This document shows, in pieces, positions 1-64,000 of a DNA stretch of 64,000 nucleotides. A program made the position numbers and the translations under genes. The stretch is from Glandiceps talaboti (lineage: Eukaryota; Hemichordata; Enteropneusta; Spengelidae). Below the pieces are notes generated by a model that saw nothing but the letters and a program-made list of their open reading frames with translations, was not told the DNA's origin and ran no database searches. Numbering within the stretch: the stretch's first letter is position 1; each line of letters opens with the position of its first letter. The stretch covers positions 25,842,676-25,906,675 of the forward strand of contig NC_135550.1 of the NCBI RefSeq assembly GCF_964340395.1, read 5' to 3'.

Positions 1-961
1 ATTAAACATATTGTAACTATCGTCCTTACCACAACTAGAAAATAGACGGATCAGAGCAGATTTGCTGGAAGTGTATGAACCTTTCCATGGGCATACTCGC
101 GTTGATCCAGTTGTGTTTTTCAAAGTATCTACTTCGACAACAAGAGGACACAGTTTGAAATTATTTAAGGACAGATCCAGATTGGATATACCTAAATATT
201 TTTCAGTCAACGTGTCGTAGACATTTGGAACTATTGAAAGGGCTATATTGCTACTTCATCAGTTAATCACTTTAAAGCGTGTATTGATAACCACCTCAGA
301 ACAGTAAGGGGTCTTTAAAAGCCTCAATGGCTTCCTACCCCACATAAATTCACGGTACAATTAGTTATGTATATCAAAAGAAAGGTATGCCATGTTAAAT
401 CAGTAATGAAATGATTTTGAATTACGTGGAATGCATTAAAATGATGACAGATTTATGTGACATTCTCACCTCTTGACCAACCAGACCTGTACCAGCTGCG
501 CAATCCAAAATTCTAGCATCTTTGTTTGTCATAAGTTTGGATAATCCCTCGGCAGCGTACCTCGGGGCGTTCCATCTCAAAGATTCAAGATCCTAGGTAA
601 AATAGGTAGGATATCACGGTCAAAACCCAAGTAGCTTAAACCATAGACCCTCCACCATAGACCCTCCTGGTGGAGGGTCTATGCTTAAACCTAGTAGATC
701 CTACAAGAATCTGAACAACTCCCTCCCCTCATTTTTGTACACGATAAGAGCATGAATAAAATATCATAAATGGTCAATATTTATTAATTATAAATGTATA
801 TCGAAGTACGTAATGATATTTCACTTGTGCATGAAAAGTAAATCTCAGCTCTTTACCTTGTCGAATTCTTCACTCCACTTATCATAGAAAGTTTTGACTT
901 CCTGGGCTGTCATTCCTGGATTACGAATGTCTGCTAATCTCTCAGCGCTAAAATCATCCAT
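1..961 (-). CDS. METTL27: METTL27-like methyltransferase, copy A (partial, first two coding exons)
   Basis: Second copy of the METTL27 (WBSCR27)-type class I SAM-dependent methyltransferase, cut by the left edge of the window. Coding exons are 857-961 and 470-592 (minus strand). They give 76 codons that differ from copy B at four positions (residues 6, 19, 33 and one Arg/Lys change in exon 2). The SAM-binding motif I, ILDCAAGTGLVG, is complete. Exon 3 should lie about 11 bases beyond base 1, because base 1 corresponds to about base 8963 of copy B. The intron after exon 2 carries a LINE fragment and the intron between exons 1 and 2 carries a 40-bp hairpin; copy B has neither. Whether this copy is complete cannot be seen. 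The substrate of the family is unknown to me. Confidence 0.8.
31..357 (+). mobile_element. LINE (non-LTR retrotransposon) 3' coding-end fragment
   Basis: On the plus strand bases 54 onward translate to RRIRADLLEVYEPFHGH, then TRGHSLKLFKDRSRLD and, after a one-base frame shift, RVVDIWN, and then SVNHFKACIDNHL. This is the signature end of the reverse-transcriptase ORF in CR1/L2/Jockey-like LINEs (TRGHSxKLFK, FSxRVVxxWNSLP, SVNxFKxRLDxH). It is a dead 5'-truncated piece with a frameshift and an in-frame stop (WNY followed by TGA). It sits in intron 2 of METTL27 copy A, antisense to the gene. The corresponding place in copy B (about 8985-9005) is empty, so it arrived after the duplication or was lost from B. 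Confidence 0.75.
470..592 (-). CDS. METTL27: METTL27-like copy A, coding exon 2 (SAM motif I)
   Basis: Acceptor TTTTACCTAG, 41 codons, donor GAG/GTGAGA, phase 0 to 0. Encodes RWNAPRYAAEGLSKL followed by the glycine-rich motif I (DCAAGTG) that binds S-adenosylmethionine in class I methyltransferases. Confidence 0.85.
634..691. mobile_element. 40-bp hairpin insertion with 9-bp target-site duplication
   Basis: The 9-mer GCTTAAACC stands at 634-642 and again at 683-691. Between them, 643-682 is a 40-base hairpin with perfect 15-base arms, ATAGACCCTCCACCA (643-657) and its reverse complement (668-682), and a 10-base loop. The homologous intron in METTL27 copy B (about 9275-9290) has a single GCTTAAACC and no hairpin, so this is an insertion. 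A 9-bp duplication is typical of Mutator-like transposons. Confidence 0.7.
857..961 (-). CDS. METTL27: METTL27-like copy A, coding exon 1
   Basis: Begins ATG GAT GAT (start codon at 961-959) and ends AAG before donor GTAAAG; 35 codons, phase 0. The start is chosen because copy B has the same one. The frame stays open further upstream, but an acceptor-like run ending CTTCAAAG lies just before the ATG, so the 5' UTR is probably spliced. The segment FYDKWSEEFDK matches the N-terminal FYDRW region of human METTL27. Confidence 0.8.
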
Positions 962-1281
962 ACTTTGAAGAAAGAAAATAATAAAAATAGTGCTAATTGC
1001 GTTGTAACACAACTGTAAATTTGTGATAATTAAAAAAACACGTTTATCCACATGCTAATCCATCGTTACTGTTACCTTTGCAATGTGCATCATCATTGTA
1101 GTATTGGTATGTGCAGTTTCTTGGTTGCTGGGTGACTTTATGTAATATTTGTTGAATATTAAAAATCAACTTGCCTAACTACCACTGTTGTTTATCTTTG
1201 TCACATACATCATCATTTGGCTGTTGTTATGGGCATGGTCTTGTTGCTGAGTATACATATATTCATTTTCTGGGTATTTAC
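962..1281. repeat. Upstream flank of METTL27 copy A, part of the segmental duplication
   Basis: Non-coding sequence that matches 9545-9874 upstream of copy B with scattered substitutions and small indels. It holds the presumed promoter or 5' UTR of the gene. I see no further coding exon. Confidence 0.6.
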
Positions 1282-1425
1282 TAGTCTAGCTGCTAGACCT
1301 CGGATGTTCTTCCGATATAATACGACACACGATCGAACATCGCTATCCAGGATGGCAAGCCCTCACTGCGAACTTCGTTCGCTTATCGTATCGGAAGAAA
1401 GTCCGAACGTCTAGCAGCAAGACTA
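1282..1425. mobile_element. 144-bp Mutator-like foldback MITE
   Basis: Terminal inverted repeats of about 36 bases: the left begins TAGTCTAGCTGCTAGAC, and the right, read in reverse complement, begins TAGTCTTGCTGCTAGAC; both end near TTCTTCCGATA. The element is flanked by the 9-bp direct repeat GGTATTTAC (1273-1281 and 1426-1434). The duplicated locus at 9865-9885 has the uninterrupted empty site. No ORF of its own; non-autonomous. Confidence 0.85.
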
Positions 1426-1434
1426 GGTATTTAC

Positions 1435-2410
1435 CCTCTTGCCTACCAACTATTTTGTTATCTTTGCAATGTGGGCAACTATTTGGTTGTTGCTATGAAA
1501 ACATGGGATCATTACTTGCATGTTTATTGGAAAGGCGTGTTGTGTGAAAAGATATTTTTTTTAGGTTTTAAGACACCCTTGATGAAGTTATGATAGTTCC
1601 AGCCATACTCTAATATTCCTCTTTGGCATGTAAATTTGTTGCCCACTTCGGGAAAAGGATAGCCTACTAACTATTGATAGATCATAAAGTAATGACGTAA
1701 TGACGGAACCGGGACCCAGCTATCAGTCTCTGGTATGTCAGATGGCTTCACCTTTTTCCAAGATTACCGAAATCTTCTAATTTAAACCTAAAACTTCGAA
1801 ATACGATATTTTGGATCATGACATTAGTAGCGTGGGGCCTGGTTCTTAGTGATGAGCACTCGTATTTGACCACGTTTGTACTTACCGTATCAGATTGTAT
1901 CAGTATACAATGACTGCCCTTTATACAGACAAACACTCTCCGAACACAAGGGCTTGATATTGGCCATATTTATTTTATTTTATTTTTAAATTGTATTGTT
2001 TCCTTTTTTTGCTTTTTAAAAATATCTTCCGATAAAATGGAAGATATTTGATATTTGATATTTGATATTTGTTCGGGCAAGCCCTCACTGCGAACTTCGT
2101 TGTTTATCGGATCGGAAGAAAGCCCGAACATCTAGCAGCAAGACTATCCGTGAAAGTGTCTTGGGTCAAATTCAAAGCGCGTCAACGCACACGATGTCCA
2201 ATTATCAATCTTACCAGTAGGCATGTATGTTTCGCTCTTTCAAGTGCGGTGGTCAAAAATAAACAAAACTGTTATGCGTACTACCACAGACAAGTGTCAG
2301 TAATTTCATTGTAAGTTTCTTACTTGTCTGTGGTACTACACTCAAAGTTACATTGCCAATGCATGCAGTGAGTTCAGTCACTTGTGAACTAATGTTCCAT
2401 TCCGGGATGG
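1435..2410. other. Intergenic, no gene seen
   Basis: To about 1560 the sequence still belongs to the segmental duplication. Beyond that I see no supported coding exon, only the partial MITE at 2071-2146 and a 25-base segment at 1883-1907 that recurs with one mismatch at 12332-12356. Confidence 0.5.
2071..2146. mobile_element. Partial second copy of the 144-bp foldback MITE
   Basis: Shares the right half of the element at 1282-1425: the segment starting GCAAGCCCTCACTGCGAAC and the terminal repeat ending AGCAAGACTA. The left TIR is missing and is replaced by a GATATTT heptamer repeat at about 2048-2070. Confidence 0.7.
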
Positions 2411-2412
2411 TG

Positions 2413-2804
2413 ATATTGAACACATATTGCCTGGCCATGAGGCTATAGCACCCGTTTATTACACCCGAGGGACTGTGTGTGAGTTACCAGAATCACATGC
2501 TATTTCCCGAGGCCAAAGGCCGAGGGAAATAGCATGTGATTCTGGTAACTCACGAGGGGGTAATGAACGGGTGCTATAGCCCGAATATAGGCCAGGCAAT
2601 ATGTGTTTTATAATATACCTCATGCTGTGAACTCGCGGTGGCAGACAACATCATCGGAAGCTGCCATTTTGACCTGCTGTGCCTGCTGTGAACTCGCGGT
2701 GGTCACGTGACCATGTAATAGTTGATGGAACTATTCCCCTAGGGAAATAGTCATTCACGTGACTGATTCTAGCGAATCATGGCACAGCATTATCACTAGG
2801 TATA
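2413..2804. mobile_element. Long-hairpin element, copy 1
   Basis: About 392 bp sharing near-identical sequence with 61602-61999. The first half is a long hairpin: arms of about 90 bases (2421-2514 and 2518-2605) meeting at GGCC-AAA-GGCC. The second half is an unpaired tail containing CTGTGAACTCGCGGTGG twice and ending near ACTAGGTATA. No ORF and no recognised family. The body is much richer in CG than its surroundings. Confidence 0.8.
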
Positions 2805-4464
2805 ATCTAGTCTAGGATGATCATAATGACGTTATTATAGGTATTTACGATAATACTAAAAAGTGCCGTAACGGTGACTTATGCACCGCCGGGATGGGGG
2901 TTGGGAGGGGGTGTCCTCCTTCCCTAGGTTTAAAGTTTTTTTTGAAGTTGTACTTGCTTCAGAGTGTTTTTTATGGCCTTTAGTAGTCTTTGATCACTAA
3001 AATAGCAAATGAAAATTTGGCAAACTATTATGAAACACTGAGACTATGAAGTTAAGTCTTATAATAAATTTTAATAGTATATATTGTATGACTTTGTAGT
3101 CTGACAGGTTTTATAGATAGCGTGAATATAATTATAATTTCCTGTAAAGCAAACCAGTTAAAATAGCCTGGAAAGGTTTTGTGAGATCATTTTGTTTGTC
3201 CTTCACGATATTCCTCTCATTGATTTCTTTCTGGAAGAAAGATACTCTTTGCAGCATTTCTTTATTTATAGCTGTTTTATGTTATTCTGTTTCCACATAT
3301 ATTAGACATGCTGAATGGGACAGACATAGTGTCCCATTTCATGTTTTGGATTATTTCATTTACATGACTGTATGTATTTTTGTCAAATGATGTATCCATT
3401 CATGGGAAAACTTGGCCTCCGATCTATGTTTACAACACATACAGACAGTTGTCCTTGAGATTGAGGATCATTACATTACAGAAATAATAGTTGCCAATGT
3501 TAGATTTGTTTATGAATCAGGAACTAGACTAGCCGACACTAGTCCTGCTTGCATGCGGAGTAATCCGGGACTCGATTCTGACAATTGTCCCTCCTCCTCA
3601 AGTCAGTAATACAGACTCGTGCACCGTCATGGAAGCAGGACTAAGCCGACACTTGATTGGATTCGTCAGGCGAACTACATGTATCCCTAGCACATGACAG
3701 CGTAAGCCGGTCGTGACCCCGATGGAATCGACCTTGTTGCTCAATCAAGTCTCCCCTGTATGACTACCTTATAGTATACATAGACTTTCGTGTAGGGTCT
3801 ATGCAGACTGTGTATAAAGGTCTTTGATGATTCGATTCTACACTACAGCACAAACAAATACTCACACTAACCTCAGACTCTGCTCAGACTATATAGAGGG
3901 ACTGTGGTTGGGTGGATTGTTCTGCTAAATTACGCCTTGCCTGTCAAAAATTCAGACATTTCCTAACTCCAACTTAATTACAGAGCCTTCAAGACCTAAG
4001 AAGTGTTCAGAGGTACCTCAATTGCCGTCAAAATCGGCAAATGTAGCACCCCAATTTCCGTCCGGCAAATGTGGTATGGTAATGCATGCAGCGGACTGTA
4101 CTCTGACATCTCGCTCACGTTTTCAGCGTGATCTCCTTTATTTGGGTTAACGTTACAGGAAGTTGTATGTGGTGTTTGCTTCCCGCTAAACATCAGAACG
4201 AAAAAAAGGGCATAACAACAAGAAAAAGCTCTCAAAATCACAGCAAACGCTACAATCAGCTAGGGCCAGAGATACGTCTAACGGAAGTGATAATAGAGAG
4301 AACAATGACGAAATGATGCTGTTGAAATGATGAAACTAACAATATGGCAAAGTCATTAAGACTGCTTTACATTAAAACTACTTTTACATGTAATTATATG
4401 ATGTGACATGTTCAGAACAAAGTACAATAATTACTCTGAATTACAAAGAGAGCATGAAATGACC
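2805..4464. other. Intergenic spacer, no gene seen apart from the MITE at 3540
   Basis: Non-coding by inspection on both strands; open frames are short and have no family resemblance. Contains a short imperfect inverted repeat at about 3778-3803 (CATAGAC and GTCTATG). Confidence 0.4.
3540..3643. mobile_element. 104-bp foldback MITE with 9-bp target-site duplication
   Basis: Ends are TAGTCCTGCTTGCATG on the left and, in reverse complement, TAGTCCTGCTTCCATG on the right (15 of 16 match). The 9-mer AGCCGACAC flanks it on both sides (3531-3539 and 3644-3652). The TAGTC-TGCT start resembles the TIR of the 144-bp element at 1282. Confidence 0.7.
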
Positions 4465-4548
4465 AATACAATACAATACAATACAATACAATACAATACA
4501 ATACAATACAATACAATACAATACAATACAATACAATACAATACAATA
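4465..4548. repeat. (ACAAT)n microsatellite
   Basis: About 16 perfect pentanucleotide units. It creates the artificial repetitive reading frames seen here. Confidence 0.95.
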
Positions 4549-4960
4549 GTTTGATATTTGTTCATGTCTTTCTTTTCTCAGGTTCTGCTGGGTTTGTATT
4601 ACATTTTTTTCTTTAAATACCTTGTACATATTTCAATACCTTATAGTGAGTTGGTGGGGTGGAAATTATTTATCTTTGAATAAAAAAATTGATTCATTAG
4701 ATCATATCAATAGTATTTTACTTGATTTACAAAGGTTATAACATACAAGCAGTTCAAATTTTTTACCATTCAGCTTTCGATCTGTCTTGGTCGACGATCC
4801 TCACCTGAATGACAAATTCCATGGATAAGTTTTGTCAATCAATTGACCGATCGGTCAATTGATCTAACACAAGCTAATGAACATTTTCGCTCTGTATTTT
4901 TCTTGGTAGATTCTTACAGTTCAGTCAACCTACATACCAGATTACTAAAAAGTAATTTCT

Positions 4961-5000
4961 ATTACATTACATTACATTACATTACATTACATTACATTAC
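4961..5000. repeat. (ATTAC)n microsatellite
   Basis: Eight perfect pentanucleotide units. Confidence 0.95.
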
Positions 5001-5322
5001 AAAGTTTCTATTCTTAAACAATGGAGTCAAGGTATCTTCAATGTCTTTTCCTGGCCGCCCATTATAAGGGAGTTGCAATAGTCAAGCTTTCATGACATTA
5101 GTCATTATGGCATGAACGAGTTTCTGACAAACTAAGTAAAGACTAATCACCTGTGCATCTGAACCGTTGTTTTAACATCATTTAGAACTCGACCGACGTT
5201 ACGTTAACTTTTGTAATATATTGAAAGATGGCTTAACATTTCAACTTTGATCCGATCATATGGGAGATACCATGATTTCATTGTCTTGTTTGATGTAATT
5301 TAATTCAATTCATACTCTGTTC

Positions 5323-5326
<4 letters not shown>

Positions 5327-5380
<54 letters not shown>

Positions 5381-5392
5381 CGCGTGTGTGTC
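5327..5392. repeat. (TG)n microsatellite with CG interruptions
   Basis: Dinucleotide run with a CGCGCG stretch near its end; potential Z-DNA former. Confidence 0.9.
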
Positions 5393-5559
5393 ATGTTTTA
5401 GAAAAATGATGGAGGCAACCTGTTTTAGGTTTTACAGAGGGGGGTCAGAGAATTTTAATCAACCTGGGAAAATCTACTGACACCCCCCCCCCAAGAAAAT
5501 GACCAGTCCCTAAGATTTTTCTTGATTCTTACTTTTATTATTGCACATCTTCAAAAAAC

Positions 5560-5820
5560 GACATTCGAGTGAATGATTCAGGTTCGTTTAATCAGTGACC
5601 AATATTGTCTGGTATTTTTAATAGGTATGCTGCAAAACTACAGCTTTTATTAATTTGCAATTGATCCAAATCACATTCGTTTATTTGTTAAGTCTTGTAT
5701 GTCTAAATCTGTCTTCGTTACTTCAAGGCTGTTGTTCAAAGAATGATTCAGATTTATTGAATCAGTAATCAATATTGTCTGGTCAGTATGCGTTGGGTAT
5801 GCAGCAATGTATAGTTAATG
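5560..5820. repeat. Diverged tandem duplication, about 170-bp unit
   Basis: The sequence from GAATGATTCA through AATATTGTCTGG occurs at 5571 and 5741, with weaker similarity continuing through the unit. It lies downstream of METTL27 copy B, in the likely 3' UTR or spacer. Confidence 0.6.
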
Positions 5821-6077
5821 TTTGCAACTTATGCAACTTATCAAAATGTCAATCATTTTTCTGATGTATACATCGATGTAGTTGATCATTTCCAATCATG
5901 CTAATTAAATACTCAAGTGTTCCGGGGTGACACCTGACATGGCAGATTCTTGTTCGTTACACCTTGCCGAACAATAATCAACTCAATCCGTTTAAAACAA
6001 CAAATCTTCCCTTGAAATTGATCTCCTCTTAATCTGGAATTAACGAATAGTGTTACATATCACGTGGTAAACAGCTC

Positions 6078-6244
6078 CTATACCACTCTGTAAGCGACAA
6101 AGTAGCCAGCTTCTTGACCTATATAATTTTCAACTTGGTATTTCTCCACTTGCTGCAGAGATTTCCGTTCTAGCAAAGATTCCAATGTTGGTCCTTCAAC
6201 ACAAAACAGTGTATTAGCGTTGACACCAATGCATATCAAGCCAT
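6078..6244 (-). CDS. METTL27: METTL27-like copy B, terminal coding exon
   Basis: Acceptor GTATTTTCAG. Encodes DGLICIGVNANTLFCVEG, then ESLLERKSLQQVEKYQVENY, ending FVAYRVV and a TAG stop at 6080-6078. Several AATAAA-type signals (TTTATT on the plus strand) lie downstream, for example near 5647 and 5532. Confidence 0.85.
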
Positions 6245-6729
6245 CTGAAAATACAATTAACAAATTTAAGTTATGTTTATACTGTTGTCAGTCACACTAT
6301 TGTTTTTGAATATTTGTTTTTGGTAATTATTGAGACAGTACCTTCCAGCATCATGCATACTTACACCCATATCAACAGTGCCTTCCAGCACCGCACATTT
6401 GCAAATATACCGATGCAAACAGTACCTTCCATGTGAACAGTACCTTTCAGCACCGTATATTTACAAGTATACCGATGCGAGAAGTACGTACCTTCTAGCA
6501 TATTAGAGTAAACGTACACACATACGAACAGACCATGTGAACAGTATCTTCCAGAATTGTACATACTTTAATGCGAGTTTAATATAGACCCATATGATCA
6601 CTTGTCGGACTAATGTATGACCACGTTTCGCCAGGTAGATTCTTAGGGAGTGGTACACTTTGAAGGCCGGAGCTGGGCCGGCAGGTTGTGTGTGTGTGTT
6701 TGTTTTTTGTTATTGTTATTGTTATTGTT

Positions 6730-6769
<40 letters not shown>

Positions 6770-9544
6770 GTTTGCGTGCGTGTGTGTGTGTATCGTACTG
6801 TAATAGACTGACACCCCCACCCATCTCTGACATTACATATTAGCGAGGTAGATTCTTATAATCATTCATGCGACTGTTTCAACATGGTGCAAGCTTTACA
6901 CATTGTACCCTGAATATGTCTTACCTCTTCTAACGATTCTTACCCACTCGGTAAGGCATGAGTCATCAAGGTGGTTATCTAAGAATGCACCACTACATAC
7001 TATTGCATCATATGTGTCTGAAAAAGACGATGACAGGAAAAGACCGTCTTTAGAATCTGAACATGTTGGACATGTTCGTGCTACTTTAATGTTTAAAAGA
7101 AAATTGTGACTAGGAGAATAATCTGATTTAAAGTACACGCTTTATATACGTTAATAATATATGTTATTACTAAATTCATTGGTTATATTTCAAGTTTTAC
7201 ACACTTGGGCAATGGTATTTCCATAGTAGCAAATTGTATGTTTTCTACCCATAAATTAATTTTTAGGGCATCAATATCCCTATCATATCATATGTGTTAC
7301 AAAACTGGTTAGTGTTGGATAGGTATATTGATGTATTTTTACCTTCCGTCTTATCAAGTAATTTGCATAATTTACGATTTTCCGACATTTCTCTTCGAAT
7401 TGCATATAATATGGTACATATAATAACTCCATATCAATGTGTAGGTGAGTTTAGTATGAAGGTTGGTTAAGTTGTACTAGCTATACAGTTTGCATTCTAT
7501 ATAGTCATGATATGATTCGCTTATCAACCTAACACATGTAGTATCTTGTAATCTGACCATACACAAGAGGCTGACCATATTCAGACTGTTGTCTGCTTAG
7601 TATGTATTGTAAGTAATGTTCTAGAATTTTACAACATCTCCATCAGGTCATTTAACAATCATCAAGTCGTCATTTTGGAATCTGAAATTCAGTCTTTTAT
7701 GTTGTTTTTCCTCATTTCTTGACAATAAAGCTCAATGATAGCCTCAGAGACATTCTGATGTATCAATAACGGGACGCCACTAAAGGTATTTCAAGATCAA
7801 ACCTGTCACATAAAACGTCCTCTAATAGTCATAAAATAAGATTGACGTACATTTTTGTATTTTATTCGGTTAGTGCTTACAGTTTTACATAAATCTACTC
7901 AAAGAATGCCACAAAAATAAACTAAACTAACTATTCTTGTAGCTCAGACAGGTTAAGACATCACCTCTCCATGTGACGATGATATCCTGAACAGTATTAT
8001 AAATTCATTACATCCCTTTCATATCATACCGTTATAAAGATCAAACTATACATTCGTAGAATGACAAGTGGACCCTATTTTTCATGTCAATAACTAGATT
8101 TGCTTATACATAAAGATATACAAGTGAATATATGAATACATCAGCTGGTATGTTCATTACCTTTTCAAACTCAAATATTGTAGTTAAGACATAGCGTTAG
8201 TTTCGTTTGGGACAGTCTGTTTATTTAACCTCTTCAGTGAAATTTTATATCTTTATATAATTACATTTTTGCATATTTCTATCATTACTTTATCAAGTAT
8301 ATAATAAGATATTTCTTTGGACTGAAAGAAAATATAGAGCGAATGTGTCCATTAAATAGCACATGGTTATGTTTGTTACAGAATTAGTTCTGAAAACAAA
8401 GCATCATAAAATTGAATAACAATATAATGTTCAATATGAACTGTAGACTGTAAAATCACCTGATGCAATCAGATTCATATCATTCACCAAAGGCATGACT
8501 GGCCCTCTCGATATTGATAATAACAAAAGTGCACTTGTCCTATAAAGAGTATTTATATTGCTATCGTAATGATTAATTTTCATAATCAATGATTTTCGGT
8601 AATTAGGCAATATCATAAATATGCAAGCTTCATATTTCATATAGTTTGGTGTAATTAATTTGCCAATTAAGAGGTATATCATACATGACAAGTCAGAATT
8701 TTGCATTCTAACAGTTACTGTGTGTAGGAAAATAAATACAAGGTTTTATATGAAAGAAAACATTCACTTTACATGTGTATTTTTAAAAAAAGATTTAAGT
8801 ATTGTTTTATTACCTTCATTTACTCCTTCTATTGGTTCAGTTCCAATTTTCGCACAAATTAATTTCTTATATATACCCTTTTCTTGCGCTTGATCTAAGA
8901 TTGCCTGTGACAAATCTAGGGCATCGATATCTTTATACCCTAAACGATGCAACTGCAATGAACCAGAATTTATTGTAACTATCGTCCTTATCACTATCAA
9001 ATTTAGTTATGTATATCGAAAGAAAGGTATGCAATGTTAAATCAGTAATCAAATGATTGTGAATTACATGGAATGCATTAAAATGATGACATATTTATGT
9101 GACATTCTCACCTCTTGACCAACCAGACCTGTACCAGCTGCGCAATCCAAAATTTTAGCATCTTTGTTTGTCATAAGTTTGGATAATCCCTCGGCAGCGT
9201 ACCTCGGGGCGTTCCATCTCAAAGATTCAAGATCCTAGGTAAAATAGGTAGGATATCACGGTCAAAACCCAAGTAGCTTAAACCTAGTAGATCCTACAAG
9301 AATTTGAACAACTCCCTACCCTCATTTTGTACAAGATAAGAGCATGAATATAATATCATACATGGTCAATATTTATTAATTATAAATGTATACGTATGCT
9401 ATTTCACTTGTGCATGACAAGTAAATCTCAGCTCTTTACCTTGTCGTATTCTTCACTCCACTTATCATAGAAAGTTTTGACTTCCTGGACTGTCATTCCT
9501 GGATTACGAATGTCTGCTAATCTCTCAGTGCTAAAATCATCCAT
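6078..9544 (-). CDS. METTL27: METTL27-like methyltransferase, copy B (complete, five coding exons)
   Basis: Class I SAM-dependent methyltransferase of the METTL27/WBSCR27 type; the substrate is not known to me. Exons (minus strand): 9440-9544, 9112-9234, 8814-8952, 6925-7017, 6078-6244. All junctions are GT/AG and phases agree, giving 627 bases or 208 residues, somewhat shorter than human METTL27 (about 245). Domain order: N-terminal FYDKW segment, motif I LDCAAGTG (about residues 65-72), the acidic loop after strand 2 (DIDALDLS, about 84-91), TYDAIVCSGAF (motif IV region) and DGLICIG (strand 5 region), ending YFVAYRVV. It lies upstream of copy A in the same orientation, so the two are a tandem pair. 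Intron 4 carries diverged repeats and a trinucleotide microsatellite. Confidence 0.88.
6360..6565. repeat. Diverged tandem repeat in METTL27-B intron 4
   Basis: Three to four imperfect copies of a unit of about 60-70 bases around ACAGTACCTTCCAGCACCGT. No coding evidence. Confidence 0.5.
6704..6792. repeat. (GTTATT)/(GTT)n/(TG)n compound microsatellite
   Basis: Trinucleotide run followed by a TG run, inside METTL27-B intron 4. Confidence 0.95.
6925..7017 (-). CDS. METTL27: METTL27-like copy B, coding exon 4
   Basis: Acceptor CTTTTTCAG, donor AGAG/GTAAGA. Encodes TYDAIVCSGAFLDNH and TEWVRIVRR, matching the TFDAVLIVGAL region of the family. Confidence 0.85.
7018..8813. other. METTL27-B intron 3, nothing further seen
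   Basis: AT-rich intron with no supported exon, repeat or RNA gene on either strand. Confidence 0.4.
8814..8952 (-). CDS. METTL27: METTL27-like copy B, coding exon 3
   Basis: Acceptor TTCATTGCAG, donor GAAG/GTAATA. Encodes LHRLGYKDIDALDLSQAIL and then the GIYKKLICAKIGTEPI segment, which matches the GLYQxLxLCxLGxEPL region of human METTL27. 46 codons plus one base. Confidence 0.88.
9112..9234 (-). CDS. METTL27: METTL27-like copy B, coding exon 2
   Basis: Acceptor CTAG and donor GAG/GTGAGA, 41 codons with motif I LDCAAGTGLVG. One residue differs from copy A. Confidence 0.88.
9440..9544 (-). CDS. METTL27: METTL27-like copy B, coding exon 1
   Basis: Start ATG at 9544-9542; 35 codons; donor AAG/GTAAAG; phase 0. 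Three residues differ from copy A. Confidence 0.85.
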
Positions 9545-10283
9545 ACTTTGAAGAAAGAAAATAATAAAAATAGTGCTAATTGCGTTGTAACACAACTGCA
9601 AAGTTTGTGATAATTAAAAAAAACACTCGTTTATCCACATGCTAATCCATCCTTGCTGTTACCTAAGTTTGCAATGTGTAACATCATTTTAGTATTGGTA
9701 TGTGGAGTTTCTTGGTTGCTGGGTGACTTTATGTAATATTTGTTGAATATTAAAAATCAACTTGCCTACCACTGTTCCTATCTATGTCATAAATATACAT
9801 CGTCATTTGCAATTGGCTGTTGTTATGGGCATGGTCTTGTTGCTAAGTATAGGTATACTAGTATTCACTTTCTGGGTATTTATCCACTTGCCTATCAACC
9901 TTTTGTATGTTATCTTTGCAAAATGTGCGCAACCATTTGGTTGTTACTGTGAAAACATGGGATCATTACTTGCATGTTACATTGGAAAGGCGTGCGGTGT
10001 GAAAAGGTATTCTTAAATTTTCCTAGGTTTTACGACACCGTTGATTAACTTATGATTGTTCCAACAACACGGACGTCCTTAAATTCGCCGAGAGAGCTTC
10101 CGTTACTACATTTGTAAGTCTTGTTTTTTCAGTATCTTACATTTCGATTATTTTTACCGACTCTTCAGAACTGTACTTGGAAACTCGTGTTTTAATTTTC
10201 TGAACATAGGATTTTGTCAATGTTACATAATAGATCGCCAGGTTCACATTTATAGTCGGTCATACAGCTGTAACCGGCTATTA

Positions 10284-11580
10284 GGGGTGGACCATTTGAT
10301 AACCGGGGGGGGGGGGCTTGGAAGATTTCGGGGGGAAAAAAGATGCCAAATAGATTTGCTTGTAAAAAAAATTCCGGATATGAGTGGGTGATGGAAAAAA
10401 AAGATGGACCACTGCTGCTAGAAAAAATGTCTTGGCAGGGAAATGATGCACAGGTTCGAGTATACTGTTCAACCTGCTCGTACCTCTCCTACCAGGACAC
10501 TTGTCAAATCATGACGGTTTCAAACACATGTCAGGGACCAGTCCGTTTCGTTAGCCTGTGGTACATATATGTATTTGTTCTTGTCTGTGTTTCTTTCATA
10601 AATGGTTTAAATATTACTTCATGTAAGGGTTCAAACATAACTATACATAAAAATATTATTTTTTATAACATGGAAAACCTATTTAAAAAGTTATATTTAC
10701 TTTAGCTTTTCGATGCTTGGCAATACATATCTAAGAATTTCCTAAATAGAAACAAAAAACTGCAGATCTGGTGGGGGGTGGGGGCTTGGACTCCATCCCC
10801 CCAGAGGCCACTCATTCGTTAAACCAACAATAAGATTCACCAAAATTGATAAATAAAACTTGAAAAGCTTCTAGGGGAGACCCCCTAGGAGGTAGACATG
10901 TCCAAGCCTCAAATCAAAGTTCTTCCCTCCACCTCTTACTGTCAAGATGCTATGAAACTTTATTTCAAAAATGTTTCAACCATCTGTAGTTGTGAGATGT
11001 CTTGTAGAGCTTGCAAATTATTAATATTGTCTGAAAGTGTCTGTTAATAGCCTGAAAATTGGCTTTAAGAGTTAAAATCCTCCAGGGCTTCTAGGGGGAC
11101 ACCCTTAGAACCCCCCTCCCCATAAGAGGTAGATATGATCCAGTTTCAAATCAAAGTTCCTTCCTCCACCTCTTACTGTCAAGATGCTATAGAACTTTAT
11201 TTCAAACATGTTTCAACCAAATGTAGTTGCTTTTTACATGTTAGAGCTGTCTTGTAAAGCTTGCAAATTATTGTCTGAAAGTGTCTGTGAATAGCCTAAA
11301 CATTGCCTTTAGAAGTAAAAAACCTCCTGGGCTTCTAGGGGAGACCCCTTGATCCCCCCCCCCATTCACACACACTCACACAAGAAGTGGACATATCCCA
11401 GTCTCAAAGCTTTTCCCTCTACAGCTTACTGTCAGATGCTATGAAACTTTATTCACGGGGGTCAGTGATTTTTTGTCAGCCCAATGGAAAAAACTATTCT
11501 CAGGCAAGCAGGTGTGAAAAAAAATAATGACTCTCCACCAATCTTCCAAGCCGCCCCCAGGATATCGAATGGTCTACCCC
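10284..11580. mobile_element. Non-autonomous PIF/Harbinger-like element, 1.3 kb
   Basis: Terminal inverted repeats of about 45 bases: left GGGGTGGACCATTTGATA; right, in reverse complement, GGGGTAGACCATTCGATA; both continue to a G-run and GGCTTGGAAGATT. The trinucleotide TTA flanks it at 10281-10283 and 11581-11583, matching the 3-bp TWA duplication of Harbinger transposons. The interior has no transposase. From about 10855 to 11460 it carries three diverged units of about 220 bases, each with CTTCTAGGGGAGACCCC, CTTACTGTCAAGATGCTAT and TCTTGTAAAGCTTGCAAATT. An open frame of 120 codons near its left end has no family resemblance. Confidence 0.72.
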
Positions 11581-11596
11581 TTATTGACATCACATA

Positions 11597-11707
11597 ATCT
11601 AGGTCAAGACTGTCATTATTACGTACTCAATGTATCCCGTTACTCTCAGCAATCAGGAATGTAAATGGAGTACATTGAGTACGTAATACGGCCAGTCCTA
11701 GACTATT
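11597..11707. mobile_element. Small foldback element
   Basis: Perfect 17-base arms ATTACGTACTCAATGTA (11618-11634) and its reverse complement (11671-11687), with looser pairing outward to TAATCTAGG and CCTAGACTATTA. It starts 16 bases beyond the Harbinger-like element. No clear target-site duplication. Confidence 0.5.
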
Positions 11708-13120
11708 AAGTACATGTGTAATGACATGAATAGAATAAAGTACAGCCTGTAGTACAGGGAGCTGTGTTGTGACAATAATAGAGTCATAATTACTGGATGT
11801 ACTGATTACATTATTCAGTTTAAGGATTGTGGCTGTTCCACCATTCCTTTCTGTTCCTGATGTAACTACTGATGTAATGTTCTTGTCATCTTATTTGGGA
11901 TTGAAATAAACAGATCATTTATTTATGCAATGACTTCGACTGTTGTTTATTTTTTTTCATTCCATTTTTTAGTTGTTCGTTTTGCTCTTTAGTTTTGGTC
12001 TTTGACTATCCTGAAATTTACTGACAACCTGGTAGACTCAAACTACAAGAGCTAGTCAGGGCATTTGTATCAATTATGTATGCATAAACTACACATATTG
12101 GTAATGTGGATGTTTGTTTAGCACTTTTCCAGGGTATACGTAACTAAAGGAAATGTAAACAGTCGAAACAAGTGACACAATGAACTACAAAACAAATTAA
12201 AAGTGGGTTCAACAGGGTTGAATGTGTTGAAATAATCATTAAACAAATCCATCATTTGGGGGGGGGGGGTATGTGTGTGCAATTGGCCCAGCACGTATGT
12301 TCTATAGAAATAGTACAGTGCATGTAGCATGTACCGTATCAGATTGAATCAGTATATACCCCTTTCCTACTTTTGTTGTACCTTGGAGTAATTATACAGT
12401 ATAATTACTCCAAGGTCGTACGTACACATAGGGGCTTCTTTAAACTGGTAGGAATATATAGTCAAAAGGTTGTTATATTTAGTCTGTAGACAAGGAAAAC
12501 AACAATCTATGAAATATTACACGCCCCTGTGCACGTACATACCTGTATGATAGTGTCCCCTTTCCTGTGTCCTGATAAACGAAGTAGCAGAGGAAACCCT
12601 GGAATCCAGAATGCAACTGACGACTTCTGTTGTTCGTAGAAAAAACAAAAACCACTATTGGTCAAACATGGAGGTCGAATTTACCTCCAGACTTTACCTC
12701 CAAGTCAAGTCACGTTTTTTTTTTATCAGTACGGACATTCATATGCAAATAGCTGTCTATTTATACAAGATCCGATCTGAGCATGAGCATGCATGCATGT
12801 ACAAGATCCGATCTGAGCATGTATGTACATACGGGCCGATGAAAAGTGGTAGAGTTGACTTCTCAGACAGACGTCAGAGGCCTCGAGGCCTCAGACAGGC
12901 GTCAGAGGCCTCTTTTACAGAGGTCGCGCACAGAGCTCAGACCCTAGATTTCGCCCAAATGAGTCATTTTACAGTCTGAACCGATCCCCCGATGTATCAT
13001 ATTTACATGGCAGATATTTGATCGTGCCTCAAAGTGGACTGCTTGACTAAATGCTTTATAACTTTAAGATAGCATCATACTAAAGTAGCGACTACACACG
13101 GTAAATATATTGAAAAGGGA
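11708..13120. other. Repeat-bearing intergenic spacer, no gene seen
   Basis: Contains a G-run near 12258, a perfect hairpin at 12381-12415, a duplicated CAAGATCCGATCTGAGCATG (12767 and 12801) and a short direct repeat around CGTCAGAGGCCTC (12870-12920). The 122-codon open frame at 12611-12979 runs through these repeats and is not supported as a gene. Confidence 0.4.
12381..12415. repeat. Perfect 16-bp hairpin with 3-bp loop
   Basis: Arms CCTTGGAGTAATTATA (12381-12396) and the exact reverse complement (12400-12415) around CAG. No TSD found. Confidence 0.85.
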
Positions 13121-13735
13121 ATTTCATAGCATCTTGACTGTAAAAGATAGGGGGGGGGGAGAATTCGAGATGAGAATATGTAGGTCCCAAGGGGTCTCCC
13201 CTAGAAGCTCTGGAGGTTTTCTGACACTTAAGAGTCAAATTCTAGGGTATTCACATCCCTTTGGGCAATAATTTCCAAGCTTTACAAGACAGCACCAACA
13301 TGTAATTAGCAACTACTTTATAGGGTTGAAATTATTTTTTTTGATAGTTTAATAGCATTCATCTTGACAGTAAAAGGTAGGGAGAAAGCTTGAGATGGGA
13401 ATATGTACATTCATCATGGGAGGGGGGTCCTAGGGGGTCTCCCCATAGAAGCCCTGGAGATTTTTTGCCAATTTTTAGGCTATTCAGACCTTTTCAGACA
13501 ACTATTTCCAAGCTTTACAAGACAGCACCAACATGTAAAAAGCAACTACATAGGGTTGAATTTTTTTTTTGATACTTTAATAGTATGCATCTTGACAGTA
13601 AAAGATAGGGGTAAGCTTGAGATGGGAATATGTACACCCATCATGGGAGGGGTCCTAGGGATTTTTTACTCTTGAAAGAAACGTTTAATAACATCTTGAC
13701 AGTAAGAGGTAGGGGAAGAGCTTTAGACTATATGT
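13121..13735. repeat. Tandem units related to the Harbinger-like interior, opposite orientation
   Basis: Units begin near 13121, 13347, 13574 and 13683, spaced about 226, 227 and 109 bases. In reverse complement they match the three units inside 10855-11460 (TACTGTCAAGATGCTATGAAA, AGCTTGCAAATTATT and the CCTAGGGGGTCTCCCC palindromic part). Probably a second, diverged element copy or an expanded fragment of one; I cannot find its TIRs. Confidence 0.6.
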
Positions 13736-13762
13736 CCACCTCATGCGTATCCCTATCCGAAT

Positions 13763-14515
13763 GTGTTATTAGGCTATATCTTAAGAAGGCACACTTCAAA
13801 ATCAATATAATTTGGTACATACATTGATGATAGCAATGTGCATGTGCAATATAAAGTTTGATAACATAGCTTGTAGTTTTAATGAATCATTTGCATAATT
13901 AATGGTTTTCAGTAATTAGGCTTTATCCTAAGAATGCTCACTTCAAATTGAATATAATTTTGTGCATACTAATAATTAAAGCATGTCATGAAAAACTTGT
14001 TGATGTTTTAATGTCATTTGCATAATTAATGATTTTCTATGTTCAAGTTCAATATAATTTGGTACATACATTCATATCAGGTCTCATGAAATGTACTGAT
14101 GTAACTCTTAGTTGATGACTCATTTGCATAATTAATGATTTTGCAGTAATTAGACTATATCTTAAGAATACATCCTTCAAATTCAATATAATTTGGTAGA
14201 TACTTCAAACATAACTAATCCCACATGTTCTGAAAAGCTTGGTAATGTAACCTTTAGTCTTAATGAATCATTTGCATAATTAATGATTTTCAGTAATTAG
14301 GCTACATCTTAAGAATGCATACTTCAAATTCAATATAATATGGTACATACTTCAAACATAACTAATCACACATGTTCTGAAAAGCTTTGTGATGTAGCTT
14401 TTAGTTTTAATGAGTCATTTGCATAATTAACGATTGTTAGTAATTACGCTACATCTTAAGAATGCATACTTCAAATTCAGTTAAATTTGGTACATAGTTC
14501 AAACATAACTAATCA
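13763..14515. repeat. Tandem satellite-like repeat with 147-bp period
   Basis: The phrase AGGCTATATCTTAAGAATGC and relatives start at 13771, 13918, 14152, 14299 and 14446. Three spacings are exactly 147 and one is 234 (147 plus 87). Each unit contains CATTTGCATAATTAATGATTTTCAGTAATTA-type sequence, in parts, and AATATAATTTGGTACATA. About five copies, moderately diverged. Confidence 0.8.
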
Positions 14516-17032
14516 CGTGTTCTGTTGCATTCCAAATTATTGTGTGTAGGAATGAAAATCCAATCTAAAGACTTTCCCCTCATGGAAGGCATTCAGTTTA
14601 AATTCATTGTTTTTATCTGAGGTTATATTATTTTGTGATGTTGGTATGATGCCACCGCTGCCACTGGTTCCAAATCCTACTGCTACCCCATCCCACCATT
14701 GCCACCGCTGTCATCCGATGTCTCACTAATAGCTAGCTTGTATTACTAGCAATTGCCAATGATTAATGTAGTTTGGAATTTATATGCTCAGACTAATTGG
14801 TTTGGAAAAATGCCACTCTCAAACTGAATGGTCATAAAGGGACTGTGATAAAATACATCAGCCTAATTGACTATATGCAAATGAAGTCAATATGTAAATG
14901 TGCCCTTGTTGGGATGAGCACAAGAGTGACATCATTTACATATAGCAAATATTACGTAAATATTTACAAACAGGTATGCTGATAACGGCTGGGGGGGGGG
15001 GGAGACAACATAGTCACAGATCGCAATGTAAACAAGGCTATAAATGTCTGGTCTCTGACCAGATAATGCTGATACTTAAATTACTGTCTACAAGGGAAGT
15101 GATGATTTTGATGATGCAAGAAAATAAATTAATTCAACTTTAGTGTGTGATCTGACCACTTTTTCAGAAAAACACAAATTGAAGTCTTCAAAAACGTGAC
15201 ATTCTGGGAAAACAAAGTCTCTTCACCCAAGCTACACCAGACTGACTCAGTGAAAATTTGACAAAATGATTTCTTTTGAAAAACAAGTTTTCATTTTATT
15301 CATGTTGTTAATGATGCATTAACATCATTATTTCACAAGTGAAAAACTGTTTGTGTAAAAAATGTTTCAAATTTCTCTTTATCTTTACACTACACAATCA
15401 TTTCTATAATAAATATTTCTGTGCAATATATACAACATATCCTCTCACTCTTTTAATTTTTTTTTCCTTCAAATTTCATCATGAAAAAAAATCAAGATGA
15501 AACAGTTGCAACTATTCTCACATGACTATTACCAGGTACCCTTTACAAATGGTTTGACCACAAAAGTGGTTGCTCAAGAAATCTGAATTTTTCACGTAAG
15601 CATGACAATGTCTAACATTAGGTTTACAAACTCAAATTTACTTCTAAATGTTACGACACAACTTCACAAATTGTACAATCTCTGAGAATATTTGACAATT
15701 TGTAAAATTTTGACAACTAAAATTGGTTGATAAGGATTCATCAAAGTACACCAGTTATGTGAGACATTGCTATGGTCTTATTATTACTTTTAACCAACAG
15801 ATCCACAGAGTTGTAATGGCCATGTGAGAATTGTTGTATTTTACAAAACATGATCGGAATTTGACACCATTTCAATCGGATGATCAAAAATATGACATCC
15901 AAAATTTGCACTTCAAGTTGACAATTGCACCATCATTATGACAACACTTTACACACTTTCATCTCATGATTAACTTCAACTGTCTATCATTTTTCAACCG
16001 TGGCTATTTCAGGAAATGCGACATCATCCAATATTCAGTCAGTGCAGTTGTAAATAAATAATCTTTCTGAGACAAGAAATTATAACTTTTCAGAAGTACA
16101 CGAAATTTCATCATGATTCTCTAAACATTAAAAGAATACAGCACTTTTTAAGTCAAACAAAAAATACTGTTAGTCCATATGTATCAAAAGCTTGTTATAT
16201 TTTATCGATATAAAACAAAATGTACAAAAGAGATCCAATATATACAATCCAAGATTTAGTATTGACATATATTTTAACTTTGTATTCTTATTTTTAAAAA
16301 ATTAGAATTTGGCACAATGTGTATGAAAGTTGGATTTCTCCCTTCGATATGCAATTAACCTCCAACTGCTATATAATTTTACAACTCATGTCATCAGCAC
16401 TACAAACTATGTCAATACAGGAAAACACACTCAAAGAGTTAAGAAGACACACTAGCATTGTTTTAGCAGAGAAATGGAATTAGATTACTGCCCTTCTTAT
16501 AGGAAAGTACTCCATAGACTACAACATGTTATGTAAGACAAACGGCTTGAGTTTAGACCTTATTTTAGGACACCAAAATAATTTGACTATTGTATAGTAT
16601 ACTTATGCTGCATATCAAAACTGGCATTGTTAGACATGTCTTAGTATTTTAGTATAAATATGCATTGTTTTGGAATTGTACCTTCTAGAGAAGTTTGTTT
16701 TCAGATAAAGTTGTGAAAACATAATACAGTCAATTCAAATCTTTCAACTTTCACTCTGCCAAGGGTTGGCTTAGTTATCAATACAACATAAAGCGGTCGT
16801 TAAACTCTTAGAAGTTTTCCTTCCTGTCACTGTACAAAATATTTTACTGTGTTTGGCCATATTTGACATACAGTATGCACAACTACTGCATCAAATATTT
16901 GGTCTATCTACTAGGTAGCAGCACATTAGTTCATCTCGCAATCAGTGTGATGCAGCAGTACCTTTATCATTGAGCTGCAGCTGTAATAATCATTTTATGG
17001 ATGTCTGCACTCCTTCTGGGTTTTCCTCTGTC
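14516..17032. other. Spacer between RGS22 end and repeat block, no gene seen
   Basis: AT-rich, with only short open frames. Contains a G-run near 14990. It may include a long alternative 3' UTR of the RGS22-like gene; the sequence shows no exon or RNA gene. Confidence 0.4.
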
Positions 17033-17103
17033 TTTATTATTGAGCTGCAGTTGTAATACTTATTTTAGGCGTGTCTGCACTAGTTCTTTGTTGTCTCTGC
17101 CTT
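16968..17103. repeat. 70-bp tandem duplication across the RGS22 stop codon
   Basis: TTGAGCTGCAG-TGTAATA begins at 16970 and again at 17040. Similarity continues through TTTTA-GGATGTCTGCACT and CCTCTGTCTTTAT/CTCTGCCTTGTA. One unit is the coding end of exon 26; the other lies just after the stop. Confidence 0.75.
17033..17038 (-). promoter_or_regulatory. AATAAA poly(A) signal overlapping the RGS22 stop
   Basis: Minus-strand AATAAA occupies the last codons (CAA TAA TAAAG). If used, cleavage 10-30 bases on would give an extremely short 3' UTR. Other AATAAA or GATAAA signals exist further downstream, so use is unproven. Confidence 0.35.
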
Positions 17104-17261
17104 GTACTTGTGGACGCTGACCCATCTGATGAAACTGCTGATATTCGGCCAGCAGCACCTCCAGGTCTTCGTGAATCCATCATGCTACCACGACGACTGC
17201 TAACACCTACAGCTGGGGTGGCCATACTACTCCTGTTATCACCTGAACCACTTTCTAATTC
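17037..17261 (-). CDS. RGS22: RGS22-like exon 26 (end)
   Basis: Acceptor TTATTATAG. 74 codons rich in Ser, Arg and Gly, ending PKISITTAAQ and TAA at 17039-17037. Phase 0 entry from exon 25. The end of the coding sequence is repeated downstream of the stop (16968-17035). Confidence 0.85.
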   Translation of the reverse strand, partial: ELESGSGDNRSSMATPAVGVSSRRGSMMDSRRPGGAAGRISAVSSDGSASTSTRQRQQRTSADTPKISITTAAQ

Positions 17262-20200
17262 CTATAATAATTTAGAATGCATAATGTTTGAATATTGAGA
17301 ATGAATACAACAATGCAATGTGAATCATAGCACAAGCCAAAGATATTGTAAAACTGGATATTCAACAACTGATCATATTCACAATGATTTGCATATATGG
17401 TCATTTACATATTCATGTTTGTACAACATATTGATTTGTCAGTGATACCTTTCATTTCAAGATCCTATCAAAACTGATTTTTTTTTTTTACTGTGAATCA
17501 ATTTTATACAAATGAAGCGACTTTGTCAGAGAAAAAACTACCATAATTCTGAAAAAATTATGGAAATGTGGTCCTAATTAATGATATATAGTGCTATGAT
17601 GGAACACACATTCATCAAAAATGCCAGGCAAACATGCAATAAAGACCTATAATGGAATTGTGGCCTACGCATTTATACCAACTCTAGATCTTTTGGTATG
17701 CTAAATTCAGACTGTATATATTACTAGTCCAACTTACAATAGAGGTCACAGTACTGGTAGTAAATAAGCATCCTTTCAAATCAAAAACAAAGATTAGATA
17801 AACACAACAAATTTTCATTCAAATGTCTTTTTATACATCCCCGGATAAGGTATCTAATAGCTCATTCCTTTGGCTAAAATTGTAAAAACTAACAGTGTCC
17901 ATTGTGGGAGGATTTTGACAATGAAAACAATGAAATTTAAAAGATACCATAAATGCTAGTATGTTAGTACAATCTGCAACAATGTAAGTATAAAACAGAC
18001 ATATCAATATTAGCAAAGTTAGTTCAAAAAAAAAAATTGAGTTCAAACAACACTGCAATCTGAGAGTGTTTGATGCATGTTTACATTCATTTAGGTGGAA
18101 AGCCACAGGGCAAGTGAACTGCGAGTGGATGTTGACTTTAATCGGTCCTGTGAGGGCAGTAGGCATGGTGGGGGCAAAGAAAAAACATGAATTAATTCCA
18201 AATATATTCTAAATCATAAAATTCGAAATCTCTGACATTGAAAGCATGAAAACCATACAAGAAAGATGAATGTATTCTGTAGGAAGTGGCCTACAAGATT
18301 GATACATTTGTATTGATGAACACAATACTGTATTCTGTAATAGTCCAAATATTTTGAAAGACGATATTGGGCCAATGTATTATAGAGGAACAGAAAACAA
18401 TTGTTTTTAAATCACTGCTTCACTACATCAATATATTTAATATTGAAATATCCTGGCAATTGCCTCACACAAAAACAATAATATTATTTTTTAAATGAAA
18501 AGCAGTGTAGCGAAAAAAAAATCAATGAAATGGCACCCTGACATAAATTATTACATTTCTGTGGTGTGTAGCAAAAACTATGACAAAACTATAATCAGAG
18601 TGAGTGCTTTTAGGTGTTCCCTGTGTCAGTAAACCTAATTTCTTGTCAGGATAGACTCTCCCTGCATTCAATAGCATTGGGTTATTCCAATTATTCAGAG
18701 AAAATAGGGAGAGCAGCATACAAGTTATCTTACCTTCCACTGTAGACCATCACTGATAGAAAACGTGATGATGGTGGCACCACTTTTTCCTGTCGGGTTG
18801 ACCGAGGGTAGTCTGAAAATTGTATTAGGTTCTTCCATATCCAAAAAGGCTTTCAATCGTTCTTGAGTTAGTTTTTGAGTTTTGGAAACAGCTGTTATGT
18901 AAGGAAACAGAGATAGTGCGTGTTATCTGGTTGTGAAATATGATATATCAACATGTTATGACAGACAAATGTGATCTGGTTGTGAAAAATGAGTTTTTTC
19001 TCTAACAGTTCAATTGCCATTTAGTGGCTGTTTACACAATAGGGGAGATAATTTTCCTTCATGGCATTGTTGTGTTATTCATGACATATGAAATATTTAA
19101 ACATCCTGTTAAGACAGAACTTTAGAAAAAGTTGCTCTTAAGCAAACTACTATGTAAACCTCATGGCTCCACAGGAAAGATAACACTATGCCATCTTTGA
19201 ATTGTACTCCTTTTCATTCAACTGGGTTTCATCACTAGAGGGCAGTGTTTCATGTTAGGGTCTACTTTCACTACTTACATGGTTCTCTGTCAAGTTTCTT
19301 GTTATCAAATTGTCTGACAAAGCCAGCCCAGTATGGTAACATTTCCCTGAAAACTGTGAGTTGAGCTTCATCAAACAAAGTGGGGTTGTGTGGGTCTTTG
19401 CCTCGATCTCGGATGTAATTTTCACCGTATCGGATCAGTTTAGCTGCAACATCCGATGGAATGTCAATCTAGGTAAGAGTAATAGGGAAAACCATAAATT
19501 GATATACAAATATACTCAGAATATAGATCAATAGACATTACAGAATGGCAATGTTTTTTGAGAGTTTACACTTAATCAGCTGACTAAAGTAAACTTTTTC
19601 TACAACAATGGAGTGTAAAGACAGTGTTTCAGTGGTCGCACTGCCAGACTTCATGACATTGCTTTTTCTGTATTAAAGGCACTTCACTGCTCGGAGTGAT
19701 TTTTGTTTGCCTGACAGAAAGATGAATGTCACAAGGCCTGGCAAAGAGACTAGCATTTCAGCTGCTTTATACTTTGACATGTTTTAGCCACGTGAGGGCA
19801 CTATCACTTGGAAACAGATTTGACATACCTGTACTGATGGTGTAGTGGCTTGTGAATCCAGAAAGCAATCTACAATCACTTCTACTTTCTTCTTTAGAAG
19901 AACTTGATCAGAGTAGGCATGATGACCATCCTGTAAGAACAATATGGGAAAATGAAAATTGGATGGACATATCATCTGTTGTTTGGAAGAAAGGAGACCA
20001 TGTCTCTTTGAGGTACAATCTGAGTTTATATTGTTTTTGTTTGGTGGTTGTTTTATTTGTCCCTCTTTTTTGGTTTAGTGTGTGTGTGTGTGTGTGTGTG
20101 TGGGGGGGGGGGGGGTGATGCCCCAAGTTACACTTCCAACACAATACAGTGTAAATATCAATCATTGTTTAGTACATTGGGATATAATATCTGATTGTAA

Positions 20201-23200
20201 ATGTTTTGTTTTTGTAACATCAAACATTTTGGTTTTAATCATCTTTGAGTAATATTTCATAAAGTAAGTAACAGCCTTTTCACATCCTTACCGATATCTA
20301 TTTTGTACATTGGTTATATTTGATTATGATAAATAAACAGGATGGTATAAAGTCAATGTATAGAGGTATATGATGCTGGAGTACAAAGTATCAACATATT
20401 AAGCTGTGGTACTTGTTGTCATGGTTACAATACTTTCAACTTACCTTAAATCTTTGTACTTCTAACCAGAAATCTAAATCATTAGGTAACAACGGAAGGT
20501 TATCATTTTCACCATGTGTCGCCAGATATTTCTGAAAGTATCTAAGTCTCAGTGGTTTCTCTCCTCTTGATGCTATCATCAATTCTTGGATGAAGTCAGT
20601 TTTATCTTGATTTGTGGGCTGACTCTTACCTGGTTGCTGTTAGAAAGATTGTCAAGTGATGAGATTCAGAGATTGGATATATACTCATTGTTGTCATGGT
20701 AATGTATGTTTTGTCATGTGACTGGTATGATGTCATTGGTGTTGAGTTGCTGGCACCACATTTTGTGTTAAACACCAAAATGAAGCAAAATTTCTATTTT
20801 GCATGTTTAGTTGGAATATGTCACCCCATTCCCTTCTCAGTTCATGCATTATTGAAAATTGTCCTTGTCTTTCCATTTAACCCAATATGATGAAAAACAC
20901 ACCATTTCCCGACTTAAAATCCATTGTTGGTGACACCAACATGCATTAAACAATAAACTTGATAAACAAAACATTTCAAATTAACAACCATACATTTACA
21001 AAATAAAATATTTACCCTTTATAATATTTAAACTATAGTTTTAATTGTTCACCAGGTTAGATATTATCATTATAAATACCCACAAAATAAATCTTAATAA
21101 CTGTCCTCTAGGTTTAACCACCGCTATTGTGAGATATCTACAATCTATGCACTGTGAATAGCATTAAGATACTAAATGCAGTGATGGTGTTTAGTTCTAG
21201 AGCAGCTTCCCTGCACTTACACCATGACCTCTGAACTTCCTGCTGCACCAACGTTCCATACAACAGTTCTCATATGATGATTACAATTTGACGAGAAGTT
21301 TGATGACAGAATTTTTTTGATCAAACATCAGAAATAAGCTAATTTTAAACTGTGATAAAACGCTAAAGAGACTTTTACACTTGAACCTTGTCATGTTCAA
21401 TGTTAATTAACAGCAATGATGTACAATTTGTAACAAAAGTTTTGACATTTTGAAAGGTTTGATTTTTTGTTGAGAAATTGTCATGCACAGAAATTCTGAT
21501 TTTTGAATGATGAATTTTGCAGTCACTTTATTCATTCTTTAAATTGTAATGGTCATGAAAATCGTAGTATCCATTAGTGATTAGGTGTTATATATGAAGT
21601 TTAGTGCTATCTGCTATATTCAATTATATGAACAGATGTCATATGACATATTGCAATATTACAAAAATATGCACAAGCATACTAAAAATTAAACCAACAC
21701 CAAAAACAAAATATCATTGCAGGCAGGAGAAAAAAGAAAGAAAGCATTTTGGCGTATTTACAGCATGCAGTATTTGGATGTGTGCCTACAGGTAATGTGA
21801 CAGTGTGTTCTTGATATACAACATAGCCCTACCATGATCTAAAAATACAGACATGAAACGAATACCCTGCGACAAACCTTGTAACGTTTTTTCCGATTAC
21901 GCTTTGCAATTTTGTCCACCTTTTTAAGAAAATCGGAGGATGGAGTGGCTGCAACAGGGCTTGGAGGAGAGTCACTTATGGACTCGTTCTGATTGGAAGA
22001 AGGCACTGCTTGTAATAACAAAGATGGAGTCTCTGGCACGGGAGGCAGAGTTGATGATTGTGGTTGAGGTGGAGGTGAAAGGTCAAGTTGAGGTTGAATG
22101 TCACTAGTGGGGTCAGATGTCTAGACAAAGCAATTGACAAGAGACAATAGAGAGATGAAGAATTCACACAATTACATTTACAATGAGATGACAGCCACAC
22201 AATGATGGATACAAAAAGCTTTTACATAAAAAACCTTACTTTGAGGACGCACACACAGATGTTTTAGTTAAAATGCTAGTACACGAATGGGTAATGAATA
22301 TGATGATGTCAGCCCTCTGGTTCTAAACGGCATGCACACACAATAACAGATCATCAGACAACATTAAAAGGAATGAAGGAAATAATTATCAACAAACATA
22401 TGTTTTGAGTGTATGTAATGCACACATTAGGAGTTACCATGGTTACATACACACAGATAACAAAACTATGAAATTGTTATACACATTATTAGATTGTTGA
22501 GAAAATCACAAGAATTATAAGAAAAATAACAGCTGAATTTACAAAATCACACAACACAACATTCAATTGCCATTTTATTGTGAAAGCAACACTGACCACC
22601 TGGTAGGGCTGGCTTGTACACATTGACAACAAATGGGAATATTAAGGAAAAAAGCCAAGAGAATTCGTGAACTTTTGTCAATGAAAGATAAAATAACAGA
22701 CAACACTGTCAGTATAGAAAGAGCTCAAGCTAGAAAGAAGAAAAGTTGAAGTTAATACAATTGAGTAAAGACAGTATCTGTTATAAAGTTTGGAGTTTGA
22801 AAGTGTCAGAAGTACAGAACCTATAACATTTGAAGAAGTTGTTTGAAAAGATAGTAGTAAAGAGTAGATTTAGTGGACTACATTGTCTTGCTGATAATTT
22901 CAAAAAAATCATAGAGCTGAAGACAGAGAAGGGACCGGTATAATTTCCAACATGGCTTCTCCAAGCTTTGGAAAATTCTGTTAACTTCTTATCCTGCCTC
23001 AATATACGATTACACGTACATTGAAATGTTAAAGATTGTGATATCGTTCCAGTTGACATTAATTCTGTTAATGCAGACTGTGCATCATGATTTCTTGCTA
23101 CCACTTGGTAAAATACCCTTTGCTACCTGCTTTAATACAAAATCTACACACATACTGTCAACCATTATCCACAAATCTTAACATGGTGATTTACAAGTCA

Positions 23201-26200
23201 TAGAGTTTTAGCATATTAACTTCACTACAAGAGCACAATTCAATTCCAAAAGTCAATATTTTGCTGTTATTTATCTCAGCTTAGTCTGTAATTCAAAATG
23301 ATGAAATTACTCACAGCTTCACCCTTCCCTGGAGTTATATGATGTCTGTTAGTACCATACCTCGATTTATTGGTCGTGCGAGGTTTACGCTTGTAAGCTG
23401 GTGTGTATCTGACTTTGACTTTTCTCTGAAGAACGTCGTCATTGAATATACACATATCATCAAGATGCAAGTCTTAATTTAACGTTTTTACAAAAATCAC
23501 ATGCACAAAAATTCACTTTTAGGTTTATATCCTTAATTTGTGCCTTTGAATCTCATGCATTTGTAAAAAAATGTTCACCTCAAATGTGTTCAAAACCAAG
23601 TCATGCATGCACAAAAACTATTTTATCAATTTTTATTTTAATCATACCACACATTCAAACCTGAAGGCCATGGAAAAAAAAACTAAGTGGGCTGGGGTCA
23701 ATAACATATAATGTAATTATACATTCAGTCTTGGCAAGGTACATGCTTGGACAGGAAATATACTGACATTCTTCATTGCCAAAACATCCGTGACGATAAG
23801 TATTTGATTAAAGGCAGTCTGCACTGCACATCATGCAATTATTTGTAAAAATAAAAATCCACCACAAACCATATTTCTAGATCCATGCCACTTTCAATTC
23901 ATCTGTACTAACAAAGCTCATATTTCATTATTATTTTTTACAAATTATAAATTATTTGTTCTAATAGTTGTCAGGGGTTTCTGACGATGTGAAATTCTTA
24001 ACTTTTCATGCAAGTAGTCAACTCAGTATGACTCATGCAAATAAACAATTCTCATAGCTACAAACCTTTAACAAGAAAATAAAATTTATTTATTAAATTG
24101 AAGAAGGGGAGCTGAAAGAAAATTAACCATAAAAATCACAATTTTATACAAACACACTTTTGATAACTTTTATAAGTATTTTTTCAGGTTGAAATACTTA
24201 CTGGGCCTCGAGCTCTCCTTCGTCTTTTCCATTCTTGCATTAAAGTTGAGGTATTTTCTGATTTCATAGCTAGTTCAATTTTGGAAACAGCTCCTGCGTC
24301 ATCCCCACTGATACCTTGGGCTTCAAGAGATTCCAGATGGACCTGTTATGAAGTATTTGAGAAACATTGTCAAAAAAATCCACTTATTCTTTTCTTGTTG
24401 TAGAAAGTTGTCATACCATTGCTGACCAGTGTGTATACACATGGCAGTGGTAGTAATGGTGGTAGTAGTAGTAGTAGTAGTAGTTGTTTGAGATGGTGGT
24501 AGTGGTGCAATTGAAATTTTTGTGTTTATACCATTCCTCACAAACTTTCTCAATAAACATAAAATTCTGTATATGGTAATTTGAGTCACAAACATAATTT
24601 GTCTGACAGAAATAAAAAACCTTTTGGGTTGGGAAAGTGAATTGTGAAAGAGGACTTTGACATCTTCTTCCTCAAAGAGTCAGACACATCAAATCTGTCG
24701 TACTACAAGAATGATCTTTTAGATCCTAGACTTGTGAAATCAAACTGGGACTTTCATGTAGGAATCTGTTTCAGACACTTACACTCCAATATAACTGAAA
24801 CTGCTGTTCTAAGTCAGGCTTGACAGCTTTTTGGCAAGCATTCAAGACAGAGTTGCGTGGTCTGTCTCCCTCTTTGGCAAGAACTTGTACAACTTCAGCT
24901 GGCAGATTGACAAACCTGATGGGAAAAGACAAAGAAAACTTTTGATGTCGAAGGTCAAGACAGTTTCATCCTACAAGTCATGTGACTGAATTGCTATGAC
25001 AACAGTTTACTGTCTATGTTGTGGTTATGTAGTATTTTCTAACACATACCAATCTTCACACTATGCATGAAAAATATGCATTCCAGTTTTAGTTAGGGTT
25101 GTTGATACGGCACAGGTCTAAATACAAGTACTGTAAAAGAACTGTGAATAAGTTCTAGTTTGTCTCTTCTTGTTCACAGTCAGACTATGCCACAGTGAAT
25201 CTGTCTCAGTTTTACACAGATTGTTGATTCAGCATTCATTTTTTGACCACACACATTAACAATGTCTCTTAATGTTTACATTGTACAACCAGAACACAGA
25301 TGATACTCTCCAGACTCACAATGTTTTCTAATATTGCATGCATTTCATCAAGGAACTCTGAATATCTTGAGGGAGGAGAATATGTTTGTTCCCCTACAAA
25401 GTGAAACCATGCATATGGTCTTTGGTACACTGTACGATACGTAATGTTGCTACGCTCTCACTGGCCTGCTTGATGCCTGAGGGTGCCCTGTCATGACGTA
25501 CCTTACAGACCAGGTCTATGAAGTCACAAATCGATGTCCTTACACAATATTGCTATAGACATACATGTAGCATAAACATAGGCAAAACTCCATTTGAATC
25601 ACAAACATTCCCGTTCTAAAAACTGTATGGATAACAGAAATAACTGTACATTATCAATTTTTGAGTCAGAATGGCTTACTTTTTTGAAGTCTGAGTAAAA
25701 TATGCTGCCACTATGTGCTTCAGTTGGGCCTGTTTCTTTTCTATGTGAGCCTCTGGTAACCTTTGATATGTTTCAATGTCTAGATACATATTTAAACTAT
25801 TCAGGTATTCTTTTTCCTCATCATCAGATAAAAACTTCTTGAAGGAATTCATTAATCTGGAAGAGAAATGACATTAAATAATTACAAAAAAACTTTCACT
25901 AAATTATTTACTTTTCATTTGAAAAATTCACTCAAAAAAATTACAGGTACTGCAGTCAAAATGGAATTCAAAGTTGACTTTTGTGATAAGTTTTTATTTT
26001 GAAATTGTGACTTACGTTCTATTTCTATAAGTTGAAGAGAATGAAATAGGTTCATCTTTTTTGTCTTCTTTCTTCTTCTCTTCACTCTTTTGTTCCTTCT
26101 TGTCACCCTCTCCACTTTCCTCACCAGGTGTTTTGATTGTCACCTGTCCCCCACCCTTCTTTCCCCCCATTTTACCCCCTTTCTTCATCTTTTTCAGCAG

Positions 26201-29200
26201 CTTTTTTCTGGCGACAGCTTGCTGCTTTTTCCTCTTCTCTTTTTCCTGTTTTTTCTTCATTAATTCTGGGCTTCTGATGGCATTGATTTTTTCAGCATCC
26301 TCCAGTGATTTCAGTAGTCGTTGTTGTCTTTGAGACTCAGTAGATCCTGGGCAGCTATGTCAAGAAAAAAATTAATGTATTGGATTAACATCAAGTTCAA
26401 GTTGACAACTATGGAGTAGTAGTATCATGCATGCTTGAGGATTGTTTTTTGAAACAAAGATTTGACAGTTGTTGAATAGTTATTAACACGTAGAATCATT
26501 TATCGTTTTATTTGCCTATTTCTTTTTTCATTTTATTTTTATACAAATAGAGTTTCATGAGTGTTGTGATTTGTTGAAATTGATGTTCTTCTTTATCCAA
26601 TCAAAACTGAACACCAGGTATACGATGTAAAGACTAATTTCATCAGAATTTTGCCTGGGTGCACTACAATATGTTCAAAATGAAGGTTGTCGAACTCTGC
26701 TTGTGTTCACTATTTTGTCAGTTGGCCAAAGAACTGTTTACAAGAACACCTGGTACAGATCAGTTTATATGCAGATGAGTTGTTCTCAAGCATAACTGCA
26801 TGATACTGCTATGGACATCACTTATCCAATCATACGCTTCAATAGTTAAATGATGCAAATGAAGAATTTATTAAAATCTCTGATTGGCTTACTTGTCAGG
26901 GGGGGGAAACTGGATAGATATTACAGTTTAACCTAGGATGACTTTTGAAATAGAATATATGGAGCTGAGATAGTTTAGAAGGAGAAGAAATACTTGGTTT
27001 TAGTAGAACAGGGCATGACATCATGCAGGTTTTACAACATGCCATGCACGGTTCAACATCGTGCACTTGTACAGAAATTAAATAAACAAGTGTGTTTACA
27101 ACTACAAAACAAAACAAGATGCAAATACACATACATGCAGAATTCATTCCAAAATATCCGTACATGCAGCAAGCATTCACAGTGAAATTTACAACTTACT
27201 TTCTCTAGATTAACATTACTTATAATGTGGTCATGAATATTCATATTTGGTATCACATGACTAAATCATGAATATTCATGTTTTGTTTATTAGTGTGTTT
27301 GTTTGTTTGTTTGTTTGTTGGTTGGTTGATATGTTTACCTGTACTCATCATCAATTGGTGGTAGACAACTGCTTGGAATAAAGAAGTGCAGCACAATGGG
27401 AAAAGCAGAAGATAAAATAGTGCATATAAAGTTAGTCAAAAAAAGAGCCAAAAAATAACCAATATTCAAGTCCCAAAACCTGAAACTAAGTATTGTATAG
27501 CATTAAAAATGCACACATGAAATAAAAAATAAAAAACCCACACCACAACCAGAAAATCCCAGCTTTTTTTAAAAGTAAAATTGGTGATTGCATCTTTCAA
27601 AATAGTTTTTCTTCCTTTTAAGCATTTTCATGGATTGAATGTATTTGTGCAAACAAGCAAACCTCACCAACACTAAAACTCAAAAAAAAGTATTAATACA
27701 AAAAGAACAGAGAAACTTTGAATTTTAATAAGAAATAAGTTGTGAGTAGAAGTGTAGTGATATGTGTACATTATGAGTAACAGTGTGTGATATGTTTATC
27801 TTGCATTGTGACAGTGTGTGATATGCTATCTTGCATTGTGAGTGTGTGATATGCTATCTTGCATTGTGACAGTGTATGATATGTTATCTTGCATTGTGAA
27901 ATTGTGAACATTACCAGTGACTTGTAAGTATCACACTGTTATTACTACAGAATAGGACCAGACCCTCCTCTTTGAAAGAACTATGCACCTAAGGGACATG
28001 TCTTTAGAAAAATCGCAAGACTTTACAGAACTCTTTGTGAAGTACCACAAGACAATTTGGGAAAATTTACAACATGGAAGCTTATCTGGGACACCTTGAC
28101 ACATGAAAGCTTTGATGAGAAACTATGTCAGATGCAAGCTTGTATAGGAAACTTGCCATATGAATTTCAATGTGAGACTTTGCCATATGTCATAGGAAAC
28201 CTTGGTTGAGAAACTTTGTCACATGATATTGAGTAGGAAAAATTTGCCATAGGCAAGCTTGTCATTGAAAGTTTATGAAATAAGTTTGTGTGAAAATATT
28301 GAAGAGATACAATGCATCCTCATATGGTTTCCATGGAAACAATCAATTTCTATTATATGTAAAGGAAACACACTGGCTATTTTGAATCCAAATGATATAC
28401 ACAATGGGACAATTTTGTCCTCTACATTCACAATCAACCTTGTGGAAGTTGTGACGTGGATTTATTTTCAGGATTTTCCACAGAAAAGGGGTGAATTTTT
28501 CCTGATGCAAAGTATCATCAACTGATTAACCTAAAGGTTTGACTGTGGAGGTGCATCCCATTACTCATGGAGACATCAAAACACAGCTAGAGTACAGTGT
28601 TTACATTTCATGTTATCTTATTTTATTTTATATTATTTTTTTTAATTAATATATTTTTATTAGTTTAACTGGTGGTATCAATAATATATATTTTTTTAAA
28701 TTATCATTATCGTTATCATTTAGTGTTCATTTCCTATATTGACAGCATTTTTATTGGCCTGCATATTAAAATGAATTATTGGCACACCGAAACTGACACA
28801 GCAAAATGTTTAGTAGTATCAATAAAAGGCAACACTTGTTACAACAATGTTACAACTGTTATGGAACACTGAAAACAAAATGTAATAGGATTAGTTAGTC
28901 ACGTTATCATCACATCAACTCGTGGCGATCAGTCCTGTGTCTGTTTTTTTTTACCTCAATTCAGTGGCAGGAAACTTAAATGTCACTTTTCTATCCATAT
29001 TGATGGTCGTGAATAAAGAGACATGAAAAATCAGTCATGAAATGAACCTTGAAATATACAACATGCAATTTACAATCCATGTAATGAGAATTACTTATAT
29101 CACCATCTCAATGAAAATGTACATCCAATGAAATATACATGGGTGTGAAATGAATGATCACTAAACCAATAACTTCCTTACGCAAGAAAAAACCCTTCAC

Positions 29201-32200
29201 CAATAGATAAAACATTTACAGTGAAATTTGTTTATATCAGAAAATAATGTTATGATTGTTGATGTTACTTCATGATATAATATATACACTATGTAAAACT
29301 GAGATGATGCAACACTTGTTGAAGAACTTTATCACCCAACAACATGATGTAAATATTTGTTGAAATAAGACTTTTTATTACCCTATGAAATATATTTGAT
29401 GAAATATGAACTCATATCACCAGAAATGATGTAACATTTGATGAAATATGAATTTATATCACCCTATGAAATGATGCAATGTTTGATGAAATAAGAACTT
29501 TTATCACCCTACAAAACAATGTAATATTTGATGAAATAAGTATTTTTATTACCCTAACAGATTCTAAGTATGTACACAGATTGAGTTGAATGGCCCTACA
29601 AACAACTTTAAAAAGTTCAAGTTACTCTGTTTGTATATATTGCTATACTTACCGTCTCACCCAGGGTTTTCTAGCTGCTTTTCTCTTACTAGAATCTGGT
29701 GGTGGAGTAGGACTGGGGGAGAATATCATGTCATCAGGTCTGGCACGACATCTACAATTCAAAATATTGAAACATTAAAAAACTGTTTTTAGCATTAAAG
29801 AAAAGTGATAGCATTTGTCTGATTCTAACTTTAAAGATGAAAAATCATTTGCGATTATAGGAATATTTTTGTTCAACTTTTCTCTCACAGTAAGAAATGT
29901 TAATCACATGTCAGATCATGTGACTGTCACATGACATAAGTGAGAAGGAGTCAGCAACAGATTGAGTGTTCAGTATATACCTATAAATACTACAGAAATG
30001 ACAAAAATAACATATATTTCAAAACTTTCCTTAAATTAATACAGCAAAGGATAAGTTTAAAATTCAGTTTAAAATTAAAGATACACCACACCTACAAATG
30101 TACTTTCCAACAGACTATAAACATTGTATAAATAAATTACTTACTCTAGAAATGTTCTAAGATCATATTTGAGATATCTCAGCCATTCTCGTTGTAGCAT
30201 TTTCACTGTATGATCTTTGGCACCATCAAAGACAACAGCCTCAACAAAGTCCTTGGTTGTTAGTAATTTATGGTGAATGTTGTCACGGTCATATGGACTT
30301 AGTCCTGTAAATGTAGAAACAACGTGATGTTACTTCAATTTTGTGTAACAGCATAGGAGGAAACATCAGCTGTTCATTTAATATCATTCTCACATAACAA
30401 TCAAATGATAAATTTTGGAGATATAATAAAATTTTTAGGAACTAATAGTTCTGTCTGTTATCATTTTCCTGATGAGATATGTCCAAAGAGTGTGATGAAA
30501 TCTCCCATTTCTTATAGATAGATTGTTATAGATAGATTCTTTATAATTTGAACAAATCTGCCATTTCTCTGGGTTCCTTGAAACCATGTGTTTTGATTCT
30601 GGGTACCTTGAAACAGATATGATAGCTTCAATCCTTCAAACAAATCCTAACTTCCTTACATGTAAAACCATACTCATTACAAATACAATTCTCTTTAGAA
30701 GGAGCCTAAGCCTTGAAATTATCACGTGTACTAGAAGGCAATACGCTTTTGCATGTTCCTCAAATATTGGACCTTATCTTTCTGCTTTGACCAACTGAGA
30801 AGTGCTACAGATAATTCTGTGAATTAGTCACTATTGAACTTGAAATAACAATCTTACCTATATCCCATACACAACCCAGTGATATATACTTATTAAAGAT
30901 AGTCCAGGCTTGGCCCATTCTCAGCAACCTATCAGCTGACCTATCATCACCTTGTCCATAGTCCGTCACATCTTGCCAGAACAGGAAGTTGGATAAATAG
31001 CGATTATCTTCCTGACTATAAATAGCAAAGTAAGAAAGGATTATTAATAATTTGATATTTATCTGTTTAAAGTAATCAGAGACAATGAAATATATGACAT
31101 ACGTGATCGTTGTGTAAATTTTCAACCTTAGAGTTTTATTGGGGAATTGTTGTGTGATTGAGATCTTTAAAACAGAATTCCAAAACAGAAGGGACAAGAA
31201 TCATGTTATATGTAGGTGTACAAAGTACCTATTATATTGATCTTTGAGGATTGAGACATTATCGGTTCAAAATTTGTTAAGACTTATTTTAACATCCTTA
31301 TTCTGTTGCCATCACGATCATGTCTTTATTAAGGACATTCCTAAAATGACAACTCTAAAACACGGTGATGTAGAAAATGAGATATCCAGACTATCGTCAA
31401 TCCCTCATATCAGGGACATAGAGGCTGTTGTCATATCACATGATTTCCTTTGTAAAAACTTACATAATAAATCCAAACTGAGTGTACCTTTCTAGATATC
31501 TTTGAAACGGTCCACCTGCATCCTTATCATTCATAATACCTTCCCTAAATCTGACAGTATACGGTCTCTCATCTTTAGGTGTAGGAACTGTAAATTTGCC
31601 TGGTCTAATCTCTTCCTCCATTTTATGGCCACCTGAAACTACGGCATCCCAGCTGTAATTATTCTGTGCTAGTCGTACGCAAGACTCCGGTCGTACTGGA
31701 AGTGAGTTGACCAATGAAATCGATGGTAAGAAATTGAAATTGGAATATTTCTTGTCATCTTCAAGTTCTTGTTCAGGTTCAGGAACTTCTGGAATTGGCA
31801 TTAAACTAGTAAAGGAAAACAGAATGACATTATTACGTAAATTTTACAGTTGGTAATTTTTTGGATCATACTTAGATCTCCCAATTTTGAATGATTTTCG
31901 GTACAATTTATTTGATAATACAAGGGGCTTCAATCACATTTCCACTGTCAGTAACCTTACATTTGGAATAAACTATGTATTTGTTGACTAAATTTGGGTA
32001 TTTTCAAGGACACTACTGGGAAATAGTAAAACTGATTATATCAGGTGAAAGTTGAGTTTTCATGGAGACATTTCCATACTAAAGTTACTGTGTCAGTTAA
32101 GAGAATTGTAAGCGTATACAAATGAAGTCCGATTGTAGATGTTTTGTGGAAGTTTCCTATATTTACACACATTTCATTTAACTGACATTCACGATAAAGA

Positions 32201-35200
32201 CATTTACAAATATAAAAAAAAAAGTTTTGGAAAATATGTTGATTTTTGTAATCTTTTTTTTCTTTTCATGAAAATAAAAATAGTTTCATACCATGACCAC
32301 ATTTGCACTTTGTCAACATAACCTGAAGTGTCACACAATAATTACTTTTGCATTCTGAACTTGACACTTACTCAAATTCTCCTTGCCTCTCTTGATGTAT
32401 AAGAAACCTAGGCACCCAGTAGGTCCTCATTCGCCTGAGGATATCGTACTGAGTTTTTGTAAATACAGTTTCACTTAAACCTTCATTCTCCTGGGCTTGT
32501 TTGATGTGGTCTTTGGCATCCTCTGATAACTTAAATTTGTATCTATCCTGAATATCTCTGTGGGGGAAAGAAAGGACAAAACTGATTGAAGGAGCATTTA
32601 TATGTTCTTTGAATCAGGTTACCACACTGTTAGTCCTCATATGATAGAATGGTTTAGTTGAAAAATGCAATGCTTGAATCTTTTCTAATGAACAGCGCCC
32701 CCAGTGGCAATTATCAGGTATTTGCAGGAGGTTTTTTTATGAAACAGTGCCCGCCAGTGTTGCAAGGCCAAAAGTTCATAGTATACTAACTGGAATACTG
32801 TTTCCATTATTTTATCATATGAATTTGGTTGTGTATTTTAGAATAATATCCATAAAGCATACTTGAAATAATGAGGTTTCCATCTATACTAGTAAATGTG
32901 TTACAAAACACCATTATCATTGCAAAAAAATCCAATTAAAAATCTATAATCTCTCAATGTACAACTGATTTGATGTGAAATAAACAAAGGCAATAATATT
33001 CATATTTTTGTAAAAATGTGTAAATTCTATAATAAGTACAGGTAGTATTTTTGCTTATAGTTTGTTACATCACTTATATGTAAATAGCATTTCTATAACC
33101 ACTTTCTGAATATGTGACTAACTTACCGAAATAATCTATTCCTTTGAAGTTTGGACTGAAGGGTATCGATCGCTCTGACATTGTCGCAGTAATGTTCACA
33201 ATCTAACCAAAAATTCAACATGTCCATTCCTATGGTACTGTATAAAAATTCTTTGAATGAATCCATCCCAATTATCTGTGGGTGTGATTGAAAGGAACAA
33301 GTTGTACAATGTTAATCTTCATACATTCTATAAACTAGTGGTTACTGGATATTTAAAATTTGCTTACATCATTGCAAAAACCCAGTCAAAAAACAAGTGG
33401 CATAAGGGAACTTTAATAATTATACAGTACTTTTGTTAAGGTTTTGGACAATTGGTGATGATCAAATGAGGGGTGGGGGGGGGGGGGGTGAGAGGGGGGG
33501 GGAGGAGAGGAACAAATATTCATTCCAACCAAATACTCAAAATCATTTCCAGTGTGGAACCAATATATCACAAAATGACTTGGAAACTCGGGTAGATTTT
33601 ATCTCCATGGAACAGAGACACAGTGCCTTGATGACACAAAGTGGTATTATCCCATAAAGGCTGCTAGACAAAGACAACTATAAGAGAATAATATTTATAT
33701 CAAATTTCATGTACACACACTTTATGAAATTCTACACAAGAATAGGATAATGTAATATTTTAATGTACAGTCTCAAATGTTTACAGACCTAATGATATGG
33801 ATATTTTGTTATGATGAAGGACAATAGATATTGAAACTAAATATTTTGTATTCAAAACATGGCTGACCTTTCAGTGACATACACATGAGCAGATATGAAA
33901 AACAATAAGTTGTATGTAAATGTGTAAAATATAATAATTTCGAAATCAGGATTGGAAAAATAAGATTGACTGCAGTGATTGTGATCTAAAATAAATCTAT
34001 GATTTGTTGGAAAATATCAGAAAAACACGAATTTGTTGACATGAATTTGGTGTAAATATGCTGGGTACTGAAAATGTTAATACTTAAAAGTGTTGTGTAG
34101 AAAAACTACTTTAGGTTTGAATGAGACAGTATTATGTACTGACAGGTCACTCAAGTCTGTCATGTATTACAAAAGAGTCTCTATCAAAAGTTAGACCTAT
34201 TTGGTAGAATAACAAATACTCCACAGAGTCTCAAATGCACTTAGCTTTTAACTGAAAATATATATATACCCTGAAGGCTTTCAATTTGAGTACAGTAAAA
34301 GATCTGATCAGCACAAGCAAGGTTCAAAGTACACAGCCTGGTTTGAAGCACAACATACAGAATAGACTGTAGAGTAGCTATAGAAACTCTATTGTCCATG
34401 CACAGGTTTGGTTGCTCACTTTCACAAGAATGTGATATTGGAGTATTTTTCAATGGACTAAAAACTAGTGAAAAATAGCGAATTGCTAAAGCTACTAGGA
34501 CTTTCACTGTATACTTACTGATCCAAGCAGTTCTTCTTTCAGTTGTTGAAACGTTCTTTTATGCCTAGTTTCTATTTCTCTGAGATCAGCCTCAGTCTGT
34601 ACATCACTGATATATTCATCTGGATCATCAAATTCTACAAAACTAGGTGCTACTTCCATGTCACCAAAGACTTGATCTCGTAGTTCACTGTTTATTGGAT
34701 ACTCTGGGTCTAGTATTTCATTTGGCAAGTCAACCCTAACAATGAAATAATGAAGTAGAGGAATTAGAGAGAGAGAAACTTACAAGTTTAGTTAGTTAGT
34801 AGTATTTTAGTATCTTTACAAGCAGTGTTTAGTTTTTCAGTTGAAAATATTAACAGTGCAAGAAATTCATTTGTACAAATATATCATTATACTTTTGTTT
34901 CAATTTTAAAATGTTGATTAATTATATTTTCTAAAATCAATCATAAATTATTAATGTTTAATCTTCTATTAAAATTCCAGGTTATTATGATAAATTTATT
35001 ATTGCCTTTTAGACATAATCTAATCATTTTTCATAGTTCACATTTATTATTTATCACAATACATTATTTCATTACCTATGTGTTTATCATAATTATGATA
35101 CAGAAAGTTGACAGAATCGATTTCCACACATTACATTACTGAATAGACCTTTATAAAGAGTGCCCTCTTGTGTTGATACAGCCTAAGAAGAGTACTGAAT

Positions 35201-38200
35201 AGACATTTATAAAGAAGAGTGCCCTCTTGTGTTCATACAGCCTAAGAAGAGTACTGAATAGACCTTTATAAAGAGTGCCCTCTTGTGTTCATACAGCCTA
35301 AGAAGAGTACTGAATTGACCTTTATAAAGAAGAGTGCCCTCTTGTGTAACTAAAGAGACATAGTTGGAAGGCAAGTTACTGTAGATTAGGACTGCACTAC
35401 ATGTAAGATTAGAGAAACACAGTTATAACACATGCAGACCCAAATATACACCCACTTACTACTTACTAGTTTGATCTTCAAACCCTTTACTTATTGACCC
35501 ATGACCTCAGTGAGGTCAAAGGTTACATGAAGTACAAATCCAACATATTATATATCATGATATAGATAACAAGATTGTGTTTGAAATCTTATCTTACCTG
35601 GCAACTATTGGTGGTAAAATAATCCTTTACAAATTGAAAGTAAGACATGCGGAAAAAGTGATAAAAATGCAGCATTTGTCAGTTAACAATGCAGTGAAAG
35701 GGATGTGCATATTAATGCCAAAACTACTGGTTCACAAATGTAAATGCTCAAGCATAGTGTACATTAATTGCAGGGCTCATCATTCATATAATTGTTAGGC
35801 AAAAAAACACATGCAAAAATAAACACATTAACAAACTCAACGATACAAAAATACATGCTTATTGTTAACATGTTACCATGACGCTATATACCCTATACAA
35901 TGCACACAATTTGAACTGTGTGATGATTTAACTTTAATAGGTTCTAGATATGTTATTAATTATGCAAACTTTAATATGATCGCCATGACGATTGTCTAAG
36001 ATTCCACAATTTAACGATGAAGTTTTTTAACACATTGCAAAATGTTACTAGTTTATTTTTCTGTATCGTTACCTATGTTGCTATGAAGACTGTAACCATG
36101 GTGACATATTTCATGTAAGCTAATGTACTAAAAATCTTGGTTCATTACTTGTTCATTATCATGTGCTTTTAAATTCATCCAAATTACTGTGACATTGTGT
36201 TGTGCAAGGTCTGGCAATTATAACAAAAGAATGAAAACATTGCGAAATCAAATAAAAGAGATAGTTTCTTAAAAATGCTTACTCCACATTTTTCTTGACT
36301 TCACCATCACTTTGTTTGGCTGATGATGGATTACTAGCTGGATCATCAACTTGTGGAACTCGTATCAATGCCTGTTTTCTTGTGGAAGATCTGGAGTTGG
36401 GTGGCTTTAGTGAACTCTTTTTACCTGTTTTAGAGATAATTAACAAATACAAAATATTTACATCTTGATTTCAAATCAACATGGCTGCCTAATTGTGAAC
36501 ATCAGAAAACATAAAGTGCTAATCTTAAATTAATTACATAAATACATGTAACATGGTCAAAATAGTCTGAATTTACCTGAGGTAGTTTCCGTAGTAAACT
36601 GAGTTCCTTCCCTAGTTTGTTGCTCTGCTCCTGTTGTTCCTACCCCTGAATCTGTCATTGGCATCCATGTCCCTTCCGTAGCGGATGGAATGGGATCATC
36701 CAAAGCTTCATCTGGAGTATGGGCAGCAGATCCAGATTTGGCACGACGAGATTCTCCAGTACTTGTATAATGTCCGGATGAAGAATTATATGATGCATTA
36801 TTAGCAGTGATATGTTTACCTAAAAAACAATAAGGCCCATGACAGCTAGTAAATATTTATATATTTATGGTTTGACAACAACATCTGAAAGAATTTCAAA
36901 GGAGTGCAGGACACTGGCAATAACTTATTTATTTAAAGTGGCCATATGGATGAGGATTGGGTATTTATTATTTTGGATTTTTAATTTATAAATCAATTAT
37001 ATCATGGCTTCCTACGTGTAAAATCAATATGAAACAACATATCCCAAATACTTGGTTATAACTCAATAAATTGCAAAAGATTGATAAATATGTGTAAAAT
37101 CTTTGTTATTGTTCGTACAATAACAAACTTTTTACACACTTTTGAGCTTTTTGCACTGAATTGAGCTACAAACACAGACTTAGTCTATGTTGTTTCACAT
37201 TGATTTTTCAAATAGGAAGCCATGATAAAATTGTTTTGTAAATTAAAAATTAAAAATAAATACCCAATCCTCATCCATATGGCCACTTTTAATAGATATT
37301 TATTTATTCATTCTATTTTTTTATTTTGAAAACAGCCAACAAGTCTAATCCTCCAACTGGTAGAACTAAAACTTTCTGTAGTGCCGGATCGTATACTTAC
37401 TTAGGCCAACATTAGGTGGCACACTCTGAGCACGGCTTCCTGGCCTCAGATAACGTCCCAATAGAGCACTACGGCTGACATCCCGTGTCCATGGCATGGA
37501 CGCCTCTGAATCGCCATCATCATACGTTGTACTCCTTGCATGACTGTTACCCAGACTGGAAGTTGCATAGCTTGTCGTCTGCCTACTGTAACCATGGATA
37601 CTATGAGAACTTTGCCGACTTGCACTTCTTTCTTCTAATGCACGGATGAGTAGTTTGCACAATTTGTATTCTAAAAATAATTTAGTTCTGTGGAGAAAAA
37701 AATAAGAATATAATATTTATCTACTTGAGATGTTATAATCAAATGCACATACCAAATCAAGAATAAACTACAGAGTTATAACTAGAAATAGAATAACCTT
37801 AAATAAAGACAATTGTCAAAATTATCTTCAGGGATAAGCAAATGGTCATTTTTTAATTTTTAAACATATTTTAATAACATCACTATACATAAGGTGTACA
37901 TTATATTTTCTCACGCAACAGCTCAACAGATTCATTTGTGAATGTTAAAAGCTAGTCAGAGAGTTAGCCTAGAGCTGAGATTTGTTTACACCATTTTAAA
38001 TAGTTTTCTTTTTTTTTGCACTATGACAAGGAAAATTTGCTAATAAATTACGATAGGAAATTAAGAATAGTTTTGTCACATTTTTACTTTTACTTTCAAT
38101 GATGCTTTCTTGCCTGTAGCTCGTCTACAAGTTGTAACAATGGGCTGTTGCAGTACAACAATGGATTTTATAGGTCAGAGGTCATACAGTATAACAAGGC

Positions 38201-41200
38201 ACTTTAGGTCAAAGGTTAATTAGCAAATTCCATTAGCCAACTCAACCATGTGATTACTGTACCCTAAAAAGCTTTCTGTTGTGCTTCATGAATACTAATG
38301 AGTTTGACAGGGTAATGAAGCAACTATTTTGTAATGAGACAATTACACAAATGAATCACCAGACTACAGGCTAATTAAATGTTAGACACAGTGTGAGACA
38401 CCACCCCATTTCATTACATTTTCCAGCAAATTTTCACTTTCAAATCAAGCAACTCAAAATTACTTTAAGGTTAATCTAATTTGCTGTGTTCAGCATGTTT
38501 GCCCAATTTCTTTCTAGAAAAGAACAGAACTTATTACCCTCCAAGGTAAACAAAATATAAGCTGGCCTATTTTACAGTTACAGAAATAGGTCTATAGATA
38601 TCTAGTCATTTAGCCACTTTGGGCCTGAAAGTTGTTTAGCTGTTGTATTCAGCTGTATTCGAATTTAAACATATTTCTTTGAATGAGTGAATTTTTGACT
38701 GGAAAAAAATCATGAATTAAACACCACATAGGAAAATAATTGATGTATATTATTAATATCTCATCCACCTTCTGTGAAAACAAAACTTCATAAAAAGTTT
38801 TTGTAGGAAATTTTCATTACCTAAGAAATAATGGCAGTCTATCCTTCTTGGCCCATTCTATAATCCTTTCTCGTTCTTCTTCAGATGGCGCAAACTGTGC
38901 AGGTGGAGGGTCACCACATTCTGATGCTGTGGGTGCTGGAGGGTTTTCAACTTCTTGAAATGTACCAGTTAGTCGGTTATAGTACAATGGCTGTGGAAAA
39001 GCCTACAAATCAAAAAGAAGCCATTTTGTACATCGTCAAATCTATGCCAAACCATAGCTCCTCAAATAACATGCAAGTCTCTGGTTCACACTGTGATATA
39101 TAAAATAATTATTGACATTGTTAGATCCTATATAATGCATGCTTCTTGACTATATAATTATCACTTTCATAATATTCATATTCTGTACTACATTGTAGTC
39201 ATGTAGTTATCGGTTTTCTAGTAAATTTTCTTGGCTCTCCCATATTTGTCTACCTTTTTGGCTGGATCGTCTGAAGAACACACGGCCAATAAATATATAA
39301 TTTATGTATACCAGAATCCATGTTAGGGCTCAAATACAAAAAATTCACTTGGTCAAAGGTCAAAGTGCATTTTGGGTACTTCACTAAAGAAAGCCAGGAC
39401 TTGGATGTGTTATACATGATGATGCAGGACTATAACACTGAGACTGAAGTAGTATTGACACACAAATAGAAATCAATGTAAAAACACATTTAGCTGTGCC
39501 AGGTTGATAAAATGGCTTTATCCAACACAACATATTATAATCATTATAAATGGGTCCATTATGTGCTACAGGTGTGTCACCTTTTACTAGTCAAAAAGCA
39601 AGGTGACACCATTTATAATCATTATATGGTACAATTTGTCCCAATAATGGATACTATTACAATAATAACCCATGTCTGTTTCAATACATTTCACTAATTA
39701 AAAATATGATACCAATATTTGCCTCTCCCTTGGTCCCACAAACTGTAGTAGAAATTTCAAAGCAGACGTACACGGTGCATTTGCTGTAAAAAATATCTCT
39801 TTCCCCTATTTCAGTAATACGTACCACACAAGTAGATCATTATGCATTCAATAACAAAACACGTTGCTATCCAAATAAAAATCTACACTCTTAATACAAT
39901 TCCCTTAAACTGCGTCTAGAGAAGTATTTCACAAAAAGATATCAACTGTAAGCTGAAGTAGAAGTATTTCACAGCTAATGGCCTATTTTATTTTATCTGA
40001 GTACCTGCCTCTCTCTTTTCATACCTTTTGTTACACCAGGCTCACAAATCAATACTCTCTGTATAGCTAGACTGTTCAGTCACCACCTCTACCTACCAAC
40101 GCAGACACCTACTTTTAATGTGTTACTAAATTTGTTCTCTCTAAAATGTAAATCACACACATTTTATTTGTTTTAGGATTTATGGTTATATGGCTAAACT
40201 TCTCAGACTGCTCTACATAAAACTTTAAGGTCACGACATCAGAAGCCTTGTTGTCATGACAACCAAACTATCAACAAACAGACTGTAGGTCCAAATGACC
40301 CTTAAATGACAGCTAAAGGCTTGTCTGTAATTCTAAAGGCAAATTTGGATTCTGACTGGCATTTACTTGAATTGTTGGTTGTTCTGTTGTAGGCAATCTT
40401 TTACACCTCTCTGGACATGTTTGCTATTGTTGGTTCTGTTGGCTATGTGAATACTCAGCTTGTGTTTACATTGGTACAATGAGTTTACTTTCTGTGGTGT
40501 GGCTGGGGGGCAAATAAGACATTGTGATTTCGGACAACAAATAGCCCAATCATTCCATAATAAGTATGCACATACACATACATCAGATCAGAACACAACA
40601 GAACACCACTAAAACAAACTTAGCAAACTGGATGTTTTCTCTGCTATAATTAATTTCCTTGGCAACGTTTCAGCTCACCCATAAGATTTAATCACAAGCT
40701 CCAATACAACTATTAAAGTGCAACATTTGTGACAGAATTGATGCTCAACTTATACTTGGAGAAACCTGTGATGACATCAAGCTTCAGGTATACCTGTGTT
40801 ATAGATTTCCAGTCACGAGTTGTTTATGTAAAATGTCACACATCATAGAGTTCTGATAATATATTCACAACAAACTGAGGAGTAACAAACATTGCCTATA
40901 ACTGACAAAAGCACTGTGTGTGGGTAGCATGACATGGTCCCATGCGAGTAGTCAACAATAGCAATATATATTATTAGTCCATACAAAATGACCACTGGCA
41001 GATACAAAACAGGAAGGTTATCATGAATATAACATTCAGCATTGTTACAAGGTTTATACATAGCGACCTTGACTTTAAAGAGGTCATTACACCTGGTTTG
41101 AAGAATTCACCGTTTTTATATATGGTATTCAGTTTTTTTGTCTATACACTTGTTGACAGGCAAGGCATAGTGGACTCTGCATAACCGTTCTGGTATATCC

Positions 41201-44200
41201 CTAGTGGGTATAAAAGACAACATCCTGCCAAGTCAACCACAATCCTAACACAGGTTAAATTTTCTAGAGCTGTTTTATAAAAATAACATCACAAAAAGTT
41301 GTTTAGCTAGTGCCTAGAGTTGTTTTTACTAGAGCTATTTCATTGTATCAAATAACAGTCTTTTATATTCGTTCTGCTCCATTTTTTTTTTCAAATAATG
41401 GTTATTTCTTTTCTAGAGCAGTTCTATTGAAAATCACCCTATGTAGAATACAATGAGTTTGGTACCTGTAATAAGTGACACTGTCAAATTCTGTAAATAT
41501 TTGTGAATCTTCACATAGTGAACATTGAATATATTGTTTTCTAAGTTTCAAAATATTCAGTATTCACTCTTTAAAGCGTCATAAAATGGTCAAGATTTTT
41601 TTAATATAAAACCTTGTATTTCAAGCTGTTATTTTACATCTTTGGGTCTTAGACGACAGCAAACCTTCAAATGTTCTTACCCATTTTTTTTTTCAATATA
41701 CCACTTATTTGTAGCGAAAAGTTTGTTGTATCTAGTGTCTACTAAACTTAACAATTCAATACATATACTTTATTTAGAGAAAAATAGTTATATTTCACAA
41801 CCAAGGTAATTTTTCATACCAGAGAACGTTGACGTTTCGACTACCATCGGCAGCCATCTTCAGAACTGTTTGCCTCGTAGTGGTATCGGATATACTTTAT
41901 TTAGTTTTATAATAGGAAAGAACCATACCAGATACGTAGGTACTACAAAACCTTGAAATGAGATATCAAAAGTTGTACTTACTGGGAGTTGTAGAAAGGC
42001 ATTAAAATAATCCAGGAAAAGATCATCGTAGGCCAACAAAGCTTCAAAGTTGTCCTCTGTCACTTCAATGGCTGAAATAAATAACAAAAAAAAACACACT
42101 TTCTTTTACCAAAGGGAAATAAACATGAATAAACTTTTTGTTGATATCTCTAAGCTTTGTAAGAATTTTATAGGTATTCTTGAAATAAATTCTGTATGTT
42201 TCATAGATTCTCCTGCATGTTTCAAGGATTTCCCCTGTATATCTGAGAGATTCCACCTGCATGTTTCAAGGATTTCCCCTGTATATCTGAGAAATTCCAC
42301 CGGCATAGTTCAGCAATTTCTCTTTGATGTCGAACTCAAAATGTCTTATAAAAATTTCCACTAATCTCCAGATCTCTTTTTTGTAAAAGATGTTGTGAAC
42401 ATAAATAAACATATCAAAATGAAATTATATTGATAAATAAAAAGAGTAAAAATATTTAAGGTGAACAAAAATTGATCACAAGTAATATTTAACATATCAA
42501 CTAAAAATAAAACAATTAGATAAAGAAGTATTTTAATTTGAAATTAGTTGCGTCATAAAGCTGTCAAACACATTGTCTATTTTACTTTGTCATTCTAAAA
42601 GCTCCACTATAGGAGAAGAGTGAATCAATCCTGATAATAAACATTCACTCTTCAGATCAAATCAATCAATAACACTAAACACAACCATTTATGACTTCTT
42701 TTCAGCTATCCAAACTAGTCTCATATTAAATTGAGAATTTTTTCCATCTCAACAATCTGACGACTTAATTTCCCTTTCTTACTACGAAGCAATTCAAAAT
42801 TATTTACACAAGAATTTCTTTAAACTCCAAATTTTCAATTCTTCTTATCCCAAAATTTAAATTTCCATTCCTTTTTCACCAACGTTTTATCAGAGTAAGG
42901 ATATTGATACTACTGAGCAGATGTTACCATGGTAACTTATTGATCTAACAGTCAAGAAACACACTTTCATCACTGTAGCTTAGCAACAATTACGTCAATA
43001 TCCTTTCCCTTAAGGTGATAACGTTTAAAAAATATAGTAGACCACATATTGTCAGGGAGAATTCAGTCTTTGAATTTCAATATACAGATACACACTAAGA
43101 GGAAATGCCTGAAGCTAAGGAAATGATAAGAAGGTTTTGCTCTTATAATGGATTAGATTGGTGGATGTAAATTACAGAAGACAACGACTGAATCCACATA
43201 CAGACATGAAATATAGAATATAGTGTATTGACAGACATCAGGTGACTCTGTCTGAATCTATGTATCTATCTGTACAAATAGTAACCACTGATTGTTTGTT
43301 GTAAAACCTGTCTGTCTAAAACATTGGGTTTCTGTCTGTGCCTTATACTCCTACATATTTCAGACACTGTCATGCTACACTACATTAAAACATAATGGTT
43401 ATCCAACACATATCTGGATGAAGTCCTTTTTGTTTGTTGACAAATGCAGTGTGTTGTTGCATCATCATCATCATCATCATCATCATTATATTCTAAGTTC
43501 TGAGCACCTCCTTAACTTTTAATTTATACAAGATACCACAGATCACTTGCGGAAAAAAGTCTTTTGTAAATCATGTAAATTTCTGCTCAGAAATAAAGTT
43601 TTCTGTCTGCGTCCCTAGATACTGTCTAGTTTTTCATATAGGGGAACCGTGAGGTATGTGTATATGTGAATATTGGACAACTGCTGCAGTGACTTTAGGT
43701 CACCATTTTTGGCTGAATGGCAAATACTCCTAATATCCAAATCTGTATAATACAAATACATTAACTATATAATTTCAAAGAATCAAAGTCTTTTCAAAAA
43801 TAGTGTGAAACACAAACAAACAAACATATTTTAAGGCTAAATTAAGTTAAAATTGATGTGACTTAATTTATATAAGGATTTGATATTTTACTTCAGAATC
43901 AATACATTTTCCTTAGGTTGCAACTTCCAACTTTTCTATATGAATCTGTTTGTGCAATTTTTGATAGAATTACGTAGTTTTTAAACCCTCCATACACATA
44001 TTTTATATCAGTGAAAAAATAAGGTGAAACATTTTCAGCATAGTGTATTTTCTACATGTATGTATAGAACATGTCTTTCTCCTCCATAAAGTATCACTAC
44101 CAGTTATAAAGATGTCAAAACTAATACATAATACTAATTATCTAATCCATGGCACAGTTTGAACAATTCTTGTTGTAATTCGTTGACCAAGGATTAAGAA

Positions 44201-44993
44201 ATAGCGCAGTGCATAGCAACAGTAGCAAACCTTGCCACAAACATACCAACGTTACTTTGCGCACAATGTATTTCAAAAGTTGAGAGAACTTCAACAAAAT
44301 CTCTAACTATATGACAGATGGTCAGCTTTGCAGGGATTGTCAGCGTAAATTTACAAATACTAACATAGGTCATGTTTTGTCTATTGATGCAACATTCTGG
44401 TGATCTCGAACACATTTCAACAAACTGACCAACAAACCAACTTCAATTTGATAATTTCTTATAAGTTGACAAAGTGCCATTTTGAATGATAGATGGTCTC
44501 CCACATACAGGTTCATATATACACTCCACTTGACATTAATTTCACAACTACAACTGTGTTTGTATAAAGTGAACTATGCTCCTATGGCACAGAATACTGT
44601 ATGTTCCAAGTAGCTTATCATGAATAACAATTTTTGTTTGTCTCATCATGCCTACATGTACAATTGGCAAAACAGCAATAGTGACATTTTCAGAATCTGT
44701 ATCTTATAAATACAATTTTAACTGTAAATGACTTCCTGAAATGAACTTCTCTGTATATTAAACTGACAGGTATAACTATCTCATTCTCAAAATCATGAAG
44801 TGTAGTATTTGCTAACTAAAGCCTCCCGTGGAATCCAACAGGTAGAATAATAAACCACCATAATTTCCACGTTAAAATCAGAAAACAGGATGAGACTTTA
44901 GGTAATCTTACTTTCCCAGCTGATATAAGTATCATAGTCTTCACAAAGAACCAGTTCTGCTATTTCAAACTGGTATATCTCATACCACACCAT
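17037..44993 (-). CDS. RGS22: RGS22-like multi-RGS-domain protein (26 coding exons)
   Basis: Complete gene on the minus strand, about 1462 residues (human RGS22 is about 1264). The N-terminus ITxxxFExLLAxDDLFLDYFNxFLxLP and the KKDRLPLFL segment match the conserved start of RGS22. RGS-type helical domains lie at about residues 415-525 (exons 8-9), 605-735 (exons 10-12), 905-1010 (exons 17-18) and 1185-1335 (exons 22-24). RGS domains bind active G-alpha subunits and speed GTP hydrolysis; in vertebrates RGS22 is mainly testis-expressed. Odd points: a serine/threonine-rich low-complexity part (residues about 130-340), a lysine-rich linker (about 805-895), two microexons, and a serine-rich basic tail. 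All 25 junctions are GT/AG with matching phase and the summed length is a multiple of three. Weakest parts are exon 1 and the microexons. Confidence 0.9.
18734..18891 (-). CDS. RGS22: RGS22-like exon 25
   Basis: Acceptor ACATAACAG, donor GGAAG/GTAAGA. Encodes TQKLTQERLKAFLDMEEPNT and a beta-like SGATIITFSISDGLQWK segment. Confidence 0.85.
19279..19468 (-). CDS. RGS22: RGS22-like exon 24 (RGS domain 4)
   Basis: Acceptor TTACCTAG, donor CCAT/GTAAGT. Encodes IDIPSDVAAKLIRYG and FDEAQLTVFREMLPYWAGF, matching QIDIPVEQAQKIIEH and FREAQMTIFGVLFKFWPQF of human RGS22. Confidence 0.93.
19829..19930 (-). CDS. RGS22: RGS22-like exon 23 (RGS domain 4)
   Basis: Acceptor TTCTTACAG, donor TACAG/GTATGT. Encodes LLKKKVEVIVDCFLDSQA and TTPSVQ, matching IQKKITTIINCFINS of human RGS22. 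Confidence 0.93.
20078..20116. repeat. (GT)n plus G-run
   Basis: Dinucleotide run followed by about 12 G, in RGS22 intron 22. Confidence 0.9.
20445..20636 (-). CDS. RGS22: RGS22-like exon 22 (RGS domain 4)
   Basis: Acceptor TTCTAACAG, donor TTAAG/GTAAGT. Encodes KPLRLRYFQKYLATHGEND and PNDLDFWLEVQRFK, aligned with RQFQRFVALKGD and LLFWQEVQKYK of human RGS22. Confidence 0.93.
21878..22120 (-). CDS. RGS22: RGS22-like exon 21
   Basis: Acceptor TTTGTCTAG, donor ACAAG/GTTTGT. 81 codons: proline/serine-rich (LSPPPQPQSSTLPPVPETPS) then SSDFLKKVDKIAKRNRKKRY. Phase 0 at both ends. Confidence 0.78.
22433..22446. promoter_or_regulatory. RFX X-box-like palindrome
   Basis: GTTACCATGGTTAC in RGS22 intron 20; 13 of 14 match to the inverted-repeat RFX consensus GTTRCCATGGYAAC. 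Function not shown. Confidence 0.3.
23315..23425 (-). CDS. RGS22: RGS22-like exon 20
   Basis: Acceptor GTTCTTCAG, donor GAAGCT/GTGAGT. 37 codons, very basic (RKVKVRYTPAYKRKPRTTNK). Phase 0 at both ends, so it could be a cassette exon. Confidence 0.7.
24202..24342 (-). CDS. RGS22: RGS22-like exon 19
   Basis: Acceptor CATAACAG, donor CCCA/GTAAGT. 47 codons: VHLESLEAQGISGDD, ending in a basic cluster EWKRRRRARGP. Phase 0 at both ends. Confidence 0.85.
24463..24486. repeat. (AGT)n microsatellite
   Basis: Short trinucleotide run in RGS22 intron 18. Confidence 0.85.
24783..24915 (-). CDS. RGS22: RGS22-like exon 18 (RGS domain 3)
   Basis: Acceptor TCCCATCAG, donor GGAGT/GTAAGT. Encodes FVNLPAEVVQVLAKEG and QKAVKPDLEQQFQLYWS, the second half of the RGS fold. 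Confidence 0.9.
25680..25856 (-). CDS. RGS22: RGS22-like exon 17 (RGS domain 3)
   Basis: Acceptor CTCTTCCAG, donor AAAAA/GTAAGC. Encodes MNSFKKFLSDDEEKEYLNSL and MYLDIETYQRLPE, an RGS start, then QLKHIVAAYFTQ. Confidence 0.9.
26016..26354 (-). CDS. RGS22: RGS22-like exon 16 (lysine-rich linker)
   Basis: Acceptor CTTGACATAG, donor GAAC/GTAAGT; 112 codons. Begins CPGSTESQRQQRLLKSLEDA, followed by about 75 residues dominated by Lys, Glu and Gly (MKKGGKMGGKKGGG, EEKKKEDKKDE). Highly charged, likely disordered or helical, between RGS domains 2 and 3. Confidence 0.85.
27339..27368 (-). CDS. RGS22: RGS22-like candidate microexon 15 (30 bases)
   Basis: Between acceptor TTCCAAGCAG and donor TACAG/GTAAAC; adds SCLPPIDDEYS in frame and is also phase-neutral. 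Inferred from splice sites and phase only. Confidence 0.45.
27781..27905. repeat. Minisatellite, 29-31-bp unit, four copies
   Basis: Units of the form CAGTGTGTGATATGCTATC with TTGCATTGTGA, starting at 27781, 27812, 27841 and 27870; in RGS22 intron 14. Confidence 0.85.
28955..28990 (-). CDS. RGS22: RGS22-like candidate microexon 14 (36 bases)
   Basis: Between acceptor TATGGATAG and donor TTGAG/GTAAAA; adds RKVTFKFPATELR in frame. The length is a multiple of three, so skipping leaves the frame intact. The polypyrimidine tract is weak; inferred, not certain. Confidence 0.45.
29303..29556. repeat. Diverged minisatellite, about 50-bp unit
   Basis: Four to five units built on TTTGATGAAATAAGAACTTT and ATCACCCTAYRAAATGATGTAA-like sequence; in RGS22 intron 13. 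Confidence 0.65.
29653..29751 (-). CDS. RGS22: RGS22-like exon 13
   Basis: Acceptor AATTGTAG, donor GACG/GTAAGT. Encodes CRARPDDMIFSPSPTPPPDS and SKRKAARKPWVR, a proline-rich then basic linker. Confidence 0.82.
30145..30304 (-). CDS. RGS22: RGS22-like exon 12 (RGS domain 2)
   Basis: Acceptor ATTTACAG, donor CTAGA/GTAAGT. Encodes LTTKDFVEAVVFDGAKDHTV and WLRYLKYDLRTFLE, the end of RGS domain 2. Confidence 0.9.
30858..31015 (-). CDS. RGS22: RGS22-like exon 11 (RGS domain 2)
   Basis: Acceptor TTTATAG, donor ATAG/GTAAGA. Encodes NRYLSNFLFWQDVTDYGQ and then AWTIFNKYISLGCVWDIG, a typical RGS core with FLFWQDV. Confidence 0.92.
31488..31805 (-). CDS. RGS22: RGS22-like exon 10
   Basis: Acceptor TTTACTAG, donor GAAAG/GTACAC. 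Contains FNFLPSISLVNSLPVRPESC, comparable to the LLPLRPKSC segment of human RGS22, and the start of RGS domain 2 (GGPFQRYLER). Confidence 0.9.
32372..32557 (-). CDS. RGS22: RGS22-like exon 9 (RGS domain 1)
   Basis: Of two adjacent AG acceptors only the first (CCCACAG before AGATATT) keeps the frame. Encodes DIQDRYKFKLSEDAKDHI and YDILRRMRTYWVPRFLIHQE, closing RGS domain 1. Donor TTTGA/GTAAGT. Confidence 0.9.
33127..33275 (-). CDS. RGS22: RGS22-like exon 8 (RGS domain 1)
   Basis: Acceptor CACCCACAG, donor TTTCG/GTAAGT. Encodes GMDSFKEFLYSTIGMDMLNF and WLDCEHYCDNVRAID, the usual F-x-x-FL / NFWLDxE start of an RGS fold. Confidence 0.9.
33473..33508. repeat. G-rich run
   Basis: Near-pure G tract with short A interruptions in RGS22 intron 7; could form a G-quadruplex. 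Confidence 0.8.
34519..34735 (-). CDS. RGS22: RGS22-like exon 7
   Basis: Acceptor ATTGTTAG, donor ATCA/GTAAGT. Encodes EVDLPNEILDPEYPINSELR, an acidic stretch with PDEYISDVQTEADLREIE, and a predicted helix leading to LLGS before the first RGS domain. Confidence 0.88.
35138..35348. repeat. Minisatellite, 56/59-bp unit, 3.7 copies
   Basis: Units starting ACTGAATAGACCTTTATAAA at 35138, 35194, 35253 and 35309. The 59-base versions carry an extra AGA after TAAAG. In RGS22 intron 6. Confidence 0.9.
36092..36105. promoter_or_regulatory. RFX X-box-like palindrome
   Basis: GTAACCATGGTGAC, imperfect inverted repeat, in RGS22 intron 6. Function not shown. Confidence 0.25.
36283..36424 (-). CDS. RGS22: RGS22-like exon 6
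   Basis: Acceptor TAAAACAG, donor GTGGA/GTAAGC. Encodes KKSSLKPPNSRSSTRKQALI and a Ser/Lys-rich continuation. Low-complexity linker in phase. Confidence 0.75.
36577..36819 (-). CDS. RGS22: RGS22-like exon 5
   Basis: Acceptor TTTTTTAG, donor CTCAG/GTAAAT. Low-complexity, rich in Ser, Thr, Gly and Ala (KHITANNASYNSSSGHYTST); joined in phase on both sides. Little conservation expected. Confidence 0.75.
36932..37292. mobile_element. Foldback MITE copy 1 in RGS22 intron 4
   Basis: Both halves pair over most of about 350 bases: the left begins AGTGGCCATATGGATGAGG, and the right is its reverse complement and ends GGCCACT. TTTAA flanks it on both sides (36932-36936 and 37288-37292), which would fit a TTAA-targeting family such as piggyBac or Kolobok. 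No ORF. Confidence 0.75.
37401..37687 (-). CDS. RGS22: RGS22-like exon 4
   Basis: Acceptor TTCTCCACAG, donor CTAA/GTAAGT. Encodes TKLFLEYKLCKLLIRALEER, then a serine-rich segment ending SVPPNVGLS. 95 codons. Confidence 0.85.
38821..39002 (-). CDS. RGS22: RGS22-like exon 3
   Basis: Acceptor GTAG, donor CTTAG/GTAATG. Encodes AFPQPLYYNRLTGTFQEVEN, a proline-rich stretch, and ERIIEWAKKDRLPLFLR, matching IKWIKKERLPAFL of human RGS22. Confidence 0.88.
41765..41895 (-). repeat. Possible retroelement tail fragment
   Basis: The minus strand reads CTGAAGATGGCTGCC, then GTAGTCGAAACGTCAACG. A CTGAAGATGG...GTCGAAACGT phrase is one I associate with the 3' coding end of Penelope-like or similar retroelements in invertebrates. 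Short and uncertain; in RGS22 intron 2. Confidence 0.3.
41983..42071 (-). CDS. RGS22: RGS22-like exon 2
   Basis: Acceptor TTATTTCAG, donor CCCA/GTAAGT. Encodes IEVTEDNFEALL and then LFLDYFNAFLQLP, the most recognisable N-terminal RGS22 block. Confidence 0.9.
42212..42300. repeat. 44-bp tandem duplication
   Basis: CCTGCATGTTTCAAGGATTT and the following 24 bases occur at 42212 and 42256. In RGS22 intron 1, close to exon 2. Confidence 0.85.
42923..42936. promoter_or_regulatory. Perfect RFX X-box palindrome in RGS22 intron 1
   Basis: GTTACCATGGTAAC is a perfect 14-base inverted repeat fitting the RFX-family X-box consensus (GTTRCCATGGYAAC). It lies 850 bases upstream of exon 2; a half-site-like TTAGCAACA follows near 42977. 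It may mark an enhancer or an alternative promoter for this presumed ciliary/testis gene. Confidence 0.45.
43460..43486. repeat. (ATC)n microsatellite
   Basis: Trinucleotide run in RGS22 intron 1. Confidence 0.9.
44912..44993 (-). CDS. RGS22: RGS22-like exon 1 (start)
   Basis: ATG at 44993 in a good Kozak context (ACACCATGG), with an in-frame TAA nine bases upstream. Encodes MVWYEIYQFEIAELVLCEDY and TYISWE, then donor GAAA/GTAAGA. It joins exon 2 in frame to give ETIEVTEDNFEALL. The start has no homology support of its own. Confidence 0.6.
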
Positions 44994-47900
44994 GGTGTTT
45001 TAGACCACACCGAGGAAGACAGACAACAAAAGTTGATGTCTATGGTAACTGGTCAAGTGTCAAGAACTACATTTTGGGGTTGTACTTTAGCCTTTTTATG
45101 CCTTGTTGTGCCACTAATCGATAATTTATACCTTGGTGACACCCCTTGCAAACAACAATCTTATTCAAATACCATACATACTTGTATAATATGTTACGAT
45201 TCCATCTTTTCTCACGACTCTCCTGGTTTTGGACGAAGTAAGACGTAGTAACTGTCGTTCATGATACGGGATATCGGTGGTAGATTTGTCAAACTTCATC
45301 TCCGTTAAATAAAAAGGCTTCCAGTTAGTTCAAAACATACAGCAGTTCAAACCCACAACAATTCAAAACACATAGCAGTCAGCCAATCTTCTGTCAGCAA
45401 CCAGGTTGTAGATTCCATCACAAAACATGTGATAGTTACGATGCCGTTTTCACACATCAAACATCGCTAAAGGTGCAGAAACTCAGCTACTTTGACAATG
45501 AGTTCTATGTTTACATGGTGGCTAGGAGTTCGACCTAATCAATAAACTGACTGCCTTATCAGTTATTTTTACCCCAATAAAATAAAGGTGCTGCTTTCCA
45601 GCAAGACAAATGAGTATAATAGAATTACTATTTAACCATGTATATTTGTACTGGCCAATGACAGGGGTCTTTTTTTACCTGTTGTCGGCATGAACAATAA
45701 TGTTGGTATGGTATTTGCACTTGTTTATATTCAACACACATACATTACATAAAAGTTTAGCAGTTCAAACCTGCCAGGTGGAAACTGTTTGATGACATGA
45801 GCCTAGACTTTGTACAGCAAATAAATGTTTAACAAATACAGCTCTTATACTGTGACAGTAGGTAACTTTCCTGACCATTTAATGGTATTACAATTTACTA
45901 ATACTAAGCCATCAGACTTGGCTTTCTGACTTGACAATGTCACATGTCGACTACCAGAAAAGTATCAGCCATGAAGCTAAGTCCCTGGGCTAGCTAATAC
46001 TGTATTTGGGGAAACAAAGAAAAAGTTCAGTTTCCATAAAACAGTTATTATGGATTGGTGAAGCTATCATTTTTCAGGGTGTTTCAGTTTAACTTTTTAA
46101 ATTTTTTTTTTAGATGTATGCCACAGGTTATCTATTTCTTTGGAATGGTCATAATGAAATTATTATCCTTTCATCCCAATTGTTTACAGTGTGGAGAAAG
46201 CCAAAATCATATGCCAATGTTTTCCAGGGTGAAAAAATCAATCCCTGAGACGATATGCATATTTTTTTGCTTATATGTCTTTTTGCTAATAGTAAGTACT
46301 ATACAATTATAAAAATATGAATAATTATGGAAATAAATATAAATTATTTACAACTGTTGATAAGGATAAAAAAATGAAAATCAAACAATGCATGGTATAA
46401 TACCAATCAAAAATCTTGGGTAAACTTCCACTTTTTCATTTCTTGTTTGTTGACAATACTATGTCAGGTAGTTGTCTAAATAGTAGATTATAGATGTACA
46501 TGTACTTAGTAAAAGCTTCTATGGTAATAGGATTAAAACATTCTGTAGGAAAACAAGTCAGTTGAATCCATTATGTCACAGTGTTTTGTTGAAAAGGATG
46601 TAAGTAGGTGAATCTACATGAGTTCTCTAATCTCTTGTACCAGGGTTTACTTCTAAGTTTTGGTTAATTTAACAAATTATATAAGAAGATTACACTACAT
46701 GCATATTCTTCATCAAAGCTTTATGGTGATCAATTTTCTCTTTAGGTTTTTACCCTCCCCTCCCCTCCCCTCCTTCTCCCCACGTCATACTTGAGATGTT
46801 TGATTTAGTTAGACAGTGGACAGTTACATGTTCATTATTTTCACACCTTTCAGTGTTGAAGCTTTCAGGTGCCAAAACTTGTTTACCCCTTCAGTTTATT
46901 CATCAACTCCACTATTTGATGACTCAGCATTAATTTGTCATTTTAGTGTGAACACTGTTGAGGGATGAGAGCGATTTTTTCTAAACATGGTTGCTTCTGA
47001 ATACCAAAGCAAAGAAGAAAACTTATGTACATGTACACTACCTGATTCCCCGTAACTAACCATTACATGCATTAAATGTATTTGTTGATCAAACAAGGTT
47101 TTATAAGAACACACAATAAACAAATTGTGAAATCATAGTCTTTGTTGATCCGATATATTTAGGCTGTTATGATTTATATTACTGTGTTTTAATTTGATTT
47201 AATTTAATTTAATTTAATTTAATTTATTTTGAATCTTTGGTTGACTGTATAAGTTTGTATAATTTCTAGCAAGATTTTGACACAGTTATGATAGTTATCA
47301 AAATATTGTGATCAATACATTTCATGACTAAACTATCTGTCAATATAAGTACCATCCAAGTGAGAATAGTTGTAAAATATTGGGGAAAAACAAATGATAT
47401 GAAATATAGAAAGAGTTGCAATATTGACATGATACAAAATGAACAAATTTCTTTCTTCTTTTTTTCCTTTTCTTCTTTAAATTTTACTACGTCATTTTCC
47501 TATACTACTATGAGTACCAAAATTAGTATTATTGACCTTTGACCTTTTGATCATAATACTCTGGATTAAACCATAATTTGCTAAACTTCTGGCAAATATT
47601 CACCAATATTTTTTTTTTCTTGTTCTTAGGTTGGAGATAAGGTTGGAAGTCAACTCTGTGCAAAACAGGTGAACCATAGTATCTCATAAAACTAAATTAG
47701 ATGGGGTAGGGTGGGGTTGGGATGGGCAATAGGAGGGAATTTCATCTTTTATACCCTGTGCAACACAGGTGAAGCATAGTATCTCATAAAACTAAATTGG
47801 TTTGGGACAGGGTGGGGGATGGGAGATAGTAGCAGAATTTTGACATTACTTTGAAGTCACCTATAACTCATTCCCTTGTACAAAATCAGCCAAGTTGAGC

Positions 47901-50900
47901 TCACAACCATATATTCTCTATAAAATATAAAAACTTGGAGCGGCAGTATTGCTTTAATTGTCAGTTTATACGTCCATTCTCATACAACAGACTGAGCTAA
48001 ATCAAACTTTATAACTATATGTGTTGAGGTTTTAGATGCCATACTGAAATTTAATGTGAATTTCTTTCTTTTGTGGAATTGTACAGTGTGTGCATTGATC
48101 TGTACCTACTATGAATGCATGGATTTATGAGTCTGAATACTGTTAAAGCAATAAACCTATCATCCCATTTCACATAGCATACAAAGATGACAATAAGACC
48201 ATACCATTACACTATAGAAGACATAAATGAATCCATCATAGTCATACATGTACAGCTAATATTACAGTAAGACTTAGATGTATTATACTTTACAAAAGAT
48301 ACAATACAAATGTAAAACACCACTCTTACTCTACTCTGTTATTGTGGTTGAATATATACAGTCAATTCTTTAAACATGCATGAATATATCATAGGTATAA
48401 TTAGAATTATAAATATTCATTATTATATTTAGTGCTTACTTTGTTGTATGTTTATTTTTTGGCCATAGTAATAATTCATATGTAGTTTTGTGTTAAAATA
48501 AAATATACTATATACATATTACATATATGCATATACATATTATACTAAGAAATGGTAGTAGCTAAGATTATAGACATGCATATAAGGTCTAGAATAGACA
48601 GTATTAGAGAATCATTCTGTACTGAAAGCTGACTAATAGATTTCATACTGCACTGAAATAAAATACAAAAAATGTAGCTGGTACAACATGTATCTCCATA
48701 TTCTATAGAAATGAACTGAATTGTATAGTTTAACATTATGATGTGGTAAAACAAGTCATGTAATAGTGATTTGAAGTACAAACTTGATGGACAATAAATG
48801 TCAATTGTTATCAATATGGTTTGTGTCTACACTTCAATACATGAAATAAATATCATGTAGTGATAGTAAACAGTTCATTAAAGTTCTTGACATGCATTTC
48901 AGCAGTGTCTACATGTTCAACATGTGAAGTAAGTGTAAGTAGTATATAGAGGAAATATAGTTCACCAAAATTACTGACAGGCATTTCTGCAGGGTCTTTG
49001 CTGAGGTTATAGAATGGTTAGCCGAGTAAAGTGAGGACTTAATCCAATACTTGTAGTTACATATTAATTTTGCTAAACACGTCAGTGTAACGTTGGAAGA
49101 CAACAATCAAGGAGCAACACAGGTAGATGATGATATCTACCACTATACTGATACTATACACACTGAAGGCAACTATCAGCAGATAAAACAGGTAAATTTT
49201 GGTAACTGTAACACTATCAGGAGGTACACACTCTTCTCAAATAAAATGTTTTGATTATTGACATAAGAAGCTACAATTATCTTCTCTTTTTTTTTCTCAT
49301 TGTGTTGACAAGACCTGGTATCATGACTTGATCTGATAATCAGCACTGTCAGTCTTCAAATACTAATAATGTAAGCTAATTAGATGGCATGATGATTACT
49401 AGGTATGTGTGTAATATGAAGAATGATACCGTCCATGTAAGAACATGTACATACAGCATTACTGTATTCAATAGTTATTGGTAAATCACACAATAATATG
49501 TATCTGTATTTTAGATTGTGGCACCAAATGAAGATATAGTTAACCCCTCCCCCTCCCCTCTTCCCCACACTATGCTTTCGTCTACTATTTTCACAAATGA
49601 ATTCAATTGTTTAATTGATCTAAAATACTCTCTCCCTAAAATCAATAAATTTTACATACAGAGTTTATGTAGCAGTTCTGACATTGTTTCTTAGGTTCCT
49701 TACTCAGAATACACAGAAACTGTGTTACTTTCCAATTGAGTTAATAATCATCACAGAGAACCATGATATACAACATGGACTCTGTAATGATACTATTAAA
49801 GTACTTTAGGTACAATATGGTTACTATGGTTCAGGCAGAGAAGTACATCAACAAATATAATTTCACTTTTGAATTTACTGTATACATCATATTGCTTTTA
49901 AAATGAAAGTTTACTTTTATAGGTTTTGTTTCAGGACTATATTTTTTAATGATACTGAGAATTGTGATGGTGTGGTATCTGTGCAGGTTCAACTTTGTCC
50001 TAAATTTGTCTTGAAACCATTACAATATAGGACATCACTAGGAGCTCTGGGAGCTATCCCTATCATGGTTTGTGTTGGAATGTACATGTCTTTTTTGTTT
50101 GCACTTCAAGACAACAGGTGGTCCTTACAGGACATTGTTACAGTGCTAAGATGCTATCTCGCCTGTGGATACTCCTTCTGTTTCTTAAAAGTCATTTCAT
50201 GTGTACATACAATTAAGACAATTGACAACTTTTGGCCCTGTTGCCCTTATACAAATCCAAAACATCTGATGAAATGAGATACCCTTTGCTGTGCTGTCCA
50301 TTTCAATGTAGGGTTAAACACAAGATAGGTGAAAATCAGTTTTACTTTTTTTGTTCTTTCAATGAAGGACTCACTGCATTATGACTTCAATTACTACTAG
50401 TATCATGCAGTATCTTTTCCTAAATGCACTCATTAGATCTTGATGAAAATATAATAAAGTATCAAAAATGTAAGTCTGTGAGTTATGTTTCTGATATTGC
50501 ATGCATTGTCAGATAAGGTATAGACTACAAGTATATATCATACTAGCACAAAAAGTTTAAATAAATAATTCAATTTTTTTTTTAGATTGAAGACTATGTT
50601 ATTTGTTATTCTTAAAGCTGATAAACTATTAAATATAACATGGAAATCGTAGATAATTGCAATATATGTACCTTCTCATTATTTATCATTTACTTCTGTA
50701 CGTACGACATTTTCATTTATTTTATTTTTGTTTATTTGCTGTGTATTCAAACTGAAATATGTTTGGTTGCAGACTACTACCATGGGCACTGTGTGTGAAG
50801 TTTTGCAAAGAGGTGTGTCGTGCCTTTCAAGTGTACACAGTAGTTGATAAGGAAGCTTATTGTATATAGTACAGTTTTGTTACAACTTTCACTATAACGT

Positions 50901-51200
50901 GTTAATCTATTTAGCATTTAAGTACACTTGAAGTTAAAGTTTACGCAGTGTTTATACGCATTCATATCGGTAGCACTGTCGGACTAGTGACAAGTGTTAT
51001 CGATAAAATTGTCAACGAAGATGTCAGTGTCATTGGCGGATTGCAAGTATTATTACCAGTAACTGTAATGCCGTAAACGACAGGGATACCACTTTCTTCT
51101 GTTAATACAGTCTGGAACATACTACGGCTGATTGTAAAATACAAAGACATGTATGTGTGTTTTAATTTAGTAAGCAACACCGTCGCACATGATTGCTATA
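44994..51200. other. RGS22 upstream region (5' UTR intron or spacer), no coding exon seen
   Basis: About 6 kb, AT-rich. Contains a (TTTAA)n run at about 47187-47227 and a 100-base direct duplication at 47654-47830. If transcription starts at 51.2-51.5 kb this is a 5' UTR intron. The 124-codon frame at 49903-50277 has no recognisable family. Confidence 0.4.
47654..47835. repeat. Direct duplication, 100-bp offset
   Basis: CTGTGCAA-ACAGGTGAA-CATAG followed by TATCTCATAAAACTAAATT occurs at 47654 and 47754; both are followed by a GGGGTRGG-rich stretch. Confidence 0.85.
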
Positions 51201-51850
51201 GAATGTCACGTCTTCAAGTCTTTCGTCTTACCTTTCATGTTGAAGCTCGATTGTCGATTTACTCAATCATCTCGTTATTTCCGCCATTTTTCAAGTGTTC
51301 TTGCCGTAAAATAAGACGTTCTGAAATGACTGGCGTTGACAATGTATTAGTGGAAGCCCTGTCTAAGTCGACGTGAAACACGATAGAGGACTCCCTCATG
51401 AAACATTCATAACCCAAACAACGGTAACTACGCTACCGAACGCCGCCATTCATGTACACCTGGACAGCTGGACTAATTGGCTTTTAGTACTAGTGGAAGC
51501 ACCCCCTACAATCTTCTTATCTTTGACAGTGTAACATTGACAAGTGAGTCAATTGAGTTACTGAAAAATAAGTTTACGTCGAAGAATAATACACTTTTAA
51601 ACGGTTTATATGTTTTTCTTATATTTACTTAAAATATTTCAAGAGTAATCATAAACATGCATATCTGAGGGAGGCAGTCCAATAACTAGATCAGCGTATT
51701 AAGATAACACCAACATTAAATGTGAAAATAATATCAACTCAACTCGGGGGGAGAAAATGACCACATCTCCTGTATGAATATTTTAGGTAGCATTCATTTT
51801 TGGAGGCTGTCCGGAAAAATGGCGCCATTGGCTTCGCTCAAATAAATTCA
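51200..51850 (-). promoter_or_regulatory. CpG-rich promoter-like patch, candidate first exon
   Basis: CG dinucleotides are clearly denser here than in the AT-rich flanks. YY1-like AAAATGGCGG is present on the minus strand near 51285-51295, with GGCGGCG near 51441 and palindromic ATGGCGCCAT near 51820. A good minus-strand donor, AAAG/GTAAGACG, ends a possible untranslated exon at 51232. The best guess is the RGS22 promoter; a separate unknown transcript is possible. Confidence 0.4.
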
Positions 51851-52821
51851 GAAGAATAAAACAAGCAAGTGAAAGAAGTGTTGTGATGTCCTATAGAGGG
51901 CGCAAGTCAATAGCAGTTTCCATTTTACTGATTTTACAAAGCTGCCATGAAAAGTATCATCTAATGTAATATACATTTGACATTCTATCAATACGGTTTT
52001 TTTTGTGTGTTTGGATTACTAGTCTTTATTTACAGACAAATGTCGTACAACTTGTTTACTAGTGATCTGTTCATAGATCACTAATAGTGTTCACCTCAGG
52101 ATCTATAATCTGTTCATATGAATGAATTACCAGATATTCCTTTCCCTGCATTCAATTATTCACTATCACAATCAACAAACATATACCATAATATTTTATA
52201 TTATCATTGCATCCTATTCGGATATAATTTAGCAGTGAACATAAAGGAAAGAAACTTGACATATTGCTAAAAGTGTTGTTGACAAGATCGACTTATTTAA
52301 CAATGTTTAGCCAAGAGTAGGAAATGACTCTCAGATCTCACATATACAATGGTAAATCACTAAAACATTTCCGGACAAACACTCTTTATCAATAGATTAT
52401 AGAAGTTCACATAAGGTCATCAAAGTGAATCTATCAATACAGCAAGATAGAAGATGTGGTTACACATGGAAATACAATCTGAATTCCATTTATAATATGT
52501 ACAAGTATATGTAAGCATATGTAAGCTTGGAAGTTCAGCTTCATTCAAACAGTGATATGGTTTTATTTATTATCAGCACATAATGATCTTGCCAGTCTTG
52601 CTTATGGAAGTCAAACTACAGCGAGAAAACATCACTTAGTGAGTTGTTGCATTACTAGTGTAATTATACCAAGTCTACCACCTATACTTGTAAACATTGT
52701 GATGTAAACAATGTAAACACCCAAAGAGTTTCTGACTTGTCAATTTCTGTGATTTCTATCATCAATGGTAACAAAGACCCCCCACCCCCACCCCCCATCA
52801 ATTGTTTTTACCTCCCATATT

Positions 52822-53180
52822 AAAGCAGCCATATGGACGAGGATTGGCTATATAATATTTGGGATTTTTAATTTCTAAAACAATTTTATCAAGGCTTCCT
52901 ACTTGAAAAATCAATGTGAAACAACCTATGCCAAGTCCTTGTCTGTAACTCATTAAATTGCAAAAGATTAGTAAATATGTAAAATCATTGTTACATGTAT
53001 TGTACATACAATAACAAATATCTTACACATTTAGCTTTCTGCAATGTATTGAGTTGCAAATACAGACTTTGTCAATGTTGTTTCACAATGATCTTACAAG
53101 TAGGAAGCCATTATACCATGATAATTGTTTTATAAATTAAAATTCCAAAATAAATATCTAATCCTCATCCACATGGCCAC
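52822..53180. mobile_element. Foldback MITE copy 2
   Basis: Same family as 36932-37292, more diverged: AGCAGCCATATGGACGAGG on the left and CCTCATCCACATGGCCACC on the right, with the shared interior (GGCTTCCTAC, AAATTGCAAAAGATT, GTTGTTTCACA). Target-site duplication not resolved. Confidence 0.75.
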
Positions 53181-55404
53181 CTATAAGTGTGAGGTATTGC
53201 TTTACCAGATCGTGTGTGTGTGTCTATATCCCCTCATGACATCTAAATTTCAATAAAATTTTGAACATTTATATCTTATGGTCATGGTAAGAAGAGATTA
53301 GACTTTGGTAAACTGGTAAAATTCTAATTGAAACCTCGAAAAAAGTCATTCTTCAAATTTCATATAGGCCAGTTTATCAATGTCTGTGGAGTTATTCAGT
53401 TACAAATGAGGCTCATTTCTGAGTAAAAGTTGCATTCTCACATCACATCAATATCAGTACCGCACAATCATGAGACGAAAATGCTAACATCACAATTCAC
53501 CTTTATTTCAAATTAGTGTAGAGACCAACACTTTTTAAGTGCCAATATGGTGCAAAAAAATAACACAACACAGTACATAGAGCAATTTATCTTAAAATTG
53601 GATGATAAAAGGTTCAACCTAAACATCACTGAAAACATACAGCCCTCCATTCCTTCTTGTCACATGCAAAGCTTTCCTGGATCATCAAAGCAAATCAATT
53701 TTTTTCATCAAACTACTAAACCCAATTTTGTTTTAGTATAAGTAAATGTTGGGATGATAATTTCAATAATTCCAAACGAACAGAGTCATTTTCTAGATCC
53801 ACATAGCACTGACAGTTATCCATGTTGAGCGCATGGTACAGAAGTTGTATGGTGTTAGCTAGTCAGATTGACTTGTCCTGATATACTTCTATACAGTGCA
53901 CATCACAAAACAAGTTGTAAGTACATGTATTACTGATTACAACAATGTCATCATATAAATTTGAAAGAAAATCCCAGACCAATGTTCATTCAGTGGTATT
54001 GTCCTTATTCAGTTTAATAAAATTCACCAACAATCCTACATTTTCTATAACTCTCAACTGTTGTCTTGTCAAACAAGTAATCACAATTTCAACATCGATG
54101 CGACGCAATGTGGACCCAGAGAAATGGAGATGTAGAAATCTACCATCCATCATATTTAGTCTTACAATAAACAACATGTTAAATGTTCAAGTCATATGAA
54201 TGGTACGCCGCACTGTTTTCCCTTCCACTACTATAACTTTATATATAACTGCTTCTTTTAAAGGAGCAAAGCTTTGAATATTACTTCATTAAAAAGAAAT
54301 TTACAAAAAAAAAATAAAAGACAAAACAAACAAACTGGCAATGGTCCACCCAACCTAGGCATTTGTACAATTACAATCATAGTATATGTCATCGATGCAC
54401 TGCAACATAAATAATTGTACATAGAAGATCAATTCATGGATTTGCAGTACATGTACTATACATTAACAAAAATACAACTACATGATGTTGGAATTTCTGC
54501 TTCTTAAAAGCACTATGACTAAGTTCACAATCACAATGTGAACTTTAAAAAGATCATCTATGTTAGAAAAAAAGTAGACTTGAAGTATAGTTATTGGACA
54601 TCACTGGAGAATGTGTTTTCAACGGATATACGTATCAATATGTGTGACAACTAATTAAGATAAACTTTCAAAGCATGTTATCCTCTCAGCCTTTTAGTGA
54701 CTGGTTCCCTTCTAGTGACCGAGACAATTCAGTCACACATTGTTGTTGCACTGTGAAGGATATTTAGGAATAACTGCAATTGCACTATGTGCGTGCAAGA
54801 TTGTGAAAAACATGTTGGGTAATCCAAACAGCTTTTGTAACAAATAATACAGGTACATGTACTATATATAATTATAATAATACAGGTAATACAGGTATTG
54901 CCAGGATGTTGGATGACAATGGGTAGAATCTCAATATTTTCTATTCAAATGATAATTTGTGTAATATAATCATTTTTTAAAAATTAGTCTCTGAATAAGA
55001 GAGAAGGTCGTACTCAATAGTTGTTAGATGTGAATATCTGATGATCAGCAGTCATTAAATAAAAAGTCAGTAAGTGATGGCAATGCGAGTTGTATGCAAT
55101 TGGCTATGGAAACAATCCTATGCTAACTTTTACTTATTTCAGTGCCATCATGGATGACATACAGAAACAATACATTTGCTTGTTTTTATGTATAAAATGT
55201 ATAGGACACTTTTTTCAGTTTCCTGATAGGTGAAATATTTCAATTTACAAAAAGACTCATGGATGCCATCGTTATGATAAACCTAACACCACTACAAGAA
55301 ATGTGAGGATAAACGTTATGAAATCAACTAGTGAGGCATTTAGAAACGTTTGCCTTGTAGTCAAATGAACTTGTTCTTTCATCAAATTTCTAAATAATCA
55401 TTAG

Positions 55405-55650
55405 ATGTCACATGATCATGAGTGGATGTCACATGTTTTCTACTGGATATCACATGATTACCCAGTGAATATCACATGTTCATCTTTGGATGTCACATGT
55501 TTTCTACTGAATATCACATGATTACCTGGTGAATATCACATGTTCATCTTTGGATGTCACATGTTTTCTACTGAATATCACATGATTACCCAGTGAATAT
55601 CACATGTTCATCTTTGAATGTCACATGTTTTCTACTGGATATCACATCTG
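55405..55650. repeat. 64-bp minisatellite, 3.5 copies
   Basis: Units start at 55425, 55489, 55553 and 55617, exactly 64 apart. Each unit contains three TCACATG words (GATGTCACATG, ATATCACATGATT, ATATCACATGTTC). It lies 2.5 kb past the HIF stop codon, possibly in the 3' UTR. Confidence 0.92.
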
Positions 55651-58108
55651 ATTTAAAATGAGTGGGACTTGTAGACCAATATTGATGGCAGGAATATTAA
55701 ACACTTAAATAATGATATAAGACTGCAATAAGCTTCAAATAATTGTGGTGCACAACACAAGACTGTCCTTCACCCAATAAATTTCATCTATAAAATAAAA
55801 ATTAAAACCTCTCAGAGCCATTTGTCACAGCAGAATTGATGCTTGCTGTATTTAGGATGAACTGAATATAACTCATCAATGACAACTTGACTCTTGTGAA
55901 AAATCCTTGTTGAAAATAACGCCTCTAAAATTACGTAGTGAACAAAACATAAAACAACTAAGCAAAAATCTTTCTTCTTTTCAGTCAACTTTATCAACTG
56001 ATATTGAATAAAGTTTGAAAACAAAATCAAGTTTGAAAACAAAATCAAAATTCATATATGATAAAATCACTAGTATTTGATTAACCAAGGTAATTCTTCT
56101 GTTGTAAGCAAATAATAAAACAGATGTCAATGTTTATGAAAAAGTTTCAAACAAAAAATACAATGTTAATATTTAAGCAACTATGCTTAGTGAAAGGTTG
56201 TAAAATGTTAGCAGACAGAATGAAATCATTATGTCTTATGATAAGGATTAATATAACAATATAATGCATGATATTAAACTGACAGATCTATGTTTGACAG
56301 TCTTTTTAAACCAATCTAGAGATGCACAAATTAAGATTGAGTTGAATCTGACTGTACCTAGCATTACATGAAATGAATAATGGCAGTAGTGAGAGTCCTA
56401 TGCTTGTGAGGAATGTTAAGTTATCTGAAGGTGATAAGTGAAAAAAAAATAAGATTGAGTGACAATTAAGACACAGAAATAAATAGTAAGTATATCATGA
56501 GCTTAAAACATAAATCTGAATAATATTTTTTTTAAAGAGAACTTTCAAAAAGTACAATGAATACAGAATTCAGTGCACATATCTTTAATAATTTGTAAGA
56601 TAGTTTACTCAATAATTTCTATCTTGGATCCAATCAAAGAGTTGTTCAACTCCATACATTATCACTTGTGAGAAGGTATGGCAATGATCACTACAACAGA
56701 CGAAGCGATAAACACAGAATAACTGCTTGTAAATTTGAATCCAACAAAAGTCATTACAATGGAACATTCCTCTTTACAAAAACTTTCATGATGACTGATG
56801 AAAGCAATACTATTCCAAACTATTCCACCCACTGGGTATCTAACTTCCCCTTTCTTTTATTAAAAACTCTTGTTTCTTGAAGAGTGTGACTGCAGACAAA
56901 GTCTTGTCTGAAACAGTGCATTTTGTGCTCTGAGCATATCTAGGATAAAATGATTCTCATTCTCTGAGCAGCCAGTCGTTTTCTTTGACTATACGCACAC
57001 ATGGCATCAAGCCTTTTACAATTCACACTTGGCACATAATATCTAGTCTTTACTACATTGACTGTGTATAAGACAAGTACTGTATTACTTTTCACCAACA
57101 TAAATGCTAATATAAAACTGGCCCACTTTCCTTTTATTTTTGCTTTCAACAACCTAACTTGACGGTTTGTTGAGATGTAAAATAATAATATTTTATCTGT
57201 AAATGGTCATACACTGTGATAAAGTGTTTTTATAGTCTTAAAACTACACCACGAAATTAGATTGAGAATAGTTGTTTGTGTGATTTAGCCTTTTGGAATA
57301 TACCACTTATAACTATCATTACCACAGTTGCTTCCATGTGAATACAAGGTGGGCTTATTATCATGATTACAATTATGGTTTTAAATTTTTGTTTTGTTTT
57401 TTGTTTTTGTGTTTAGTTTTTTAGGGTTTTTTTCATGGTGGGTATATTTTGTTTTTTATCATATAGACTAGCTGTTAGTCTGTACTACTTCACAGACACT
57501 ACTACTCAATTTTACACAATATATGAAATTTCACATAATACTATGTATCTAGCTAGCACTTCTGACTTGATAAAAATTGTTAAATATGAAGTGAGCTGTG
57601 TATACCCTGTTTGGTTTATTATGTTGAAAGGCAACAATGATCTGTATCCTAGTCTACAAAAGTACAGAATTCATTACTTTAAAAAAAAACACAGTTCATG
57701 ATTATTGGATTAAAAACAGCATGTATCATGTTGGTGAAACATATAACATATAGAATCTACCGACTGACGTCACAAATACAAAATTTGGGTGTAAATTTCT
57801 GAGAAGTGTTTCAGAAGGACTTTGTCTGCACTGTGATTTGTAGGTACTGTACTAGAACTATATAGGATTCGGGTAGTGTACTCTCTTTAAGGCAACATGA
57901 AATGTTTTTACATGAGTCAAGGCAGTCCAAACATCATAAATATATAACATTTTGTCCAAAGCCTAAATACAAAAATAAACTACCTATATACATCCCATAC
58001 TTTGTAGAGAATAGTTTGCAATCATCAACGTATGGTGTATTGTTTGCCAATCGAGTTCCACTGCCTGGACTCATGTCAATACATTCCTAGGAGTTTTGTT
58101 CCAGTGGT

Positions 58109-58267
58109 TCACCATACATTAGATGGGGAAGGAACCCTGTTCGGTGTTTGGTCAAGTGCCCGTAGTAAGTCTTCACCTTGTAGGAGTCCTTGGGTAGAAT
58201 TCAATGGGGCATTCACTTCAGCATCATAGCGAGATACATCTAACAGTGGTGGTATTTTCATTCCACG
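58109..58267 (-). CDS. HIF1A: HIF-alpha terminal exon (C-TAD)
   Basis: Acceptor TTTTGTTGCAG. Encodes MKIPPLLDVSRYDAEVNAPL, LLQGEDLLRALDQ and a 12-residue tail TPNRVPSPSNVW before TGA (58111-58109). The asparagine of VNAP is the FIH target equivalent to human Asn803; the residue equivalent to Cys800 is alanine. Confidence 0.95.
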   Translation of the reverse strand, partial: RGMKIPPLLDVSRYDAEVNAPLNSTQGLLQGEDLLRALDQTPNRVPSPSNVW

Positions 58268-61200
58268 CTGCAACAAAATAAAAATTTCTACATCAAGATT
58301 CATTCATTTCTTTTTCAATTCTAAAGACAACATTTTAACACTTTTTACAAAACGATTTGAAACTGAACAAAATCACCAAATATAGAATATGTGACACTCA
58401 CTATCTGAAGTGAAATACAGTTTAATACCTAGGTGTACATCTATTCTGAAATATATGTACAGTTCTTATCTAAGTGATATCAGTTTATGACATCATTACA
58501 CAACCCCACCCACAAACCCATCACCACCTCACCTATGTAGATTGCATAATACTGCAAGCACTGCCAAATATCCACAAAAGTCAGACTATGCAATGATCAG
58601 AACCATAAATGTTGAGTGATCACTGATAATTTATCATAATGTATAGCTTCATTATCCAATTAGTATCAGTTGTAGTGTTTAATTTAGCTACACAGAGACG
58701 AGACTGGGCAAAGTTTGCTCCTAAATTACACTTCACAATCTCATTACATGTTAGTATACCAATACTTGAAAAAAAAATGTTTCTTTCTTTATGTATTTAT
58801 TTATTTATTTTGCAAAAATTGGATTTGTGTCTTATAAGCCCAAGGGGCTGGATGTGGCAAGTGTTATGAACAATTGTACCAGATCATATAAACAAATGTA
58901 TACTTTAAGTCCACATAGGACACGTTAATAAATAAAATACAACAACAACAACAACAACAACAACCAATAGAAAACAAACACATTAATTTAAACTGTACAT
59001 ATTCCTACCTTTCTATTACCATTTGTCTCACCATCACGTCCATTGATAGCACAACCACCATTCAGTAACAGATTCAATAGAGAGCTCTTCTTCTGGCTCT
59101 GTGTCTGACTCAAATTAGTTTCTGGTCGCCTTTGACATCCTAAGTTGACAAGTGGAGAAACAGGAAGTTGACAGATGTATTAAAAACAGAGAAAATTTTA
59201 CTGAAGTTGATGCATTTAGCAGTTTGAATGGCAATAAGGGTTCTTATCAATTAGACTATGATAGTTTGAATTTCCAGTCATCTTGCAGTGGATTAGTCTA
59301 TAGACAAAACCTCTGATCTATGCTTGAAGATTGCCAAACAAAAGCCAAGGATGACCTCTGGTGCTTGGGCGTAAGTGCCCTCGATGTGCACCTAGTACCA
59401 TTGGTACAATGCAACCTCTGGTCACCTAACATCAAAAGAAAGCTTGACAATCTATCAGCTAGACTAGTAACGGATTAGACTTGTCTGAATGTCATCTAGC
59501 AACATTCATTTCCTTAAACTCGGTTCATAAAGGCATTAGTAGTTACCATGCTAACAGTATTTCCTCCAAACTACGTAAGACAGACACATTTCCTTCAGGT
59601 ATGCACACTGCAGGTGTTTTGATTGATAAAGGATCATAACCTAACTAACATTACATCATGACTAGGGTTAATGTGCACATGTCATTTAAGTAGTCTATCA
59701 TACAGTAGACGATTCAATTTTTGACTATTTGGTAACTAAAAATCAAACAGTCAGATAAGAACTGGTGATAAAAAGTTTGACTACAACACACCTGCTGACA
59801 TTCTGGTCGGAGTACTGCTACTGTTTTGTGGTTCCTGCTTTACAGGATGTACTCCAAATAACAGTTGTTCACCAAGTGAGCTCTGTGCACAGCTAGTCTT
59901 TGGTGGAGGCTGAGTCACCAACGATGTGGTAGTCATCTTCCGTTTTCTGATAGTACTTAATAAACTGCGTGTCAGTGAAGGACGACTGTTGCTGTTCATA
60001 TTCAGCGGTCCACCATCACTACTAGAATCCAGTTGGTTGATAGGAGCTTTCAGCTGACTCAACAGAGTGACATGAGTACTAGTTATATTTGGCACTCTGA
60101 AAGTAATGAATATTAGTACTTAGGTTAAGCTGGAACACATATTGGACATCAAAACAAATGAACCCAAGATTTCAAGTTCTTAAGAATCTTAGTTGTATCA
60201 TTGGTGGCGGCGCATCGCCATCGTCATCATCATAATCATCATCAAAACACACATATTGGCATATTCAACAGTTAACAATTTGTATCTACGACAACATGCA
60301 CCAATATTCAGATAGTTGTACAGTTTTATGTGAACATCCACAAAATCAAAACACAAACATTTTCAAGATTGAAAGTACAGTTAATACATGTATTTCTATT
60401 TTAAACTGTGTCTTACTTAAATGCTATTCAACAAATGACTCAAATTTGGCGATATCACTAGCACAAAATATTTACTGATCACCCTCCTGTGATTGATACA
60501 TTTTGAACAGAATTGCCCTTATCATTTAGACTTCATTTGCACTGCAATAGTACTTCGTTAATCAGGGTACACAGCGTATACCTAAATTCAATGGCAAATA
60601 TTCCACTCAATTTTGAAGAGCCCTTCATAGAAAATTTGACAAAATCATCAAAGTCTTACTCCAAGGTTTATTCAATACTAGCCTACTGATGGTGCGTTTT
60701 GGACGGTGCTGTAAAAGAGGCTGTGGTTTACGATGATTTTCAAATGTAAATCACATCATTGATCTTTAATAGGAGAATTCTAGGGTTATGTATGAGATTG
60801 AAACTTTAGCTTTTGCTGTGATCCATTGTTTGTGTGCCAAGAATAAAGTTTCCTGAATTAAACTTCAAAGATGAAAGTTCAGTTTTCATAAATTGCAGTG
60901 CTTGTTTACATTTATTCCTAACTATAGTGATTGGTGTTATACTTACGATGGACTCGGCGTCCCCCTACAGACAGGACTGTATACATTTCTGGGGGGAGAG
61001 GGTAGTTGAGCCGGGGTAAATGATGTTGGATGGGGTGGTGATGGCAGAGCTGCACTGCTTAACACAGGATCATTCATCATTTTACCACTGTATAAACAGA
61101 AGTCCTCACCAACCATTGGTATGTATGGAGCACGCATTTTCAACTCTTCAGTAGACACATTCTGCAAGAAGACAGTATGATTGAATGTAGGCAATTTGTC

Positions 61201-62000
61201 ATCACATATAACATATCAAATAAATAAATGGCATAAAAATAATAACTGAGAAATGAACATAATGAAGTGGAAAAATTTATGGTATTATTAATTGAAGAAC
61301 TCTACACTACTTCTATTTACTGTTAAGTTTCCAATTTCATGGCTGTAATAGCTGACATTTATCTTTCTACATCCTGTGAATGACATACATTACATTAGAA
61401 CATTAATTATACATGTACTAGTTTCAATTATTTTTCTTTCCTTTATCATTATGATCGTTAAAGCAGCTTATTATTTTGCTATGGCAAGACACAGAATGGC
61501 CTTAGCACTAGGAGTTAATATAATGTACACTTTTTTAATTGAGAAGACTTTAAGTTGAACATATATCACATTTAAGAATTTAAACAGACCATTTTTTATA
61601 TATATTGAACACATATTGCCTGGCCATGAGGGCTATAGCACCCGTTTATTACACCCAAGGGACTGTGAGTTACCAGAATCACATGCTATTTCCCGAGGCC
61701 AAAGGCCGAGGGAAATAGCATGTGATTCTGGTAACTCACAGTCACGAGGGGGTAATGGATGGGTGCTATAGCCCGAATATAGGCCAGGCAATATGTGTTT
61801 CATAATATACCTCATGCTGTGAACTCGCGGTGGCAGACGACATCGTCAGAAGCTGCCATTTTGAGCTGCTGTGAACGCGCGGTGGTCATGTGACCATGTA
61901 AAAGTTGATGGAACTATTTCCCTAGGGAAATAGTCATTCTATTTTCCTATCACGTGACTGATTCTAGCGAATCGTGGCACAGCATTATCACTAGGTATAT

Positions 62001-62044
<44 letters not shown>

Positions 62045-63509
62045 TGTAAGTGTCTCACTGGAACAGTGCTCGATGCAAATATTAGTAGCAGAGTATCACA
62101 TCATTATTACAGTGTAATTTGGAGATGATTTGCCAAATTTACACCATGAGATATTGAATTATGAGGGTTTATACTTACAAATTCATTGGTGGTGCTGGTG
62201 GCTTCATAATTAGTCATCAATGAAGATACCTTATCTACAATTTCTCCATTGACAGATGGGTCATGACTCTGATAATCAGCTGGACTGTTTGGACAAGTCT
62301 GAAAGAGACAAGTCATTATGAACATTAACATAACTTACTCTCACAGCTGTAAGGGAACATCTGAAAAGCACAGGACACACCATAACAACATAACACTCAA
62401 AGGTCCTGGGCTGAGAAGACAAGTATTGGCCTAGGAAAATATGAGAATCCATTGAAATTAGAGAACACCAGCTGTCCTTCAACCGTGAACTGTGGATACC
62501 ATCTTCCACCTATTTACAATAGTCTACTATCAGGTGATTCCACTAGGAGGTCACCTGACCAAACGACATAACATCATTACACTGATGACGTCTGAGTGAT
62601 TCGGATGAAAGCTACGTAGCCGCTTCAAAAAATAGATTCCAATAAGGCAACTTTACTATTACTACTATATAAAATGGAGTCAAGCATCAATTTTTATTCT
62701 ACTATAACTTACTATGTATACACTTTTGATTGCTGGGATGCAGATATCTACCATGTACAATGAAATACTTAGTTAATGTATCACATTACTTTACAAATGT
62801 TCCTGTATCTCAAGAATACATACTGTTATTTTAATACTAAAATTAAAATTTACTGAGGTCTTATGCTTTGACTGTGGTTACTTTTATAAATGAAATGAAA
62901 AACACAACTAAACAACACCTGAAAGATACTAGCAGCATTTGCATTCACATTTATATGATAACATTGTAGAGGCATGTAGTGGGTTTTTTTTGCTAACGCT
63001 GGGGAACCCTGGTAACAGCAAGGGAGAAAAGTTGCATAGATTCCAATACAATTTACCATAATTTTGTTTGGGAACCCTGGTAGATTTTACCTGCTTACCG
63101 CCCTTATCAAAAACACTGGGCATACCTGTGCAGAAGTGGCAAGAACTCTGCTGAATTTGTTGTATGAATGAATCATGACTATTTCCACCTCAGAACTGAC
63201 CTACCTGTGGAGTGACTGCAGGGCTTATAGTCCCTGGTGATAACGCCATACTAGTTCCACGGTATTGACTAAATACATCTGGTTGTCTGAGAGGTGGTGA
63301 TCGCTGTTGTTGCTGCAGTTCTGGCGGTTTAGGTGGTGAAGATGAAGGCTGTTGTTTAGGAGGATCTTTTGGCAGATCTTTGGGATTGAAGTCCCCACTT
63401 GTTAGATTAACAGTAGTGTTGGTGAAAGGATCAAAACCAGTGAAATTTGGTGTGGACTCTTCTGTTGGAAACAACACCTCATCATACATCTGCATGTCCA
63501 TGTCCATAT
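58109..63509 (-). CDS. HIF1A: Hypoxia-inducible factor alpha, C-terminal half (six coding exons)
   Basis: The bHLH-PAS protein HIF-alpha pairs with ARNT and drives hypoxia genes; oxygen controls it through prolyl hydroxylation (PHD/VHL) and asparagine hydroxylation (FIH). Exons on the minus strand: 63205-63509, 62179-62298, 60947-61161, 59792-60096, 59009-59139, 58109-58267. All junctions are GT/AG and in phase, giving 410 residues here. Seen: ODD core ELKMRAPYIPM with the hydroxylation-site proline, the basic motif RKRKM, and the C-TAD ending SRYDAEVNAPL...LLQG-DLLRALDQ. The bHLH and PAS domains and any N-terminal ODD proline lie beyond 64000. I cannot tell orthology to HIF1A versus EPAS1; invertebrates usually have one gene. 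Confidence 0.93.
58936..58962. repeat. (ACA)n microsatellite
   Basis: Trinucleotide run in the last HIF intron. Confidence 0.9.
59009..59139 (-). CDS. HIF1A: HIF-alpha penultimate exon
   Basis: Acceptor TCAACTTAG, donor GAAAG/GTAGGA. Encodes CQRRPETNLSQTQSQKKSSL, then LNLLLNGGCAINGRDGETNG. In phase; low conservation. Confidence 0.85.
59542..59555. promoter_or_regulatory. X-box-like palindrome
   Basis: GTTACCATGCTAAC in a HIF intron; one centre mismatch from a perfect inverted repeat. Function not shown. Confidence 0.2.
59792..60096 (-). CDS. HIF1A: HIF-alpha exon with basic NLS-like motif
   Basis: Acceptor TTACTTTCAG, donor GCAG/GTGTGT. Contains SLLSTIRKRKM, comparable to RKRKM upstream of the human HIF-1alpha C-TAD, and QLLFGVHPVKQEP, a possible SUMO consensus (VKQE). 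Confidence 0.88.
60947..61161 (-). CDS. HIF1A: HIF-alpha ODD exon
   Basis: Acceptor TTCTTGCAG, donor CCATC/GTAAGT. Encodes VSTEELKMRAPYIPMVGEDF near its start, matching human LEMLAPYIPM around Pro564, followed by a Pro/Ser-rich stretch (ALPSPPHPTSFTPAQLPSPP). Confidence 0.95.
61602..61999. mobile_element. Long-hairpin element, copy 2, in a HIF-alpha intron
   Basis: Near-identical to 2413-2804. Hairpin centre GGCC-AAA-GGCC at 61697-61707, arms of about 90 bases, then a tail with CTGTGAACTCGCGGTGG. The right end abuts the TA microsatellite. Transcribed within HIF pre-mRNA by position. Confidence 0.8.
62000..62041. repeat. (TA)n microsatellite
   Basis: Pure AT dinucleotide run directly after the hairpin element; it may be the insertion target or an expansion of its end. 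Confidence 0.95.
62179..62298 (-). CDS. HIF1A: HIF-alpha exon before the ODD core
   Basis: Acceptor CTCTTTCAG, donor AATTT/GTAAGT. 40 codons: TCPNSPADYQSHDPSVNGEI, then NYEATSTTNEF. Phase 0 at both ends; no motif I can name. Confidence 0.8.
63205..63509 (-). CDS. HIF1A: HIF-alpha exon (Pro/Gln-rich region)
   Basis: Acceptor CATTTAAG, donor CACAG/GTAGGT. Begins MDMDMQMYDEVLFPTEEST, then PPKQQPSSSPPKPPELQQQQ, ending ISPAVTPQ. Enters with two bases of a split codon. No LxxLAP motif in this exon. Confidence 0.85.
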
Positions 63510-64000
63510 CTTAAATGGAAATAACAAAACATGAATGCATTTTTTATCTAATAAAAGAAGACATCTGCTGATTTGACATATGTACATTTTAACTCCCCTT
63601 ATGAATGTCTGCATTTTTACTTCAATTCCATCCCCAACACCTAGTCACCCTGATCTGGTGACATACCTATATTTCAAATCCCAATCTCCCTGGGTCACTC
63701 CCGGCAAATAAATCACTATGTTAATACCAACTCATGGTAATTTTGTCTGCATATTTTTCAGGCTATTATATATATAAAGTGGTAACATTAACAGGTATTT
63801 CTTCATGACCACAGAACAAACTCTTGAACTGTCTTGCCAAAAAAAATCATAAGTGACCTCTGATCAAGTTGAGGTCATAGGTTGGTAAGTGTAATATTAA
63901 CAATACAAATGTCATATACACTTAGAATGCTGAGTGTACATTAGTCAAGTTGTCAATCAATGCTGTGTCCAAGCACTCAGACACTTCATGCTGAGTGCAT
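63510..64000. other. HIF-alpha intron continuing past the window, nothing seen
   Basis: No supported exon or repeat on either strand; the next upstream HIF exon is outside the window. Confidence 0.5.

What the first reader, a model, noticed from the sequence alone, without database searches (positions are those of the whole stretch)
634..691. A 40-bp perfect hairpin that behaves as a mobile element
Copy A of the METTL27 duplication holds 40 bases (643-682) made only of two 15-base perfect arms and a 10-base loop, flanked by the 9-mer GCTTAAACC. Copy B has one GCTTAAACC and no hairpin. A 9-bp duplication with a matching empty site is strong evidence for transposase-type insertion, yet the element is barely larger than two transposase binding sites. 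This would be among the smallest TIR elements I know of.
Basis: partly seen in the sequence, partly recalled or inferred. Interest (0 to 1): 0.7.

Follow-up and report, generated by a model that had tools for sequence, protein, structure and literature searches.

The report
Excision scar of a P-type transposon
The tiny perfect hairpin is most likely not a mobile element itself but the scar left when a much larger P-element-type jumping gene cut itself out and the cell joined the broken ends, and this genome carries many such scars.

Summary
The hairpin, its direct repeats and the empty site in copy B are real. The genome has 166 matches to the paired-arm pattern and 2,126 copies of one 15-nt arm, reversed control 0. 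In 42 copies read, the flanking repeat is 7 bp, not 9: exact in 29, at most one mismatch in 39; the unit is CATAG...CTATG (window 642-683) between CTTAAAC repeats. Centres mostly differ (34 of 42), and arm conservation fades after 17-18 nt. A parent-type element was found: 9,179 bp, P-element-type transposase domain, exact 7-bp duplication and a 37-bp perfect TIR starting like the scars, one base apart. Five 1.6-kb elements share that TIR, one with exactly the scar's version. Scars thus keep 17-18 nt of a 37-nt TIR, as Drosophila P excision does (17-nt 3' tails; PMC2895639 Table 1). Excision itself is inferred: no allele series was available. Of 2,126 exact arms only 26 reach 28 nt.

The parts
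642..683 (.). 42-bp excision footprint: 16 nt of the left TIR end, 10-nt filler, 16 nt of the right TIR end
   Evidence: same boundaries in the other genome copies
642..657 (+). left TIR remnant CATAGACCCTCCACCA
   Evidence: first 16 nt of the 37-bp TIR of the C12 long element
658..667 (+). filler TAGACCCTCC, a repeat of part of the arm (templated-insertion type)
668..683 (-). right TIR remnant
635..641 (+). 7-bp target-site duplication CTTAAAC, left copy
684..690 (+). 7-bp target-site duplication CTTAAAC, right copy
9277..9283 (+). matching empty site in copy B (single CTTAAAC)
3779..3803 (.). possible old scar of the CCTACACC subfamily (CATAGACTTTCGTGTAGGGTCTATG); no clear duplication
   Evidence: weak
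2278..2339 (.). 48-bp hairpin with other ends (CACAGACAAGT) and exact 7-bp duplication GTACTAC: possible scar of another P-type family
   Evidence: inferred, parent not sought

Best explanation
A P-superfamily DNA transposon with a TIR of about 37 bp beginning CATAGACCCT(C/A)CACC(A/C)ACAGGATACGCAAC inserted at 635-641 and duplicated 7 bp (shown by comparison with other copies and the empty site). Its transposase later cut it out, cleaving one strand at the element/flank junction and the other 17-18 nt inside the TIR (inferred from where arms stop, by analogy with Drosophila P). The chromosome was left with two 17-18-nt 3' tails, which cellular end joining trimmed by 1-2 nt, joined, and in this case filled with a copy of part of the arm (inferred). 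The result is duplication - TIR end - filler - TIR end - duplication, which looks like a perfect hairpin because the two TIR ends are inverted copies. The dispersed hairpins and most single arms in the genome are read as scars of the same kind.
For: 166 matches of the paired-arm pattern and 2,126 single 15-nt arms genome-wide, reversed control 0. Flush 7-bp repeat exact in 29 of 42 and within one mismatch in 39 of 42, other lengths at that boundary 0; 7 of 7 further copies exact. Element at C24:18349274-18358452 with exact 7-bp duplication GTTACAT, 37 perfect bp of TIR and a PF21787 transposase domain (E 4.9e-24; solved P transposase 6p5a at E 0.001). Five further convergent pairs 1,576-1,600 bp long with 32-37-bp perfect TIRs, exact 7-bp duplication in 4 of 5 (one mismatch in the fifth), one with exactly the scar's TIR. 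Retention of the searched arm against the long TIR in a set of 75 (3 of them later judged artefacts): 15:12, 16:17, 17:17, 18:19, 19:7, 20:1, 22:1, 32:1. Genome-wide, exact arms fall from 2,126 (15 nt) to 1,489 (17 nt) to 26 (28 nt, CCTCCACC type). 34 of 42 centres distinct. Of 40 arms without a full partner arm, 28 reach a repeat of their own 7-bp flank (at most one mismatch) within 19-77 nt. Same anatomy as Drosophila P excision junctions.
Against: Excision was not observed; no allele or relative with the long element at a scar site was available. Fillers are no more like their own outside flanks than like other loci's flanks (166 against 169 +/- 6.5, 35 fillers, some of them mutated arms); templating shows only when arms and flanks are pooled (128 against 84 +/- 3.4, 17 fillers). 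Of 90 loci examined strictly, 19 gave no clear duplication, and 3 of the 75 scars taken were artefacts. 12 of 40 unpaired arms had no clear second end in the roughly 255 bp read; two of these were followed 7-8 kb without finding one. The transposase-bearing copy differs from the main scar family at one TIR base. The search needed 14-15 nt of arm, so shorter retention on that arm is invisible, and a 28-nt exact match is lost to mutation more easily than a 15-nt one. Position 18 is also partly conserved (C in 27 of 48), so 17 or 18 nt is open. No THAP domain in the 721-aa frame. A step between 17 and 28 nt could not be placed more finely because those searches did not complete.
Confidence: 0.9

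Rival explanations
1. The 32-76-bp hairpin is itself the mobile unit, moved in trans by a transposase.
For: Many copies with perfect 7-bp duplications; a transposase with nearly matching ends exists; some identical short forms recur at different sites (one sequence 5 times among 75).
Against: 63 distinct sequences among 72 clean scars; 16 of 75 have one arm trimmed to 3-8 nt yet keep a duplication; the TIR of long copies is 32-37 bp, so the hairpin lacks half of it; with a 17-nt stagger at each end a 32-bp unit would come apart into unpaired strands (inference).
Confidence: 0.05
2. Abortive insertion: transposon ends are joined to the target, the body is lost before gap repair, and the two 17-nt tails are joined, without a stage of stable residence.
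For: Gives the same footprint; would explain why so few exact arms (26 of 2,126) still continue into the long TIR.
Against: No precedent known to me (recalled, not searched); ordinary insertion then excision needs no new step; long resident copies do exist.
Confidence: 0.1
3. Ordinary internal deletions of resident elements that keep random amounts of both ends.
For: Some derivatives with longer retained ends exist (107-bp copy in L147, 54-bp scar in L049).
Against: Retention mostly stops at 17-18 nt of a 37-nt TIR: 26 of 2,126 exact arms reach 28 nt.
Confidence: 0.04
4. Copy B lost a hairpin present in the ancestor by slippage between the repeats, so the empty site is secondary. (Compatible with the scar reading.)
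For: Short repeats round a hairpin are prone to deletion (general knowledge; no call).
Against: Does not remove the need for an insertion with duplication; no outgroup was available to test it.
Confidence: 0.15

Closest known systems
Drosophila P element excision junctions repaired by end joining (Chan et al. 2010, PMC2895639; passages and section 7 with Table 1 read)
   Same: Duplication - up to 17 nt of TIR - short deletion or filler - up to 17 nt of TIR - duplication; one-arm-trimmed forms and recurrent small-deletion joins occur in both
   Different: 8-bp duplication there; laboratory events at one locus, against a standing record dispersed in a genome here; insertions more frequent here (30 of 42, against 15 of the 40 Table 1 isolates that keep one arm of 15 nt or more)
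Galileo (P superfamily, Drosophila; PMC2775673 and PMC4168063, passages read)
   Same: 7-bp duplication with a GT...AC consensus and a palindromic target motif
   Different: Galileo has very long TIRs; the target here is GTYWRAC-like with T at -3 and A at +3 and the TIR is 32-37 bp
MITEs and bacterial REPIN-type mini elements (recalled; a REPIN paper seen only in a search listing)
   Same: Short, palindromic, dispersed, dependent on a transposase encoded elsewhere
   Different: Those are mobile units with conserved interiors; here the centres look like individual repair outcomes

Membership tests
P superfamily transposon (the parent element) | Transposase with P-type RNase H catalytic domain | tested here: met
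   PF21787 over its cut-off, 90 bits in the 721-aa frame of the C24 copy; 13 matches in the genome, 0 in the tool's 14 control genomes (their kinds not shown); solved P transposase 6p5a at E 0.001
P superfamily transposon (the parent element) | 7-8-bp target duplication, palindromic target with GT...AC core | tested here: met
   7 bp; G 19, T 28 of 39 at positions 1-2 and A 23, C 22 of 39 at 6-7; T 27 at -3, A 29 at +3; long copies
P superfamily transposon (the parent element) | TIR of about 30 bp starting with CA | tested here: met
   32-37 bp perfect, CATAGACC... in 6 pairs; that CA is a superfamily trait is recalled
P superfamily transposon (the parent element) | N-terminal THAP DNA-binding domain and GTP-binding insertion domain | tested here: inconclusive
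   No such match in the 721-aa and 716-aa frames; other exons not examined
P-type excision footprint | Target duplication kept on both sides | tested here: met
   62 of 72 clean scars exact, 10 with one mismatch; 19 of 90 loci gave none by the strict rule
P-type excision footprint | At most about 17 nt of each TIR kept although the TIR is longer | tested here: met
   Retention table and genome counts; 17 versus 18 not resolved; a few keep more
P-type excision footprint | Individual junctions with small deletions or templated fillers | tested here: met
   34 of 42 centres distinct, fillers resemble arms and flanks pooled; not their outside flanks alone
P-type excision footprint | Direct demonstration of excision from the same site | not testable with these tools
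   Needs alleles or relatives carrying the intact element at a scar site
   63 distinct sequences among 72 clean scars

The most novel reading that the evidence does not exclude
In this lineage P-type transposons behave as hit-and-run passengers: nearly every insertion is soon excised and sealed by end joining, perhaps even before the insertion is completed, so that of 2,126 exact arms only 26 still continue into a long TIR; several unrelated P-type families do the same (ends CACAGACAAGT, CATGGATGT, CTCAGACC), and some scars then grow into minisatellites.
Probability: 0.3. Interest if true: 0.8.

Novelty: new variant of a known kind. Interest (0 to 1): 0.6.

Why it matters
A repeat that looks like the smallest transposon is better read as a fossil record of natural double-strand-break repairs, probably more than a thousand of them, at a break of known geometry. 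It suggests that the unusual 17-nt staggered cut of the P element is shared by a P relative with 7-bp duplications in another lineage, it offers a large natural set of germline end-joining outcomes, and it warns that repeat annotation may list excision footprints as element families.

Tried and rejected
Rejected: 9-bp duplication (3 of 42 exact against 29 of 42 for 7 bp); mobile 32-bp unit; random internal deletion. Led nowhere: viral contigs gave 1 stretch and genome contigs 6 with the hairpin pattern, in viral or prokaryote records, not followed; own-flank templating test negative; two unpaired arms were followed 7-8 kb inward and no second end was found (one lies about 4.5 kb from a frame that looks like a CDK20-type kinase exon, recognised by eye); the nearly identical transposase regions on C14 and C19 showed no TIR with a 7-8-bp duplication in 8 kb; Pfam on two window frames gave nothing. 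Not answered: counts of arms reaching 19 nt and 21 nt (asked once), a tandem-arm pattern (asked once) and the hairpin count for the CATGGATGTA family (asked once). The host species was not identified.

Full report
Observation. The 40-bp hairpin at 643-682, the flanking GCTTAAACC and the single GCTTAAACC in copy B are in the sequence as described. An alignment of 1-1700 with 8801-10200 puts a 49-bp gap exactly at the hairpin plus one repeat. The arms run one base further on each side (642-683). The loop repeats part of the arm. I did not test the METTL27 label.

Copies. The window lies in a 590-Mb genome of 47 contigs that is held unnamed. The pattern of two 14-nt arms with up to 60 nt between them matches 166 times (palindromic, so the same on each strand; nested matches count apart), and the reversed control gives 0. 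One 15-nt arm alone gives 1,015 plus 1,111 matches, control 0. That would be up to about 1,960 places, but some are amplified copies: L074 and L109 are identical, L078 and L112 85% identical with L073 alike by eye, L072 lies in repeated units of about 2.46 kb, and L067 and L101 are tandem arrays built on scar-like units. I take the number of independent scars to be probably more than a thousand; this is an estimate, not a count.

Duplication length. Of 42 hairpins (40 fetched regions from the first listed places, plus the window), 29 have an exact 7-bp repeat flush with CATAG...CTATG and 39 have at most one mismatch; other lengths at that boundary give 0, and the 9-bp reading at ATAG...CTAT is exact in 3 and within one mismatch in 15. 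Seven further copies were all exact. The window's 9 bp is thus best read as a 7-bp duplication with a chance match on each side. The target is palindromic: in 39 copies G 19 and T 28 at positions 1-2, A 23 and C 22 at positions 6-7, T 27 at -3 and A 29 at +3.

Not a mobile mini-element. The centres differ: 34 distinct of 42. I fetched 40 arms that had no full partner nearby, the first such ones in the C1 listing: 28 (27 without the identical pair) reach a repeat of their own 7-bp flank, at most one mismatch, within 19-77 nt, with the other arm trimmed, mutated or missing; the other 12 are mutated, unclear, or show only a distant or overlapping chance match in the roughly 255 bp read. None of the 40 is among the ends that continue into the long TIR (one search lists one such end on C1, elsewhere). 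A strict pass over 90 loci gave 75 unique scars and left out 19 loci; on rechecking, 3 of the 75 had a misplaced or internal boundary (one entry each of L030, L035 and L051), leaving 72 clean scars at 69 loci, 62 with an exact duplication and 63 distinct sequences. In copies of 36 bp or more, information falls from 0.94 bits at position 17 and 0.38 at 18 to 0.03-0.16 at 19-22; positions 2-15 are fixed by the search pattern.

The parent type. A P-element-type RNase H domain (PF21787) rings 13 times in this genome and in none of the tool's 14 control genomes. One copy on C24 lies in an element of 9,179 bp (18349274-18358452) with the exact duplication GTTACAT and 37 identical bases at its inverted ends, CATAGACCCTACACCAACAGGATACGCAACTGCGGCA. 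Its 721-aa frame matches only PF21787 in Pfam and, weakly, the solved Drosophila P transposase (E 0.001); I did not establish that the gene is complete or active. A 28-nt stretch of this end occurs 40 times, 26 of the scar's CCTCCACC type and 14 of the CCTACACC type, and forms five more convergent pairs of 1,576-1,600 bp, presumably non-autonomous from their length; their interiors were not read. Those five have perfect TIRs of 32-37 bp, four with an exact 7-bp duplication and one with a mismatch; the C12 pair has exactly the scar's TIR. Of ten single ends read, one is a 107-bp derivative with a near-exact duplication and nine showed no second duplication in about 200 bp. So the TIR is about twice as long as what hairpins keep.

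Mechanism. Drosophila P transposase cuts 17 nt inside its 31-bp TIR and leaves 17-nt 3' tails (passages of PMC7776569; PMC2895639). Table 1 of the latter lists the repaired junctions: duplication, up to 17 nt, small deletion, microhomology or filler, up to 17 nt, duplication; it also lists 20 isolates joined at long microhomologies that lose most of the tails, a class my arm search could not have seen. The present set has the same form. Retained length of the searched arm against the long TIR in the 75 (3 artefacts included) is 15:12, 16:17, 17:17, 18:19, 19:7, 20:1, 22:1, 32:1; in the genome 2,126 exact arms reach 15 nt, 1,489 reach 17 and 26 reach 28. Fillers of 5 nt or more resemble the arms and flanks pooled (summed longest match 128 against 84 +/- 3.4 in 200 shuffles, 17 fillers), as expected of polymerase-theta-type joining, but not their own outside flanks (166 against 169 +/- 6.5 in 500 permutations, 35 fillers, some of them mutated arms). 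The window's filler TAGACCCTCC is an arm copy. The excision step itself is inferred; no allele series was available.

Generality. In 190,907 bases (the window, 60 kb next to it, and seven stretches of 9.5-9.9 kb chosen round known scars, so not a fair sample) short hairpins with a maximal direct repeat number 8 for 7 bp and 0-3 for each other length from 5 to 12; two shuffled controls gave 0 for 7 bp. Three of the 8 have other ends (window 2278-2339, L066 6987-7028, L071 4626-4680), and L066 6305-6362 is a further one of the second family. These may be scars of other P-type families; I did not trace them to parents.

Known or new. Footprints of this kind are known from Drosophila experiments. 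I saw no paper describing them as a standing repeat class in a genome, in the listings of searches of an open-licence library; several of these listings were cut, and other wordings were not tried. The element itself appears to be a member of the P superfamily in an unidentified eukaryote; the scale of the scar record is the part that looks new. On rechecking, my odds for the main reading went from 0.92 to 0.90 because of the artefacts found and the unclear unpaired arms.

Noticed in passing
window 1273-1434: 144-bp inverted-repeat element (TAGTCTAGCTGC...) with 9-bp duplication GGTATTTAC in copy A and an empty site in copy B; a related piece ends near 2146. Looks like a Mutator-type MITE (family name recalled).
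   Followed up: partly
window 3531-3652: 104-bp inverted-repeat element (TAGTCCTGCTTG...) with 9-bp duplication AGCCGACAC.
   Followed up: no
window 2479-2553 and 61661-61743: Two copies of a fold-back element with 30- and 34-bp perfect arms and a 15-base loop.
   Followed up: no
window 12380-12416 and 11617-11688: Two more perfect hairpins (18-bp arms, loops of 1 and 36 bases) without an evident target duplication.
   Followed up: no
L066 6305-6362 and 6987-7028: Two hairpins of 44 and 28 bp with ends CATGGATGT and exact 7-bp duplications GTGCAAT and GTCCAAT: possible scars of a second P-type family.
   Followed up: partly
L067 about 1-800; L101: Tandem arrays whose unit contains the scar arm (CATAGACCCTCCAYTCACTA units; duplication-plus-scar units), as if scars had seeded minisatellites.
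   Followed up: no
L072 1518 and 3976: The same scar with the same flanks at a spacing of 2,458 bp in a repeated stretch, one copy with a further 7-bp deletion of the hairpin centre.
   Followed up: partly
L128 / L129 (C14 24.54 Mb, C19 16.47 Mb): Two regions with P-type transposase frames, 99.5-99.8% identical over about 7.8 kb: recent duplication or transposition; no ends found.
   Followed up: partly
G000 C2:2987712-2988492: Convergent arms 781 bp apart, one of them continuing into the long TIR: possibly another short element of the family.
   Followed up: no
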